From contig NZ_BCUR01000004.1 in NCBI RefSeq assembly GCF_003569005.1, positions 1,204,003 to 1,268,002 on the forward strand: a stretch of DNA of 64,000 bases. Direction: 5' to 3'. Origin of the DNA: Vibrio superstes. GTDB taxonomy: Bacteria; Pseudomonadota; Gammaproteobacteria; Enterobacterales; Vibrionaceae. Every line of letters starts with the position of its first letter. Within the stretch, counting starts at the first letter, position 1. The position numbers and the translations under genes were made by a program. The notes below the pieces were generated by a model that ran no database searches, had not been told where the DNA came from, and worked only from the letters and a program-made list of their open reading frames with translations. Positions 1 through 64,000 of this stretch are shown in pieces.

Positions 1-1815
1 TCGGAACTGTTTGGCAGTGCAGAGACCACAGAAGAAGTCGCGCAAGAAGACCAGTTAGAAAATTTTGCAACCAATCTGAATATCGTAGCTCGCAATGGTC
101 ACATTGACCCGCTTATTGGTCGCGACCAAGAGCTGGAGCGCACTATTCAAGTGTTGTGTCGTCGTCGTAAGAACAATCCTCTATTGGTCGGTGAAGCCGG
201 GGTGGGTAAAACCGCGATTGCTGAAGGCCTAGCGTGGAGAATTGTTGAGGGTGACGTGCCAGAGGTTATTGCCAACTCTGTTATTTACTCCCTAGATATT
301 GGTTCACTGCTTGCGGGCACCAAATATCGTGGTGATTTTGAGAAGCGCTTCAAGAACATCCTCAAACAACTTGAGAAAGAAGATGACGCTATTCTGTTCA
401 TTGATGAGATTCATACCATCATTGGTGCAGGCGCAGCATCAGGTGGCCAAGTTGATGCTGCTAACTTAATCAAACCACTGCTAAGCAGTGGAAAGTTGCG
501 CTGTATTGGTTCTACGACTTATCAAGAATACAGTACCATCTTTGAAAAAGAGCGCGCGCTATCTCGCCGCTTCCAGAAGATTGATGTGGTTGAGCCTTCT
601 CTAGATGATACGACTAAGATCCTAATGGGTCTTAAATCGAAATACGAAGAGCACCATGAGGTTCGCTATACCAATAAAGCCCTTCGTGCTGCGGTAGAGC
701 TTTCTGCTAAATACATTAACGAACGTCATTTACCTGACAAAGCTATCGACGTGATTGATGAGGCGGGTGCGAAGAGTCGCCTAGTGCCTAGCAGTCGTCG
801 TAAGAAGACAGTAGGGGTGGGCGATATCGAAGCTATGGTTGCCAAGATGGCGCGTATTCCTGAGAAGTCGGTCTCTTCTTCAGATAAAGACATTCTTCAG
901 AATCTAGATAAGAAAATGAAGATGTTGGTGTTTGGGCAAGATGAGGCTATCGATGTACTGAGTGAGTCTATCAAATTGTCTCGTGCTGGTTTAGGCGCAG
1001 AGAATAAGCCAGTGGGTTCTTTCTTGTTTGCAGGCCCTACAGGGGTGGGTAAAACCGAGGTGACAGCACAGCTTGCTAAACTGATGGGTATTGAACTGCT
1101 TCGCTTTGATATGTCTGAATATGGTGAGCGTCACTCTATCAGCCGATTGATTGGTGCACCTCCAGGTTACGTTGGCTATGACCAAGGTGGTTTGTTAACG
1201 GATGCCGTGATTAAACAGCCTCACTCTGTGGTTCTTCTTGATGAGATTGAGAAAGCACACCCAGATATCTTTAACTTGCTTCTGCAAGTGATGGATAACG
1301 GTACGCTAACAGACAATAACGGCCGTAAAGCCGACTTCCGCAATATCATCTTAGTCATGACCACTAACGCCGGTGTGGTGGAGACTGAGAAGCAATCAAT
1401 AGGCCTGATCCAACAAGATCATGCACCTGATGCGATGGCTATTATTAAGCGTGTATTTACTCCAGAGTTCCGTAACCGCTTAGACAACATCATCTGGTTC
1501 AACAGCCTAGATGAAGAAGTTATCCATCAAGTTGTCGATAAGTTCATTGTTGAACTTCAGGCTCAGCTTGATACTCGTGGTGTGTCTCTTGAGGTTGCAG
1601 ATAGCGCTCGTGAATGGCTAGCTGTGAAGGGCTATGATAAGTCGATGGGTGCAAGACCTATGTCTCGAGCAATTCAAGAGAACCTGAAGAAGCCACTGGC
1701 CAATGAGTTGTTATTCGGTGTGTTGGTGAATGGCGGTACTGTGACCGTTGATCTTAAGAATGACGAGTTGCAATTCCACTATGCGAATACAGAGGAAGAA
1801 GCGGTTCATCATTAA
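1..1815 (+). CDS. clpA: ATP-dependent Clp protease ATP-binding subunit ClpA (5' end outside window)
   Basis: Class I AAA+ unfoldase that feeds substrates, including N-end-rule and ssrA-tagged proteins, to the ClpP peptidase in the cytosol. The reading frame is open from base 1, so the N-terminal domain that binds the ClpS adaptor lies upstream of the window; 604 residues remain of a family length near 750. Two ATPase modules are visible: Walker A GEAGVGKT near base 190 with Walker B ILFIDE near 393, and a second Walker A GPTGVGKT near 1033 with Walker B VVLLDE near 1228. The C-terminal small domain ends in acidic and histidine residues. The next genes on the opposite strand, bpt and aat, attach N-degrons that ClpA/ClpS would read, so the neighbourhood is functionally coherent. 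Identification is secure. Confidence 0.97.
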
Positions 1816-1912
1816 TGGATTCATAATGAGTGAGTAGAACGTTGGGCTCTGAAGGGGCCTAACGCTAAGCCCACTGAGATGACTTAGATTAGAACATTAA
1901 TCTTCAGCCAAC

Positions 1913-1943
1913 AAAAAACGGAGCCTTAGGCTCCGTTTTTTTA
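1913..1943. terminator. Bidirectional terminator between clpA and infA
   Basis: Perfect 9-bp stem AACGGAGCC / GGCTCCGTT with a TTA loop (1917-1937), with an A-run before and a T-run after. It can therefore end transcription of clpA rightward and of infA leftward, as expected between convergent genes. Confidence 0.88.
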
Positions 1944-1962
1944 TGCATAGTTAATAGAGATA

Positions 1963-2181
<219 letters not shown>

Positions 2182-2251
2182 TTAATCCTCGAATCAGAAT
2201 AAGGGTAATCTTGGTAACTCATTTAGTTACCTATTCACATTGGGCGATATT

Positions 2252-2950
2252 CTACCCTTGCCACCGGTGATTTACTAGCTTTTGATGCGAATCAAATCGG
2301 ACTTTATAGTTCATGGCTGGGCATTCATCAATTTGATAGCCCAGATAGAGCCACTTTTTACCTTGTGAACGGGTGTATTGGATCTGATAGAGCACAGACA
2401 GTGTACCCAATGAAATAGGGTGGTCCGGGTCATAAAAGGTATAAAAAGCACTGTTTGCACTATTCACTTGATCAGTAACCGCGACCGACACCAATTGATC
2501 TTGATAATAAATCTGCAAAAAGGTGGTTGGAATCGTTTTTGAGCGGATGAATTTGGCAAAGTCATCACGTTTTGGAGGGTACATACTGCCCTCAAAGTGC
2601 CGAGCTTCGATATATTTCTCGTAAACTTCAAACCAATTGGGGTTAATTTGCGTGGTAACTTCCCAAGTATATTGTTTACCTTTATTGAGCAAACGCCTTT
2701 GGCTTTTGGATGGTTTACAGTGCTCAACGTCGATTCGAATGGCGATACATTTACTGCACCCTTCACAATGGGGGCGATAAATCGTGTCTCCACTGCGCCT
2801 GAACCCATTTGCTAACAACAACTCATAGCCTTGTAAGCTTTGCAGTTCATTGTCCAGTGCAATCGCGACACGCTCTTGCTTGTCCTTCAAATAGCTGCAT
2901 TGATGGCTTTGGGTGAAACCCACTCGAATTTGTTGTAACTCTGGATTCAT
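2252..2950 (-). CDS. bpt: Aspartate/glutamate leucyltransferase (Bpt, ATE1-like)
   Basis: Transfers leucine from Leu-tRNA to proteins with N-terminal Asp or Glu, creating a primary N-degron for ClpS/ClpAP. At 232 residues it matches bacterial Bpt, which is shorter than eukaryotic ATE1 arginyltransferases. The N-terminal domain carries the conserved cysteine cluster (HQCSYL near residue 18, then CEGCSKC near residue 62). The C-terminal GNAT-like half includes YTFYDPDHP and a YLGYQIDECPAMNYK motif. It lies 43 bp downstream of aat on the same strand, so the two N-end-rule transferases probably form one operon. Older annotations call it an arginyl-tRNA-protein transferase (ate); leucyl specificity is family knowledge and is not visible here. 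Confidence 0.93.
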   Translation of the reverse strand: MNPELQQIRVGFTQSHQCSYLKDKQERVAIALDNELQSLQGYELLLANGFRRSGDTIYRPHCEGCSKCIAIRIDVEHCKPSKSQRRLLNKGKQYTWEVTTQINPNWFEVYEKYIEARHFEGSMYPPKRDDFAKFIRSKTIPTTFLQIYYQDQLVSVAVTDQVNSANSAFYTFYDPDHPISLGTLSVLYQIQYTRSQGKKWLYLGYQIDECPAMNYKVRFDSHQKLVNHRWQG

Positions 2951-2993
2951 TTACGGATAGATTCCTTTTCGGTGTTAGCTGTCTAGATAAACG

Positions 2994-3701
2994 TTATGAA
3001 GTGCATAGTTGCTGACTGTCGTAGCAACCTGCCGTCATCGATGCATCTCTACTCTCTAAAAGATAGTCTTGAAAGGTGGTTCTTGGTATCTCAATTGCGC
3101 CTAAAGAGGCCAAATGCGGGTTCATGATCTGACAATCTATTAGTTTCCCTCCATGGCTGATGAAGTGTTGGCAAAAATACCACAGTGCTATTTTTGAAGC
3201 GTTGGGCTTAACACTGACCATAGACTCTCCGCAGAATACCTGACCCACAGAGACGCCGTACAGACCGCCAATCAGGTCATCGCCATCCCATACTTCAACA
3301 GAGTGGCAATGCCCGCTTCGAGCAAACGCTTTATAGGCGGCAAGCATCTCTTCAGTGATCCAAGTTTCTTGATCAGGGCGAGTATCGGCACACAGCTGTA
3401 TCAGTTGCTCCGTTGCTTGGTTTATCGTGACTTGGTATTGATGCTTACGCTGGAACTTTATTAAGCTTTTAGCTGGCTTAAATGTGTCAGGTACAAATAC
3501 CGCTCTTGGAGAGGGGCTCCACCATAATATCGGTTCACCATAGCTGTACCATGGGAATATACCTTGACGATAAGCGCTACGCAGTCGCTCAACAGAGAGA
3601 TCTCCACCAAATGCGAGTAAGCCATTGGGCTCAGCAAGTGCAAGCTTTGGGTCTGGGAATTGAGTGTCGCTATGACTAAGCTCAGGAAGATAGATGGTCA
3701 T
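2994..3701 (-). CDS. aat: Leucyl/phenylalanyl-tRNA--protein transferase
   Basis: Adds Leu or Phe from aminoacyl-tRNA to proteins with N-terminal Lys or Arg, making them ClpS/ClpAP substrates. The 235 residues are the normal family length. Recognisable family segments are FPDP near the N-terminus, the GLLAFGGDLS block near residue 28, the GIFPWYS and WWSPSPRAVF motifs, and GGLYGVSVGQVFCGESMFS-like sequence in the GNAT domain, here ending in MVS. It is the first gene of a leftward aat-bpt unit, with infA further downstream. The start was chosen by agreement with the family N-terminus. Confidence 0.95.
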   Translation of the reverse strand: MTIYLPELSHSDTQFPDPKLALAEPNGLLAFGGDLSVERLRSAYRQGIFPWYSYGEPILWWSPSPRAVFVPDTFKPAKSLIKFQRKHQYQVTINQATEQLIQLCADTRPDQETWITEEMLAAYKAFARSGHCHSVEVWDGDDLIGGLYGVSVGQVFCGESMVSVKPNASKIALWYFCQHFISHGGKLIDCQIMNPHLASLGAIEIPRTTFQDYLLESRDASMTAGCYDSQQLCTS

Positions 3702-4012
3702 TTAGTAATGATAGTTTTTTACTGTTGCATCCATTTTTATCACAAGCTGGATATCAAAGGAACATACAGAGTGGGTTGTGGTGTGATTACGGTCTTTGAG
3801 TACAAGATAAAACTAAAAGATAGGGGGATCTTGCACGAGTAATTGAAAGAGGACTCTCAGGAATAATTCTAAGTGAAATGAGCCAAACTGAGATTTATTC
3901 ATGGCTAATATTATAAGTTAGAAGAGATCAGAGGTTGTTTTGGTAAAGAAAAAGCCCACCTGCTTAGCAGATGAGCTTCAATTAAGCCTAATTGGAAACA
4001 GCGATTGCTCGG
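3702..4012. other. Intergenic region between aat and a phosphoesterase gene
   Basis: About 310 bp without a convincing gene. It should hold the leftward aat promoter near its left end and contains the terminator of the phosphoesterase gene at 3945-3978. Short open frames on the + strand overlap aat antisense and have no ribosome binding site or family resemblance. Confidence 0.6.
3945..3978 (-). terminator. Terminator of the phosphoesterase gene
   Basis: Read on the minus strand, a 12-bp stem with a few G-U pairs (AAGCTCATCTGC / GCAGGTGGGCTT, loop TAA) is followed by a T-rich run. It starts about 35 bp beyond the stop codon at 4013. Confidence 0.8.
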
Positions 4013-6391
4013 TTACAACTCAGGCATCGACAAGATAAGCTCTACGTCATCGAACTGTGAGTCGGTATCTGTTCCAGCCTTGTGCTCGGATTCCATCACA
4101 ATGCGTACGTAGTGAGTGCCGGTTGGAGCAAGCTCCGCGCCCATGTACTTAGTTAGCTTCTTAGAAGAATTGGCCTTGATGTCTTCCGTTTTACTGATCA
4201 GCTCTTGATCTTCATCTAGGAACTCTACATACATCCAAATCGGGTCATCGTTGGCGCTACCCCAGTTCATCATGTAAGAAGAGTAGGTAGCGTATAGTGG
4301 TTCCGAACCTGTGTAACCCGCTAGTTCCTCGATAGCATTCACTGTCTGTGAAGCAACACCACCAAAGCCGTAACCAACACCATTGCAGTTTTCATCGCCT
4401 AGGTTACCTAGTTGGAACACTCGCTCTCCATTCGCATCTGGAATACCACAAGCCCCTTTAGGTAGCGAGCGAAGTGCATTCTCAGTTTGCTCTTGCGTCT
4501 TAGGGTAGTGATCCCAGCCATCTTCGTTTCCAGCTTCAGCATCGCCATTAATGACCAAGTTATCGGTTGCGACACCCTTATAATCAAGATCTTGAACAGG
4601 AGACCAGTCAGACCAGTTTAGGTTGTTATCACGATAACGGACGCGAGCGTAAATAGTGCTTCCAGGAACCGCACTTGATACCGTCTCATAGGAGGTAATA
4701 TCAACGCCTTTTTGTGTGTCTACGGGGAAGGTATCGAGACGGTCAGCATCACAGAACTCGTTTTTACCTGCATAAGGGTTACACTCATTTACAACGCGAT
4801 TGCCGTCCTCATCTAGGAAGTCTTCTTCGTTGTACCACCAGTTATATGCGCGGGTGGTATTACCCCAGATGTCATTCACATCTTCGCTAAAGTCCGATGT
4901 GCTTGATAACTGCCAGTGCGTCTCGTAGTGCTTAGTCTCAGGTTGACCATCAAATTCGGTAGCTGCTATTGCAATGACACCCGGATCCGTGAAGCCAATA
5001 TTATTGATCATCGGCTGCGATGGTCCAGTATGAACCTTGTAGACCTGCGTTTCATACACTGGGAACTCGTGTTGGAAACCACGGTAGAAGCTGCCTCCGT
5101 TACGACGAGTCATTGTGATTTGTTTGTCACCTTCAGCAGTCATGGTGAAGATGTTATAGCCATTTTCATCATTCGACAGCGCTACGGTATCGTAGTCGTG
5201 TTGTGCAAACTCCGCGAAGTGGTCAATACGACCGACAGAAGTGGCGACGTTGAGTGCAACGTGAGGAACATTCTTGTCGTTGCCACGCGTATAGGCGTGT
5301 GTGTGACCAAACATGTGGCCCGATAGCTTGCCTGAATTCGCTGAGTACTCGTGCAAGAGATCCACAAACTCACAAGCCTTCCAAGACTCACCAGACAACC
5401 ACATAGAAGACTTACAAGGGGCGTGAGTAATACCTAGAACGTAGTCGATGTCAGCATCATGAACTGTCTGCTCAAGCTCCTCCTTGGTCCAATCGTATTG
5501 GTATTCTTGACCACCATCGGTTTTGACGAAGCTATCAAAGAAGAACATACGTAGATTAAGAAAATCTAAAGAATAGGTGTAGCGCGCCTTGTCCCAACCC
5601 ATCTGTTCAGGCCAATCTAAGTAGATGTCATAACCTTCAATGTTACCACCGTCGTGTTCATGGTTACCTGGAGTTGGCAGAATAGGGATGTAGGCGGCCA
5701 GTTCGTGAGAAGAATTGAAGAAATCACGATACGCTTTGCGCACATTGGTTGCATAGACAAGATCACCTGCAACCATGATGCCAGAGATTAGGTCATTACA
5801 ACTTGCCACATCACCTAGACACTCATTACGGATGATGCCGTTTTCGTAGATATCACGAAGACCTGTTAAGCCCTCTCCCCAGCGGTCACGATCACTAGCG
5901 TGTGTATCCGACATGGCGATAAATGTGTATTCGCTGTTGTTAGCAATATCTGACTCAGTTGGCCAAGTACGGAAGTTGTAGACCTTAGAATCTCCAGCAC
6001 TTGTGCGGACAAAGTAATCATACTTAGTGTCGCTGTGCAAACCCTCAATACGAGCCAGTTGGACGAGTGACAAACTGTCATACTCTCGGCTTGTACTGAT
6101 AATAGGTAGGTAAGGGCCACTAGAGCCTTGTTCGCGATAATAAACCACAGAGTCAGCTTCGCTTACGACTTCTGGCTCAAACATAACCGTCATGCCGTCT
6201 GTCGCAGGGTGCTGAAGGTAAGGGGTGGCTAGAAAGTCGGCGACAGGCCCCTCTCGGTCATAGACACCCTCTATTGGGTTTTCTGGGATACCTGTTCCAG
6301 GGTCGGTTGGTTTATTTGAGTTGCTTGATGAGTTACAGCCGGCAAGCAGCGGCAACGCAATCAATGCGCTATATAAAAGCGACTTTTTCAT
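4013..6391 (-). CDS. Secreted metallophosphoesterase lipoprotein, purple-acid-phosphatase-like
   Basis: Predicted lipid-anchored phosphohydrolase of about 790 residues. The start at 6391 gives a clean lipoprotein signal (MKKSLLYSALIALPLLAGC) and has an AGGAAG ribosome site; an upstream in-frame start adds 17 residues that would spoil the signal. After a Ser/Asn/Pro linker comes a fibronectin-like domain of the kind preceding purple acid phosphatases (about residues 45-150). A calcineurin-like core follows, with DTH, AGDLVY, GNHEHDGG, GITHAP and GHTHAYTRG as metal-ligand motifs. The last 170 residues begin NLVINGDAEAG and resemble a carbohydrate-binding jelly roll. Substrate is unknown; release of phosphate from an organic phosphoester outside the cytoplasm is an inference. 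The gene appears to be monocistronic, with its own terminator. Confidence 0.8.
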   Translation of the reverse strand: MKKSLLYSALIALPLLAGCNSSSNSNKPTDPGTGIPENPIEGVYDREGPVADFLATPYLQHPATDGMTVMFEPEVVSEADSVVYYREQGSSGPYLPIISTSREYDSLSLVQLARIEGLHSDTKYDYFVRTSAGDSKVYNFRTWPTESDIANNSEYTFIAMSDTHASDRDRWGEGLTGLRDIYENGIIRNECLGDVASCNDLISGIMVAGDLVYATNVRKAYRDFFNSSHELAAYIPILPTPGNHEHDGGNIEGYDIYLDWPEQMGWDKARYTYSLDFLNLRMFFFDSFVKTDGGQEYQYDWTKEELEQTVHDADIDYVLGITHAPCKSSMWLSGESWKACEFVDLLHEYSANSGKLSGHMFGHTHAYTRGNDKNVPHVALNVATSVGRIDHFAEFAQHDYDTVALSNDENGYNIFTMTAEGDKQITMTRRNGGSFYRGFQHEFPVYETQVYKVHTGPSQPMINNIGFTDPGVIAIAATEFDGQPETKHYETHWQLSSTSDFSEDVNDIWGNTTRAYNWWYNEEDFLDEDGNRVVNECNPYAGKNEFCDADRLDTFPVDTQKGVDITSYETVSSAVPGSTIYARVRYRDNNLNWSDWSPVQDLDYKGVATDNLVINGDAEAGNEDGWDHYPKTQEQTENALRSLPKGACGIPDANGERVFQLGNLGDENCNGVGYGFGGVASQTVNAIEELAGYTGSEPLYATYSSYMMNWGSANDDPIWMYVEFLDEDQELISKTEDIKANSSKKLTKYMGAELAPTGTHYVRIVMESEHKAGTDTDSQFDDVELILSMPEL

Positions 6392-6410
6392 GTGACTTCC
6401 TATTTTTAGA

Positions 6411-7418
6411 TTAAACGAATAGATGAATGCTTCGCGCTTCAAACCACAAGATGAAGCGGTCTAGTACCCAATACATTGCAAGACCACCAGTGAGGTAGAT
6501 CGAGATTACCTTGGCCTTGTAAATTTCTTTCTTATCAAAGTTGAATTTATTGGAGATGAAAGTAATGCTAATCCATGCAAAGACAATTAATAATTGACCG
6601 AACTCAACCCCGATATTGAAAAAAAGGATGCTTGATATATCAATAATATTTGCTGTATTGACTTCGGATAATACAGAGGAAAAACCTACGCCATGCAATA
6701 ACCCACAGAAAAATGAAACAATTACTGGGTATCTATGGGTTAAGCTGTTTTTATCTCTTGCTATTTCATAGGCAAGCAACAGAACACTCATAGCAACAAT
6801 TAATTCGATGGGCTCTATAGAAGGCTGTATAATCCCAAGGCTAACAATAAATAGAGTCATTGAATGCGCTATTGTGAAACCAGTAATAGCTTGGACTAAC
6901 TTTCTATTTGACTTTACTATCATTAATAAGCAGAGAATAAACAATACATGGTCAAACCCACCTAATATATGTTCAAACCCGACGTTCAAATAAAGTAGGT
7001 TACTATCTGAGCTGTTTAATTCTTCTGGTATCGTCCATGATAGTTTGTTTGTAATTTCAGTTAGTTCATTTTTTCCGTCGATATCGTAGTAGTTAATCAA
7101 GGTTGATATTTGAGGTACGTAGTAGTCAAACTTGATATCTAACGTTTTTCCTAACAGTGATTCTTTGCAATTAATCGTGGATATCAAGGTATTAAAATTA
7201 GTACTTTGACACCCTGCTGGAAGCACGAAATAAGGGCTATTTTCTTCTTTATATTCATCAGGCAACCTCAACTCAACGCGATATTGGTTGTTCTCCATGG
7301 TGATGACCGAGATAAAGATCGGCTCTAAGCCATGACTGATCGCATGTGTTGCAAACAATGAGGTGAAGGTTGTCAGTACGAATAAAAATAGGCGATGTAA
7401 AGACTTTTGATTAGACAT
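6411..7418 (-). CDS. HupE/UreJ-type membrane protein with extracytoplasmic domain
   Basis: A 335-residue protein with an N-terminal signal segment ending near HAISHG, a soluble domain of about 115 residues outside the membrane, and roughly six hydrophobic segments from residue 147 on. The membrane part carries GGFDHVLFI and LLHGVGFSSVL, the histidine/aspartate motifs of the HupE/UreJ_2 family. Members are often linked to nickel or cobalt handling, but a transport role for this subtype is not proven. Its start overlaps the end of the PpiC-type gene by 8 bp, so the two are translated as a pair. The stretch is richer in A+T than its neighbours, which may point to later acquisition. Confidence 0.72.
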   Translation of the reverse strand: MSNQKSLHRLFLFVLTTFTSLFATHAISHGLEPIFISVITMENNQYRVELRLPDEYKEENSPYFVLPAGCQSTNFNTLISTINCKESLLGKTLDIKFDYYVPQISTLINYYDIDGKNELTEITNKLSWTIPEELNSSDSNLLYLNVGFEHILGGFDHVLFILCLLMIVKSNRKLVQAITGFTIAHSMTLFIVSLGIIQPSIEPIELIVAMSVLLLAYEIARDKNSLTHRYPVIVSFFCGLLHGVGFSSVLSEVNTANIIDISSILFFNIGVEFGQLLIVFAWISITFISNKFNFDKKEIYKAKVISIYLTGGLAMYWVLDRFILWFEARSIHLFV

Positions 7419-8262
7419 CTGACTTTACTCTTAACTGACCAATTAATTCTTGGATTAACACCTGATATCGCTCATCTATTCTCTGTTGATAAAGATCAGA
7501 AATAACTTGATCTTTAATCGTCTCAAAATCAGGGGAGGTAGCTGGAATCGTCTCTTTTCTGATCCAGTGATAACCTTTATCTGTGGTATATGGACCAGAC
7601 CAAGTACCATCTTTTTGGTCTAAGATAGCTGCAGATTGTATTTCACCAAATGAACTGATTAGCCTGTCTGGGTCTGCATTTCTAAAAATTTTCTCAAAAT
7701 TAACCACATCAGACATGCCAACTAACTGACGCAGAGATAGGGGCTCTTTACTTAGTATTTCACTTAGATTTGGGTTATTATTTTTCTTGTTTACTAATAC
7801 CAGGTCATAGGTTTCTGACTTGTGATAATTGTGCGTACCATCTTCAAAGAAACGTTTGGCCTCATTAATGCTAGGTAATGGTTTTTCAGCATTGACCATC
7901 ATCTCAATAATATTCTTAGATTTAGCGGTAATAATTGATTTCAACTCTTCATCGTTCTTATCAAGAGAACGGTTAATAGCAAAATTATAAAGTGCTTCAT
8001 TAGTAATATACTCACTGATGAGGAGCTCTTTCTTGTCCTCGTCAAGAGTATTAATATACTGATTGATCATGTCGGCATTATCTAGCCCATATTGGACATT
8101 AACGAACTTGCGAAGATTGTCTTGGCTGACAACGACCTTATTGGATTGACGATCATAAAATAAGGTGTTGTCTATGATTAATATGCCGATTGAGATGATA
8201 AGGAAGATAAACAACGGACTTTTAAAATATCCACCCGTTTTTTTAATTAAAAGTTGAACCAT
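7411..8262 (-). CDS. Membrane-anchored PpiC-type peptidyl-prolyl isomerase
   Basis: A 283-residue protein with one N-terminal transmembrane segment (about residues 14-32), a charged helical SurA/PpiD-like region, and a C-terminal parvulin-like domain recognisable by GTWSGPYTTDKGYHWI near residue 215. It should sit in the inner membrane with its foldase domain in the periplasm. It is the first gene of a leftward pair with the HupE/UreJ-type protein, overlapping it by 8 bp, so a role in folding that protein or its partner is plausible. Catalytic activity cannot be judged from sequence alone. The gene is A+T-rich compared with flanking housekeeping genes. Confidence 0.7.
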   Translation of the reverse strand: MVQLLIKKTGGYFKSPLFIFLIISIGILIIDNTLFYDRQSNKVVVSQDNLRKFVNVQYGLDNADMINQYINTLDEDKKELLISEYITNEALYNFAINRSLDKNDEELKSIITAKSKNIIEMMVNAEKPLPSINEAKRFFEDGTHNYHKSETYDLVLVNKKNNNPNLSEILSKEPLSLRQLVGMSDVVNFEKIFRNADPDRLISSFGEIQSAAILDQKDGTWSGPYTTDKGYHWIRKETIPATSPDFETIKDQVISDLYQQRIDERYQVLIQELIGQLRVKSDV

Positions 8263-8334
8263 GACTCTATTTCTCTGTCATTTAATAACTGAGCTAGAGG
8301 CTAGGCTATATTTATTACTGAATAATTAAGGCGT

Positions 8335-8351
8335 GTATAGATTTTCTATAC
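8335..8351. promoter_or_regulatory. Perfect palindrome in the divergent intergenic region, candidate operator
   Basis: GTATAGA-TTT-TCTATAC is a perfect inverted repeat with 7-bp arms lying between the divergent PpiC/HupE and HupE/ABC units. It contains a T-N11-A pair (8338 and 8350), the core spacing of LysR-type sites, and a LysR gene closes the rightward operon. Binding by that regulator is inferred only. Confidence 0.4.
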
Positions 8352-8498
8352 CCCCGAGGGATAAATTGTCAGACACTACTGATTGTATATTCATGTAAGA
8401 AAATGTTTTTATGGATTAATTTCAGGTCTAGTCCAGAATGAAATGAAAACATAATATTATTGTTTTATCGTATCCTCGATTTAAATAGGGACACGACA

Positions 8499-9074
8499 AT
8501 GAGAATTCTCATATTACTTTCATCATTTTTTTCTTGTTCTGTATTGGCTCATAGTGCGGAATCCACTGCAGAATTTTTGCAAGGTATTGCACATCCCATG
8601 AGCGGTATGGATCACTTACTCGCCATGCTTGCGGTCGGCGTACTTAGTAGTCGGTTTGGAGGCGCAACCATATGGCAAATACCGGCAGCATTCATTGCCT
8701 CTATGCTGGTCGGTTTATACCTTGGAGAGAGTGGGTTCTCATTGCCAAGCTATCAACTAGGAATTGCATTCTCACTGGTACTACTAGGGCTATTTCTTTT
8801 AAGACCAGGAACGCCAAGTTTGCTCTTAATACTCATTTCAGTGTTGGTGTTTGGTCTTTTTCATGGTTATGCCCACGGCATTGAAATCGGTGGGTTAATT
8901 AATCCAGAGGGGTTCCGTAAGGGGTTCTTTATGGGGTCGGTGATCATTCATGTTGTGGGTGTCATGTTAGGTTTAGTGCCTAGGCAATATAAAGGTTTTC
9001 ATCAAGTTATGACGTTAAGTGGTGTGGTTTACATCTCGATTGGCCTATTCGGATTCTATGAGGGGTGGGTATGA
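8499..9074 (+). CDS. HupE/UreJ family protein
   Basis: A membrane protein of 191 residues from the ATG at 8499; an earlier in-frame TTG would add 13 residues ahead of the signal and is less likely. A signal peptide ends near SVLAHS. The family hallmark HPMSGMDHLLAM follows directly, and GLFHGYAHGIEI appears near residue 120, with about six hydrophobic segments in total. HupE/UreJ proteins act as nickel or cobalt permeases or accessories in hydrogenase and urease loci. Here the gene overlaps the start of an ABC importer, so it probably serves the same uptake system, perhaps as an envelope metal channel. Metal specificity is inferred. Confidence 0.85.
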   Translation: MRILILLSSFFSCSVLAHSAESTAEFLQGIAHPMSGMDHLLAMLAVGVLSSRFGGATIWQIPAAFIASMLVGLYLGESGFSLPSYQLGIAFSLVLLGLFLLRPGTPSLLLILISVLVFGLFHGYAHGIEIGGLINPEGFRKGFFMGSVIIHVVGVMLGLVPRQYKGFHQVMTLSGVVYISIGLFGFYEGWV

Positions 9075-10600
9075 TTAAGAACACTTTGATTGCTGCTATG
9101 TTTGGTTTGATTACCTGGCTGTTTTTGGGATATCAAGCCATCGACAAAGAGAACACTCTGGTCATAGGTGGTCCGTTTGAGTTTACTAGCCAAGATCTCT
9201 CGAAAGACGGTTACATTTACGCCCGTATGCAGGTGGCTGAATCTTTATTTGAGGTTCAACCCCATGGTGCACTTAAGCCAAAGCTTGCTACGTCTTGGCG
9301 TGTGAGTGAGGATGGTTTGCAGTGGACATTCCCGATACGCAGTGATGTTAATTTCCATAATGGAGAGAGACTAACCGCTGACAGCATCATCTTTTCCCTG
9401 ACTCATGCGATGACCAAACCTGGTGTGCTTAATCAGGTGCCATTTAAACGTGTCTATTCTCACGATAATCAAGTGGTTGTTGAGCTTCTTGAACCCTATC
9501 GACCGCTTGTCTCGGTGCTAGCGCATTATTCTGCTGCTATCTTGGCGCCAAGTTCGTTTGATGATGAGGGTAATGTCGTCGACATATTGGGAACTGGCCC
9601 TTATCGTGCATCCGTTATCGCCCCTCCACACAAATTGAACGTTCGCAGGTTTGAAGGTTACTGGGGCGCGGTTCCTATGATTGAAGAGGTTCACTATCTC
9701 ACAGGTCACCGTGCAGAAAGTCGCGCCCTGCAGGCACAAAGTGGCCAAGCGGATCTTATCTATACTTTAGACCCTGCCAGTATTGACCTACTTCAAGCAT
9801 CTGACAATCTGGATGTTCACAGTGAGTCCATTCCAAGAACCGTGTTGCTTAAATTTAATAATGAACACAGGTTTTTAAACAACAAAGAAACGCGCCAAGC
9901 TATTAGCTTGGCGATAGATAGAGAAGGGATTTCGAATCATATAGTACGAGTCCCTGGTTCTGAGGCTTATCAATTATTCCCACCATCACTTGCTGACTGG
10001 CACCTTGATTATGAGGATACGCCACAACGTAACCTAGAAAAATCACGACTTCTATTAGAGCAACAGGGATGGAATTTGAACTCTGAACAGATATTAGAAC
10101 GAGATGGTGAGAGATTCGCGCTCAAGTTAGTGACCTATGCGGACCGTCCTGAGTTGACGGTGATCTCTACCGCCATTCAGGCTCAGTTGCGTGAGTTGGG
10201 TATTGATATCGATGTCAGTGTGGACAACTCCAGTGCGATTCCAGCAGGCCACCATGATGGCTCTCTTGAGATTGCATTAGTGGCACGAAACTACGGCACG
10301 ATTTCAGACCCGCTAGCCATTTTAATGGATGATACCAAGAGCTTTAAAGGCAGTGATTGGGGGCAGATGAATTGGTCGTCTAAGGATCTAGATACAACAC
10401 TGCACAATATGATGCTCAGTGATGATGAAGGTTATAAGCCTTTAGCCCAAGAGGCAGCCAAGATACTTGCCGATGAAATGCCATTGATACCTGTCGTATT
10501 TTATACCCAGCAGGTCTCTATCAACAAGCGTGTACAAAACTTTAAGTTTGACCCGTTTGAGAATAACTATCGAGTATCGGAGATGTATTTTGCTCAGTAA
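9071..10600 (+). CDS. ABC transporter substrate-binding protein, peptide/nickel (SBP family 5)
   Basis: Periplasmic ligand-binding component of about 509 residues. The N-terminus is a hydrophobic anchor without a lipobox cysteine, so it may be a membrane-tethered or secreted protein. Family 5 features are visible: YARMQVAESLFE near residue 45, LKPKLATSWRVSEDG, DVNFHNGERLTADSIIFSL, and ETRQAISLAIDRE near residue 275. The gene starts 4 bp inside the upstream HupE gene (ATG 9071; an alternative GTG lies 6 bp earlier) and precedes two permeases and an ATPase. Family 5 proteins bind oligopeptides, nickel chelates, heme or other ligands. HupE linkage favours a metal chelate, but the ligand cannot be read from sequence. 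Confidence 0.85.
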   Translation: MIKNTLIAAMFGLITWLFLGYQAIDKENTLVIGGPFEFTSQDLSKDGYIYARMQVAESLFEVQPHGALKPKLATSWRVSEDGLQWTFPIRSDVNFHNGERLTADSIIFSLTHAMTKPGVLNQVPFKRVYSHDNQVVVELLEPYRPLVSVLAHYSAAILAPSSFDDEGNVVDILGTGPYRASVIAPPHKLNVRRFEGYWGAVPMIEEVHYLTGHRAESRALQAQSGQADLIYTLDPASIDLLQASDNLDVHSESIPRTVLLKFNNEHRFLNNKETRQAISLAIDREGISNHIVRVPGSEAYQLFPPSLADWHLDYEDTPQRNLEKSRLLLEQQGWNLNSEQILERDGERFALKLVTYADRPELTVISTAIQAQLRELGIDIDVSVDNSSAIPAGHHDGSLEIALVARNYGTISDPLAILMDDTKSFKGSDWGQMNWSSKDLDTTLHNMMLSDDEGYKPLAQEAAKILADEMPLIPVVFYTQQVSINKRVQNFKFDPFENNYRVSEMYFAQ

Positions 10601-11537
10601 GATCTTATTTAAAAGATTAGCTCAGGCGGGATTTGTGGCCTGGGCAGTGGGGACATTGACCTTTGTTTTGATGCGCATGTTACCTGGAGATTTTGCGTTT
10701 CGAATAGCAGCTGCACGCTACGGCTACGATTACGTGAATCAAGCGGCCGCCGATGCTGTTAGAGACGAGCTGGGCTTAGGTAGGTCTGCCATTGTTCAAT
10801 ACTTTGACTGGCTCATTAACCTTGTACAGTTTGACCTAGGTGACTCTCTTGTTAGCGGTAACCCTGTGACGCAGGAGCTGTACCACCAGCTCGGCCATTC
10901 TCTGCAATTGGCGGTCTTTGCAACCTTTTTTTCTTTGATGATTGCTGTACCTATTGGCGTTATGGCCGGGCGTAGGGTAGGGAAAAGCACCGATCAGTTA
11001 TCGCTGTTTCTTTCTATCTTGGCAAGGGCACAACCAGTATTCGTGATCGGCTTGATTCTCGTGCTGATCTTTGCGCTCAATCTTAAGCTTTTACCCGTGG
11101 CAGGATTTGGCAGTTCTGAATATTTAATTCTCCCAGCCCTAGCTCTCGCCCTTTCTATGGCAGCAATGTCGAATCGGATTATTCGTAATGCAACTCATGA
11201 TGTATTGGCCTCACCCTTTTATCGCTTCGCACGATTTAAAGGACTCACTGAGAAGCAAGCATTTGAACACCATGCCCAACCTAACATCACATTGCCGGTG
11301 ATCGCTTTTGTGGGTATTCAATCAGTGGCCTTAGTCGAGGGGATTGTTATGGTTGAATCCCTGTTTTCATGGCCAGGAATAGGTCATGCCTTAGCTCACG
11401 CCATCTTTGGACGGGATGTTCCTATGATTCAAGGCGCTGCTTTAGTCATGGGGCTGTTGTTTGTGTTTATTAACACCTGTATCGATCTCGTGGGTTATTG
11501 GTTAGACCCTAGACAAAGAGCGGAGGCATTCGCATGA
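10590..11537 (+). CDS. ABC transporter permease, DppB/NikB type
   Basis: Inner-membrane permease of about 315 residues with six predicted transmembrane segments. Family markers include LMRMLPGDFA near the N-terminus, DLGDSLVSGNPV, and the EAA-loop region ARFKGLTEKQAFEHHAQPN. The ORF is open further upstream, but the best start is TTG at 10590: a GGAG site lies 7 nt before it and it overlaps the end of the binding-protein gene by 11 bp, consistent with translational coupling. The stop overlaps the next permease start (ATGA). It forms a heterodimeric channel with the following permease. Confidence 0.85.
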   Translation: MLSKILFKRLAQAGFVAWAVGTLTFVLMRMLPGDFAFRIAAARYGYDYVNQAAADAVRDELGLGRSAIVQYFDWLINLVQFDLGDSLVSGNPVTQELYHQLGHSLQLAVFATFFSLMIAVPIGVMAGRRVGKSTDQLSLFLSILARAQPVFVIGLILVLIFALNLKLLPVAGFGSSEYLILPALALALSMAAMSNRIIRNATHDVLASPFYRFARFKGLTEKQAFEHHAQPNITLPVIAFVGIQSVALVEGIVMVESLFSWPGIGHALAHAIFGRDVPMIQGAALVMGLLFVFINTCIDLVGYWLDPRQRAEAFA

Positions 11538-12322
11538 GTTCTTTCACGCTCTCTCAACGCATTGGCTTTGGCCTGATTATCTCTCTTTTATTTTTTGTCG
11601 CGTTTGAATGGGTGTTCTGGGGACACGATCCTTGGTTGCAAAACCTAGATAAGGTATTTGCCAGCCCTAGTTTACTCGACCCCTTAGGAACGGATCAGTT
11701 TGGGCGTAGCAATATAGCTCGATTATCCAGTGCCCTGCAGACGTCATTGCTGATGGTGCTCGTTGCCGTCATAACCTCCTCAACCCTTGGGGTGCTGTGT
11801 GGTGTGATTGCGGGCTGGAAGCAAGGGTGGTTCGATCGGGTACTCTCTTGTGTGGTGAACATAGTGTTGGCACTGCCAGGACTTATCTTGGTGCTCTTGT
11901 TTGGAGCCCTTATCCCAGGCTCTTTCTTCATCCTCTATGTCGCGATCTCTCTGGTGCTTTGGGTTGAGTATTTTCGAGTTATTCGAGCTAGGACCCTCAC
12001 CATAGTTCGACTTCCAGAGGTAGAGGCATCAAAACTATTTGGTTTTGGACCTTGGTATATCTTCAAGCGTCATCTTTGGCCTGCCTTTCGCAAGGATGTG
12101 TTTACCTTGGCCTGTTTTGGTGCTGGAAACGCGGTATTAGCATTGGCATCTGTTGGCTTTGTCTATGTGGGACTAAGACCCCCCCATGCCGAACTGGGGT
12201 TAATGATGGTTGAGCTGTTCCCTTATTACAGCGATGCACCCTGGGTTTTGATACAGCCTCTCATTGCTGTGGTGGTCATGGTATTGGGTTTTCATTTAAT
12301 TGCCGGAGGCGAACGTGGATAA
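11534..12322 (+). CDS. ABC transporter permease, DppC/NikC type
   Basis: Second channel subunit, 262 residues with five to six hydrophobic segments. The early LDPLGTDQFGRSNIARL block is typical of DppC/NikC/OppC proteins, and the EAA loop reads VEASKLFGFGPWYIFKRHLWP. It starts within the ATGA overlap with the preceding permease and ends inside the ATPase gene. It is a little shorter than many DppC proteins because the N-terminal cytoplasmic tail is brief. Substrate depends on the binding protein. Confidence 0.85.
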   Translation: MSSFTLSQRIGFGLIISLLFFVAFEWVFWGHDPWLQNLDKVFASPSLLDPLGTDQFGRSNIARLSSALQTSLLMVLVAVITSSTLGVLCGVIAGWKQGWFDRVLSCVVNIVLALPGLILVLLFGALIPGSFFILYVAISLVLWVEYFRVIRARTLTIVRLPEVEASKLFGFGPWYIFKRHLWPAFRKDVFTLACFGAGNAVLALASVGFVYVGLRPPHAELGLMMVELFPYYSDAPWVLIQPLIAVVVMVLGFHLIAGGERG

Positions 12323-13754
12323 GGTTATCGACATAAAAGCACTCTCCATCTATTCCGATCAGGAAACTATAGTACAAGCCTTGAGCCTTTCACTTGTGTG
12401 GGGAAAACCTGTGACCATTTTAGGTGAAACCGGTTCAGGAAAAAGTCTGTTGGTTCAGGCAATTATGGGGGCGCTTCCAAAGGGCTTAGAAATGGAAGGT
12501 AACATATCCTTGTTTGGTCAGTCAGGGTTGTCTCAAAGGCAGATAGAGGAGCACTGGGGTAACGATATTGCCATGTTGCCGCAAGAACCTTGGCTCTCTT
12601 TAGACCCCATCATGCCAGCAATTAAGCAGATTTCTTTGGTCAATTGGCTTGTTCGGGGCTTTGCTAAGGAAAAGTCTCGCAAGGTTGCAGATCAAGCGCT
12701 CTCTCTATTGGGGCTAGATGATTCACTGCAAAAAGTACCTAGCCATCTCTCCGGGGGAATGGCGCAGCGTTTGGCCTATTTGTGTGCCACTGCTGCTGGA
12801 GGAAGAGTCTTAATTGCCGATGAACCGACAAAAGGCTTGGATGCTAGCCGAAGAGCTCAACTGATTGAGCTTTTGAAAAAACACAGTGAATTTGGTGCGC
12901 TATTGACGATTACCCACGATGTGGAGGTCGCGAGGTCTTTAGGCGGTGAATTGATCGTGATGCGGCAAGGCGAAATCTTGGAAAGAGGGGACTGTGAAGC
13001 CGTACTAACGAATCCAAAATCCACTTATGCCCAAGAACTTCTCTCTGCGTGGGACTTTAGGGCTCCTTCATCAACAAGGAGTTTGGCCAAGCAGAACCTA
13101 GTGCAGGTCAAGAGTGTGAGTAAATCTCGAGGAGGCAAGACGCTATTTGATGGGCTAAGTCTGACTATCAAGGCTGGTGAGGTTGTGGGGATAGTAGGAG
13201 ACAGTGGTTTGGGAAAGTCGACGCTTGCTGACATGATACTTGGCTTGACCGATACAGATAGCGGCAGTATCACTCGATCTGAAAAGTTTGCCCCTGCTAA
13301 GTTACTTAAATTATATCAAGACCCGCCCTCGGCATTTTGTCAAACCATAACCCTAGAGCAAAATTTAAGGGATCTGTGTGGTCTACACAAGATAGATTTC
13401 TCTAAGGTGTCTGAGCTAATGAAGGATCTCAAGTTAGATAATACCTTGTTGAACAGGACTCCTGATTGCGTCTCCGGCGGTGAGTTGCAAAGATTTGCGA
13501 TTGTGCGTGTACTATTGATGAAGCCGAAGTTGCTAGTAGCTGATGAACCTACCTCACGGCTCGACCCGATCATTGCTGCCTCTACCATCAAGCTTTTACT
13601 TGAACAAACCCGCCGTATTGATTGTGCCCTCGTATTGATCAGTCACGATCTCAAGTTAATAGATCAGGTGAGTGATAAGGTGATACAGCTTGCTGATTTT
13701 GCGCCCCCTCATCTGCTAGATGCAGAACCAATGCAGACCGTCACTGTGAGCTAA
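12315..13754 (+). CDS. Fused dual ATP-binding protein of peptide/nickel ABC importer (DppD-DppF or NikD-NikE fusion)
   Basis: One polypeptide of about 479 residues carries two complete nucleotide-binding domains. The first has Walker A GETGSGKS, signature LSGGMAQR and Walker B VLIADEPTKGLD; the second has Walker A GDSGLGKS, signature VSGGELQR and Walker B LLVADEPTSRLD, with a D-loop and switch His (ISHD) after it. In most relatives these are two genes. GTG at 12315 is preferred because GGAGG lies 5 nt upstream; an alternative TTG at 12300 exists. It overlaps the permease gene by 8 bp. The short C-terminal tails lack the cysteine-rich extension of DppD/SapD-type subunits. Confidence 0.87.
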   Translation: MDKVIDIKALSIYSDQETIVQALSLSLVWGKPVTILGETGSGKSLLVQAIMGALPKGLEMEGNISLFGQSGLSQRQIEEHWGNDIAMLPQEPWLSLDPIMPAIKQISLVNWLVRGFAKEKSRKVADQALSLLGLDDSLQKVPSHLSGGMAQRLAYLCATAAGGRVLIADEPTKGLDASRRAQLIELLKKHSEFGALLTITHDVEVARSLGGELIVMRQGEILERGDCEAVLTNPKSTYAQELLSAWDFRAPSSTRSLAKQNLVQVKSVSKSRGGKTLFDGLSLTIKAGEVVGIVGDSGLGKSTLADMILGLTDTDSGSITRSEKFAPAKLLKLYQDPPSAFCQTITLEQNLRDLCGLHKIDFSKVSELMKDLKLDNTLLNRTPDCVSGGELQRFAIVRVLLMKPKLLVADEPTSRLDPIIAASTIKLLLEQTRRIDCALVLISHDLKLIDQVSDKVIQLADFAPPHLLDAEPMQTVTVS

Positions 13755-13784
13755 ATACTCAACAATATAAGGTTAACCAAGGAT

Positions 13785-14693
13785 ATGTATCGTAGCGAAC
13801 GAGTGGCAAATCGCTCCTTGCCACCGTTAAATTCATTGCGCGCTTTTGAAGCAGCCGCGCGCCATTTGAGCCTGTCTAAAGCCGCTTGCGAGCTTAATGT
13901 CAGTCGCGGTGCTGTGAGTCAGCAAATTAAACTCTTAGAAAGACACCTCAACGAACCCCTTTTTGTTCGACAGGGCTCTCAAATCACCCTGACCGATCCT
14001 GCGATTCATTTTTTGACGTTACTTACGGCGACCTTTGATAACTTGCAAATGGGTACTCAGGGGTTATTTGGACAAAATGTGCAGCACACCCTAACGGTGC
14101 GTATCTCTCAGTCTTTTTGTTGTGCATGGCTGTTAACACGCTTAGCGGATTTTCAAAGGCAGAATCCGAACCTCAATATCAAATTTTATTCCACGGTTAA
14201 TCTTTATCCATCCACGGACCAATCTTTCGATATAGAGATCATTAATGGATATGGGAACTGGCATAATAAGGATGCGGAGCGTTTAACACAAAGTGAAGAA
14301 TGGCTGGTGGTTGCCAGTCCTTGTTTTATGAAGCGCTTTGATTTCTCACAAGCTGTTGAGACGATCTCTGGCTATCCCAAGATAGGAACCATGGGTTACA
14401 GTGAAGGGTGGCGAGATTGGTTTAACGTTCACTCCAAAGGCATGCCCTTTACCGACCCGGTATTGGAATTCGACAGTACTCAGCTATCCATGGAGGCGGC
14501 GTGCCAGGGGTTAGGTATGTTGCTTGCGAAGAGAATTCTAGTCGAGGACTCGATTAAGGCTGGGGATTTATTGATAGCACACCCTAATGCTTTTAATAGT
14601 CAAAGCCATCATTACATGATCGTCAACAAGCACCGTGACAATCATTATCAGGTATCACAATTCAAACAATGGTTGGTGGAAAGCCTGCGCTAG
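13785..14693 (+). CDS. LysR-type transcriptional regulator, GcvA-like
   Basis: A 302-residue LTTR. The winged helix-turn-helix occupies about residues 14-75 (SLRAFEAAARHLSLSKAA, then GAVSQQIKLLE), with a ligand-sensing domain behind it. The N-terminal pattern LPPLNSLRAFEAAARH is typical of the GcvA/AmpR branch. It begins 30 bp after the ABC ATPase gene with an AAGGA ribosome site, so it is likely cotranscribed or a close companion. The natural hypothesis is that it controls the HupE/ABC operon through the palindrome at 8335-8351. Its effector is unknown. Confidence 0.85.
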   Translation: MYRSERVANRSLPPLNSLRAFEAAARHLSLSKAACELNVSRGAVSQQIKLLERHLNEPLFVRQGSQITLTDPAIHFLTLLTATFDNLQMGTQGLFGQNVQHTLTVRISQSFCCAWLLTRLADFQRQNPNLNIKFYSTVNLYPSTDQSFDIEIINGYGNWHNKDAERLTQSEEWLVVASPCFMKRFDFSQAVETISGYPKIGTMGYSEGWRDWFNVHSKGMPFTDPVLEFDSTQLSMEAACQGLGMLLAKRILVEDSIKAGDLLIAHPNAFNSQSHHYMIVNKHRDNHYQVSQFKQWLVESLR

Positions 14694-14869
14694 TTAACCC
14701 AAGAGAGAAGCAAGGAGCAATTTAAAGTCGACAAGCCCCTTTTGTTGCATATATGGTTTAGTCCATGCGTTATGGTGATATCTTTGACCTTAGCAAGCAG
14801 TGCTAAACTTGGGATAGGTCATTGAGTATTATTATGGCTGGATTCAAAAGGAAATAAGGTCATTCGACG

Positions 14870-15325
14870 ATGAGAGTATTAATTACATTTTTACTGATGG
14901 TTCCGTTATTGGCACAAGCCGCGTATCAAAGAAATACAGCACGCGCAGTCAACGAGGTGGTGTATGGGCAGGTAGATACCGTTCGCTATATTTCTCAGCA
15001 ACAAATTATCGAGTCTGAGGCTAAGGGATGGCAAACCTTATTGGGCGCTGTTGTTGGAGGCGTGATTGGTAATCAATTTGGTGGTGGTACAGGCAAAGAA
15101 GTAGCAACCGCGATTGGTGCAGTAGCGGGGGCGGGAGTTGTACAACATTATGGTAATCAGCAGTACCGCGTTGAACATAAGCTGGTGGAGATACTGATCA
15201 AGACCGACGACAATCGATTGATTGATGTAATCCAGGATATCGATAGAAACATGCTTTTCTCTGCGGGCGACACCGTCCGTATCCTTTATTTTGATAATGG
15301 TGTGCGAGTAGATTTGCATCAATAA
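14870..15325 (+). CDS. Glycine-zipper 2TM domain envelope protein
   Basis: A 151-residue exported protein with an 18-residue signal peptide ending LLAQA-A and no lipobox cysteine. The middle (about residues 58-90) is a glycine-zipper segment, LLGAVVGGVIGNQFGGGTGKEVATAIGAVAGAG written in two halves: LLGAVVGGVIGNQFGG and GTGKEVATAIGAVAGAG. SlyB/Rick_17kDa-like proteins of this type are found in the outer membrane or periplasm, some as stress-responsive membrane organisers. The C-terminal 60 residues form a small mixed domain. It stands alone between the LysR gene and aroA. Precise function is unknown. Confidence 0.75.
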   Translation: MRVLITFLLMVPLLAQAAYQRNTARAVNEVVYGQVDTVRYISQQQIIESEAKGWQTLLGAVVGGVIGNQFGGGTGKEVATAIGAVAGAGVVQHYGNQQYRVEHKLVEILIKTDDNRLIDVIQDIDRNMLFSAGDTVRILYFDNGVRVDLHQ

Positions 15326-15444
15326 AACAAAATTCTCAGATTTAGTGTCAATTGAGTCTGTTTTTCTTTGCGCAATTTCGATAGTCTGAAATTATCTTCA
15401 ATATCACGACTTAGCATCAAATTGCTTTCAAGGAAAAGACGTCA

Positions 15445-16728
15445 ATGGAAAGCTTAACTCTACAACCTATCTCTAAGGTCAGCGGCCAAGTTAACTTGCC
15501 GGGCTCTAAGAGCGTATCTAACCGTGCACTATTGCTTGCAGCCCTTGCAAATGGCACAACTCGTTTAACTAACCTTCTCGACAGTGACGATATTCGTCAT
15601 ATGCTAAATGCCCTTGAGCAACTAGGCGTAAAATATAGTCTGTCTCAGGATAAAACAGTGTGTGAGATTGAGGGTCTAGGTGGCGTATTCAATGCGCCTA
15701 AAGCACTAGAACTGTTTCTAGGTAATGCAGGCACGGCAATGCGTCCATTGGCTGCGGCACTTTGTGCTAGCCAAGGTGAATTCGTACTGACGGGTGAGCC
15801 GCGTATGAAAGAACGCCCAATCGGTCACTTGGTTGATGCTCTGCGTGAGGCAGGTGCTGAGGTGACTTACCTTGAAAACGATGGCTTCCCACCGCTTAAG
15901 ATCCAAGGCACAGGGCTAACCTCTGGTGAAGTGTCTATTGATGGCTCTATCTCTAGCCAATTTCTAACGGCATTTTTAATGACCGCACCTTTGGCTGATG
16001 GCGATATCACTATCAACATCGAAGGCGACCTAGTTTCTAAGCCTTACATCGATATTACTTTGCATATCATGCAACAGTTCGGCGTTAGCGTTGAAAACTA
16101 CGATTATCAAAAATTCATCGTACGTTCTGGTCAAAGCTATGTAGCACCAGGGGATTTCTTGGTAGAAGGCGATGCATCGTCCGCATCATACTTCTTAGCG
16201 GCCGCTGCAGTTGGCGGTGGTGAGATCAAGGTGACAGGTATTGGCAAAGACAGTATCCAAGGCGATATTCAATTTGCAGATGCACTGCAGGCAATGGGCG
16301 CTGAAATTGAATGGGGCAGTGATTACATCATTGCTCGTAAAGGCGAACTAAAAGCGGTTGATATGGACTTCAACCATATCCCAGATGCAGCTATGACCAT
16401 TGCAACAGCAGCGCTGTTTGCAGAAGGTACTACGGCCATTCGCAACGTGTACAACTGGCGTGTAAAAGAAACAGACCGTTTAGCTGCAATGGCAACTGAA
16501 CTGCGTAAAGTGGGTGCGACGGTTGAAGAGGGTGAAGACTACATTATTATTACGCCGCCACAGCAGCTGATTCATGCGGCTATTGATACCTACGACGATC
16601 ACCGTATGGCGATGTGTTTCTCGCTGGTGGCATTGAGCGATACCCCTGTGACGATCAATGACCCTAAGTGTACGTCAAAAACCTTCCCTGACTACTTTGA
16701 TAAGCTCCAAGGTCTAGTCGTCGTTTAG
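15445..16728 (+). CDS. aroA: 3-phosphoshikimate 1-carboxyvinyltransferase (EPSP synthase)
   Basis: Sixth step of the shikimate pathway: shikimate-3-phosphate plus PEP gives EPSP. The 427 residues match class I AroA. Visible active-site segments are [16 protein letters not shown] near residue 20, [15 protein letters not shown] near residue 93, EPRMKERPI near residue 120, and the C-terminal DDHRMAM and [11 protein letters not shown]. In many enterobacteria aroA follows serC; here it stands alone with its own terminator at 16771, as in vibrios. Confidence 0.97.
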
Positions 16729-16770
16729 GTTGACAGGAAATTCGCTTGAAAGAAAACGAGTAGAATAAAA

Positions 16771-16798
16771 AACGGGCTCCCACTGGGAGCCCGTTTTA
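16771..16798 (+). terminator. aroA terminator
   Basis: Perfect 11-bp stem AACGGGCTCCC / GGGAGCCCGTT with an ACT loop, flanked by an A-run and a T-run, 42 bp after the aroA stop codon. Confidence 0.92.
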
Positions 16799-16814
16799 TG
16801 TGTAATCAGCTTTA

Positions 16815-16970
16815 TACCAATCGTAGTCAATAACGGGTCGTCCTAGCTTGTCAAAACACTCGATAACGGCGTTAGAATTTTTGATTATAGAATAACGACT
16901 TATCAAAAAGTTCTGCCTTGTTATCCAGGGTTTTTCCTATGCTATTTCTGACCACTGACTGTGATTGGTA
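16815..16970. repeat. MITE-like dispersed repeat, long copy (156 bp)
   Basis: The termini TACCAATC and GATTGGTA are inverted repeats, flanked on both sides by TTA (16812-16814 and 16971-16973), as if by a 3-bp target duplication. A second copy lies at 43860-43932; the outer 43 and 30 bp of the two align without gaps with five mismatches. This copy carries an extra 83-bp centre (16858-16940) that is itself an imperfect inverted repeat (GATAAC...AGAA...TTTTTGAT against its complement). No ORF is present. The right flank TTA is the complement of the TAA stop of the Bax-like gene. Confidence 0.82.
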
Positions 16971-17882
16971 TTAGTTGGCTGGTGGCGCCTGCTCAAGGAG
17001 TGCCTTGTTGTGACGCAACATCGTCAGAATATCATTGATGTAGTCATCAGAGCGCTCAGAGTAGCTGCCTAGCCCATGAATCAGCTGTTCAGCGGTTGGC
17101 GTCTTATGTTGTGCGCGAATATTCGCACGAAGCTCTCTAAAGCTGCTGTATGCTTGATTGGTGTTTAGGTTATCGACGTAGGCAGATACTGAATCACCAA
17201 CGGAGTCGAACTTAGCCACTTCGTGGGTCATACCTTCTTTACGTTGGTTTGGCACAACGCCACAGCCTTTGGTAAAGCACCACTGACCAAAGAAGTTATT
17301 GGCTTCTTTTGCAAAACGGGACGTTCCCCAGCCACTTTCATTGGCTGCTTGGATCAAAACCAGTTGTTCTGGAATGACGTCAACATGAACAAGTAGCGCA
17401 TCGACTTCATTCAGGCTGAAATCTTTCACTTCGACGCGATACTGACTGGCAATTTGAGCCAATGTATTCTGCTCTGTTTCAGACAATAATTGGCCATCAA
17501 CTAATTTGCTTTGTAGCGTCACTAACGTTTGGCGTTGCTGCTGAACAAAGGCGTTTTTCTTCTCAATGTATGGCTTAATGAAGGCAAAGAATTCACCTTT
17601 CTTCTGATTTACGTCACTAATTGCGGCAAAATCGGGTACCGATACTTTTTCAAATGTTAGAGAATTTTGGTTATTACCCATGCCTAGATGGTAATAGGTT
17701 GAAGCCATCAATATGATAGCCATGCTACCGATAATAATTGCGCCATTTGTTGGTATAAATCTGCGTAAACTCACCGTAATTCCTTGTCTCAATCGATTGA
17801 AAAATGTGAAGTAGGTCATTATATGTGAGAGTGAAGCGCTTGGATACAGGCGTAACATTATGTTGCGTGTTTTAGTTAGCAC
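16971..17882 (-). CDS. Bax-like glucosaminidase-domain membrane protein
   Basis: Putative peptidoglycan N-acetylglucosaminidase related to E. coli Bax and the FlgJ/LytG glucosaminidase domain. One transmembrane segment lies near residues 47-66, placing the C-terminal enzyme domain (about 165-290) in the periplasm. The probable catalytic glutamate is in AANESGWGTSRFAKEANNFFGQWC near residue 180, written AANESGWGTSR then FAKEANNFFGQWC. The start is uncertain: the GTG at 17882 and ATGs at 17858 and 17819 are all in frame and none has a strong ribosome site; the ATG at 17819 keeps the membrane segment and is a good candidate. Its stop codon abuts a dispersed repeat. Confidence 0.82.
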   Translation of the reverse strand: MLTKTRNIMLRLYPSASLSHIMTYFTFFNRLRQGITVSLRRFIPTNGAIIIGSMAIILMASTYYHLGMGNNQNSLTFEKVSVPDFAAISDVNQKKGEFFAFIKPYIEKKNAFVQQQRQTLVTLQSKLVDGQLLSETEQNTLAQIASQYRVEVKDFSLNEVDALLVHVDVIPEQLVLIQAANESGWGTSRFAKEANNFFGQWCFTKGCGVVPNQRKEGMTHEVAKFDSVGDSVSAYVDNLNTNQAYSSFRELRANIRAQHKTPTAEQLIHGLGSYSERSDDYINDILTMLRHNKALLEQAPPAN

Positions 17883-17912
17883 AGGGTGAAAAGGCGTCGA
17901 TAGAGAGGAAGT

Positions 17913-17936
17913 AAAAAGAGCTCCTTAGAGGAGCCC
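17913..17936 (-). terminator. yciN terminator
   Basis: On the minus strand, a 7-bp stem GGGCTCC / GGAGCTC (one G-T pair) with a 5-nt loop is followed by five T residues, 11 bp beyond the yciN stop. Confidence 0.75.
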
Positions 17937-17946
17937 TATTTAATAA

Positions 17947-18192
17947 TTAATGAACCGTAAATTCTTTTGAAAGGTGGTGCGCTAAGTATTTGAACATGTT
18001 GAAAACAGCGGTAGTGTTTGGGGTGGGTAAACCGTTGTCATCAAGGAAGTATTCGCCCTTGAAAATCAATACTTCATCCTTTTCAACAACCGAGGTTGCA
18101 CGCATTCCCTCTATATAGTCATCGTGTTCTTGGATGATGTTATTTGCAATCATCAGCAACTCAAGTTCTGAGATAGGCTTCTTATCACTCAT
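17947..18192 (-). CDS. yciN: YciN family protein (DUF2498)
   Basis: An 81-residue cytosolic protein matching E. coli YciN, notably in the block EYFLDDNGLPTPNTTAVFNMFK and the LAHHLS segment. Its biochemical function is not established. In E. coli yciN is likewise adjacent to and divergent from topA, and that order is preserved here, supporting orthology. An AGGTAACAAG-like ribosome site precedes the start. Confidence 0.9.
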   Translation of the reverse strand: MSDKKPISELELLMIANNIIQEHDDYIEGMRATSVVEKDEVLIFKGEYFLDDNGLPTPNTTAVFNMFKYLAHHLSKEFTVH

Positions 18193-18437
18193 CTTGTTAC
18201 CTATAGTTCAATTAAATTCTGGTGCTAAGTGTACCGCTAATAACAAGCAAAACAAAAGCAGATTCATGTAAATCCATCTATGGTCTATCCTGACTAGACT
18301 GGCTATTAAGCGCACAATTAGCACTAAAAGAGTAAAAATGGGTTGATTTTGAAAAAATCTCGCTCAATAGTAAAAAAAGAATCAAAAGTAGAGTTCGCAC
18401 GTTTGCGGGCCAAAAACATAGGACAGAACGTTCAGTT

Positions 18438-21071
18438 ATGGGTAAGTCTCTCGTTATAGTGGAGTCACCAGCTAAGGCAAAAACGATCAATAAATACCTT
18501 GGCAAAGACTTCATTGTTAAATCTAGTGTTGGTCACGTACGTGATCTACCTACTGCGGGTCAATCCAGCGGTAAAAAGGCTACGCCTGTATCCACTAAAG
18601 GATTGAGTGCGGAAGAAAAAGCACGCATCACAAAAGAAAAGAACAAGAAATCTCTGATTAAGAAAATGGGTATCGACCCATATTCTGATTGGGAGGCCAA
18701 TTATCAGATCCTTCCGGGTAAAGAGAAGGTTGTTGCTGAACTACAGAAACTCGCTAAAGACGCTGACTACGTTTATCTCGCAACCGATTTGGACCGCGAA
18801 GGAGAGGCTATCGCATGGCACCTTCGTGAGATCATCGGCGGCGATGAACAGCGATACAAGCGTGTAGTGTTTAACGAAATTACTAAAAATGCTATCCAGC
18901 AAGCGTTCGAAACTCCGGGCGAGTTGAACATGGATGGTGTTAATGCCCAGCAGGCGCGTCGCTTTATGGACCGCGTTGTGGGCTTCATGGTTTCACCATT
19001 ACTTTGGAAAAAGGTTGCTCGTGGGCTGTCTGCGGGTCGTGTTCAGTCCGTTGCTACCAAGCTTGTGGTTGAGCGTGAACGCGAGATCAAGGCATTCACT
19101 CCTGAAGAATTCTGGGACGTTCATGCGAATACGCTAACCAATAATAGCGATGACTTCCGTTTGATGGTCGCTCAACGTGACGGACAAGTGTTCAAGCCGA
19201 GAAATGAAGCAGACACTAAAACCGCTCTAAATGTTTTAGAAAAAGCAGAGTACGAGGTTTGTAAGCGAGAAGACCGCCCAACGAAGAGCAAACCTTCGGC
19301 GCCTTATATCACTTCCACACTACAGCAAGCGGCAAGTACGCGTTTGGGTTACGGCGTTAAGAAAACCATGATGCTAGCTCAACGTTTGTATGAAGCGGGT
19401 TACATTACCTATATGCGTACCGACTCCACTAACTTGAGTAGTGAAGCGGTAGAAAACCTACGCAGTTACATCGGTAGCGAATACGGCGATAAGTACCTAC
19501 CTGCGAAGCCTATTACTTACGGAAGTAAAGAGGGCGCGCAAGAGGCGCACGAAGCGATCCGTCCTTCGAGCGTAGAAGTGAAGGTTGATGACCTAGCGGG
19601 CGTTGATGCTGATGCTCATAAGCTGTATGCACTGATCTGGAATCAATTTGTGGCGTGTCAAATGACACCGGCACAATATGACTCGACAACCATCAGTGTT
19701 AAAGCGGCTGAATTTACTCTAAAAGCGAAAGGTCGAATCCTTAAGTTTGATGGTTGGACTCGCGTTCAGCGCCCTATGGGCAAGAATGAAGACCAGATCC
19801 TTCCTGAGGTTAAACTGGGCGATAAGCTTTCACTGAAAGAGCTAGAACCAAAGCAACACTTTACTAAGCCACCGGCGCGCTTTACTGAAGCAGCCTTGGT
19901 TAAAGAGCTTGAGAAGCGTGGAATTGGTCGTCCATCAACGTACGCATCTATCATCTCGACCATTCAAGATCGTGGATACGTGAAGGTTGAACAACGTCGC
20001 TTCTATGCTGAGAAAATGGGTGAGATTGTTTCAGATCGCTTGAACAATAGCTTCCTTGACCTGATGAACTACGACTTTACTGCCCGTATGGAGCAGAAAC
20101 TCGATCAGATTGCAGAGGGTGATGCGACTTGGACTCAGGTTCTAGATAGCTTCTTCACTGATTTCTCATCTGAGTTAGAGAAAGCTGAGTTGGATGCAGA
20201 CGAAGGCGGTATGGAACAAAACCATATCGTAATGACTGATATTGAATGTCCGACGTGTTCTCGCCCTATGGGTATCAGAACTGCGTCAACGGGTGTTTTC
20301 TTAGGGTGTTCTGGCTATGCATTGCCACCGAAGGAGCGTTGCAAAACGACGATTAACCTCGGTGATGAAGATGGAATCATCAACGTTCTTGAAGAAGATC
20401 CAGAAACGGCTGCGCTGCGTGCTAAACGTCGCTGTCCTATCTGTGAAACTGCGATGGATGCTTATCTAATAGATGATAAGCGTAAGCTTCATGTGTGTGG
20501 TAACAATCCAAACTGTGAAGGCTACGAGATCGAAAACGGTGAGTTTAAGGTCAAGGGCTACGATGGTCCTGTTGTTGAGTGTGATAAATGTGGTTCTGAT
20601 ATGGTGTTGAAAAACGGCCGTTTTGGTAAGTACATGGACTGCACCAGCGAAACCTGTAAGAACACTCGTAAGATTTTGCGTAATGGCGAAGTTGCGCCAC
20701 CAAAAGAAGATCCAGTGCACTTCCCGGAGCTACCTTGTACTCAGTCGGATGCGTATTTTGTGCTTCGCGATGGTGCTTCAGGTCTGTTCATGGCGGCAAG
20801 CAACTTCCCTAAATCTCGTGAAACTCGTGCGCCGTTAGTAGAAGAGCTGTCTCGCTTTAAGGACCGTTTATCGCCTAAATTCCAGTACTTGGCGGATGCT
20901 CCTGCAGAGGATCCAGACGGCAGACCAACAGTGGTTCGCTTTAGCCGCAAGAGCAAAGAGAACTATGTTCGTTCTGAAATCGATGGTAAGCCTTCTGGTT
21001 GGACTGGCTTATACATTGACGGTAAGTGGGAAATTACTGACAAGCGCAAAAAACCAAAAGCGAAGAGCTAG
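18438..21071 (+). CDS. topA: DNA topoisomerase I
   Basis: Type IA topoisomerase that relaxes negative supercoils. The 877 residues fit the gamma-proteobacterial enzyme. The TOPRIM domain is at the N-terminus ([11 protein letters not shown], then [11 protein letters not shown] near residue 115). The active-site tyrosine lies in [10 protein letters not shown] near residue 325. Three four-cysteine zinc-ribbon modules follow: CPTC...C...C, CPIC...C...C and CDKC...C...C between about residues 600 and 740. yciN is divergent upstream and gsk lies downstream after a terminator. Confidence 0.97.
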
Positions 21072-21094
21072 CGGTTTGAAGCTTGAATGACAAG

Positions 21095-21130
21095 AGCCAG
21101 TGCCGATGAATCGTGCGCTGGCTTTTTTTG
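21095..21130 (+). terminator. topA terminator
   Basis: Stem AGCCAGTGC / GCGCTGGCT (one T-G pair) followed by seven T residues, 23 bp after the topA stop codon. Confidence 0.85.
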
Positions 21131-21253
21131 TTTAAAATTTGACCGAACGAGTGATTTTATTCTGAGTTAACCGTTTGCGTTTTCATAGTGTGTTGAAGGT
21201 CACATTTCTAGCGTCTACAATTTGCAGATCTATTCCCCTAACATAGAACCCGA

Positions 21254-22558
21254 ATGAAATTTCCAGGCCAACGCAAATCTAAACACTACTTTCCAGTCAA
21301 TACCTCTGATCCATTGGTTCCGAAAACACAATCTGATGACGGTGCTCACAGCACCTATGTTGTGGGAATTGATCAGACGTTAGTAGATATAGAAGCTACG
21401 GTATCCGATGACTTCATTAGCAAGTTCAATCTTAGTAAGGGGCACTCTTTGGTCATTGACGACCAAACCGCAGAGTCTCTGTATAACGAACTTAAACAGC
21501 AGCAATTGATCACCAACGAATATGCGGGTGGCACGATTGGTAACACCTTGCACAACTACTCAGTATTAGCCGATGATAAGTCTATCTTGCTTGGCGTAAT
21601 GAGTGCCGAAATTAAAATTGGTAGTTATGGCTTTCGTTATTTGTGTAACACCTCTAGTCGAATGGATCTTAACTATCTGCAAGGTGTGGATGGCGCTATT
21701 GGCCGCTGCTTTACCCTTATCTCTGATGGTGGAGAGCGTACCTTTGCCATTAGCGAAGGTCAGATGAACCAACTTCGCGCTGAGAGTATCCCAGAGTCGA
21801 TTTTCCCTGATGCAGCTGCCCTTGTGCTGACTTCATACCTAGTTCGTTGTAAAGAGGGTGACCCTATGCCTGAAGCAACGATGAAGGCAGTAGAATATGC
21901 GAAAAAGCATGACGTACCCGTTGTATTAACCTTAGGCACAAAATTTGTCATTCAGGATGATCCGCAATTCTGGATTGATTTTATTTCAGAGAACGTTTCT
22001 GTTGTCGCGATGAACGAAGAAGAAGCGGAGGCGCTGACGGGGCTGAGCGACCCTTTGTTAGCTGCTGACAAAGTATTGGACTGGGCTGACTTAGTTCTGT
22101 GTACTGCGGGCCCTGTGGGACTATTTATGGCAGGCTACACTGAGGAGAGTGCTAAGCGTGAAACCTCACTGCCGCTTCTACCAGGAGAGATCGCAGAATT
22201 TAACCGCTATGAATTCAGTCGTCCCGCTTTAAAGTCGGCGTGTACTACTCCATTTAAGGTCTACTCTCACATTGCACCATATATGGGGGGGCCTGAGAAG
22301 ATCAAGAACACGAATGGAGCAGGGGATGCGGCTTTGTCTGCGTTATTGCATGATTTGTCAGCGAATAGATTCCATAAGCAAAATATTCCTAACTCAAGTA
22401 AACATGAGCACGAATATTTGACTTACTCATCTTTCTCGCAGGTTTGTAAATATTCTAATCGTGCCAGTTATGAAGTTTTAGCGCAGCATTCCCCTCGTTT
22501 ATCTCGTGGATTGCCAGAGCGAGAAGATAGCCTCGAAGAGGCGTACTGGGAAAGGTAA
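21254..22558 (+). CDS. gsk: Inosine-guanosine kinase
   Basis: PfkB/ribokinase-family enzyme that phosphorylates inosine and guanosine in purine salvage. The 434 residues equal the length of E. coli Gsk, and the N-terminal MKFPGQRKSKHYFPVN is characteristic of that subgroup. The PfkB signature with catalytic Asp is NTNGAGDAALSALLHD near residue 351. Residues around 35-160 form the nucleoside-binding lid and core. It is monocistronic, between terminators at 21095 and 22576. Confidence 0.95.
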   Translation: MKFPGQRKSKHYFPVNTSDPLVPKTQSDDGAHSTYVVGIDQTLVDIEATVSDDFISKFNLSKGHSLVIDDQTAESLYNELKQQQLITNEYAGGTIGNTLHNYSVLADDKSILLGVMSAEIKIGSYGFRYLCNTSSRMDLNYLQGVDGAIGRCFTLISDGGERTFAISEGQMNQLRAESIPESIFPDAAALVLTSYLVRCKEGDPMPEATMKAVEYAKKHDVPVVLTLGTKFVIQDDPQFWIDFISENVSVVAMNEEEAEALTGLSDPLLAADKVLDWADLVLCTAGPVGLFMAGYTEESAKRETSLPLLPGEIAEFNRYEFSRPALKSACTTPFKVYSHIAPYMGGPEKIKNTNGAGDAALSALLHDLSANRFHKQNIPNSSKHEHEYLTYSSFSQVCKYSNRASYEVLAQHSPRLSRGLPEREDSLEEAYWER

Positions 22559-22575
22559 TATCCTGTAATTAAATT

Positions 22576-22600
22576 AAGGCTCCGATAGGGGCCTTTTTAC
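22576..22600 (+). terminator. gsk terminator
   Basis: Stem AAGGCTCC / GGGGCCTT with a GATA loop (one mismatched position) followed by a T-run, 17 bp after the gsk stop codon. Confidence 0.8.
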
Positions 22601-22798
22601 ATAGAGCTGACAATTAACGTTTATTTGTGCTTTATGGGGCTTGGGATTAAAAATATTTAGTGGTAAAGGTTAGTACAAGAGCTTACAAGCTTATCGGTAT
22701 TGTAGTCGATATAGATGTGTTCAATGATTTAATATCAGCCCTTTACTAGTGTTATTTTTTTGTGCTTAAGATTGCATATATTGGTTAATTGAAGGCAT

Positions 22799-22823
22799 AA
22801 AAAAGCTCCCAAGTTGGGAGCTT
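22799..22823 (-). terminator. hns terminator
   Basis: Perfect stem AAGCTCCCAA / TTGGGAGCTT around a very short centre, followed on the minus strand by six T residues. It lies 32 bp beyond the hns stop. The 200 bp between it and the gsk terminator show nothing recognisable. Confidence 0.85.
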
Positions 22824-22854
22824 AATTCAATCTAATGCAAATCTAGTATTCAAA

Positions 22855-23277
22855 TTATGCCTTGATTAGGAAAGCGTCTAGAGACTTACCTTCATCAAGA
22901 TGTTTTTGGATTGCTGAAGGCGTGCGGCCTTGACCAGTCCAAGTTTTAGTTGCGCCACTTTCGTTTACGTATTCGTATTTAGCAGGACGTGGAGCGCGTT
23001 TAGATTTTGTTTTACCTGCTTTAGCAGTAGAATCACCAGCAACTGCTGCTACTAGATCTTCAATATCAATGCCTTCTTTAAGAAGTTGTTGAGCATATTC
23101 TGCTAGTTTCTTTTCTTTTTCTTCACGTGCTGCACGTTCTTCAGCTTCGTTTTCACGACGCTCTTCTACAACAGTCGTTAATTTATCTAAAGCTTCTTCT
23201 AGTTGTTCTAGAGTGAGTTCACGAGAGAAAGCGCGAAGACTACGGATATTTAGAAGTGTTTTAGTGATTTCAGACAT
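22855..23277 (-). CDS. hns: H-NS family nucleoid protein (VicH-like)
   Basis: DNA-binding, oligomerising silencer of A+T-rich genes. The 140 residues show the usual order: N-terminal coiled-coil oligomerisation region (about 1-65, rich in Glu/Lys), a linker with [16 protein letters not shown], and the C-terminal AT-hook-like loop with [12 protein letters not shown] near residue 113, the conserved minor-groove contact. Its long upstream region is A+T-rich, which fits autoregulation of H-NS genes, an inference here. In vibrios the protein is called VicH or H-NS. Confidence 0.94.
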
Positions 23278-24010
23278 TTTATGATCCCATCAGATTTATA
23301 CAGCAAACAATTGTTGCCTAAGTAAAGTGCACAGCTGTGCCACAGAATAAGTCAATTATATAAGAGCTTTTCAAATAGTTAAATATAAAACAAATAAAAT
23401 TTCAAAAATAATAAGAAACAAAAGATTCCAAAATAAAAGGAACTTTTATAGCTTCATAAATTATTCGGGTTAATTCAAAACAAATTTACCTAACTTAAAC
23501 ATCGACTTAGAGTATTCGCTCTATTTAATGCGAGGTAATAAAAGCCTTGCTAACTAGCTGATCTTCATAGCTAAATTTTTCAGAGCGGGGTTCTGGAAAT
23601 AGATGATTAATACTTGGATACTGTTTCTCAATCAAGTATTGCCACTTTATGTTGCAATTTCGATTTAACTCAGTAGAATGCGTCGCTCCTAGATCATCTA
23701 GTAGCATATTACATTTTGTAAGTTGCCTAACTAGGGGATGAGGTAGAGGCGCAGATACTATCAGTAGCTAACAATAGAGTGATGTCGTTGTAATTGTTAG
23801 TGAAAGGAGTAACTGCCGAAATGAGTAATCCAATCAAGATTGCTTGTTGGGGTTATTTCCGAAAGGGATAACACTGCCATAGTCTATTGTGTTGTTAAAC
23901 TATGGAGCGCTACTGTGGGGTAACTTGTCGCCAGATGAGTTGCTTATTCAACATCTTGTCGAATACCTATCTACAGTAGATCTCTTACCAAATTTGGTAT
24001 TAAGAAGATC
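23278..24010. other. Long A+T-rich intergenic region between hns and nhaC
   Basis: About 730 bp. The left part is the probable hns promoter region and is strongly A+T-rich, including runs of A and T around 23380-23480. The right part contains a 41-codon open frame and two palindromes just before the antiporter gene, described separately. A 60-codon frame on the minus strand at 23525-23707 has no family resemblance or ribosome site and is not called. Confidence 0.6.
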
Positions 24011-24014
24011 ATGA
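23889..24014 (+). CDS. Possible 41-residue leader ORF overlapping the antiporter start
   Basis: A GTG-initiated frame encodes a hydrophobic, protein-like sequence (starts MLLNYGALLWGNLSPDELL) and ends in the ATGA that also provides the start codon of the antiporter gene. Such overlap is typical of translational coupling, so this could be a leader peptide or the remnant of a lost gene. Against it, no good ribosome site is seen before the GTG. Treat as tentative. Confidence 0.25.
   Translation: MLLNYGALLWGNLSPDELLIQHLVEYLSTVDLLPNLVLRRS
23969..23999. promoter_or_regulatory. Two adjacent palindromes upstream of nhaC-type gene
   Basis: ATCTACAGTAGAT (23969-23981) and TACCAAATTTGGTA (23986-23999) are both perfect palindromes, separated by 4 bp and ending 11 bp before the start codon. 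They could be operators or form hairpins in the mRNA leader that affect translation. No specific regulator is recognised. Confidence 0.4.
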
Positions 24015-25606
24015 ATTTAATGGATTTTGCTACATCGCCTGTTTCTTTATTGCCCCCATTATTGGCTTTAGGGCTGGCTATTATTACTCGTCGCGTACTG
24101 CTTTCTTTGGGTACCGGTATCGTCCTTGGCGGTTTCCTTTTAGCTGATTACTCCGTAACTGGAGCAGCGGGTTACATTTTTGACACCGTTTATGGCGTAT
24201 TCATCGAAGACGGCAGTATCAACTCATGGAATATGAGTATTGTTGGGTTTCTATTACTATTAGGCATGATGACAGCATTGCTGACATTGTCTGGTGGTAC
24301 TCGCGCATTTGCTGAGTGGGCTCAGTCACGCGTGAAAAGCAAGCGTGGTTCTAAGCTACTTGCTGCTTTCTTGGGTGTGTTCATCTTTATTGATGATTAC
24401 TTCAACAGCCTTGCTGTTGGCGCGGTTGCTCGCCCTGTGACAGACCGTTTCTACGTTTCAAGAGCAAAGCTTGCGTACATTCTTGATTCGACCGCTGCGC
24501 CTATGTGTGTGCTAATGCCGGCTTCCAGCTGGGGTGCATACATAATGACGATCATTGGTGGTATCCTGGTTAGCCACAACATGACCGAATATTCGGCACT
24601 TGGCGCTTATATTCGTCTTATCCCAATGAACTTCTATGCCGTATTTGCGCTGCTTATGGTATTCGCTGTAGCTTGGTTTAAGATTGATGTCGGTGCGATG
24701 CGTCGTCATGAAATTGAAGCATCTCAAGGCCGCGGCTTCGAAAAAGACGAAGAAACCGAAGGCTCTCACTTAATTGATGAAGAACTGGATATTGAGCAAA
24801 GCTCTCGCGGTTCAGTAACAGACCTTATCCTTCCAATCGTTACTTTGATCGTAGCGACAGTGGCGGCAATGATGTATACCGGTGGTCTAGCTCTGGCTGA
24901 AGATGGCATTGCCTTCAACGTGCTAGGTGCGTTTGAGAATACCGATGTGGGTACTTCTTTAATCTACGGTGGTCTTGTTGGTATTGTTGTGGCACTTGCC
25001 ACTGTATTACGCCAAGGTTTGCCTGTAGGTGATATTAGCCGTGCATTGTGGATCGGTGCTAAATCTATGTTTGGCGCAATTCTAATCCTAGTCTTTGCAT
25101 GGTCTATTGGTAGCGTAATTGGTGACATGAAGACGGGTTCTTACCTATCATCAATGGCACAGCAAGCGAACATCAATGCAGGTTGGTTGCCTGTCATCCT
25201 ATTCTTACTAGCGGGTGTGATGGCATTCTCTACCGGTACTTCTTGGGGTACGTTCGGTATCATGCTTCCAATTGCCGGTGACATGGCTGGAGCGACAGAT
25301 CTTGCGCTAATGCTTCCTATGTTGGGTGCAGTACTGGCGGGCTCTGTATTTGGTGACCACTGTTCACCTATCTCGGACACCACCATCCTGTCATCTACGG
25401 GTGCACGTTGTAATCACATCGACCACGTTTCAACTCAGTTGCCGTATGCAATCTCTGTAGCGCTTATTTCTTGTGTGGGCTTTATCACGCTAGGTATGAC
25501 AACCTCTGTCGCGATATCGTTTGCAGCATCAAGTGTGGCGTTTGTGGTGGTATGTTTTGTGCTTTCTACATTGTCTCGCTCGAAGATGGCTTGCCAAAAA
25601 GCATAG
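24011..25606 (+). CDS. NhaC-family Na+/H+ antiporter
   Basis: Inner-membrane secondary transporter of 531 residues with about eleven to twelve hydrophobic segments and a charged cytoplasmic loop near residues 225-260. Family features are the FIDDYFNSLAVGAVARPVTD block near residue 125 and the GDHCSPISDTTILSSTGA block near residue 445, split here as GDHCSPISD and TTILSSTGA. Likely role is sodium export and pH homeostasis, important for a marine organism; some members exchange organic acids or amino acids instead. The upstream region has paired palindromes and a terminator follows at 25638. Confidence 0.85.
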   Translation: MNLMDFATSPVSLLPPLLALGLAIITRRVLLSLGTGIVLGGFLLADYSVTGAAGYIFDTVYGVFIEDGSINSWNMSIVGFLLLLGMMTALLTLSGGTRAFAEWAQSRVKSKRGSKLLAAFLGVFIFIDDYFNSLAVGAVARPVTDRFYVSRAKLAYILDSTAAPMCVLMPASSWGAYIMTIIGGILVSHNMTEYSALGAYIRLIPMNFYAVFALLMVFAVAWFKIDVGAMRRHEIEASQGRGFEKDEETEGSHLIDEELDIEQSSRGSVTDLILPIVTLIVATVAAMMYTGGLALAEDGIAFNVLGAFENTDVGTSLIYGGLVGIVVALATVLRQGLPVGDISRALWIGAKSMFGAILILVFAWSIGSVIGDMKTGSYLSSMAQQANINAGWLPVILFLLAGVMAFSTGTSWGTFGIMLPIAGDMAGATDLALMLPMLGAVLAGSVFGDHCSPISDTTILSSTGARCNHIDHVSTQLPYAISVALISCVGFITLGMTTSVAISFAASSVAFVVVCFVLSTLSRSKMACQKA

Positions 25607-25637
25607 CGTGTCGATTGCTAGCTTGAAAGGTGACTAC

Positions 25638-25662
25638 AAAGGAAGCGCTGCTTCCTTTTTTT
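25638..25662 (+). terminator. Antiporter gene terminator
   Basis: Stem AAAGGAAGC / GCTTCCTTT with a GCT loop and a continuing T-run, 32 bp after the stop codon. Confidence 0.88.
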
Positions 25663-25701
25663 GTAAAGGCAGTTTTACGTTTCGGTCGTACTCTAAGTAA
25701 A

Positions 25702-25730
25702 TTGACTCGAAAACGTATTTTTCATAACTA
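25702..25730 (+). promoter_or_regulatory. Candidate promoter of the his operon
   Basis: TTGACT and TAACTA are spaced by 17 bp and lie about 70 bp upstream of the his leader peptide. The match to a sigma-70 promoter is good at -35 and moderate at -10. Confidence 0.45.
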
Positions 25731-25797
25731 AACGGTTGCAAAGTTTGATCTGCTTAGTTAGTGTGTTTGTAAGCCAATTGAATAAGCCTTTAAGAAT

Positions 25798-25848
25798 ATG
25801 CGCCGACAAGATATGAACCTACATCATCATCACCATCACCCACACTAG
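25798..25848 (+). CDS. hisL: his operon leader peptide
   Basis: A 16-codon ORF, MRRQDMNLHHHHHHPH, with six consecutive His codons plus one more before the TAG stop. Ribosome stalling at the His run when His-tRNA is scarce would favour the antiterminator over the terminator at 25917. An internal ATG at 25813 would give an 11-residue version; neither has a strong ribosome site. Function follows from the E. coli/Salmonella HisL paradigm. Confidence 0.88.
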   Translation: MRRQDMNLHHHHHHPH

Positions 25849-25871
25849 TCTTTCGGGCGAGTTGCGCGTAT

Positions 25872-25948
25872 CCGGGAGACAATGCTCTCGGAGGTTGAAT
25901 CAAGAATACAGATTTAAACCCTTGGGAGCCTAGCCCCAAGGGTTTTTT
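25872..25948 (+). terminator. his attenuator (upstream hairpin plus terminator)
   Basis: The terminator is a perfect 10-bp stem AACCCTTGGG / CCCAAGGGTT (25917-25944) with an 8-nt loop and six T residues. Upstream is a smaller hairpin CCGGGAG / CTCTCGG (25872-25891), likely one of the alternative leader structures. The arrangement directly follows hisL and precedes hisG by 48 bp. Confidence 0.88.
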
Positions 25949-25995
25949 CATTTTACACGATTAACAAATTAGAATATCAGCACAGGGAATCTGCA

Positions 25996-26892
25996 ATGCA
26001 AACACAACGTCTAAGAATTGCTATTCAAAAGAAAGGTCGACTTAGCAAAGAATGTCAGGAATTACTCAAGAAGAGTGGCGTTAAATTCAACATCATGGGA
26101 GAGCGTCTCGTCGCTCATTCGTTAAACACACCGATCGATCTTTTATTGGTGCGCGATGACGATATTCCTGGTCTTATCATGGATGGTGTTGTTGATTTAG
26201 GTTTCATTGGTGAGAACGAATTAGAAGAGGTTCGCCTTGATCGCAAAGCGCAGGGACAACCAAGCACCTTTAAGACACTGCGTCGCCTAGACTTTGGCGG
26301 TTGCCGCTTATCTATCGCTGTGGATAAAGAAATGGAATACGCAGGTCCTCAAGACCTAGCAGGTAAACGCATTGCAACAAGCTACCCACACTTGCTTAAG
26401 GCGTACATGGACACGCAAGGCATCGAATTTAGCACCTGTATGCTAACCGGCTCTGTAGAAGTCGCTCCTCGTGCGGGTCTTGCTGACGGCATTGCTGACT
26501 TAGTGTCAACTGGCGCGACGCTAGAAGCGAACGGTCTAAAAGAGGCTGAAGTTATCTTTCGTTCAAAAGCGACACTGATTCAACGTGACGGCGAGTTTGA
26601 CCAAGAGAAGCTAGACCTTATCGATAAGCTGCTTACTCGCATGCAGGGCGTGCAGCAAGCCAAAGAATCTAAATACATCATGCTTCACGCGCCTCTTGAC
26701 CGCTTAGAAGAAGTCACAGCGCTACTTCCAGGTGCTGAAGACCCAACAGTACTGCCTTTATCTAACGATAAGTCTAAAGCCGCTATCCATCTAGTAAGTT
26801 CAGAAAATCTGTTTTGGGAAACCATGGAGCAGCTGAAAGAGTTGGGTGCAAGCTCAATCCTAGTGCTACCTATTGAGAAAATGATGGAGTAG
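25996..26892 (+). CDS. hisG: ATP phosphoribosyltransferase
   Basis: First committed step of histidine synthesis: PRPP plus ATP gives phosphoribosyl-ATP. The 298 residues are the long, hexameric form with a C-terminal regulatory ACT-like domain, the site of histidine feedback inhibition. Typical segments are [13 protein letters not shown] at the N-terminus, [13 protein letters not shown] near residue 57, and [21 protein letters not shown] near residue 160, split here as [11 protein letters not shown] and [10 protein letters not shown]. First gene of the his operon after the attenuator. Confidence 0.97.
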
Positions 26893-26895
26893 GTG

Positions 26896-28191
26896 ATGAG
26901 AACGGTTACTTGGGAATCATTAAGTAAAGAGCAGCAAAGCGCTGTTCTTCAGCGCCCAGCTATTGCTGAGGGTGCAAATATTACCGCAGCAGTCTCTGCG
27001 GTAGTAGACAGTGTTAAAAAAGACGGCGACAAGGCTCTGTTAGAGCTTACGGAGAAGTTTGATGGTATTCGCCCAGACAGTATCCGCGTTTCCAATGCAG
27101 ACATTGATGCTGCCTTTAAGCGCTTGTCTGAAGAGATGAAGGCTGCGCTTAACCAAGCGTACCAAAACATCGCAAAGTTTCACCAAGCACAAAAACCAAC
27201 ACCAATTAAGGTAGAAACTCAGCCAGGTGTGGTATGCGAGCAAGTAACGCGTCCAATTAATACGGTCGGTTTATATATTCCAGGTGGTAGTGCCCCATTA
27301 CCATCAACAGTATTGATGCTTGGCGTGCCTGCGCAAATTGCAGGCTGCAACAAGGTTGTATTGTGTTCGCCTCCGCCGATCGCCGATGAAATCCTGTATG
27401 TGGCTAAGCTGTGCAATATCGACGAAGTGTATAACCTAGGTGGCGGACAAGCGATTGCAGCTATGGCCTATGGCACTGACACGGTAGCCAAGGTTGACAA
27501 GATCTTTGGACCAGGCAACGCGTATGTTACAGAAGCTAAGCGTCAAGTGAGTAATGATTTTCGCGGAGCCGGCATTGATATGCCAGCTGGCCCTTCAGAG
27601 GTGCTAGTCATTGCCGATGAAACCGCAGACGCTGATTTTATTGCCGCTGATCTATTGAGCCAAGCAGAACACGGCCCAGACTCTCAGGTTGTTCTCGTGA
27701 CTCCTTCAGTGCTGATTGCCGACCAAGTGACCGACGCGGTTCAGCGCCAACTGCAGCAACTGTCTCGCAAAGATATCGCTCAACAAGCTCTAGCTTCTAG
27801 CTTAATCATCATTGCTGAATCAGTGACTCAAGCCATCGCTATCTCAAACTACTATGGGCCTGAGCACTTAATTGTTCAGACTAAGAACCCACGTGAGTTA
27901 GTGCCACTTCTAGATAATGCAGGCTCTATCTTCTTAGGGGACTGGTCTCCAGAATCCGTTGGTGATTACGCATCGGGCACGAACCACGTATTGCCAACCT
28001 ATGGCTATACGCGCACTTATTCTAGCCTTGGATTGGCAGACTTTAGTAAGCGTATGACGGTACAAGAGCTAAGCGCAGATGGCTTAAGACTATTAGCACC
28101 AACGGTGGTGACTATGGCTGACGCCGAGGGCCTTGATGCCCACAAGCGCGCCGTGACCATACGCGTAGAAAAACTGTTATCGGCTGAGTAG
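26896..28191 (+). CDS. hisD: Histidinol dehydrogenase
   Basis: Last two oxidation steps, L-histidinol to L-histidine via histidinal, NAD- and zinc-dependent. About 431 residues. Landmarks are [17 protein letters not shown] near residue 126, [18 protein letters not shown] near residue 205, [10 protein letters not shown], and AEHGPDSQ with a catalytic His. ATG at 26896 is preferred over a GTG 3 bp earlier because the GGAG site then sits 6 nt away. It follows hisG with 3 bp between. Confidence 0.97.
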
Positions 28192-29256
<1,065 letters not shown>

Positions 29257-29283
29257 GACGCCGAATTACAAAAAGGAACAATA

Positions 29284-30357
29284 ATGAGCAACTCCCAAAA
29301 GATTTTATTTATCGACCGTGACGGCACCTTAATTGTTGAGCCACCGGTAGATTTTCAAGTAGACCGCCTAGACAAACTCAAGTTTGAACCTTTGGTGATC
29401 CCAAGCCTTTTAACCCTGCAAGATGCAGGATACCGCCTGGTTATGGTGACCAACCAAGATGGTTTAGGCACGGATAGCTACCCTCAGGCTGACTTTGATG
29501 CACCTCACGACTTGATGATGCACCTTTTTGAATCTCAAGGCGTGCGCTTTGACGATGTACTTATCTGCCCACACTTTGAAGAAGACAACTGTTCTTGCCG
29601 TAAGCCAAAGCTTGGTATGGTGAAAGAGTATCTGCAATCAGGCAAGGTGGACTTTAAGACATCGGCTGTGATTGGCGATCGAATGACAGACCTTCAACTG
29701 GCTGAAAACATGGCAATACAGGGTATTCAGTACAATCCTGAAACGCTAAATTGGCCTGCTATCGTGAAGATGTTGACCACCAATCCTCGCATTGCTGAAG
29801 TCGTACGTACCACCAAGGAAACGGACATTCGTGTTGCGGTAAACCTTGATGAAGCGGGTGGCAATAAGATTGAGACCGGCCTTGGGTTTTTCGACCACAT
29901 GCTGGATCAAATTGCCACACACGGTGGATTCCAGCTCAAACTGTCTGTTGATGGTGATCTGCACATCGACGATCACCACACCGTTGAAGATACTGCACTG
30001 GCGCTAGGCCAAGCTATCAAAGAGGCTTTGGGTGATAAGCGTGGCATCGGCCGCTTCGGCTTTAGCCTGCCAATGGATGAGTGTTTGGCGCAGTGTAGTC
30101 TAGACCTTTCTGGTCGTGCTTATCTAAAGTTTGATGCTAAATTTAGCCGCGAAGAGGTGGGTGGTTTCTCAACTGAGATGGTTGTGCACTTCTTCCGCTC
30201 TCTTGCTGATGGTATGGCGTGTACGCTGCACCTGTCGTCAACGGGTGATAACGATCACCACATCATCGAGAGCTTGTTTAAAGCATTTGGCCGCACTCTG
30301 CGCCAAGCGATCAAGGTTGAAGGTACTGAGCTACCAAGCAGCAAAGGGATGTTGTAA
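29284..30357 (+). CDS. hisB: Bifunctional histidinol-phosphatase / imidazoleglycerol-phosphate dehydratase
   Basis: Enterobacterial-type fusion of 357 residues catalysing two steps. Residues 1-165 are a HAD phosphatase with the nucleophile in [12 protein letters not shown] and a zinc-binding loop ([14 protein letters not shown] near residue 97). Residues 166-357 are the dehydratase, with the metal-binding HDHH-type motifs [18 protein letters not shown] and [12 protein letters not shown]. The operon order is as in E. coli. Confidence 0.97.
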
Positions 30358-30360
30358 GAG

Positions 30361-30987
30361 ATGAGTGTGGAAAAGCAATCGCAAACCGTTGTGATCATTG
30401 ATACCGGCTGTGCAAACGTATCTTCAGTGCGCTTCGCCATCGAACGCTTGGGCTTTGATGTATCAGTATCAAAAGATCCAGACATAGTGCTAGGGGCTGA
30501 CAAGCTGTTTTTGCCAGGTGTTGGAACCGCTAGTGAAGCAATGCAAAACCTTAAACAGCGCAATCTTATTGAGCTGGTTAAGCAGGTAGAAAAACCGATG
30601 CTAGGCATCTGTTTAGGTATGCAGCTTCTTGGAAAATTGTCTGAAGAAAAAGGCCAAAAAGCCGATGAGATTGTACCGTGTCTTGGCCTTTGTGAAGGCG
30701 AAGTACGCAAGCTAGATAGTAAAGACTTTCCTCTGCCTCACATGGGCTGGAACACGGTTTCGGCGATAGAAGGCCACCCTTTGTTCAAGGGTATTGAATC
30801 AGGAGAGTACTTTTACTTTGTGCACAGCTTTGCGATGCCAGTAGGGGATTACACCATCGGTAGTTGTGATTACGGCAATCGCTTTAGTGCAGCAATTCAG
30901 AGCGGCAACTACTATGGTGTTCAGTTTCACCCTGAGCGCTCTTCAAAGGCTGGCTCACAACTGATTAAAAACTTTTTAGAGCTGTAA
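30361..30987 (+). CDS. hisH: Imidazole glycerol phosphate synthase, glutaminase subunit
   Basis: Class I glutamine amidotransferase that supplies ammonia to HisF. 208 residues. The catalytic Cys is in [12 protein letters not shown] near residue 84, and the His/Glu pair in [12 protein letters not shown] near residue 190. Only 3 bp separate it from hisB. Pairing with hisF downstream is as expected. Confidence 0.97.
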
Positions 30988-31010
30988 GGCTCTAAATCTT
31001 TCGACTTTAG

Positions 31011-32508
<1,498 letters not shown>

Positions 32509-32512
<4 letters not shown>

Positions 32513-33144
32513 GTTTTGCAGCAGCTGAAGTAACCACATTAGCTGAAAGAATTGACTGGGATAAGGTTGATGGCTTAGTGCCTGCCATTGTTCAGGACTT
32601 CACTTCTAGCCAAGTATTGATGATGGGCTACATGAACCCAGAGGCATTGCAGAAAACCGGTGAAACCGGAAATGTAACCTTTTTCTCGCGCACTAAGCAG
32701 CGTCTGTGGACTAAGGGTGAAACCTCTGGCAATGTACTGCAGCTTAAAAACATCGCGCTAGATTGCGACAATGACACCCTGCTGGTGAAAGTAGCGCCAA
32801 TTGGTCCTACTTGCCACACTGGCACAACAACCTGCTGGGATGCGGACTCTCAAGAAGAATCGCAAATGGTGTGGCTTCATCAGCTCGAAACTTTATTGGC
32901 CGAGCGCAAATCAGCCGATCCTGATTCTTCCTACACCGCTAGCTTATATGCCCGTGGCACCAAGCGTATTTCGCAGAAAGTGGGCGAAGAAGGCGTTGAA
33001 GTCGCGCTTGCGGCGACGTCGGGCGATAAGGCGGAACTAGTGTGTGAGTCTGCTGATCTGATTTATCACTTGATCGTGCTACTCCAGGACCAAGGCTTAT
33101 CGCTAAATGATGTAGTGAACAAGCTTAAAGAACGTCATAAATAG
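32509..33144 (+). CDS. hisI: Bifunctional phosphoribosyl-AMP cyclohydrolase / phosphoribosyl-ATP pyrophosphatase
   Basis: Also called HisIE; carries out steps 2 and 3 of the pathway. The 211 residues divide into an N-terminal cyclohydrolase ([31 protein letters not shown], and the zinc cysteines in [10 protein letters not shown]) and a C-terminal pyrophosphatase helical domain ([13 protein letters not shown] and [13 protein letters not shown]). It is the last gene of the operon and is followed by a strong hairpin. Confidence 0.97.
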
Positions 33145-33156
33145 CCGATTCAATCT

Positions 33157-33186
33157 AAAATGCCATCTCGAAAGAGATGGCATTTT
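33157..33186. terminator. Bidirectional terminator between his operon and ychJ-like gene
   Basis: Perfect 13-bp stem AAAATGCCATCTC / GAGATGGCATTTT capped by a GAAA tetraloop, ending the his operon and, on the other strand, the convergent ychJ-like gene. Confidence 0.9.
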
Positions 33187-33189
33187 CAT

Positions 33190-33684
33190 TTAACTACCGC
33201 AGCATTTTTTATACTTCTTGCCACTACCGCAGACACAAGGGTCATTACGGCCTATTTCTCTCTTCTTCACCGGGAGCGGGTAATCGTACATCTCACCATC
33301 AATATAAAACCACTGCTCATTCTCTTTAACGAAGCGTGATTTCTCTGTGAAACTGTATTGGCGTTTTTCTTCGATAAAGTAGGCATTAAAGGTGACGTAA
33401 CCTTCATTGTCATCTTTACCGAGCTCTGTACTCACTACCTCTAGTTTTTTCCAATCACCATGAATGGACTCAGCAATGGCATCGGCTTCCGCTGCAGCGT
33501 TACAGCTGGGATGGTAGGTGTGCACCACAAAGTCCACGAGTCTTAATTCGTGCGCACAATAGCGAGCACGCATTAACTGCTCAGGCGTGAGGGCTTTCTT
33601 TGGGTTAGTATGGATAGGCTGGCAGCAGTCTTGGTAAGCCCTTTGGCTATGACAACGGCAAAGGGAAGTGGCTAATTCGCTCAT
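33190..33684 (-). CDS. YchJ/UPF0225 family protein with SEC-C motif
   Basis: A 164-residue cytosolic protein. An N-terminal cysteine cluster ([16 protein letters not shown]), a central NTF2-like fold region, and a C-terminal SEC-C zinc motif ([19 protein letters not shown]) match the YchJ family. The function is unknown; SEC-C motifs bind zinc and occur in SecA and other proteins. It ends just beside the shared terminator, convergent with the his operon. Confidence 0.88.
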
Positions 33685-33736
33685 TAAGGCTTCATAATTG
33701 AGTTATTTGTCCCAATTATAACACCGTTAACTGAGA

Positions 33737-34507
33737 TTATTTATTGCTGATAGACGAACGATTACCCGCAAAGGCAATAAATTGATGTTGTGGATTTTGC
33801 AGTGCTTCATTGGCCGCAATAGTATTCGGTAATTCGTAGACCGTCTCTGAACTCAGCACTTCGTGATTCAAATCTTGATACACCTGCCTATACCAAAGTG
33901 GGTAAGACTCATTTAGTACGTGTTTTTCAAACATCTCGGGCATGGCAAGATAATAGCCTTGAAATAGATCAAAGCCTGCATTCAGTGCTTGTAAATACTG
34001 GTGTTCATGCTCAATCTTTTCTGCAATAAATCGAATGTTTAAGTGTTTGTTAGCCTGGATAAAAAGGTGGGAATCGAAAAGAGAGTACTGCTTTATATCA
34101 ATCTTGATAATGGAAATAAATGGGATAACCGGTTCCCACTCTGGAGACGGAATAAAGTCATCCAATGCAATTTGATAACCCTTTGCGTGCAGATCTTTAA
34201 TGGCTTCGATTAACTCAGTACTTGGAGAATCACCCTCTAATACCTCAATAACGATATTATCGGGTGGTAGATATAACGGTAGACCATTTATTATACAATC
34301 ATGGCTAAAATTAATATAACCCGTGACATTATTTAGCAGTAAACGTGAATGATCTAATAAAAGATCAACCATTATGGAGCGAGTTGCATAATTGGCGTTA
34401 ACTTTTGGGTAACGATTTAAATGGCTTTGCCGATACAGCAACTCATAGGCTACTGTATTGCCATTACGGTCAGAAATCGATTGTCGAGCAATATATGAAC
34501 TATACAC
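33737..34507 (-). CDS. EAL-domain protein of the YuxH/CdgJ type lacking the HDOD half
   Basis: A 256-residue protein whose first 200 residues are an EAL c-di-GMP phosphodiesterase-like domain. Equivalents of the catalytic residues appear present: Glu22 (YELLYR), Asn66, Glu88, Asp116-Asp117 (ALDDF), Lys135, Glu163 and Gln183. The EAL triad reads ELL and the DFG motif reads DDFI, so activity is uncertain. Relatives of this kind normally continue into an HDOD domain; here only about 50 unrelated-looking residues follow. The gene and its upstream DNA are A+T-rich. It stands alone. A regulatory, possibly non-catalytic, role is as likely as hydrolysis. Confidence 0.75.
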   Translation of the reverse strand: MYSSYIARQSISDRNGNTVAYELLYRQSHLNRYPKVNANYATRSIMVDLLLDHSRLLLNNVTGYINFSHDCIINGLPLYLPPDNIVIEVLEGDSPSTELIEAIKDLHAKGYQIALDDFIPSPEWEPVIPFISIIKIDIKQYSLFDSHLFIQANKHLNIRFIAEKIEHEHQYLQALNAGFDLFQGYYLAMPEMFEKHVLNESYPLWYRQVYQDLNHEVLSSETVYELPNTIAANEALQNPQHQFIAFAGNRSSISNK

Positions 34508-34616
34508 AAAAATTATCGGCTATCACAAAAATGTCACATTAGATAATAGACACAAATTATGAATTAAAAATGAATTTTATCTAAAAATGCCTATTTGGTA
34601 GTATTAATAAGTCAAT

Positions 34617-35336
34617 TTATAGAGGTTGATTGAATAAATTAAGGTCATCCTTAGTGACTTCGAGGATTGAAGATTCAGTAAACCAGTCCCCAAGAACGAT
34701 GCGTTGTTTAGTTCCATCGGCATCTAATGGGTGGATATCTTGGCGGTGAGTATGGCCATGAATAAGCCACTTTGCATTGTGACGTTGCATAGCATCAATA
34801 ACCGCCTGCTGATTCACATCCATAATGTCATAGGATTTGGATTGTTTGTCATCATTGGCATTATTTTGCACCTTTTTAACGAGCTTACGGCGAAAGGATA
34901 GGGGAACTCGGTTGTAAATCCACTGCAACCATTTTAGGTGCATCTTCTTACGAAACTCTTGGTATTTAACATCATCAGTGCATAGGGTATCGCCATGCAT
35001 GATTAAGGTTGGAGTGCCATAGAGGTCGATTAAGGTTTCATCGCCTAAAAGCTTAGCCCCGCTTTTACGCTCAAATCTCTTGCCCACTAAGAAATCGCGA
35101 TTGCCTTGTACAAAAAAGCATGGCGTTCCTGAGTCTACAAGCGTTCTTATCTCATTGGTTACTGTGTTGTTTAGCGGAGAGTCGTCATCGTCTCCAACCC
35201 AGAATTCAAAAAGATCCCCAAGAATATAAACTGCGTCTGAATTCGGTGCTTCTTCACGCATAAAACGTACGAAAGCGTCCGTCATATCGCTGCGATTGGG
35301 AGTAAGGTGTAGATCTGAGATAAAGAGAGTGCGCAT
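34617..35336 (-). CDS. lpxH: UDP-2,3-diacylglucosamine hydrolase
   Basis: Lipid A pathway enzyme that cleaves UDP-diacylglucosamine to lipid X, at the inner face of the inner membrane. 239 residues. Calcineurin-like metal motifs are FISDLHL at the N-terminus, GDLFEFWVGDD near residue 40, GNRDF near residue 79, HGDTLCTDD near residue 114 and HGHTHRQD near residue 195. Located downstream of ppiB on the same strand, as in E. coli. Confidence 0.95.
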   Translation of the reverse strand: MRTLFISDLHLTPNRSDMTDAFVRFMREEAPNSDAVYILGDLFEFWVGDDDDSPLNNTVTNEIRTLVDSGTPCFFVQGNRDFLVGKRFERKSGAKLLGDETLIDLYGTPTLIMHGDTLCTDDVKYQEFRKKMHLKWLQWIYNRVPLSFRRKLVKKVQNNANDDKQSKSYDIMDVNQQAVIDAMQRHNAKWLIHGHTHRQDIHPLDADGTKQRIVLGDWFTESSILEVTKDDLNLFNQPL

Positions 35337-35399
35337 TAGGAGAGTGTTCCATTGGAGAGAATAAACCGCCCAAGCCGAGCTTGGACGGTTTGAAAGCTA

Positions 35400-35894
35400 T
35401 TACTCAGCGATAGTAGTGCCAGTAATAATAACTTCTTCTAAAGGAACATCTTGGTGCATACCCATGCTGCCAGTGCTCACGCCTTTGATCTTGTTTACTA
35501 CATCCATGCCTTCAGTCACTTTACCGAATACACAGTAACCCCAGCCATTCATGTCTTCTGATTTGAAGTCCAAGAACGTGTTGTTGTTAATGTTGATAAA
35601 GAACTGTGAGCTAGCTGAATGCGGTTCCATAGTACGCGCCATTGCGATAGTACCAACAGCGTTGCTTAGACCGTTGTTTGCTTCGTTCTTGATAGTGTCG
35701 CGAGTTGGTTTCTCACGCAAGCCAGAAGTCATACCGCCGCCTTGGATCATAAAACCATCGATAACACGGTGGAAAAGAGTGTTGTCGTAAAAACCATCTT
35801 TACAATACTGAGCGAAGTTTGCCGCTGTCGCAGGTGCTGCTTCGTGGTTCAGTTCTAGAGTGATGTCACCGTGATTGGTGTGAAGGGTGATCAT
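35400..35894 (-). CDS. ppiB: Cytoplasmic peptidyl-prolyl cis-trans isomerase B (cyclophilin)
   Basis: A 164-residue cyclophilin without signal peptide, hence cytoplasmic. The active-site blocks [14 protein letters not shown] (near residue 41), [12 protein letters not shown] and the C-terminal [15 protein letters not shown] are intact. It precedes lpxH by 63 bp on the same strand and is divergent from cysS, a conserved arrangement. Confidence 0.95.
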
Positions 35895-35983
35895 AAGAGC
35901 GTCCTTAACGTTTATTTAGTAGATAAATCGAATCAAATTCTAACCAAACTCTCAGCACAATCAACTGCTATCCGAGTTTTATG

Positions 35984-36012
35984 TTACTTAACGGGTTATG
36001 TGTTGGTATACT
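35984..36012 (+). promoter_or_regulatory. Candidate cysS promoter
   Basis: TTACTT and TATACT spaced by 17 bp, about 40 bp upstream of the cysS start codon, in the divergent region with ppiB. Confidence 0.4.
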
Positions 36013-36050
36013 AACCGCATTATTGCCACCAAGAAGTAAAAGCTGAAGAA

Positions 36051-37430
36051 ATGCTCAAGATATACAATACACTGACGCGTCAAAAAGAAGAATTCAAACC
36101 TATCACTGCCGGTAAAATAGGCATGTATGTCTGTGGAGTGACCATCTATGACTTGTGTCACATTGGACATGGTCGCACTTTTGTTTCTTTTGACGTAGTG
36201 TCTCGTTACCTTAGGTATCTTGGTTACGACTTGAACTTTGTACGCAACATTACCGATATTGATGACAAGATCATCAAGCGTGCGGCAGAGAATGGCGAAA
36301 GCTGTGAGTCTTTGACAGAGCGCCTTATCGCTGAAATGCATGCTGATTTTGATGCACTCAACATGAAACGCCCTGACGTTGAACCTCGCGCAACAGAATT
36401 CATTGATGAGATCATAGTTCTTGTTGAGAAGCTTATCGAGCGCGGCTTTGCATATGTTGCAAGTAATGGCGATGTGATGTTCGAAGTGAGCAAATTTGAT
36501 GAGTACGGTAAACTGTCAAAGCAAGATCTAGAGCAGCTTCAAGCAGGCGCTCGTGTAGACGTAGAGACAGCGAAACGTAGCCCTCTGGACTTTGTCCTTT
36601 GGAAGATGTCAAAACCAGGTGAGCCAACATGGGAATCCCCATGGGGCGCTGGTCGTCCGGGTTGGCACATTGAATGTTCTGCAATGAACTCATCTATTCT
36701 AGGCAACCACTTTGACATTCACGGTGGTGGCTCGGATCTACAATTCCCTCACCACGAAAATGAGATTGCGCAATCTTGCTGTGCTCACGGCACCCAGTAT
36801 GTAAATACTTGGATGCACAGCGGTATGGTTATGGTTGATCAAGAGAAAATGTCTAAGTCTTTAGGCAATTTCTTTACTATCCGTGACGTGTTAGGTCATT
36901 ACGACTCGGAGACGGTTCGTTACTTCCTAATGTCGGGCCACTACCGCAGCCAGTTAAACTACAGTGAAGATAACCTGAACCAAGCTCGTGCTTCTCTTGA
37001 ACGTCTATACACTGCACTTCGTGGTCTAGATGCTAGTGCGACACCGGCAGGTGGCGAAGATTACGTGTCTCGCTTTACCGTTGCAATGAATGATGACTTC
37101 AATACCCCAGAAGCTTACGCTGTGCTATTTGATATGGCGCGTGAGGTGAACCGTCTGAAGGGTGCTGAGCTAGAAAAAGCGAGCCAACTGGGCGCGCTGA
37201 TGCGTGAACTAGCGGATGTGATTGGTATTCTTTATCAAGACCCTGAAGCCTTCCTGCAAGGTGATCAAGAAGACGATGAAGTGGCTGAGATTGAAGCTCT
37301 GATTAAACTTCGCAATGATTCTCGAGCTTCCAAAGATTGGGCGAACGCCGATCTTGCTCGCGACAAGCTAAATGAGCTGGGTATTATCTTAGAAGATGGT
37401 CCTCAAGGTACCACTTGGCGTCGCAAGTAA
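36051..37430 (+). CDS. cysS: Cysteinyl-tRNA synthetase
   Basis: Class I aminoacyl-tRNA synthetase of 459 residues. The HIGH motif is HIGHGRT near residue 37 and the KMSKS loop is KMSKSLGN near residue 267. Zinc ligands for cysteine recognition are visible: Cys28 (YVCGVTIYD), Cys in [10 protein letters not shown], and HHENEIAQS. The C-terminal anticodon-binding domain ends [13 protein letters not shown]. Divergent from ppiB. Confidence 0.97.
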
Positions 37431-37511
37431 CTCTTAAGCTTTGAATAATTAGGGCTGATACTTATCGGCCCTTTTCTTTATGCAATCTAGAATAATAATA
37501 AAGGCTTTAAC

Positions 37512-38090
37512 GTGGCTCAGATGTACTTCTATTACTCAGCGATGAATGCGGGTAAATCCACCACACTTCTACAATCCTCTTTTAACTATCAAGAAAGAGG
37601 AATGACCCCACTTATTTTTACGGCAGCACTTGATGATCGCTATGGTGAAGGGAAGGTGACTTCTCGAATTGGCCTTCAGGCTGATGCGCACCTTTTTCAC
37701 AAAGAGACTGACTTGTTTAAGAAGATGAGTGAGCTCAATGAAGAAACGCAACACCATTGTGTACTAGTCGATGAATGCCAGTTCTTATCGAAAGAGCAGG
37801 TATACCAACTGACGGAAATTGTTGATAAGTTACACATCCCAGTACTGTGCTACGGCTTGCGTACCGATTTCTTGGGCGAGTTATTTGAAGGCAGTCTTCA
37901 TTTGTTGGCGTGGGCGGACAAACTGGTTGAGCTAAAAACTATCTGCCACTGCGGTCGCAAAGCCAACATGGTGATCCGTACTGATGAGCATGGTAACCCT
38001 ATCGCAGAAGGGGATCAGGTCGCTATTGGCGGTAACGATAAATATGTGTCGGTGTGTCGAGTGCATTATAAAGAAGCGCTAGGACGTTAA
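37512..38090 (+). CDS. tdk: Thymidine kinase
   Basis: Type II thymidine kinase for pyrimidine salvage, 192 residues. A GTG start at 37512 gives the family N-terminus [17 protein letters not shown] with the P-loop at residues 10-17. The catalytic Glu lies in VDECQFLS near residue 87, and a zinc site is formed by CHCG near residue 144 and a later CRVHY. A terminator follows at 38138. Confidence 0.96.
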
Positions 38091-38137
38091 GATTAGTAGC
38101 GGTGCTAGGGCCTTAGAATCTAGAGCCGCTACAAAAG

Positions 38138-38172
38138 AGCCCTCATCACTTTTTATAGTGATGAGGGCTTTG
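38138..38172. terminator. Terminator between tdk and the convergent ATP-grasp gene
   Basis: Perfect 13-bp stem AGCCCTCATCACT / AGTGATGAGGGCT followed by a short T-rich stretch. It probably serves tdk and possibly also the gene ending at 38192. Confidence 0.75.
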
Positions 38173-38191
38173 TTGTTTCTACAGGTAGATA

Positions 38192-39169
38192 CTATTTTTT
38201 CACGTTATCCAAATGTGCTGCAAATTGCTTCGCGGCGTAGGCTACGCGTTCTGCGGGCCTTGGATACTCAGCTGTTTCACCAAGGTTCTCAATGTGTTGC
38301 AGTCTTGGCAGTAGGCCTGTGCCGTTAGCGATTTGAATCGCTAAACCCGGACGGGCGTTAAGCTCTAACACCATAGGGCCTTCTTCACTATCAAGTACCA
38401 TGTCGGTACCCATGTAACCAAGGCCTGTCATTTCCCAAGCGCTTGAAGCCAAGACCAGCAAACGTTCCCAGTGAGGAACCTGCAATTGCATTAGGTCTTT
38501 ACCTGTATCAGGGTGGTGGGTTACGGGTAAATCGTACTGAACAGCGCGCACGGCTTTGCCTGTCGCTATATCAATGCCCACGCCCACAGCACCTTGGTGC
38601 AAGTTAGCTTTTCCGTCAGAGTTAGACGTTGATAGTCGCATCATCGCCATAACAGGGTAGCCTTTAAATACGATGATACGTACATCGGGCACACCCTCGT
38701 AGCTGTAACCTTCGAAGCAACTGTCGAACTTAATCAAGTTCTCAACAACGGCAACGTCGTTCTTACCCCCTAAGGAAAACAGACCCGCCAGTGTGTTACT
38801 GATATGTCGTTCAACATCTTGCTCGTTAACGGTATCGCCAGACGGTTTAGTGTAAACGCCGTCTTTGTGCGAGATGATGACCAAGATTCCTTTACCACCA
38901 CTACCCTGAGCAGGTTTGATACAGAATCCAGGCCATTCCTTAACCATTTTATGGATACGTTTCACTTCAGCTTGTTGACCAATGACGCCAATGAGCGCTG
39001 GCGTCGTTGCGCCGTGAAGCTCTGCAATTTTTTTGGTTTTTAGCTTGTCATCCACCAGAGGGAATTTACTACGGTCATTGTACTTACCAATGTAACTGTG
39101 GTTACGTTGGTTCATGCCCATAATTCCCTTTGAGCGAATCTTAAATGGCGAAGTAAACTGACTCAACAT
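38192..39169 (-). CDS. ATP-grasp protein, alpha-L-glutamate ligase-like
   Basis: A 325-residue RimK-related ATP-grasp enzyme annotated in databases as alpha-L-glutamate ligase-like. Nucleotide and metal motifs are visible: KPAQGSGGKGILVI near residue 97 and GTDMVLDSEEGPMVLELNARPGLAIQIANG near residue 255, given in parts GTDMVLDSEEG, VLELNARPG. It is the third gene of a leftward module after a retropepsin-like lipoprotein and a polytopic inactive-transglutaminase protein, with 4 bp to the latter. Such enzymes make carboxylate-amine bonds, so it may modify a peptide or protein whose other partners are in the envelope. The true substrate is unknown. Confidence 0.82.
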   Translation of the reverse strand: MLSQFTSPFKIRSKGIMGMNQRNHSYIGKYNDRSKFPLVDDKLKTKKIAELHGATTPALIGVIGQQAEVKRIHKMVKEWPGFCIKPAQGSGGKGILVIISHKDGVYTKPSGDTVNEQDVERHISNTLAGLFSLGGKNDVAVVENLIKFDSCFEGYSYEGVPDVRIIVFKGYPVMAMMRLSTSNSDGKANLHQGAVGVGIDIATGKAVRAVQYDLPVTHHPDTGKDLMQLQVPHWERLLVLASSAWEMTGLGYMGTDMVLDSEEGPMVLELNARPGLAIQIANGTGLLPRLQHIENLGETAEYPRPAERVAYAAKQFAAHLDNVKK

Positions 39170-39173
39170 AGGC

Positions 39174-40679
39174 TTAGTCCTCCGCCAGTGGCTTGAAGCG
39201 ACGTAGCTCGGTTAAGCGGTATCCAGTGTAGTTACCTAGCATTAGAATCAGTGCCAAGATAATTAGCTGCATGCCAATGAAGTTGAAGGTCAGGTGTTGG
39301 ATGTACATGTTAGTCATTGCCAAGTAAACCAGTACAGCCGTTAGTAGTGAACCACCACCTTGTAGAACCACTTCCTTAGCGCCTTCCTCTTCCCAAAGAA
39401 TCGACATACGTTCAATAGTCCAAGATAGGATAATCATAGGGAAGAAGGTGATAGACAGACCTTCGACCAAGCCGATATTAAAGGCTACGATAGTGAAGAC
39501 TGAAATAATCAAGATTACGGTGATGATTACCGCGGATATCCTGGCCACCAGTAGCAGGTTGAGCTTGGAGAGGTAACTACGTATCACCAAACCTGTACCG
39601 ACGATGAGTAGGAAACCGACAATACCGGTCACTAGCTGCGTTTGCACAAAGGCAACCGCAATAAGCACTGGCATGAAGGTACCGGAAGTCTTAAGACCGA
39701 TGATTATTCGCAAGAACACCACGATGAGCGCACCGATAGGAATCAGCATGATGGTTTTAAACATCGATTGCTCTTCTAGAGGCAGGCTGTGAATAGAGAA
39801 GTTGAGTAGATCATCAGCATTTACCTTGCTAGCGGTTGCAGCGCGAGGCGTAATGTCCTGAGCAATCATAGAGAACAGCACCTGACTGTTTCTACCACCG
39901 GTTACGTCAAGAAGTGACACGTTCGACTCGTCCCAGATAAGCGTGTTTTCACTCTTACCTTGAGTACCTGTCTCAGCATCAAACAACAACCATGCCTTGC
40001 CGTCCCATACCTGGACCATAGGATTGATTGACTGACGACGGCGACCATCTTCCAGCTGAATAACACCTACAGTTTTACTCGGTACTTCAGCGTAAGCGAG
40101 CAGGGCGGAAAGCGCTTCTTGCTTGGTAAACTGATTAAGCAGTAGGGCAGCGTTTTGGCTGTTGTTATCATTCAGCTTGCGGATGATCTCGCGGGTTAAC
40201 GTTTCATCGTTAGCACTTCGCTTGGTCGCTTCTTCCACAATGGCTTGAGCCGCTGCTTCTTGAGGCCCATCAAAGGTTGGTGCTTCAATGCCACCTTCAG
40301 GTGGAACTGATTCTACCTTGGCCTGCGGATCGACAAGGAATTGAGCTTTGTAATAGATGGTTTGTGGCCCCTCGGCATAGCGGATAGTCCATTCCGCTCG
40401 TCGACCAATATCAGAATTTACATAAGCTACGCCATAACCTGGCGATGATGCAGATTCGTCAATGAGTGTGTAGCCGTTTTGAGTTCCTGGTGCTGCAAGA
40501 GAAACCGTTACCGGTTCGCCTTGTGCAACTAACTCAACGCGAGCTTCAATGTCCCAAAGCTCTCGGCTTTCACCCGGTGTCCAAGGTACCCCGTAGGAGT
40601 CATGGCGCAGCATAGATAATGCGGTGCCAGCAACTATGAGCAGGGCAATAAAAATATAAAAAGGCACTCGTGAAGTCAT
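39174..40679 (-). CDS. Inactive transglutaminase fused to a polytopic membrane domain
   Basis: A 501-residue protein with an N-terminal membrane anchor (about residues 5-24), a periplasmic region of about 280 residues, and six to seven closely packed membrane helices from about residue 308 to 485. The periplasmic part contains a transglutaminase-like fold (about residues 160-265) in which the usual Cys and His positions are not conserved: LLAYAEVPSKTVG lacks Cys and the NPMVQVWDGKAWLLFDAETG block lacks the His, quoted here in family alignment from memory. Relatives are annotated as inactive transglutaminase fused to 7 TM helices. Linked to an ATP-grasp enzyme and a retropepsin-like lipoprotein. 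Confidence 0.82.
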   Translation of the reverse strand: MTSRVPFYIFIALLIVAGTALSMLRHDSYGVPWTPGESRELWDIEARVELVAQGEPVTVSLAAPGTQNGYTLIDESASSPGYGVAYVNSDIGRRAEWTIRYAEGPQTIYYKAQFLVDPQAKVESVPPEGGIEAPTFDGPQEAAAQAIVEEATKRSANDETLTREIIRKLNDNNSQNAALLLNQFTKQEALSALLAYAEVPSKTVGVIQLEDGRRRQSINPMVQVWDGKAWLLFDAETGTQGKSENTLIWDESNVSLLDVTGGRNSQVLFSMIAQDITPRAATASKVNADDLLNFSIHSLPLEEQSMFKTIMLIPIGALIVVFLRIIIGLKTSGTFMPVLIAVAFVQTQLVTGIVGFLLIVGTGLVIRSYLSKLNLLLVARISAVIITVILIISVFTIVAFNIGLVEGLSITFFPMIILSWTIERMSILWEEEGAKEVVLQGGGSLLTAVLVYLAMTNMYIQHLTFNFIGMQLIILALILMLGNYTGYRLTELRRFKPLAED

Positions 40680-40711
40680 AACAATCCTTATTATTGAGGC
40701 GACCTAATTTG

Positions 40712-41464
40712 TCACTGCTGTTTTTCTGTTTGAATAAATTCTTTACTTACATCTACTAGGGCAATGTCCTTGATGAACTCTCTGCCTAATAGTACCGGGT
40801 GGGTCATGTGAGAGCGGTCAGCCAGGGTGAACTGTGCTTTTTCTCTTACGTCACCTAAATTAATCCACAGTTCAATGACCGCGCGTCGATGCGTTTTAGT
40901 TGTATTAGATTGACGAACCTTTGCATAACGAATTAGCGGAGCTTCAATCCATGTTGGTTCAGCATCTTCGGCTTTATCCGTGGATAAGTTAAATTTAACC
41001 CATGTATTGCCGTTTCGTTCAAATTCTTGAATATTAATTGCATTCAGTGACGATGTTGCGGCACCTGTATCAATTCTTGCTTCAAACGTTTGATTTATCT
41101 GTTCAAATTTGACTGTTTCAATTGAACCTAAAACAACCAAATCGCCATTCGACACCGGGGCCTTAGGTTTAGGTTGTTCTTCTTCTTGCTTAGGAGCAAG
41201 TAAAACTCGAGCGTTTTGCTTGGCTAGATTATCAACGCGATTCGACATGATACCTAGCTGGTCTTCTAAACTCTCAATATAGTCATTTTGATTATCAATT
41301 GAAAGCTTTAAGCTACTGATCTGATTGGATAAATTCTCTTCAGACGATTTGACTGCTTGCATAGATTCCGTTCTATATTGTCTCGTTTCTTCCTGTGTTG
41401 CTTGAGACGTAGCACATCCGGATAAAAGTACCGCTCCGGATAAGGCGACAATATGCTTGAGCAT
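40712..41464 (-). CDS. Retropepsin-like (RimB/Zn_protease family) lipoprotein
   Basis: About 250 residues. The start at 41464 yields a lipoprotein signal MLKHIVALSGAVLLSGC; an upstream in-frame start would add 15 residues. A coiled-coil segment (about residues 25-85) leads to a retropepsin-like domain whose active-site motif is ARIDTGAATSS with Asp132. Relatives carry the label ATP-dependent zinc protease, but the fold is of the aspartic-protease type. First gene of the three-gene leftward module, 32 bp before the next. It is probably anchored in the envelope with its catalytic domain in the periplasm. Confidence 0.82.
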   Translation of the reverse strand: MLKHIVALSGAVLLSGCATSQATQEETRQYRTESMQAVKSSEENLSNQISSLKLSIDNQNDYIESLEDQLGIMSNRVDNLAKQNARVLLAPKQEEEQPKPKAPVSNGDLVVLGSIETVKFEQINQTFEARIDTGAATSSLNAINIQEFERNGNTWVKFNLSTDKAEDAEPTWIEAPLIRYAKVRQSNTTKTHRRAVIELWINLGDVREKAQFTLADRSHMTHPVLLGREFIKDIALVDVSKEFIQTEKQQ

Positions 41465-41641
41465 CTTAGACCTATTATTATTTGTACTTAGCGCGAGAAT
41501 CCGCTTCAACTCGTCAGATTCGTAATGCTAAGTGTAGAACACATATTCCATATTTTCGGTAGTTCAATTAAAAAACATTGATAATTTTCAATGTTTTAAC
41601 TGATGTTCATTTAGTGAACAAACTTACATCAGTGAATCCAA

Positions 41642-42616
41642 TTAACCCGGATTTTTTGCAATCATTATTGCTCTGCGAGGAGCAGGATACCCTTCGACAG
41701 TTTTACTAGGGTCTTCTGGATCAAGGTACTCAGGTAGTGAGTTGTGCTTCATCCATTCCGTTGTTCTTTGTTCGCCTACTGAAGTCGTGTTTTCGTCGAC
41801 AATTTTTACATCAACCAATCCGCATTTTTCCATCCACACCTTAAGCGCTTTTGCTGAAGGGAAGAAGTACACATTGCGCATCTGAGCGTAACGATCAGCA
41901 GGGACTAGCACTGCATTCTCATCACCTTCAATCACTAAAGTCTCTAAGATCAACTCGCCACCAGGAAGAAGTTGATTTTTCAACTGCAGGATATGATCAA
42001 GAGGAGAACGTCTATGATAGAGCACACCCATACTGAAGACTGTATCGAAGGCTCTTAGTTCAGGTAGTTGTTCAATTCCAAGTGGAAGAAGATGAATTCG
42101 CTGGTCATTGTTCATCAACTTACGCACAGCTTCAAACTGCACAAGGAAAAGATGTGATGGATCTATCCCTACGCACAATCTTGCACCCGCTCCCAGCATT
42201 CTCCACATGTGGTAACCATTGCCACAGCCTACATCCAACACAGAACGGTTTTTCAAAGGGGTGATGTGTGGAAGTAAACGATCCCACTTCCAGTCTGATC
42301 GCCATTCGGTATCAATGTGGATATCGTGCAGGGTAAATGGGCCTTTACGCCACGGGTGGAAAGTTTTTAGAAGACTTTCTAGTTTCTTCTTTTCACCGTC
42401 AATGAGGGGATGAGAGTTAGAAACATTGACCTCGTACTGCAACTCGATGTTGTCCGGCGTTAGTGCAGGTATCTTATTGAGAGCTCGTAACCAGCGGTCA
42501 AAATCACCGTGCTCGGCGCTTTGCCAGTCAGCAAGCTGTTTAGGTAGGGTCTCTAGCCACGGCTGTAGGCGCGTGTCCTGAGCGATTAATTGATAAAAAT
42601 TGGCAAAATTAAACAT
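41642..42616 (-). CDS. cmoB: tRNA U34 carboxymethyltransferase
   Basis: Transfers a carboxymethyl group from carboxy-SAM to 5-hydroxyuridine at wobble position 34, giving cmo5U. Start at 42616 ([11 protein letters not shown]) agrees with E. coli CmoB; an earlier ATG adds 8 residues. The SAM-binding motif [16 protein letters not shown] lies near residue 125, and [17 protein letters not shown] near residue 200. The C-terminus ends [22 protein letters not shown]. CmoA, which makes carboxy-SAM and is often the upstream neighbour, is not adjacent here. Confidence 0.95.
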
Positions 42617-42953
42617 GCAATTCAACTTGTTACTGAACATTGATTTGAGCGTGCGAAACGATACACTGCATCAATTAAAATTGATAGTTTTTATCCCGCA
42701 TTCGTGTCAAATCTAGGTTAAATGACGGTTGTTTGTGCCCTTGTTAACAGCCATTGAAAAATGCTTAGAGCGGATGTTGAGTAAAGCCCCTAAAACACGC
42801 AAGGTTTTCACATAGCACTAACGCACTCTTAAGCTAGGCAGATAACGGTTTAACCCAAGTAGATAACTAGAAACTTGAAACTGATTGGGTATAATGTTCG
42901 CACTATAACGTCTAATAGTAGACGTAACATTGGATAACATTATAGGAACAGTG
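42617..42953. promoter_or_regulatory. Divergent promoter region between cmoB and ppaC
   Basis: About 340 bp without a gene. TATAAT at 42890-42895 is a candidate -10 element for ppaC, with only a weak -35 near 42868. A 7-bp hairpin ACGTCTA-ATAG-TAGACGT (42908-42925) lies in the predicted ppaC leader. No cmoA fragment or other ORF of interest was found. Confidence 0.45.
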
Positions 42954-43859
42954 ATGATTTTAGTTGTTGGTCATAAAAACCCAGATAGCGATAGTATTTG
43001 TTCAGCGTTAGCTGCTACTGAACTTCTTAAGGCTCGTGGCCTAGACGCTAAGCCAATTCGTCAAGGAGAAATTAACCGCGAGACTCAGCACATTCTTAAT
43101 GTAGCGGGTCTAGAGCAACCAGAATTTCGTGATTCAGTTGCGGGTGAAAAAGTTTGGCTAGTTGACTACAGCGACCTAGCTCAAGCACCTGATGACGTAA
43201 ACGAAGCAGAAATCGTAGGTATCGTTGATCACCACCGTTTGGGTGACGTGATGACAATCAACCCACTTGAAGCGTGGATCTGGCCTGTAGGCTGTTCTTG
43301 TACGGTTCTTTTCAACATGTTCAAGATTGAGGGTGCAGAGATTGCTCCAGCAATCGCTAAGCTAATGATGTCAGCTATCCTATCTGACACAGTAGGTTTC
43401 GCTTCTCCAACATGTACTCAAAAAGATAAAGATGCAGTTCAAGAGCTAGCTCAAATTGCAGGTGTTGACGACATTGATGCATTCATCAAAGCGCTTTTGA
43501 TTGCTAAGACAGACATCGAAGGCCTATCTCCAGCACAACTGGTAGAAAAAGACCTTAAAGCATACCCATTTAATGGTCGTGATGTTGTTGTTGGTCAGAT
43601 TGAGCTTGCAACCCTTGAGCAAGTTGATGGTCAAATCGAAGCTCTTGAGCAAGACCTTGTGCGTCGCTGTGACGAACAAGGTTTAGCGTTTGCAGCAGTT
43701 ATGCTAACAGACATCACTTCAGCAACAACTCGCCTACTTTACAAAGGTGAGTGGGCTGAGAAGCTAGACAAGCACGCAGATAACGGCGTTCTTATGATGG
43801 AAAATACGCTAAGCCGCAAGAAGCAAGGCTGGCCTTGGCTACAAGCTGAGCTAGTGTAG
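42954..43859 (+). CDS. ppaC: Manganese-dependent inorganic pyrophosphatase (family II)
   Basis: Hydrolyses pyrophosphate in the cytosol using Mn2+. About 301 residues from the ATG at 42954, which follows an AGGA ribosome site; an earlier ATG adds 8 residues. DHH-family motifs are HKNPDSDSI near residue 7, VDYSD near residue 75, VDHHRLGD near residue 97, and SDTVGFASPT near residue 148. The C-terminal DHHA2 domain ends with SRKKQGWPWL, where the SRKKQ motif binds substrate. The TAG stop directly abuts a dispersed repeat. Confidence 0.95.
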   Translation: MILVVGHKNPDSDSICSALAATELLKARGLDAKPIRQGEINRETQHILNVAGLEQPEFRDSVAGEKVWLVDYSDLAQAPDDVNEAEIVGIVDHHRLGDVMTINPLEAWIWPVGCSCTVLFNMFKIEGAEIAPAIAKLMMSAILSDTVGFASPTCTQKDKDAVQELAQIAGVDDIDAFIKALLIAKTDIEGLSPAQLVEKDLKAYPFNGRDVVVGQIELATLEQVDGQIEALEQDLVRRCDEQGLAFAAVMLTDITSATTRLLYKGEWAEKLDKHADNGVLMMENTLSRKKQGWPWLQAELV

Positions 43860-43932
43860 TACCAATCGTAGTCAATGACTGGTCATCCTAGCTTGTTAAA
43901 ACGCTATTTCTGACCACTTACTGTGATTGGTA
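43860..43932. repeat. MITE-like dispersed repeat, short copy (73 bp)
   Basis: Termini TACCAATC and GATTGGTA; the halves are imperfect inverted repeats that fold into one long hairpin. It aligns to the copy at 16815-16970 with five mismatches in 73 bp and lacks that copy's 83-bp centre exactly at 43902/43903. It begins at the base after the ppaC TAG stop; flanking trinucleotides are TAG and TAA. Confidence 0.82.
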
Positions 43933-43961
43933 TAATCTGCGCGTTACAGCCAAATAGTAAG

Positions 43962-43991
43962 GGCAGGGTGAGTGATCATCCTGCCTTTTTT
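43962..43991 (+). terminator. ppaC terminator
   Basis: Stem GGCAGGGTGA / TCATCCTGCC (one G-T pair) with a GTGA loop and six T residues. It lies beyond the repeat, about 100 bp after the ppaC stop, so the repeat is probably transcribed with ppaC. Confidence 0.85.
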
Positions 43992-44010
43992 CGTTGTGGG
44001 AGCTAAATGG

Positions 44011-44799
44011 TTACTTAGAGTAGTTTGGTGCCTTGTAAAAGTGGTTATCAACCAGCTTCTGGGTAATGGCGTGTTGGGGATCAGATAATACCTTTTGCGT
44101 ATCACCCGCTTCCACCACTTTACCGTGAGACATCACCATTACCTTATCTGAGATGTGCTTAACGATACCAATTTGTTGAGATACATAGATAAATGACAAG
44201 CCCATTTCATCTTGCAGTTCTAACAAGAGGTTAATGATCTGCGATCTCATTGCCATATCTAGACCATTTAGCGCCTCATCAGCAATGATGATCGAGGGCT
44301 GAAGTATCAGTGCCCTTGCAATACAGACCCTTTGTTTTTGTCCTGCAGCCAACATTTGTGGATAGAAATACGCATGCTCAGGCAGCAAACCCACACGTTT
44401 TAGCGTTTCAATTACGCGTCGCTTACGTGCCTCTGGTGGCATAGCGGTATTTCTTTTTAGCGGGCCTTCAAGGATTCGACCAATTTGAATACGTGGATTC
44501 AAGGAGGAATTGGGGTCTTGGAAGATCACGCGTATCAACTTACAGCGAGTCGCATAGTCTTTGTGTTCTAGCTTTTCGCCGTTAACAAAGATCTCGCCTG
44601 AACTTGGTTCAATGACCCCTGCTAGCATTTTGGCCAAAGTTGATTTTCCAGAAGAGTTTTGTCCAATTAGTGCCAATGTCTGACCGGGCTCTAGAGTAAA
44701 ATTGACCGGCTTTACCGCATCAAAGTACTGCTTTCTAAATAGCCCATAGCGGTTGACGAAGGTTTTACTTAGGTCCTTAACCTCTAGTAACGAGCTCAT
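44011..44799 (-). CDS. sapF: Sap ABC transporter ATP-binding protein SapF
   Basis: Second ATPase of the Sap importer. 262 residues with Walker [10 protein letters not shown], a signature region [14 protein letters not shown] in place of the usual LSGGQ, and Walker [13 protein letters not shown]. The altered signature AAGQKQR is typical of SapF. Start overlaps sapD by 4 bp. Last gene of the leftward sapABCDF operon, implicated in resistance to antimicrobial peptides and potassium or heme uptake in other bacteria. Confidence 0.92.
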
Positions 44800-45797
44800 T
44801 CACTCACCTTAGCTTTGGTGTTGAGAGGGAAATGACAATTGTACTTATGGCCTTTTTCTTTTTTAGAGTAGGGCGCCTTCACGCATTTGTGTTGTGCATA
44901 GGGACAACGTGGCCCTAATCGACAACCGATCGGCAAGTGCTGAAGCGGCGGGATGCTTCCCGGTAGAGATTGCAATTTTTGTTTATGCGGAAGCCAGCCA
45001 CTAAAGTCGGGTAGGGCTTCAAGAAGCGCTTGGGTGTAGGGGTGTTTTGGCGCCGCCATCAACTTATCTGTTGGCGCAGACTCAACACTTTGCCCACAAT
45101 ACATCACGGTGATCTTCTTAGCCCACTGAGTAATAGCTGCAAGATCGTGCCCGATAAGTAAAATTGTGGTGTTGTTTACCTGATTCATTCTACTCAACAG
45201 TCGCAAAATTTGCGTCTGAGTGATGGGATCAAGGTCGTTTGTAGGCTCATCAGCGATTAAGATCTTTGGCTTGGCGGCAATCGCCATCGCAATCATTACC
45301 TTTTGGCACTCACCGTCAGTGAGCTCATAGGGATAACTGTGCATAATGCGAGTGTGCGCTTTAATGCCCACTTTATGAAGCAGTGCAATAGAGGTTTTCT
45401 TACGCCAACCCCAACGTTGCCACCATTTTCCTTCGAAAGTTCGAGAGGGAATAGACTCGGCAAGCTGTCGGCCTACGCGCTCGCTCGGATCTAAGCAGGT
45501 GGATGGCTCTTGGAAAATCATCGCAATCTCGCGCGCGATAACCTTTCGTCGCTCTTTTGGCTTGAGTGCCAAAAGGTCAACTTCACCGAGGCGCATTCGG
45601 TCTGCGGTAATCTTCCAGTTTTCTTTTTCCAGCCCAACAATGGCCTTTGCTAGCAGGCTTTTACCTGAGCCTGATTCGCCCACTAGTCCACGAATCTCCC
45701 CTTCATTGATGGTTAAGCTCATGCGGTCAACCGCTTTAACCATTCCCTGAGGGGTATCAATCTCTATAGTGACGTGTCTAAAATCCAATACAGGCAT
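44796..45797 (-). CDS. sapD: Sap ABC transporter ATP-binding protein SapD
   Basis: First ATPase, 333 residues. Walker [11 protein letters not shown] near residue 41, a degenerate signature [14 protein letters not shown], and Walker [13 protein letters not shown]. The C-terminal oligopeptide-transporter extension carries cysteines in [14 protein letters not shown]. In E. coli SapD also stimulates Trk potassium transport. Overlaps sapF and directly joins sapC. Confidence 0.92.
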
Positions 45798-46684
45798 TAC
45801 TCAACTCCTGCATTAAGGGCGTCACGAACCCCTTCACCAACAAGGTTAATGGTAATTACGCTATACATGATGGCAAGTCCAGGAAGGACCACTGTCCACG
45901 GAGCCAGATAGATAAGTTCAACGGAATCTCCCAAGATAGCTCCCCATTCTGGACTTGGTGCTTGAGCGCCAAGGCCAAGAAAACCGAGAGCAGTAATGTC
46001 GAGTAGCGCAATGGTTAAGGCGAAGGTAAATTCTGCAGCAATAGGTGCTAGTACGTTAGGTAATATAGAAACAGTGAGTAGGTACCACTTGTCAGCGCCA
46101 TCAAGTTTGGCTGACATGATGTAGTCTTTCTCGACTTCCGCATGAATGGTTTGGTAGACACTACGAATAAACCTGGGGATCAAGGCAAGACAAATGGCCA
46201 TCATTATCGATGTCATGCCTGTGCCTAGAAACGCCACAAAGATAAGTGCAAGTAGCAACGAAGGAATCGACATTACCGTATCGAGTAGGTGATTCAGAAT
46301 GCTCGATAATAAACCCTTAGTCATACCCGCTAGCGCGCCAATAATACAACCAATAAACGCGGCAATTAAGGTAATGAAGATCGCTGAACCAATGGTGATC
46401 TGTGAGCCAATTAGCAGGCGAGATAGTATGTCACGGCCTAGATCGTCTGTTCCCAAGAAATAATCAATACTGCCTTCTTTAGCCCATGAGGGTGGCTGTA
46501 GCAGTACTGAAGATTGTGCAAGGGGATCATGCGGTGAAATCAACGGAGAAATCAGGGTGATAAATAGAATAACACCGAGATTCCATAGCCCAAACATCGC
46601 TAGGTTGTTGCTACGAAAATGGCGCCAAAAGCGTTCGCGTTGAGTGGGTATACTCTCTTCGAGGTAGACACTAGTATTTAGCAT
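45797..46684 (-). CDS. sapC: Sap ABC transporter permease SapC
   Basis: Inner-membrane permease of 295 residues, DppC-type, with six predicted helices. The family block [22 protein letters not shown] lies near residue 72, given as [14 protein letters not shown], and the EAA loop reads [19 protein letters not shown]. It overlaps sapB by 14 bp and abuts sapD. Confidence 0.93.
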
Positions 46685-47633
46685 ACCATTCCTTCCTTGC
46701 TAATGGATTAATCAAGGTACCGACTAGCTCTGACAGGATCTGCGTTGCCAGTACAAAAGTCGCCACAACCATAACGCCTGCTTGAATAGAAACGTAATCA
46801 CGGTTACTTACTGCATCAAGCAGCCAACGTCCAATCCCTGGCCAGTTAAAAATAGACTCGGTAATGATGGCGAACGTCAGCATACTCGAGAGTTGCACGC
46901 CGATAAGTGGGATGATTGGTGGAATAGCGTTACGTAATACGTGCTCAAAAATGATCTCAACCTTTGAAAGGCCTTTAATTTTGGCCACTCGGATGTAGTT
47001 TTTACCAATCACATCCGCTACAGAAGCGCGCATCAGTCTTATAAAGTGGGTGGTAGGCGCAAGCGCTAGTACTAAAGCCGGCAAGATCAGATGCATCACC
47101 ACACTTGTAAAGGCTTCTTCTCTATTAGGGCTATCACTGAGCCACGCGTCTACCATCGCAAAACCTGTGATCTGCGGGATATCGTACAGCAGGTTGTAGC
47201 GACCTGATATTGGCAACCATTCAAGGCGCAATGAGAAAAGCATTACCAATAACAAGGCTACCCAAAACAGCGGCGCAGAGTACCCTGCCATAGAGAAGAA
47301 TGAGATCAGTCTATCTGCCCATTTGTTCTGGCGCATTCCTGCAAGTGTACCTAAGGGAAGGCCGATGCACAGCGCGAGAATAAAGGCAAAGAAACACAGT
47401 TCAAGCGTTGCGGTAAACACCACCTTAACCTCGTCAAAAACGGGAGTACCTTGAGCTGTAGTACCGAAATCTAGCTGACTGATCTCTTGAAGGTACAGGG
47501 TCCATCCTTGCCAAAAATCAGAAATAGCCCAAGGTGAGGTTGGGTCTAATCGAAGAATACTGTAGCCGACTACGGTTAAAATCATTAGGGTAATGACGAA
47601 TAGATTGAAACGTCGAATGGCGTATATAAACAC
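46671..47633 (-). CDS. sapB: Sap ABC transporter permease SapB
   Basis: DppB-type permease, 320 residues, six predicted helices. Recognisable parts are the periplasmic loop with DFGTTAQGTPV, the GMRQNKWADRLISFFSM region, and the EAA loop AKIKGLSKVEIIFEHVLRN. It shares one base with sapA and overlaps sapC. Confidence 0.93.
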   Translation of the reverse strand: MFIYAIRRFNLFVITLMILTVVGYSILRLDPTSPWAISDFWQGWTLYLQEISQLDFGTTAQGTPVFDEVKVVFTATLELCFFAFILALCIGLPLGTLAGMRQNKWADRLISFFSMAGYSAPLFWVALLLVMLFSLRLEWLPISGRYNLLYDIPQITGFAMVDAWLSDSPNREEAFTSVVMHLILPALVLALAPTTHFIRLMRASVADVIGKNYIRVAKIKGLSKVEIIFEHVLRNAIPPIIPLIGVQLSSMLTFAIITESIFNWPGIGRWLLDAVSNRDYVSIQAGVMVVATFVLATQILSELVGTLINPLARKEWYAKY

Positions 47634-49264
47634 TATTTGCTCCTCTCAACGTTTTCAAAGCTCAGGGTATTAAATGGGCTAGCATCGAACCCTTGCAGTG
47701 ACTTATGCTTGGCTTGAAATTGCATACCATGCGCTATCGGTATAATAGGCACTTCTTCGTTCAATAAATTTTGTGCTTGGCGATATAAGTTAAAGCGATG
47801 ACGCTTTTGCGTGGTTTCTTTAGCGATATCAATCAAGGCATCGAAGTCTGGATTACACCAAGAAGCAATATTCAGACCCGCTCTGTCTGCTCCGCAGGAG
47901 AGCAAAGGACGAAAGAAGTTATCTGGGTCACTGGTGTCGGCATTCCAACCGGTTAAGATCATGTCGGCTTCTGCAACACTTTGAAAGGTTGAGCGCGATA
48001 AACGTTCATCAAGAAAGATGTTTAGCTTTACACCAATATCGGCAAAGTTTGACTGCAGAAGTTCTGCGACTTTTCTCGGACTTGGGTTATAGGCTGTAGG
48101 CTCTAACGCAACCCACAAAGACAGTTCCAGGCCTGTGCCATAACCTGCCTCACGAATCAGTGCTCGTGCGTAATTGCGATCGTAGCGTACCTGGCTAGAG
48201 TCTTGTTGATAAGCCCATGATTCTGGTGGCAGTATCGAATACGCTGACGAGCCATATCCGTAGTAGACTGAGTCGATAATCGCGTCACGGTTGATGGCTA
48301 GGTTTAGCGCCTTTCGCACTCGGGCATCGTTAAGTGCAGGGTTTAGCGTGCGAAGCGCTATAAAGGCGACGTTCATGCTTGGGTATGCCTGTAACACTAA
48401 ATCAGGATGTGCTTGAATGGTTGGGATCTGGCTAGAACGAGGCGAGAATAAAACATCACACTCACTACGCAAAAGTTTTGCTAAGGTACCTGTGCCACGG
48501 GAGGTAATGTCGAGTACGACTTGCTCCATTTTAGCCGGGGTTCCCCAGAAGTCAGGGTTACGACGTAAACGTATATAATCGTTAACGCTAAATTGGTCTA
48601 GATAAAACGGCCCTGTGCCTACTGGAAGCTGATCAAGGTTTTGCTTTTGATCTTTTGCCAGTAATTGGTTGGCATATTCAGATGAATGTATGCTCGAGTA
48701 GGTCGTGGAAAGGTTGGTTAAGAACGTATTATCGGGTTTAAAAAGCTCAAATTGAACCGTATGTTCATCAACAGCCTTAACCTCTTTTAAGATACGCTTG
48801 AAGCCAATTGCCTCAAACCAAGGGTAGGTGCCACCACTGACATAGTGAAACGGATGACTGCTGTCGATGATTCGTTCAAAGGTAAATACCACATCTTGTG
48901 CGCTGAGCTTACGGGTAGGGGTGAACCAGTCAGTCGTTTGAAAAGAGACGTCGTGGCGCAGATTAAACTGATACACAGTTCCTGATTCATCCACAGTCCA
49001 ACTGGTGGCTAGCATAGGCTCTAGCTCCAAGTCTTTGTTGGATAAATGCACTAAGGTATTAAAGATCTGTGGACCCAAGGCTTCTGCAGCAATGTCGTTG
49101 TCGACCAATTGAGGGTTAAAAGAACTGGGTGTTCCTTGACCACAAAATATGAATCCATCTTGTTTGATCTGATCGGAGACTTCGATATCACCACAACCGG
49201 ATACAATGAGGGTGCACATACCCACAAATCCGAGTTGAAGTGTTCTCCAGATGTTCGCCTTCAT
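47633..49264 (-). CDS. sapA: Sap ABC transporter substrate-binding protein SapA
   Basis: Periplasmic binding component of family 5, 543 residues. The N-terminus has a lipobox (LIVSGC near residue 24), so it is probably a lipoprotein, in contrast to the soluble SapA of some species. Family segments are LEPMLATSWTVDESG, LSAQDVVFTFERI and VRKALNLAINRDAI. Ligands reported for Sap systems include antimicrobial peptides and heme; none can be assigned here. First gene of the leftward operon, next to pspF as in E. coli. Confidence 0.92.
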   Translation of the reverse strand: MKANIWRTLQLGFVGMCTLIVSGCGDIEVSDQIKQDGFIFCGQGTPSSFNPQLVDNDIAAEALGPQIFNTLVHLSNKDLELEPMLATSWTVDESGTVYQFNLRHDVSFQTTDWFTPTRKLSAQDVVFTFERIIDSSHPFHYVSGGTYPWFEAIGFKRILKEVKAVDEHTVQFELFKPDNTFLTNLSTTYSSIHSSEYANQLLAKDQKQNLDQLPVGTGPFYLDQFSVNDYIRLRRNPDFWGTPAKMEQVVLDITSRGTGTLAKLLRSECDVLFSPRSSQIPTIQAHPDLVLQAYPSMNVAFIALRTLNPALNDARVRKALNLAINRDAIIDSVYYGYGSSAYSILPPESWAYQQDSSQVRYDRNYARALIREAGYGTGLELSLWVALEPTAYNPSPRKVAELLQSNFADIGVKLNIFLDERLSRSTFQSVAEADMILTGWNADTSDPDNFFRPLLSCGADRAGLNIASWCNPDFDALIDIAKETTQKRHRFNLYRQAQNLLNEEVPIIPIAHGMQFQAKHKSLQGFDASPFNTLSFENVERSK

Positions 49265-49353
49265 ATATTAAGGCACCATTGATTGTTTCTTTAGAATGAT
49301 CTGCATAATCTAACACTTATCGCCTTTAAGCTCCATTGGGTTAATCATTGATC

Positions 49354-50343
49354 CTAAACCATTTTATACTTTCTTAGCATTCCTCTAAATTGGTGATAAC
49401 TCAATCCTAGCAGACCTGCGGCTTTCTTCTGATTATGTTGCGCTTCTTGTAAGGCCCTATTGAGCAATTCAATATCCTGATCATGCTGCCACTTTTTATA
49501 ATCAAGGGGTAAAGAGGCGATGGTCACTTCAGCTTTCTGCTCTACAGATACGTTGCGGGCCGGTTCAGTGGTGACATTAGGTTTAGCAAAGGGGTCAAAT
49601 ACCAGTTCTTGGATAGGTGTGCTTGGTTCGGGGTTAAGATAGATGGCTCGTTCCACGACGTTCTTGAGTTCCCTGACGTTACCGGGCCAAGTATAGTCCA
49701 ATAACTGTTGCTGACATTGAGAGTTAAAGCCATTGAATAGCGGTAGTCCCTGCTCTTGGCACATGCGCAAAGCAAAGTGCTCGGCCAGTAGTAGTATATC
49801 TTCCTGTCGCTCTTTCAAACTGGGTAGTAACACCACATCGAAGGCCAGCCTGTCTAAGAGATCCGCGCGGAATTTTTGTTGTTGAGCAAGCTCCGGAAGG
49901 TCAGCATTGGTGGCACAAATTAGCCTTACATCTGATTGCAAGATGCGACTGCCCCCAACTCGTTCATACTCTCCGTATTCGATGACTCGCAGTAACTTCT
50001 CTTGTACTGAGAGTGGTGTTGTTGCTATTTCGTCCAAAAACAAACTGCCACCCTCGGCGCGCTCAAAGCGGCCTTGGTGTTTGCCTGTTGCCCCAGAAAA
50101 TGACCCTGCTTCATGACCAAACAGTTCCGAATCGACCACGCCTTCACTGAGCGCTGCACAATTTAGACTGATTAATGGTTTGTCCCATCGCTTTGACAGG
50201 TAGTGGAGTCGCTGAGCAATTAACTCTTTGCCCGTTCCTCGGTCGCCAATAATCAACACAGGGCGCTCAATAGGTGCAAGCCTAGAGACTTTATCTAATA
50301 CAGTAAGAAATGGACTAGATTGACCGATCAGTGTCTGTTGCAT
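49354..50343 (-). CDS. pspF: Phage shock protein operon transcriptional activator PspF
   Basis: Sigma-54-dependent AAA+ activator of pspABC, without a receiver domain, held inactive by PspA. 329 residues: Walker A GDRGTGKE near residue 33, Walker B LFLDEIA near residue 97, and a C-terminal Fis-type helix-turn-helix (KKAAGLLGLSYHQFRGMLRK). The sigma-54 contact loop at residues 80-85 reads GSFSGA, not the canonical GAFTGA. Divergent from pspA, with about 275 bp between. Confidence 0.93.
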   Translation of the reverse strand: MQQTLIGQSSPFLTVLDKVSRLAPIERPVLIIGDRGTGKELIAQRLHYLSKRWDKPLISLNCAALSEGVVDSELFGHEAGSFSGATGKHQGRFERAEGGSLFLDEIATTPLSVQEKLLRVIEYGEYERVGGSRILQSDVRLICATNADLPELAQQQKFRADLLDRLAFDVVLLPSLKERQEDILLLAEHFALRMCQEQGLPLFNGFNSQCQQQLLDYTWPGNVRELKNVVERAIYLNPEPSTPIQELVFDPFAKPNVTTEPARNVSVEQKAEVTIASLPLDYKKWQHDQDIELLNRALQEAQHNQKKAAGLLGLSYHQFRGMLRKYKMV

Positions 50344-50541
50344 AGTATCCCTGTTGGTATTTTTAACCGATTAGTGGTTAATAATTTACTATTCATAGTT
50401 AAAGTCAAACGTTTTGAGCGTTAGAGATTAAGTGCATATCACTTAGCTTGAATTAAAAGAATAGCGTGGTTCCTTATAACTTATTGTTTACTATGATTAT
50501 TGTGAATTTTTATTCTCCGCTTAAGACTAACGCTGAAAGTT

Positions 50542-50557
50542 TGGCATGCAATTTGGA
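50542..50557 (+). promoter_or_regulatory. Candidate sigma-54 promoter of pspA
   Basis: TGGCAT-N5-TTGGA resembles the -24/-12 consensus TGGCAC-N5-TTGCA: GG at 50543 is followed 10 bp later by GG where GC is usual. It lies about 65 bp upstream of pspA, in front of the gene controlled by PspF. Confidence 0.6.
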
Positions 50558-50619
50558 TAGTCGTTGATAGTAGGCGCGAAACACGTCGCCAACAACAATA
50601 CCGATAAAGGAGAGATAAG

Positions 50620-51285
50620 ATGGGTATTTTTTCTCGTTTTGCTGACATAGTGAACTCAAACATTAACTCGTTGTTGGATAAGGCAGAAGATCCAGAAAAA
50701 ATGATCCGCCTTATTATCCAAGAAATGGAAGATACCTTAGTGGAAGTGCGCACAAGCTCAGCCAAAGCACTAGCAGAGCGAAAAGAGCTTCAGCGCAGAG
50801 TGGCGCAGGTGGAAGAGCAGGTTGAAGACTGGCAACAAAAAGCCTCATTGGCACTAAGTCGTGGTAGAGAAGAGCTCGCTCGTGCCGCGCTGATAGAAAA
50901 ACAGCGTATTACTAAAGTGATGAAATCTTTGCACACTGAGCAGACCTTGGTTGAAGAAACCATCACTAAGTTGAGTGATGAGGTAGGCAAACTTGAGACT
51001 AAGATTAATGAAACTCGAGCTCGCCAATCTGCTCTAGCAATGCGCCAAAATGCAGCTAAAAGTCGTAAGGATGTCCAGCAACATCTGCACAACAGCCGTA
51101 CTAAAGATACGCTGGCTAAGTTTGAGCAATACGAACAAAAGATAGATCGATTGGAAGCTGACGCAGACAGCTATCAAGTCGGTAAAGAGCCAAGTCTTGA
51201 TGATCAGTTTGCCGAGTTGCAGGCCGATGATGAAATAGAGCAAGAGCTGCAAAAAATGAAGAATTCGATTAATAAAGACCATTAA
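50620..51285 (+). CDS. pspA: Phage shock protein A
   Basis: Membrane-stress effector and negative regulator of PspF, a bacterial member of the ESCRT-III superfamily. The 221 residues are almost entirely coiled coil after an N-terminal amphipathic segment (GIFSRFADIVNSNINSLLDKAED). It oligomerises on damaged inner membrane to limit proton leakage. First gene of the operon, 13 bp before pspB. Confidence 0.96.
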   Translation: MGIFSRFADIVNSNINSLLDKAEDPEKMIRLIIQEMEDTLVEVRTSSAKALAERKELQRRVAQVEEQVEDWQQKASLALSRGREELARAALIEKQRITKVMKSLHTEQTLVEETITKLSDEVGKLETKINETRARQSALAMRQNAAKSRKDVQQHLHNSRTKDTLAKFEQYEQKIDRLEADADSYQVGKEPSLDDQFAELQADDEIEQELQKMKNSINKDH

Positions 51286-51298
51286 ATAAGGGGACGAA

Positions 51299-51529
51299 AT
51301 GTCTACAGCATTGATCACGGTACCATTAAGTGTTTTCTTAATCTTTGTTGCCCCGTTATGGTTGATTTTGCATTACAGAAGTAAGCGTAAGCTAGGGCAA
51401 GGCTTGTCTGGCGATGAAAGGGAGCAACTTCAACAACTGTCTTCGAAAGCAGTGCAGATGAAGCAACGAATCGAAACGCTTGAGAAGATCTTGGATGCGG
51501 AGTCACCGAGTTGGAGGTCTAATCAATGA
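51299..51529 (+). CDS. pspB: Phage shock protein B
   Basis: A 76-residue inner-membrane protein with one N-terminal helix (about residues 5-25) and a cytosolic coiled coil. It works with PspC to relieve PspA inhibition of PspF. Its stop overlaps the pspC start by 4 bp. Confidence 0.93.
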   Translation: MSTALITVPLSVFLIFVAPLWLILHYRSKRKLGQGLSGDEREQLQQLSSKAVQMKQRIETLEKILDAESPSWRSNQ

Positions 51530-51909
51530 GAGGGTTATATCGAGACACCCATAATGGGAAGCTGACAGGTGTGTGTGCAGGTATTGCAGCGCGCTTTGGT
51601 ATTGAAGTCTGGGTAGTACGAATTTTGTTTGTATCAGCGGCTTTACTCGGCGGTGGCTTTGTTATGGTGTTGGCGTATTTTGCTGCAAGCTTAATGCTTG
51701 AGAAGCAATCGCCGCAAATCTTTCAAACTAGGCAACAGCAGTTTGACCATCAAATGAAGCAAAAACCGTGGCAGTCAGGAAAGGCACCTAAAGAACTGCT
51801 TACCGTGATGGAGCAAGATTTCGAAGAAATGGAAACGAGCCTTAGGAAGATGGAGGCGTATGTGACCTCGGATACTAGAAAGACCAATGCCGCTTTTAGA
51901 AATCTGTAG
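51526..51909 (+). CDS. pspC: Phage shock protein C
   Basis: A 127-residue membrane sensor of the Psp response. The PspC domain spans about residues 1-60: GLYRDTHNGKLTGVCAGIA, then a membrane segment around LFVSAALLGGGFVMVLAYF. A cytosolic helical tail follows. Last gene of the pspABC operon; a shared terminator comes next. Confidence 0.95.
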   Translation: MRGLYRDTHNGKLTGVCAGIAARFGIEVWVVRILFVSAALLGGGFVMVLAYFAASLMLEKQSPQIFQTRQQQFDHQMKQKPWQSGKAPKELLTVMEQDFEEMETSLRKMEAYVTSDTRKTNAAFRNL

Positions 51910-51921
51910 ACTGAGCCAAAA

Positions 51922-51950
51922 AAAACGCCAATCACTATGATTGGCGTTTT
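51922..51950. terminator. Bidirectional terminator after pspC
   Basis: Perfect 13-bp stem AAAACGCCAATCA / TGATTGGCGTTTT with a CTA loop, between pspC and the convergent lipoprotein gene. Confidence 0.9.
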
Positions 51951-51970
51951 TTATAGAGGCTTAAAAGTGA

Positions 51971-52636
51971 TTACTTCTTAGCGACAGAGAATGCATCAAC
52001 GCGGATTTCGGTTGCTTTACCAATGTCACCACTGATTGCAGACGCGTCATCTATTTTTAGCTTTGCAAAGATTGTCGCTGAAGTATTGCCACCAGAGTTG
52101 AACTCGACCGCTACTTGACGGAAAGAGCTTCTGTCTGCCTTAGGAGCGTTGTCCATGCTTGCTACGTGGAATACTTGCTCAGCAAGTTCTTTACCAGCAG
52201 CATCGGTAGCGCCAATAACTACAGACGTTGGTGATGCGCTGCCTTTCTTATCTTCTACGTATAGAGATAATACATAATCTGTGTTTGGAGCTAGACCATT
52301 AACTTGTTGGCTAAGGCCTGGCATTGCAGAAAAGTCATCTGATGCACTGATAAAGCGAAGACGTACAGACCCTTCATCTTCAAATGCAGATACCTTTGAA
52401 CTGCCTACGTCGCCAAGACCGTTATTTTTGTCTGAGTGTTTTACCCAAACATCACTTTTACCGCTGTTAGCACGAAACTCAACGATATTTGGGTCGGCTA
52501 CTAGGTTGTCCCCTGTACCTGCTGCAACTACTGCATTTGTTGCAGGAGCCGCCATTTCAGTTTTTGCATTGTCGCTTGGAGTAGCACAACCCGCTAGTAA
52601 ACCCGCAATAGCTAGACCTAGATACATTTTTTTCAT
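51971..52636 (-). CDS. Hypothetical lipoprotein with jelly-roll-like domain
   Basis: About 221 residues. Start at 52636 (MKKMYLGLAIAGLLAGC) gives a lipoprotein signal; a GTG 15 bp upstream is possible but would lengthen the signal. The mature part has repeated beta-rich segments (GSVRLRFISASDD, LAPNTDYVLSLYVED, KATEIRVDAFSVAKK) of the kind seen in galactose-binding or carbohydrate-binding folds. No catalytic motif is visible and the function is unknown. Convergent with pspC. Confidence 0.65.
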   Translation of the reverse strand: MKKMYLGLAIAGLLAGCATPSDNAKTEMAAPATNAVVAAGTGDNLVADPNIVEFRANSGKSDVWVKHSDKNNGLGDVGSSKVSAFEDEGSVRLRFISASDDFSAMPGLSQQVNGLAPNTDYVLSLYVEDKKGSASPTSVVIGATDAAGKELAEQVFHVASMDNAPKADRSSFRQVAVEFNSGGNTSATIFAKLKIDDASAISGDIGKATEIRVDAFSVAKK

Positions 52637-52651
52637 AATCTTTTTTCCCAC

Positions 52652-53243
52652 GTTTTATTAGAGTATTCCTTTATTAGAATGGCTAAATGATACAATAGTA
52701 TTGTATGACTTAACGTGATTGATTAGACAGTTTTGTTGGCTTGTGTTAACAGAATGTTGATCCGTAACTCATTTTCAAATGGTTGTTTTATCCAATTAAT
52801 ACATTGAACTGATAATCGGTAATTATCATGCTGCAAAATCAAGGTCTATCCGTTTCATATCGATGATACTTTGGCAGATTCTTTATGGGCTCTCTTTTTA
52901 CTGCGTACTCCTCAGCCTGACTCGATTGTTTCTTGAAGATCCAAATGACAGTGAAGCCGGTACCATGATGGTAGTCGAGCCTTTGTTGCGGTATACACCT
53001 TGCTCTACAAAATTGAGCAGTGTGAGCAAGCCTCTAGTGGCGATACGAAACATGAAGTCGCGCATTGAATGCAAAGCAACCTAATACTGGCGCTTGTGTC
53101 TCATGCCTTTGTTGAAGCTCAAGTCGGTGTGTTTTTGAATACTGGTGTCATGATTGCTAAACTTTAAAGACTTTACATTTGGGGCTACGCAAGGAACAAT
53201 CCCCTCCAATAAAGAGAAATATAGCGTGTAACACTGGAAGACT
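52652..53243. other. Intergenic region of about 590 bp, no gene assigned
   Basis: The left part is the promoter region of the lipoprotein gene. Around 52863-53085 both strands have open frames (73 codons on +, about 55 on -), but neither resembles a known family or has a good ribosome site. It might be a decayed gene. The stretch after 53085 is the leader of the next membrane-protein gene. Confidence 0.45.
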
Positions 53244-53942
53244 ATGAGTAGTACCAATACCAAAAAATCTAACCCTCTATTTGAGATACTGTTTAACGTA
53301 TTCATCCCATCGTTCATCTTAATGAAGTTCAGTGGCGACGAGCATCTAGGCACAGTGCTGTCGCTTGTTGTGGCTTTGTCGTTCCCGGTTGCTTACGGTG
53401 GTCTAGAACTTATCCGCAATAAGAAGTTTAACTTCATTGCAGCACTTGGCTTTGTGAGTGTTCTTTTAACGGGTGGTATTGGCTTACTTGAGTTAGACAC
53501 TCGCTGGTTAGCACTGAAAGAGGCGCTAATTCCTGGCCTTATTGGTACCGCGGTACTGGTTTCAACCTTCACTCGTCATCCATTGATGCAAAAGCTGATA
53601 TTCAATAAAACCGTGCTGAACTTGTCTCTGATTGAAGAGCGCTTAAGAGAGAGTGGCAATGAGAAGGCGTTTGACCGCTGTTTGATGAATTCTAACTACT
53701 TGTTTGCGAGTACATTCGCGTTCTCGTCCGTGATGAATTACGCGCTGGCGACTTACATTGTTACTAGCCCTGCAGGTACAGCCGCATTCAATGAAGAGCT
53801 AGGCAAAATGACTTTATACAGTTACCCAGTGATTGCCATCCCTAGCATGTTGATGATGTTGGGTATCTTCTACTATGTTTGGCGTCAAATCCGTAGCATG
53901 ACATCGCTAGAAACAGAGCAGATTTTTCATCAAGCCAAGTAA
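53244..53942 (+). CDS. Polytopic membrane protein, VC0807-like
   Basis: A 232-residue integral membrane protein with about six hydrophobic segments (IPSFILMKFSG, VVALSFPVAYGGLEL, FIAALGFVSVLLTGGIGLLE, EALIPGLIGTAVLVSTF, a central one near residue 150, and VIAIPSMLMMLGIFYYVW). It resembles the conserved Vibrio proteins annotated as VC0807 family; that assignment is from memory. Function is unknown. It has a terminator at 53969 and appears monocistronic. Confidence 0.65.
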   Translation: MSSTNTKKSNPLFEILFNVFIPSFILMKFSGDEHLGTVLSLVVALSFPVAYGGLELIRNKKFNFIAALGFVSVLLTGGIGLLELDTRWLALKEALIPGLIGTAVLVSTFTRHPLMQKLIFNKTVLNLSLIEERLRESGNEKAFDRCLMNSNYLFASTFAFSSVMNYALATYIVTSPAGTAAFNEELGKMTLYSYPVIAIPSMLMMLGIFYYVWRQIRSMTSLETEQIFHQAK

Positions 53943-53968
53943 ACTAGCCTTAAATCATTCATGATTCT

Positions 53969-54001
53969 AAACGCACTGCAGATCTTGTGGTGCGTTTTTT
54001 T
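53969..54001 (+). terminator. Terminator after the VC0807-like gene
   Basis: AACGCACT pairs with GGTGCGTT (one T-G pair), followed by a run of T. The 320 bp from here to the efflux operon show no gene. Confidence 0.72.
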
Positions 54002-54323
54002 GTTTTAGCCTGTGCAACAACTCTGCGCTTCACTTCTTCTACAGAAACCTCTTTATCTTTGTGGGCGATGTAATCGTCACTTCTCAACTATCTGCTTGAT
54101 AATATGCACTATTTAATTAGGGGCAAGGATGAAAATCGTGCCCAAGGTCTTTGCCTATCATCATTAAAAGAAATGCGATTTCGCTTTGTTCAGTAACATC
54201 TGAACGCTTTTTAAACACATTGTGAATTATTTCTAGAAAAGTGCCAAAAACAGCCTTTTAAATTAGCGTTAACATCTTGATACATCTATGTTTAATGGTA
54301 TTGACGTTAAATAAGGAAATACT

Positions 54324-55358
54324 ATGCGCACCAACTGGATTGTTGTGCTCTTTACCGCTTTAGGCTTAGCAGGTTGCGGTGAAAAGCAAAATGCCGTCTC
54401 AGAGCCTGAATCTCGCCCAGCTAAACTTCTCACTGTGTCTGTAGGAGACAAAAGTTTTGAACGTGTGTTCCCTGCCTCTTCTGCGGCAGGTGACCGTGCA
54501 GTGCTTGCTTTCAGAGTTCCTGGTGAACTCATCGAATTGCCGGCTACGGCTGGATTGCCCGTTAAAAAAGGAGATGTATTAGCGGTATTAGAAGACAGTG
54601 AATACAAACTGCAACGCTCTAAAGCGAAGGCAAACTTTAATTTGGCTCAAGTTCAATTTGACCGAATGAAAAAACTGATCAAGGACAAGGTGGTTTCTGA
54701 GCAAGAGTATGACCAAGCGAGGTCACTTCACAAGTCAGCTCGAGCGGATTATGACCAAGCACTAGCCAATTACAGTTATACTAAACTTGCCGCTCCATTC
54801 GATGGCACGATTTCGCTCGTAAACATCGACAATTTTGAATATGTAGCCGCTAAACAGGGCGTCATGAACATCCAGTCTAATGATCTGCTTAAGGTTATTT
54901 TTCCTTTGCCAGACTCTATGCTAAATCGTTTTAGAGGATACGACGGCGTAGAATCTTACATGATATTTGATTCCTTTCCTGAGCAGCAATTTTCTTTGAC
55001 CTTTCAAGAGATAGATACAGAGTCGGACAACTCCACAGGTAGTTACAAGGTCACTATGATCATGGAGCGACCTAGTGATTTAGGCATACTGCCAGGTATG
55101 TCTGGGAATATTCACGTTATGTTACCGCGCACCGAACCCACTAAGCTACCTGAGACTTCTTTGTTTGCCTGTGGCAACGAGCAGTGTGTTTGGCGAGTCA
55201 CAGAAGACTCTATGGTTGAACAAGTTTCTATCTCTCTTAGTAGCACAGGACAAGTGGTTTCTGGATTACTCGATGGCGATCAAATAGTCATTTCTGGAGT
55301 AAAAGAACTCCAATCAGGGATGAAGATCAGAGAGTGGATTAAGGAGCGAGGCTTATGA
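54324..55358 (+). CDS. RND efflux periplasmic adaptor (first of two)
   Basis: Membrane fusion protein of 344 residues, lipoprotein signal MRTNWIVVLFTALGLAGCG. The order is typical: beta-barrel strand, lipoyl half-motif (LPVKKGDVLAVLED near residue 77), helical hairpin (about 95-150), second lipoyl half with APFDGTISLVNIDNFE, then beta-barrel and membrane-proximal domain. Its stop overlaps the next gene by 4 bp. With a second adaptor and an RND pump downstream it resembles V. cholerae vexIJK. Confidence 0.88.
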   Translation: MRTNWIVVLFTALGLAGCGEKQNAVSEPESRPAKLLTVSVGDKSFERVFPASSAAGDRAVLAFRVPGELIELPATAGLPVKKGDVLAVLEDSEYKLQRSKAKANFNLAQVQFDRMKKLIKDKVVSEQEYDQARSLHKSARADYDQALANYSYTKLAAPFDGTISLVNIDNFEYVAAKQGVMNIQSNDLLKVIFPLPDSMLNRFRGYDGVESYMIFDSFPEQQFSLTFQEIDTESDNSTGSYKVTMIMERPSDLGILPGMSGNIHVMLPRTEPTKLPETSLFACGNEQCVWRVTEDSMVEQVSISLSSTGQVVSGLLDGDQIVISGVKELQSGMKIREWIKERGL

Positions 55359-56449
55359 GTTTAGCAATGAAGTGGCTCTCGAAAGGCTCACTAGTATTGG
55401 GATTGTCTGTAGTATTGGTAGGTTGTGAAAGGCCCGTTGTAGAGCCAACAACCCATATTTCAAAAGTGGAAATTCTTCAGTTAGGTGAACCGGAAGTTAC
55501 GGATCGAATTTATTTTCCCGCGATAGCACAAGCGGCACTGCGCTCACATTTAAGTTTTAGAGTGCAGGGAGAAATTACTCTACTGCCTGTTAAGGAGGGT
55601 GATAGGGTCAAGAAAGGCGATGTCATTGCCCAACTAGACACGCGAGACTTCCAAATTGCAGTGGATAACACTAGGGCAAGCTATGCCGCTATAAACAGCC
55701 AGTACAAACGCTCCGGCCCATTGGTTAAAAAAGGCCTACTGGCACAGTCACAATATGATGAATTGGCAGCACAGCGCAATATTGCCCTCGTTGATTTGCA
55801 GTTGGCTAAATTATATTTGGAATTTACAACCCTTAAAGCGCCGGCCGATGGCATTATTTCCCGTGTCAATGTCGACCGTTTTGAGAATATTCAAGTAGGT
55901 CAGCAGATAGTCAATATTCACAGTACGGATGCGGTTGAAGTCTTGATTCAGATACCCGACCGCCTATTTGTCCATCAACCTACAAAGAGAGATTTGCGTA
56001 AGGTAAATGCCAAGGTAAAGGTTGAAAGTGGCAATATTTACGAAGCGACCATTAAAGAATTTACCACCGAACCCAATCCAGCAACCGGCACTTACAACGT
56101 GACCTTAACTATGCCAATGCCGGAGGAAGAAATTATTCTCGATGGTATGGCGTTAGAAGTGACCGCAAGAAGCAGCGAAGCTGGACTGAACGTGAGCGTG
56201 GGCTCATATGTTCCATTTAATGCAGTTGTTAATATGGATGGAGACCTCCTCGATAGAACAGAGACCTATGTGTGGGTGTTAGAAGGTAATACTGTGCGTA
56301 AGCAATTGGTAGAGATAGGAAAACTTCAAAACAGAACCGTGCAAATTGTTAGTGGCTTGCAAGGGGCGGAAAAGATCGTAGTCAAAGGAATGTCTCAACT
56401 GCGAGATGGAGCGGAAGTGGAAGTAATTAAGAAGGAGGCTGTTCAATGA
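55355..56449 (+). CDS. RND efflux periplasmic adaptor (second of two)
   Basis: Second membrane fusion protein, 364 residues, with its own lipobox (VVLVGC near residue 24). Lipoyl half-motifs are VKEGDRVKKGDVIAQLDTRDF and APADGIISRVNVDRFENIQVGQ, given in parts; the helical hairpin lies between. It overlaps both neighbours by ATGA junctions, indicating tight coupling. Two different adaptors for one pump suggest a mixed adaptor assembly. Confidence 0.88.
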   Translation: MSLAMKWLSKGSLVLGLSVVLVGCERPVVEPTTHISKVEILQLGEPEVTDRIYFPAIAQAALRSHLSFRVQGEITLLPVKEGDRVKKGDVIAQLDTRDFQIAVDNTRASYAAINSQYKRSGPLVKKGLLAQSQYDELAAQRNIALVDLQLAKLYLEFTTLKAPADGIISRVNVDRFENIQVGQQIVNIHSTDAVEVLIQIPDRLFVHQPTKRDLRKVNAKVKVESGNIYEATIKEFTTEPNPATGTYNVTLTMPMPEEEIILDGMALEVTARSSEAGLNVSVGSYVPFNAVVNMDGDLLDRTETYVWVLEGNTVRKQLVEIGKLQNRTVQIVSGLQGAEKIVVKGMSQLRDGAEVEVIKKEAVQ

Positions 56450-59400
56450 GCCAGGATAATCTCGAGCAGCAAGACGATGAGAGCACCAAAGGAATCGCCG
56501 CCTATTTCATAAAGAACAAAGTGATCAGTTGGATGATCTCTTTGATCTTTTTTATCGGTGGCACAGCTTCATTCTTTGAACTAGGGCGACTTGAAGACCC
56601 CGCTTTCACCATCAAAGACGCCATGGTAGTCACTAGTTACCCTGGGGCGACTCCTCAAGAGGTTGAAGAGGAGGTCACTTACCCTATAGAGAAGGCCATT
56701 CAACAGCTAAGTTATGTGGATGAGGTTAATTCAATTTCAAGCCGAGGTTTATCTCAGATCACAGTGACCATGAAAAATAGTTATGGCCCTGATGATCTTC
56801 CTCAAATTTGGGATGAGTTGCGTCGTAAGGTGACGGATCTCGATGGTACTCTCCCTCCTGGAGTGAACACGCCAGCAGTTATTGATGACTTTGGAGATGT
56901 TTTTGGGGTGCTATTTGCCGTTACAGGTGAAGGCTATTCGTATAAAGAACTCCTTGATTACGTTGATTACTTGCGTCGTGAGCTTGAGTTGGTCGATGGC
57001 ATCAGTAAGGTTGCTGTATCGGGTGAGCAACAAGAGCAAGTCTTTATTGAAATGTCGATGAAGCGACTTAACTCGTTAGGTATTGCTCCAGAAGCTGTGG
57101 CAAATCTCCTCAACACACAAAATATCGTCACCCCAGCAGGAGCAATACGAATGGGTGATGAGTATGTACGAATTCATCCAACCGGGGAGTTTCAAGATGT
57201 AGATCAACTTGGCGATCTCATTATTACTGATGTCGCAAAGAACAGTTCGAGTCAAATCTATTTGCGTGACGTGGCTGAGATTAAGCGTGGCTATATTGAC
57301 GTCCCAAGTAATTTAATCAACTTCAATGGTAGCTTTGCTCTCAACATGGGGATCTCTTTCAACGCGGGTGTCAACGTAGTGAAGGTAGGGGCGCAACTTG
57401 ATAAACGTTTAGCGGAGCTGAAATACCAACAGCCTATAGGCATTAGCATTTCTGAAATCTATAGCCAACCTAAAGAAGTTGATAAGTCGGTGAGCGGCTT
57501 TGTGGTTAGCCTTGGTCAAGCGGTCGGCATCGTTATCGTGGTATTACTCTTCTTTATGGGGCTTCGTTCAGGACTATTGATTGGTCTGATTCTGTTGGTC
57601 ACTGTATTAGGCACTTTTGTATTCATGAAGTACTTTGCCATCGATCTGCAGCGTATTTCTCTGGGGGCTTTGGTTATTGCGCTGGGGATGCTGGTGGATA
57701 ATGCCATTGTGGTGGTTGAAGGTATATTGGTCGGGACGCAGCGAGGGCGAACTCGCTTACAAGCGGCAACAGACATAGTGACACAAACCAAGTGGCCATT
57801 GCTTGGCGCGACCGTGATTGCGGTCACCGCATTTGCCCCTATTGGTTTGTCAGAAGACTCCACTGGTGAATATTGTCGTACGCTGTTTTCTGTATTGCTT
57901 ATCTCTCTAATGCTGTCTTGGTTCACAGCAATATCGCTAACGCCTTTCTTTGCCGAGCTTTTCTTTAAAGGGCAGAAGTTCGACCAAGATGCGGGTGATG
58001 ATCCTTACAATGGGTTTGTTTTTGTCATGTACAAAAAATTCCTAGAGTTTTGTATGCGAAACGCTTGGATAACCATGGCGACTCTCGTCGTTGCGCTAGG
58101 TGTAAGCATTTATGGTTTTACCTTTATTAAGCAAGCCTTCTTCCCATCCTCTACGACACCTATGTTCTTGTCAGATATTTGGTTACCAGAAGGGACAGAT
58201 ATACGGGTTACTAACACCAAAATGAAGGCCATTGAGACCTGGCTGCTTGATCAGGAAGGTGTAGAAAGTGTAACGACGACGGCGGGTAAGGGGTTAGAGC
58301 GCTTTATGCTGACCTATACACCAGAGAAAAGTTATGCAGCCTATGGTGAGATAGTGACACGTGTGGAAAGCTATGAAGTACTGCACGATATTATGAATAA
58401 ATATCGGGCGCATGTTGCTAGCCACTACCCTGAGATAGACTACAAGTTGAAGCAAATAGAGTTAGGTCCAGGCGGTGGTGCTAAGATCGAAGCTCGAATT
58501 ATAGGCTCAGATCCAACGGTATTACGGACGGTTGCGGGCCAAGTGGTCGATATTCTAAATGCTGATCCGGGTGCGACGGCCGTTCGTCATGACTGGCGAG
58601 AGCGTACCAAAGTGATTGAGCCTCAGTTTAATGAAAGTCAGGCTCGCCGCTACGGAATTAGTAAGAACGATATGGATCAATTTCTACAAATGTCATTCTC
58701 AGGCTTGACGGTTGGGGTGTATCGAGATGGCACAACATTAATGCCTATTGTGACCCGTTTGACTGAAGCAGAGCGAGTCGATTTTAGAAATATAGAAGGC
58801 ATGCAAATCTGGAGCCCAGTGCTTAGTGATTACATTCCTTTACAGCAGATCACTTTAGGTAATCAAGTGCGTTGGGAAGATCCGTTGATTGTCCGTAAGA
58901 ACAGAAAGCGTATGCTAACAGTGTTTGCTGACCCCGATATATTGGGCGAAGAAACAGCGGCTACTTTGCAGGCGCGTATCCAATCCAAGGTTGAAGCTAT
59001 TGAACTTCCGCCAGGCTACAGCTTGGAGTGGGGGGGCGAATATGAGTCTTCAAATGACGCAAAAGGGTCGTTGTTCTCAAGTATGCCAATGGGTTACCTA
59101 TTCATGTTCTTGATCACTGTGTTCTTGTTTAACTCAGTTAAAGAACCTCTGATAGTTTGGCTGACAGTACCTTTGGCCTTGATTGGTGTAACAACAGGCT
59201 TGTTGCTGCTCAATACGCCATTTGGCTTCATGGCGCTGTTAGGCTTCTTGAGCTTGTCTGGGATGCTATTGAAAAACGGTATTGTTTTGATTGATCAGAT
59301 TGAACTGGAGATTAAATCAGGCAAAGAAGCGTATGCCGCGGTAGTTGAGGCAGCACTGAGTCGTGTGAGACCCGTATGTATGGCGGCTATCACAACCATT

Positions 59401-59550
59401 TTGGGTATGATTCCATTACTGCCGGATATCTTCTTTAAGCCTATGGCGGTTACTATCATGTTTGGTTTGGGCTTTGCAACAGTATTGACGTTAATCGTGG
59501 TACCAGTGTTGTACAAAATGTTCCACAGAATTGAAGTGAAACAGGCATAA
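56446..59550 (+). CDS. RND-family efflux pump, inner-membrane subunit
   Basis: Proton-driven tripartite pump component of 1034 residues, with twelve membrane helices and two large periplasmic loops. TM4 has the proton-relay aspartates in GMLVDNAIVVVEG near residue 420; the N-terminal helix is at about 28-45. It belongs to the HAE/AcrB-like class, closest in organisation to VexK. No TolC-type outer-membrane gene is in the operon, so a TolC encoded elsewhere is presumably used. Possible substrates (detergents, bile salts, drugs) are inference. Terminator at 59591. Confidence 0.9.
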   Translation: MSQDNLEQQDDESTKGIAAYFIKNKVISWMISLIFFIGGTASFFELGRLEDPAFTIKDAMVVTSYPGATPQEVEEEVTYPIEKAIQQLSYVDEVNSISSRGLSQITVTMKNSYGPDDLPQIWDELRRKVTDLDGTLPPGVNTPAVIDDFGDVFGVLFAVTGEGYSYKELLDYVDYLRRELELVDGISKVAVSGEQQEQVFIEMSMKRLNSLGIAPEAVANLLNTQNIVTPAGAIRMGDEYVRIHPTGEFQDVDQLGDLIITDVAKNSSSQIYLRDVAEIKRGYIDVPSNLINFNGSFALNMGISFNAGVNVVKVGAQLDKRLAELKYQQPIGISISEIYSQPKEVDKSVSGFVVSLGQAVGIVIVVLLFFMGLRSGLLIGLILLVTVLGTFVFMKYFAIDLQRISLGALVIALGMLVDNAIVVVEGILVGTQRGRTRLQAATDIVTQTKWPLLGATVIAVTAFAPIGLSEDSTGEYCRTLFSVLLISLMLSWFTAISLTPFFAELFFKGQKFDQDAGDDPYNGFVFVMYKKFLEFCMRNAWITMATLVVALGVSIYGFTFIKQAFFPSSTTPMFLSDIWLPEGTDIRVTNTKMKAIETWLLDQEGVESVTTTAGKGLERFMLTYTPEKSYAAYGEIVTRVESYEVLHDIMNKYRAHVASHYPEIDYKLKQIELGPGGGAKIEARIIGSDPTVLRTVAGQVVDILNADPGATAVRHDWRERTKVIEPQFNESQARRYGISKNDMDQFLQMSFSGLTVGVYRDGTTLMPIVTRLTEAERVDFRNIEGMQIWSPVLSDYIPLQQITLGNQVRWEDPLIVRKNRKRMLTVFADPDILGEETAATLQARIQSKVEAIELPPGYSLEWGGEYESSNDAKGSLFSSMPMGYLFMFLITVFLFNSVKEPLIVWLTVPLALIGVTTGLLLLNTPFGFMALLGFLSLSGMLLKNGIVLIDQIELEIKSGKEAYAAVVEAALSRVRPVCMAAITTILGMIPLLPDIFFKPMAVTIMFGLGFATVLTLIVVPVLYKMFHRIEVKQA

Positions 59551-59590
59551 ACCAAGCGCTAATATGGGGCTTTAAAATTGCTGAACTCAT

Positions 59591-59620
59591 AAAGACTGCA
59601 CATTTGTGTAGTCTTTTTTT
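59591..59620 (+). terminator. Efflux operon terminator
   Basis: Imperfect stem AAGACTGCACA / TGTGTAGTCTT (one mismatch) followed by a run of T, about 40 bp after the RND stop codon. Confidence 0.82.
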
Positions 59621-59799
59621 TGTTGTGATTATGAACTTGGATCAAGCTATCGAGCGCATGGGGAAGGAAAGTAACAGTAAACCAATATCGGTATGTGTAA
59701 TCAAATGTTAGCTTTTAAGTCATTGAGTTAATTGTACTTTCAATGAAACAATGCATATTTAGAATGGCATATCGTTTAGTGCTTTCACAAGGATATGTC

Positions 59800-60954
59800 A
59801 TGCATTCGTTTAAAAAGGCTGTTGTTCTATTCAGTCTTCCTTTCTCTTTAGCTTCATTTAATTCATACGCACACAGTGATGCTCGTGGTATCGCTATGGC
59901 GGGTACTGGCGTTGCCGCCGCTAATTTTGTCAGTGCGAGTTTTTACAATCCCGCGTTAGCTGCATCAGGAGAGTCTAAGCATAGTTTTGGTATGATTTTA
60001 CCCGCGGTTACTGCTGGTGTTCATGATGGCGAGGGCATGCTGGATAAATTGGATGTCTATTTTGATGCAGAAGATGACTGGGTTGATAATCCAACCAGTA
60101 GTGAAGCTCAGGAAGCGTGGAAAGCTGCACTGAGAGACCTCTCCAATGGTGATGTGACAGCGAACGCGTCAGCCGGCATGGTATTTGCGGTACCAAACAG
60201 TTTCATCAACACCAATTTTTTTGTGGCTACTCATGCAACGGCACTGGCGACGATGGATATTGATGATAACGATTTTGATAATATCAATCCCGATGACGAG
60301 GTGAGATCGACAGTCACTGGCCTAATTGGTGGTACGCTAGATATAGGCTTCACCTTTGCTCAAAACTATGAAGTATACGATAGAAATTTGAGCGTTGGCT
60401 TTTCTCCTAAAGTCCAACAAATCTACACCACCTATTTCCAAGAAAGACTAAACGAAGATGAACTAGATGACGCTGACTTCTTTGAAGATCTTGAGGACAA
60501 AACAACCTTTAACCTCGATGTTGGCGCAAGCTATGAGGTTATCGATCATTTAAATGTGGCTTTTGTTGCTAAGAACATCATTTCGCACAGTTTAGAAACC
60601 AATGTTCAGATGGGACAAAAAGCAACCTACGTGGTTGAGCCTGAATACAAGCTAGGCAGTGCATACTCTACCGATTGGTACACGCTAACAGCCGATATTG
60701 ATTTGAACTCGACACGTTATTTCGAAGAGCAAAGCTATAAAACGCAGTTTACTCGAATTGGTGGAGAGGTTGATCTTTGGAAGTGGGCTCAGTTTAGAGC
60801 AGGTTACATGCATAGCATGACCGATTACGCTGAAAACATGGTTACTGCAGGTTTTGGGTTTAGACCCTACGGCGTGTTTGGCTTTGATCTAGCCGCTCAA
60901 TATGGTGATGATGACAACTATGTGGTTTCGGCTCAATTAACCATGATCATCTAG
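59800..60954 (+). CDS. TraF_2-type outer-membrane beta-barrel protein
   Basis: About 384 residues. The ATG at 59800 follows AAGGA and begins a signal peptide ending SYAHS; an upstream in-frame ATG adds 19 residues ahead of it. The mature start DARGIAMAGTGVAA then ASFYNPALAA resembles the conjugal-transfer TraF-like (TraF_2) and FadL-like outer-membrane families, and many alternating beta-strand segments end in the terminal QLTMII. Despite the family name, no conjugation genes are nearby. Function is unknown; a porin-like or lipid-related role is possible. Confidence 0.75.
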   Translation: MHSFKKAVVLFSLPFSLASFNSYAHSDARGIAMAGTGVAAANFVSASFYNPALAASGESKHSFGMILPAVTAGVHDGEGMLDKLDVYFDAEDDWVDNPTSSEAQEAWKAALRDLSNGDVTANASAGMVFAVPNSFINTNFFVATHATALATMDIDDNDFDNINPDDEVRSTVTGLIGGTLDIGFTFAQNYEVYDRNLSVGFSPKVQQIYTTYFQERLNEDELDDADFFEDLEDKTTFNLDVGASYEVIDHLNVAFVAKNIISHSLETNVQMGQKATYVVEPEYKLGSAYSTDWYTLTADIDLNSTRYFEEQSYKTQFTRIGGEVDLWKWAQFRAGYMHSMTDYAENMVTAGFGFRPYGVFGFDLAAQYGDDDNYVVSAQLTMII

Positions 60955-61065
60955 TGTCTATTTCACTTTAACACCGCACTTTTCTATCAATCGATGATGG
61001 GTTTGCTATTCTGACTATCACGTTAAGAAGATACAAGAGTGCGGTGCGCACCAAAAGGGATAATG

Positions 61066-61626
61066 ATGAAGCGATGCAACTGGCTTGATGTTAGCAAACC
61101 AGATTATGTGGAATATCATGATAAAGAATGGGGCGTACCAGTTCATGATGACAAGGTGTTCTTTGAGTTTCTAATCCTAGAATCGGCCCAAGCCGGCCTG
61201 AGTTGGTACACCATTCTAAAGCGCCGAGAAGGCTATCGTAATGCCTTTGCCAACTTTGATCCTGTTGTCGTCTCTACGTTCGATTCAGATAAGGTAGAGG
61301 AGTTGATGCAAGATGCGTCAATTATCCGCAATCGAGCCAAGATTGAAGCGGCAATTAATAATGCCAAGCTGTTTTTACAGATCCAATCTGAGCACGGCAG
61401 CTTTGATTCGTTCATCTGGTCTTATGTTGATAATAACCCGCTAGATAACAGAGTTAAAGGCGACTTTCCTGTGGCAACTACTGAGCTCTCTGATCGCCTT
61501 GCTAAAGATCTTAAAAAACTCGGCTTTAAATTCCTAGGTAGCACAACCCTGTATGCATTTCTGCAAGCGACAGGGTTAGTAAATGATCACGACCTAGATT
61601 GTATCTGTAGAACCCGACGGGGGTAA
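61066..61626 (+). CDS. tag: DNA-3-methyladenine glycosylase I
   Basis: Removes 3-methyladenine from alkylated DNA. About 186 residues from the ATG at 61066; an ATG 3 bp upstream and a longer frame from 61039 exist, but AAGGGA sits best for 61066. The zinc ligands Cys4 and His17 ([13 protein letters not shown]) and the C-terminal His/Cys of NDHDLDC are present. Catalytic region [21 protein letters not shown] lies near residue 38, in part [13 protein letters not shown]. The end is followed closely by a relic of another gene. Confidence 0.93.
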
Positions 61627-61649
61627 TAGAAGCCCATCATCTCGTCCTC

Positions 61650-61835
61650 GAAGTGGTGGAAAAATAGAGGGAACACGCTTAGCCGATGGTAGAGATCGGA
61701 ACGAAAATGCCCCTCTTTAACCTCTTCGTGAATCACTCTGTTTGTTGTAGCAATAATGCGAACGTTCACCTTGGTGTTACTGTCATCGCCCACTGCCGTC
61801 TCTCCCATGCTCAAACGGATAAGTCTGTATGGGTG
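61650..61835 (-). pseudogene. Relic of a NorR-like sigma-54 activator (AAA+ fragment)
   Basis: A short minus-strand frame encodes [40 protein letters not shown], which matches the part of NorR/sigma-54 activator AAA+ domains from the VGDD motif to the LSVFPL motif (sensor I region). Upstream residues read LIRLSMGE like the preceding LLRVLQSGE. The rest of the AAA+ domain and the DNA-binding and GAF domains are absent on either side, and after LSVFPL the frame loses the PPLRER motif. This is a decayed gene fragment and not a functional protein. Confidence 0.72.
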
Positions 61836-61985
61836 ACAGCTGAAATATGACATTGTCATAATGATAACCCTCAGTCATTACTATGCTATAACGAACTGAA
61901 TTATAATAAATTACTGGGAATGGCATGCCCATTGCATTTAATTGAACTAGATTAAATGTATTGGTAGATAAAGAGGTTGGGCGAT

Positions 61986-62756
61986 ATGACTCCACACGTT
62001 GGGTTTGTTTGTGGTTTGGTGAGTTCTAGGGTTGATTGGACAGACATTTTATTCTCTATAAGAGTAAAGGTACCGGGTATTTTGTTTACCGCAGGTCAGT
62101 TTACTAAGTTGGGCTTGTACAACTCTGAGGGTAGCTTTCTGCGCAAGGCCTATTCAATAGTGAACTCCCCAGAAGATTACAGTGCAACGGGTGAGTTGGA
62201 GTTTTTGATTATTTCCGATCCAGATGGTGCCTTATCGCCTAATCTACATACCTTACATCCAAATGACGAAGTCATGGTGGGTGAGCAGTGCGCTGGATTT
62301 ATGACCTTAGATGAGATCCCAGACCACGCAACAGAACTGTGGATGATGGGAACGGGAACCGGTATCGGTCCTTACCTATCCATTCTGCAATCAGAGGCTT
62401 TTCCTGAGCACTATACCGATATTATTTTGGTGCATGCGGTTCGCTTTAAACAAGATCTCGTGTATAGCGATTTGATTCAGGCGTTTCAGGAAAAGTTTGG
62501 CAGTAGGTTTCAATACGTTCCTATTGTGTCTAGAGAAGAGGTGCCGGGGAGTCTTTCTGGCCGAGTGCCACAACTGATAGAAAAGAGGGTACTCGAGTCT
62601 CACACTGGTGTGCGCCTAGATATGGAGAAAACATTTGTTTATCTATGTGGCAATCCAGCTATGGTGCGCGAGAGCGGGCTGACTTTGACGCAAAGGGGCT
62701 ATCATAAGCACCTAAGACGAAAGCCCGGCCATTATAGCTCGGAGAACTACTGGTAA
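61986..62756 (+). CDS. fpr: Ferredoxin--NADP+ reductase
   Basis: FAD-containing flavodoxin/ferredoxin NADP+ reductase, about 256 residues. FAD binding is marked by RKAYSIVNSP near residue 47, the pyridine-nucleotide site by MMGTGTGIGPYLS near residue 121, and the C-terminus ends YSSENYW, as in E. coli Fpr with its aromatic terminus. ATG at 61986 is used with AAGAGG upstream; a TTG 9 bp earlier is less likely. It may be linked functionally to nitric-oxide or oxidative-stress defence, as a NorR relic lies upstream, but that is speculative. Confidence 0.92.
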   Translation: MTPHVGFVCGLVSSRVDWTDILFSIRVKVPGILFTAGQFTKLGLYNSEGSFLRKAYSIVNSPEDYSATGELEFLIISDPDGALSPNLHTLHPNDEVMVGEQCAGFMTLDEIPDHATELWMMGTGTGIGPYLSILQSEAFPEHYTDIILVHAVRFKQDLVYSDLIQAFQEKFGSRFQYVPIVSREEVPGSLSGRVPQLIEKRVLESHTGVRLDMEKTFVYLCGNPAMVRESGLTLTQRGYHKHLRRKPGHYSSENYW

Positions 62757-62877
62757 GATTTATTCTTAAGCGCCTCTTTCCATGAACCCAGTATCCTAAG
62801 GTGACTCAGCATGCTGCGTTTTTTATTATACGGACGCCCATATTCTCTCCTCACTTCGTACAGGTGATTTAAAAGGA

Positions 62878-63042
62878 ATGGCTTTGCCAGGCACGAGTCT
62901 GTTGGTCACACTGATTTGCGTGGCGATATTGTTAGGTGGGTTGTCAGCACATGGGGTGCTTGTCGTAAGTGCAGTATTGGGGTTGAAGGCAGTGCTATTA
63001 GGCAGTTTGATGGCAGAGACTGAGTGGAAAGCTCATTACTAA
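62878..63042 (+). CDS. Small hydrophobic protein, possibly cytochrome-oxidase-subunit-IV-like
   Basis: A 54-residue frame with two hydrophobic stretches (SLLVTLICVAILLGGLSAHG, and VLVVSAVLGLKAVLLGSLMA) ending EWKAHY. The pattern resembles the small prokaryotic cytochrome-oxidase subunit IV / NorF-like proteins, which often accompany nitric-oxide genes, but this is an impression from the pattern. AAAAGG lies too close to the ATG for a good ribosome site, and the frame stays open about 50 codons upstream, so the true start may be elsewhere or the gene may be truncated. Confidence 0.4.
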   Translation: MALPGTSLLVTLICVAILLGGLSAHGVLVVSAVLGLKAVLLGSLMAETEWKAHY

Positions 63043-63075
63043 AGCTTTACTACCAAACAGTTTGATAGAAACAAT

Positions 63076-63102
63076 GAAGCCAGCTCATTAATAGCTGGCT
63101 TC
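63076..63102. terminator. Hairpin between small ORF and RRM gene
   Basis: Perfect 10-bp stem GAAGCCAGCT / AGCTGGCTTC with a 7-nt loop lies downstream of both convergent genes. T-runs on either side are weak, so termination efficiency is uncertain. Confidence 0.55.
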
Positions 63103-63112
63103 TTAGTAACTG

Positions 63113-63352
63113 CTAGTTCTTAGCGAGTTTTACTCGTATTTTGCTTTTTTGCACATCAGCTTGATCTAATGCTGAGATGGCAGCTTTTGCTTCACTTGTG
63201 TTTGGCATTTCAACAAAAGCAAAGCCCTTAGATAGGCCTGTCTCTTGGTCTAGCACTAGGTTACATAACGTCACGTCACCGTGTTCAGAGAAAAGAACAC
63301 GAATCTCATGCTCAGTCATTTTGCGTGAAAGGTTGCGAACTAAAAGTTTCAT
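63113..63352 (-). CDS. RNA-recognition-motif (RRM) RNA-binding protein
   Basis: A 79-residue single RRM. RNP-2 is KLLVRNLS at the N-terminus and RNP-1 is KGFAFVEM near residue 43, with the aromatic residues that stack on RNA bases. Such small RRM proteins occur in cyanobacteria and gamma-proteobacteria, some induced by cold. Convergent with the small hydrophobic ORF. Confidence 0.9.
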   Translation of the reverse strand: MKLLVRNLSRKMTEHEIRVLFSEHGDVTLCNLVLDQETGLSKGFAFVEMPNTSEAKAAISALDQADVQKSKIRVKLAKN

Positions 63353-63414
63353 CTTTGGCCTTGATAGATAAATTCGGGGCTAATTGTCTCAGTTTAGGCT
63401 TCCAATACCAAGCA

Positions 63415-64000
63415 TTAAAATCCACCGGCCCATGTGTCGTAGTCATCAATGGTTTGTTTTTCTTCTCTTGTTAGAGGAGCAGGGTAGTAGGGAAGAGCCA
63501 GCAAGGTTTCAGAGGGGAGCAGCTCCCAATCGGGCGTGATTCTATAGCGATGCAATTCTTCATCAATACGCACATACATATAGTAGCCATCAGGGTGGGT
63601 ATTGGCATAACTGGCAATGGTGGCAACTTCATCTGAAGGAAGCTTCACCTTGCGACCAAGGGGATAGAGCTGGTGTAAGGCAAAGCTAACGGTGGCGTCT
63701 TGCAGGATACCTTGCTTAAACCTCTCTAAACCTATAGCGGTTGAGGTAGAACGATGAGTCCAACCAGTCAGGTACAAGCCAGTCAATGTGTCTTTAAAAG
63801 GTTTGCCCTTACGAATGCCTTCATTTGAGATGAATTGCACGGTCAGTGCATCACCTTGTTGGTCTAGAATTTCTAGAAATTGCTCGCCGGTCTTGTCTGC
63901 TAGGAGTCTCATGTTCTTTATTTGCACAAATAGAGTAAGTAAAATGGTCAGTGCTGCGATTTGGCCATAAAAACCAAATAATGCGTGAATTTGTTTGCAT
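63415..64000 (-). CDS. Membrane-anchored hypothetical protein, 5' end outside window
   Basis: Read from the right edge, the minus-strand frame is open to the end of the window and includes a transmembrane segment (ALFGFYGQIAALTILLTLFVQ) directly before the soluble part that begins IKNMRLLADK. The C-terminal domain of about 165 residues has PLTREEKQTIDDYDTWAGGF at its end and no known motif. A shorter start at 63927 (GTG) is possible but would drop the membrane anchor. Function is unknown. Confidence 0.6.
   Translation of the reverse strand, partial: CKQIHALFGFYGQIAALTILLTLFVQIKNMRLLADKTGEQFLEILDQQGDALTVQFISNEGIRKGKPFKDTLTGLYLTGWTHRSTSTAIGLERFKQGILQDATVSFALHQLYPLGRKVKLPSDEVATIASYANTHPDGYYMYVRIDEELHRYRITPDWELLPSETLLALPYYPAPLTREEKQTIDDYDTWAGGF

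What the first reader, a model, noticed from the sequence alone, without database searches (positions are those of the whole stretch)
16815..16970. MITE-like repeat inserted exactly at stop codons
The copies at 16815-16970 and 43860-43932 both have TACCAATC/GATTGGTA termini. The first has TTA on both sides; its right TTA is the complement of the TAA stop of the Bax-like gene. The second begins at the base right after the TAG stop of ppaC. Two of two insertions touching a stop codon in a non-disruptive way suggests either target preference for TTA/TAR sequences or strong selection. Such a repeat could also act on the 3' ends of mRNAs.
Basis: seen in the sequence. Interest (0 to 1): 0.6.

Follow-up and report, generated by a model that had tools for sequence, protein, structure and literature searches.

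The report
Palindromic mini-transposon at gene ends
A 160-letter, hairpin-shaped jumping DNA with no gene of its own has spread through many marine bacteria; it copies a three-letter TAA or TTA target when it lands, and since TAA is also the usual stop signal, it can land exactly on the end of a gene without harming it.

Summary
In detail: both window copies sit exactly on a gene's stop codon. Relatives show why. In the closest species without the element the bax-like and ppaC stops are plain TAA. Here each TAA was duplicated on insertion; ppaC's gene-side copy later became TAG. The genome holds at least 66 two-ended copies. Together with 86 distinct insertions from other Vibrionaceae, 115 of 152 keep an identical 3-bp duplication; all 115 are TNA, 107 TAA/TTA. 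Stop codons are not sought as such: 23 of 139 classifiable insertions use the exact stop against 18.4 expected from random TAA/TTA in the same spacers (P 0.13). The neighbourhood is non-random: copies crowd into 3' and convergent spacers, within 10 bp of a stop (48 against 31.0) and 12-35 bp from an intrinsic-terminator hairpin (54 against 27.9). The element is one long imperfect palindrome of about 160 bp, with matches in 42 of 119 genomes sampled across its order (9 families) and strong compensatory base changes. No autonomous transposon with these ends was found in the partial lists checked. Verdict: an ERIC-like palindromic MITE, unrelated in sequence to YPAL, not shown to be related to ERIC; its breadth, fold and unknown transposase are the interesting parts.

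The parts
16815..16970 (+). Element copy 1, 156 bp, near full length
   Evidence: 41 genome matches; covariance model 166.4 bits on the minus strand; empty site in five relatives aligned
16812..16814 (.). Left target-site copy TTA
16971..16973 (-). Right target-site copy TTA = TAA stop codon of the bax-like gene
   Evidence: stop is TAA at the empty site in V. comitans, V. inusitatus, V. breoganii and V. halioticoli, TAG in V. ezurae
   Evidence: ORF; 79 related loci
16772..16794. Intrinsic-terminator-like hairpin between the upstream aroA-like gene (name by my reading) and copy 1
   Evidence: Sequence checked; kept in the relatives
43860..43932 (+). Element copy 2, 73-bp internally deleted short form; same junction in 77-bp copies at C1:11033 and C1:1258760
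   Evidence: covariance model 59.6 bits
43857..43859 (+). Left target-site copy, now TAG = stop of ppaC; TAA in 29 of 29 relatives read
43933..43935 (+). Right target-site copy TAA
   Evidence: matches the empty-site TAA of relatives
   Evidence: ORF
43962..43985 (.). Intrinsic-terminator-like hairpin between copy 2 and the convergent ABC-transporter-like ORF (44011-44799 minus, name by my reading)
   Evidence: Sequence checked; kept in close relatives

Best explanation
A non-autonomous palindromic transposable element (MITE), about 160 bp, moved in trans by an unidentified transposase that cuts a staggered TWA (rarely TSA) target and leaves a 3-bp direct repeat. SHOWN: ends, duplication, empty sites for both window copies, multi-copy state, nested copies, wide distribution in the order, and conservation of a long hairpin by compensatory changes. 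In the window both insertions hit the TAA stop of a gene in a convergent pair; duplication of TAA left the protein unchanged. INFERRED: copies persist where they do no harm (3' and convergent spacers), and target choice or retention favours TWA sites close to gene 3' ends, 12-35 bp outside a terminator hairpin. Stop codons are common in that zone and usually TAA, so they are hit at about the rate their number predicts. INFERRED: the hairpin is kept because mobile lineages need it, not because resident copies serve the host.
For: Identical TNA duplications 115 of 152 distinct insertions, 107 TWA; 12 of 14 loci read in wider relatives. Empty sites: copy 1; copy 2. 66 two-ended copies in the own genome; 71 of 150 genomes of the family; 42 of 119 genomes of the order, 9 families. 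Exact stop 23 of 139 against 18.4 expected, P 0.13. Convergent spacers hold 32 of 59 own copies against 13.6% of noncoding TWA, P 2e-13. 12-35 bp from a terminator hairpin: 54 observed, 27.9 expected; own 27 against 11.9, relatives 27 against 16.1. Hairpin: 95.3% of cells paired against 28.6-44.6% when slid; 25 of 50 pairs with changes on both sides. Private changes G-U:A-C 12:16, shared ones 29:15.
Against: No autonomous partner was found: among listed ends, no forward end has as its next end a reverse end 0.5-3 kb away in the own genome (the second list lacks 1 of 101), in G144 and G072 (100 of 132 and 50 of 74 places listed, none listed for G122 and G092) or in G221. Six stretches between or around ends up to about 4 kb apart hold no ORF that I read as a transposase (by eye, no family search). 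PF13359 in 1 of 150 genomes. A near-constant length over distant families is unusual for deletion derivatives of an IS (recalled). The terminator zone was set after looking at both data sets; in relatives' tandem spacers alone it is not significant (11 against 8.0, P 0.14). 37 of 152 insertions lack identical 3-mers.
Confidence: 0.8

Rival explanations
1. The element actively targets stop codons: the machinery recognises translation stops or TAA in a coding context.
For: Both window copies are exactly on stops. Copies are within 10 bp of a stop 48 times against 31.0 expected from the same spacers, own 18 against 12.3, relatives 30 against 18.8. Before shared insertions were merged, relatives' tandem spacers had 15 exact stops against 6.6 expected; after merging 9 against 5.1, P 0.057. 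The ppaC stop was used in the own genome and carries an end remnant in L368.
Against: Exact stops over all: 23 of 139 against 18.4, P 0.13; the near-stop excess lies mainly at 1-10 bp (25 against 12.6), not on the codon. Relatives' convergent spacers 5 against 6.3. Own tandem spacers 0 of 17 within 20 bp.
Confidence: 0.06
2. Location is due to purifying selection alone: the transposase takes any TWA, and only insertions away from promoters, coding DNA and terminator stems survive.
For: Divergent spacers hold 11 of 139; sites inside hairpins are depleted, 5 against 13.9, and 0-11 bp from them 18 against 26.5. Stable stem-loops in general are reported to favour convergent spacers and the 50 bp after stops (passage of PMC1590033).
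Against: Within convergent spacers, which as a rule have no promoters (general knowledge), 12-35 bp is 36 against 17.6 while 36 bp or more is 9 against 11.8.
Confidence: 0.45
3. A host-useful RNA element: transcribed in 3' ends of mRNAs, its hairpin protects or processes the transcript, and copies are kept for that.
For: 3'-end location; strong RNA fold, z -8.5 and -11.5; compensatory changes; ERIC affects and YPAL may affect transcripts (passages of PMC10969869, and PMC2229807).
Against: Private changes in resident copies are not biased to G-U, 12:16. No clear orientation bias in tandem spacers, 39 against 29. Few insertions shared between species: 175 copies give 152 loci, though the sample (best one to five copies per genome) was not made to test that.
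Confidence: 0.12
4. It is a member of the ERIC (RU-1/IRU) family.
For: Ends begin TATACC in both; both are palindromic and intergenic. End-to-end alignment to the E. coli ERIC consensus scores above all but 2 of 400 shuffles (z 2.7).
Against: Local alignment is not significant (z 0.94, 69 of 400 shuffles as high) and the Salmonella version is weaker still. ERIC-like loci do not show the 3-bp TNA arrangement (19 loci read, one with its right end not located). ERIC finds no match in the own genome.
Confidence: 0.05

Closest known systems
ERIC / IRU / RU-1 (enterobacterial repetitive intergenic consensus, 127 bp)
   Same: Short palindrome, many intergenic copies over several families, ends TATACC...GGTATA; no known autonomous partner (last point recalled)
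   Different: No significant local similarity, end-to-end score borderline; 127 against about 160 bp; 19 ERIC-like loci mostly keep TA at both ends rather than a 3-bp TNA repeat
YPAL / RU-2 (Yersinia palindromic sequence, 168 bp)
   Same: Palindrome of similar length; targets span or adjoin dyad symmetry; empty and filled sites known (PMC2229807 section 11)
   Different: No sequence similarity; no TA at the termini, not A+T rich, duplications of 3-26 bp
Correia/NEMIS and RUP (MITEs of Neisseria and pneumococcus)
   Same: Short, TIRs, no transposase (table passage in PMC2229807)
   Different: Different hosts; sequences not compared here
PIF/Harbinger-type and IS1031-group (IS5 family) elements
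   Same: Three-bp TWA/TNA target duplication (recalled, from no call)
   Different: No transposase linked to these ends; PF13359 in 1 of 150 genomes of the family

Membership tests
Bacterial MITE | Short, terminal inverted repeats, no transposase gene | tested here: met
   156/73 bp with TACCAATC/GATTGGTA; no ORF of 60 aa or more inside
Bacterial MITE | Target-site duplication and empty sites | tested here: met
   115 of 152 identical, all TNA; empty sites
Bacterial MITE | Autonomous relative with the same ends | tested here: inconclusive
   None seen in the listed places of the own genome, G144, G072 and G221; lists were cut
ERIC | Homology to the 127-bp consensus | tested here: inconclusive
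   Local z 0.94, 69 of 400 shuffles as high; end-to-end z 2.7, 2 of 400
ERIC | TATACCC ends with TA at the target | tested here: not met
   This element has 3-bp TNA repeats outside TACCAAT; in 19 ERIC-like loci that arrangement was not seen
YPAL/RU-2 | Homology to the 168-bp repeat | tested here: not met
   Local z -0.35 and 0.47 on the two strands
YPAL/RU-2 | Insertion next to dyad symmetry / terminators | tested here: met
   12-35 bp zone 54 against 27.9 expected; works alike, is not a member
Known RNA family (Rfam 15) | Gathering-score match | tested here: not met
   None at the element; four sub-threshold matches in 16700-17080
IS5/IS1031 or PIF-Harbinger derived | Mobilisation by that transposase | not testable with these tools
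   Needs a transposition assay; only the TWA target agrees (recalled)

The most novel reading that the evidence does not exclude
An ancient mobile hairpin spread over an order, whose transmissible unit is the folded single strand (RNA or single-stranded DNA) rather than an IS with its middle deleted, and whose integration machinery reads transcription terminators, so that it lands beside gene ends.
Probability: 0.12. Interest if true: 0.78.

Novelty: new member of a known kind. Interest (0 to 1): 0.45.

Why it matters
It gives a mechanism for a puzzling pattern: a TWA-cutting element can invade stop codons harmlessly because the duplicated triplet is itself a stop. It defines a palindromic element that I did not find named, with model matches in nine families of its order (read letter by letter in seven: nearly the same length, same ends, same flank rule) and no known transposase. 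That makes an old question about ERIC-like repeats (what moves them, and whether the hairpin serves the host or the element) testable with a large natural set of copies.

Tried and rejected
Stop-codon targeting: rejected as a rule by matched-site expectation, although sites 1-10 bp from a stop are in excess. Fixed spacing to terminators: suggested by the own genome, noted as a prediction of 12-31 bp before the relatives were fetched, reproduced only as a broad zone; the 12-35 bp limits were set after both histograms had been seen. YPAL/RU-2 and RU-3 homology: rejected; ERIC: not shown. PF13359 as partner: 1 of 150 genomes, not followed further. End-pair search for an autonomous element: nothing. 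E. coli: only a 36-bp stretch in terB on plasmids of 10 of 5426 genomes at E 0.1, taken as chance. Phages: no match. Strand bias as proof of RNA function: a first count (283:19) used pairs predicted on one strand with G-U allowed and was discarded as biased; the strand-neutral count is and its own-genome shared part is 7:7. A gene caller with too strict a threshold was replaced. One search gave no alignment (wrong program option) and was redone. The paper library is open-access only; De Gregorio 2006 on YPAL was seen only as cited in PMC2229807. The 29 papers were seen as a listing of 20 and not opened.

Rows dropped: of 98 fuzzy core hits 32 had only one or no recognisable end and were left out; 2 of the 71 places were not fetched; copies without the core (for example L206-L208) are not among the 66; 9 of 66 own and 4 of 86 relatives' insertions could not be classified for spacer type or lie inside a called gene. 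Relatives' copies are the best one to five matches per genome, not a random sample. The ppaC relatives are the 29 best of 203 genomes with a match.

Mended on re-check: E-value limit, sizes of the micro-copies (21 and 29 bp), the bax-like stop in V. ezurae (TAG), the end-to-end ERIC score, the near-stop excess, the number of relatives in the end-pair lists.

Full report
WHAT IS THERE. The two copies are as described. Copy 1 is 156 bp, copy 2 a 73-bp form that lacks the middle. The window lies in a 4.72-Mb, five-contig genome. Its nearest named relatives by the bax-like protein are Vibrio breoganii (95% identity), V. comitans (93%) and V. inusitatus (91%) (which may leave out the own species); the species itself is not named.

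THE FAMILY IN THIS GENOME. Copy 1 finds 41 matches, itself included, at E <= 2.5e-43, with 40 of 96 candidates scored. An 18-bp core finds 71 places with up to 3 mismatches against 5 for the reversed control. I held 69 of these 71 places and located both ends in 66 copies. Of the 66, 53 have identical 3-mers on both sides: 30 TTA, 20 TAA, 2 TGA, 1 TCA. Length clusters at 160 bp, with short forms near 101 bp and 73-77 bp. One copy is nested in another at a TAA inside it (L064), and tiny copies of 21 and 29 bp flanked by TAA/TAA and TTA/TTA exist (L200, L207).

EMPTY SITES. For copy 1, five named relatives aligned over the site have no insert; the bax-like gene ends in TAA in four of them and in TAG in V. 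ezurae. Here the TAA is followed by the element and a second TAA. For copy 2, the ppaC stop is TAA in 29 of 29 relatives read (the best 29 of 203 genomes with a match); the closest one (95% identical) has no insert. The ppaC 3' spacer also carries ends or whole copies in L367, L368, L370 and L376, four of the 29; the L368 remnant starts at the ppaC stop itself. The four relatives closest to the own genome (L363-L366) have none, so these are probably separate hits (inference).

IS THE STOP CODON A TARGET? A home-made gene caller (codon usage from the window, 84% coding) gives 9 exact-stop insertions of 66 in the own genome. For a second set I took 109 copies from other genomes of the family (29 loci and 80). 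After merging insertions shared between genomes, 175 copies give 152 distinct loci. Of 139 that could be classified, 23 are exactly on a stop; random TAA/TTA in the same spacers predict 18.4 (P 0.13). Own: 9 against 7.0. Relatives: 14 against 11.4. Results that point the other way: against all noncoding TWA the own-genome figure looked enriched (P 0.002-0.005); relatives' tandem spacers before merging had 15 against 6.6, after merging 9 against 5.1 (P 0.057); and copies within 10 bp of a stop are 48 against 31.0. The last excess lies mostly at 1-10 bp (25 against 12.6), beside the codon rather than on it. So stops are hit at about the rate at which TWA sites there predict, inside a favoured neighbourhood. 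Of 152 loci, 115 have identical 3-mers, all TNA: TAA 59, TTA 48, TGA 4, TCA 4.

WHERE IT SITS. In the own genome 32 of 59 copies lie between convergent genes, which hold 13.6% of noncoding TWA sites in spacers without a copy (P 1.9e-13). In relatives before merging 32 of 104 against 11.1% (P 4.7e-8). After merging: 60 convergent, 68 tandem, 11 divergent. With a home-made terminator finder, 107 of 139 such spacers have an intrinsic-terminator-like hairpin. Copies 12-35 bp from its edge: 54 against 27.9 expected from other TWA in the same spacers; own 27 against 11.9, relatives 27 against 16.1 (P 0.0004). Inside the hairpin 5 against 13.9; at 0-11 bp 18 against 26.5; at 36 bp or more 30 against 38.6. 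The weak point is the relatives' tandem spacers, 11 against 8.0 (P 0.14). Selection against damage explains the low numbers inside and next to hairpins. It does not easily explain the excess over more distant sites in convergent spacers (36 against 17.6, and 9 against 11.8).

STRUCTURE AND SPREAD. The consensus folds as one hairpin on either strand (z -8.5 and -11.5); copy 1 without its last 28 bases does not stand out (z -0.70). A DNA search finds the element in 71 of 150 genomes of the family, 5 of 13 genera. A covariance model from 28 sequences finds it in 42 of 119 genomes of the order, own included, 13 of 59 genera, 9 families; two other genomes of the own genus had none, and one of the nine families (f8) has only weak matches (best E 8e-9). 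Fourteen loci read from seven families have 158-161 bp, nearly the same ends, and identical TNA flanks in 12 of 14. One Pseudoalteromonas plasmid copy is 160 bp with TAA on both sides and is homologous (z 10). On 21 diverged sequences 95.3% of pair cells form standard pairs against 28.6-44.6% for slid structures; 25 of 50 pairs have changes on both sides, 107 such cells against 12-22. The structure was derived from these sequences, which favours it on the first measure.

WHAT KEEPS THE HAIRPIN? If resident copies were kept as RNA, single changes that leave G-U should survive more than those that leave A-C on the transcribed strand. On 153 sequences, with pairs defined without G-U on both strands, private variants are 12:16, that is no bias; variants shared by two or more copies are 29:15 (P 0.049), relatives alone 15:1 (P 0.0005), own alone 7:7. 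I read this as drift in resident copies and constraint in the lineages that still move. The evidence is modest and the own-genome part does not show it.

WHAT MOVES IT? Unknown. Among listed ends no forward end is followed next by a reverse end 0.5-3 kb away (own genome; G144 and G072 in part; G221). Six stretches with ends up to about 4 kb apart were fetched; their ORFs look like ordinary genes by eye (no family search made). A TWA duplication fits IS1031-type or PIF/Harbinger-type transposases (recalled), yet PF13359 is found in 1 of 150 genomes.

COMPARISON. Literature searches. Papers: passages of PMC10969869, PMC2267715, PMC1590033, PMC2759123, PMC6382973; passages and one section of PMC2229807; the rest as listings. 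None of the passages describes this repeat; I did not find it in print in this open library, which does not prove that it is undescribed. YPAL behaves most alike (palindrome, dyad-symmetric targets) but is unrelated in sequence. ERIC shares the look of the ends, has no significant local similarity (end-to-end score above all but 2 of 400 shuffles) and lacks the 3-bp arrangement. PMC1590033 (passage) reports that stable stem-loops in general favour convergent spacers and the 50 bp after stop codons, so part of the location pattern is ordinary.

VERDICT. Observation correct; explanation ordinary in kind (target duplication of TWA in 3' spacers), with an unusually widespread and structurally conserved palindromic MITE behind it.

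Noticed in passing
L200 (C1:27842) and L207 (C1:602021): Micro-copies of 21 and 29 bp made of little more than the two ends, still with TAA/TAA and TTA/TTA flanks; either deletion at the palindrome or very small mobile forms.
   Followed up: partly
L031 (window 43860), L032 (C1:11033), L033 (C1:1258760): Three short copies (73-77 bp) share one internal deletion junction but lie at different loci, so the short form itself may have moved.
   Followed up: partly
own genome and relatives, exact-stop copies: Opposite orientation bias: own 8 with the gene on the element's right side and 1 on the left; relatives 12 left and 2 right. Unexplained.
   Followed up: no
window 23736-23920 and 25824-25951: Lysine riboswitch and histidine operon leader, both above Rfam gathering scores.
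   Followed up: no
own genome: More unpaired TACCAATC ends than the reversed-pattern control would give; of 20 stretches read some are half copies (L209, L210) or core-deleted copies (L206, L208), others chance or coding matches.
   Followed up: partly
own C1:1258495, C4:1504500, C4:1947403, C4:2281435: Four own copies fall inside a called gene, each about 4-11 bp from its 3' end, so they change only the last codons.
   Followed up: no
own C1:128410-129939 (L397): Two nearly full copies in the same orientation flank a single 317-aa ORF, a composite-like arrangement.
   Followed up: no
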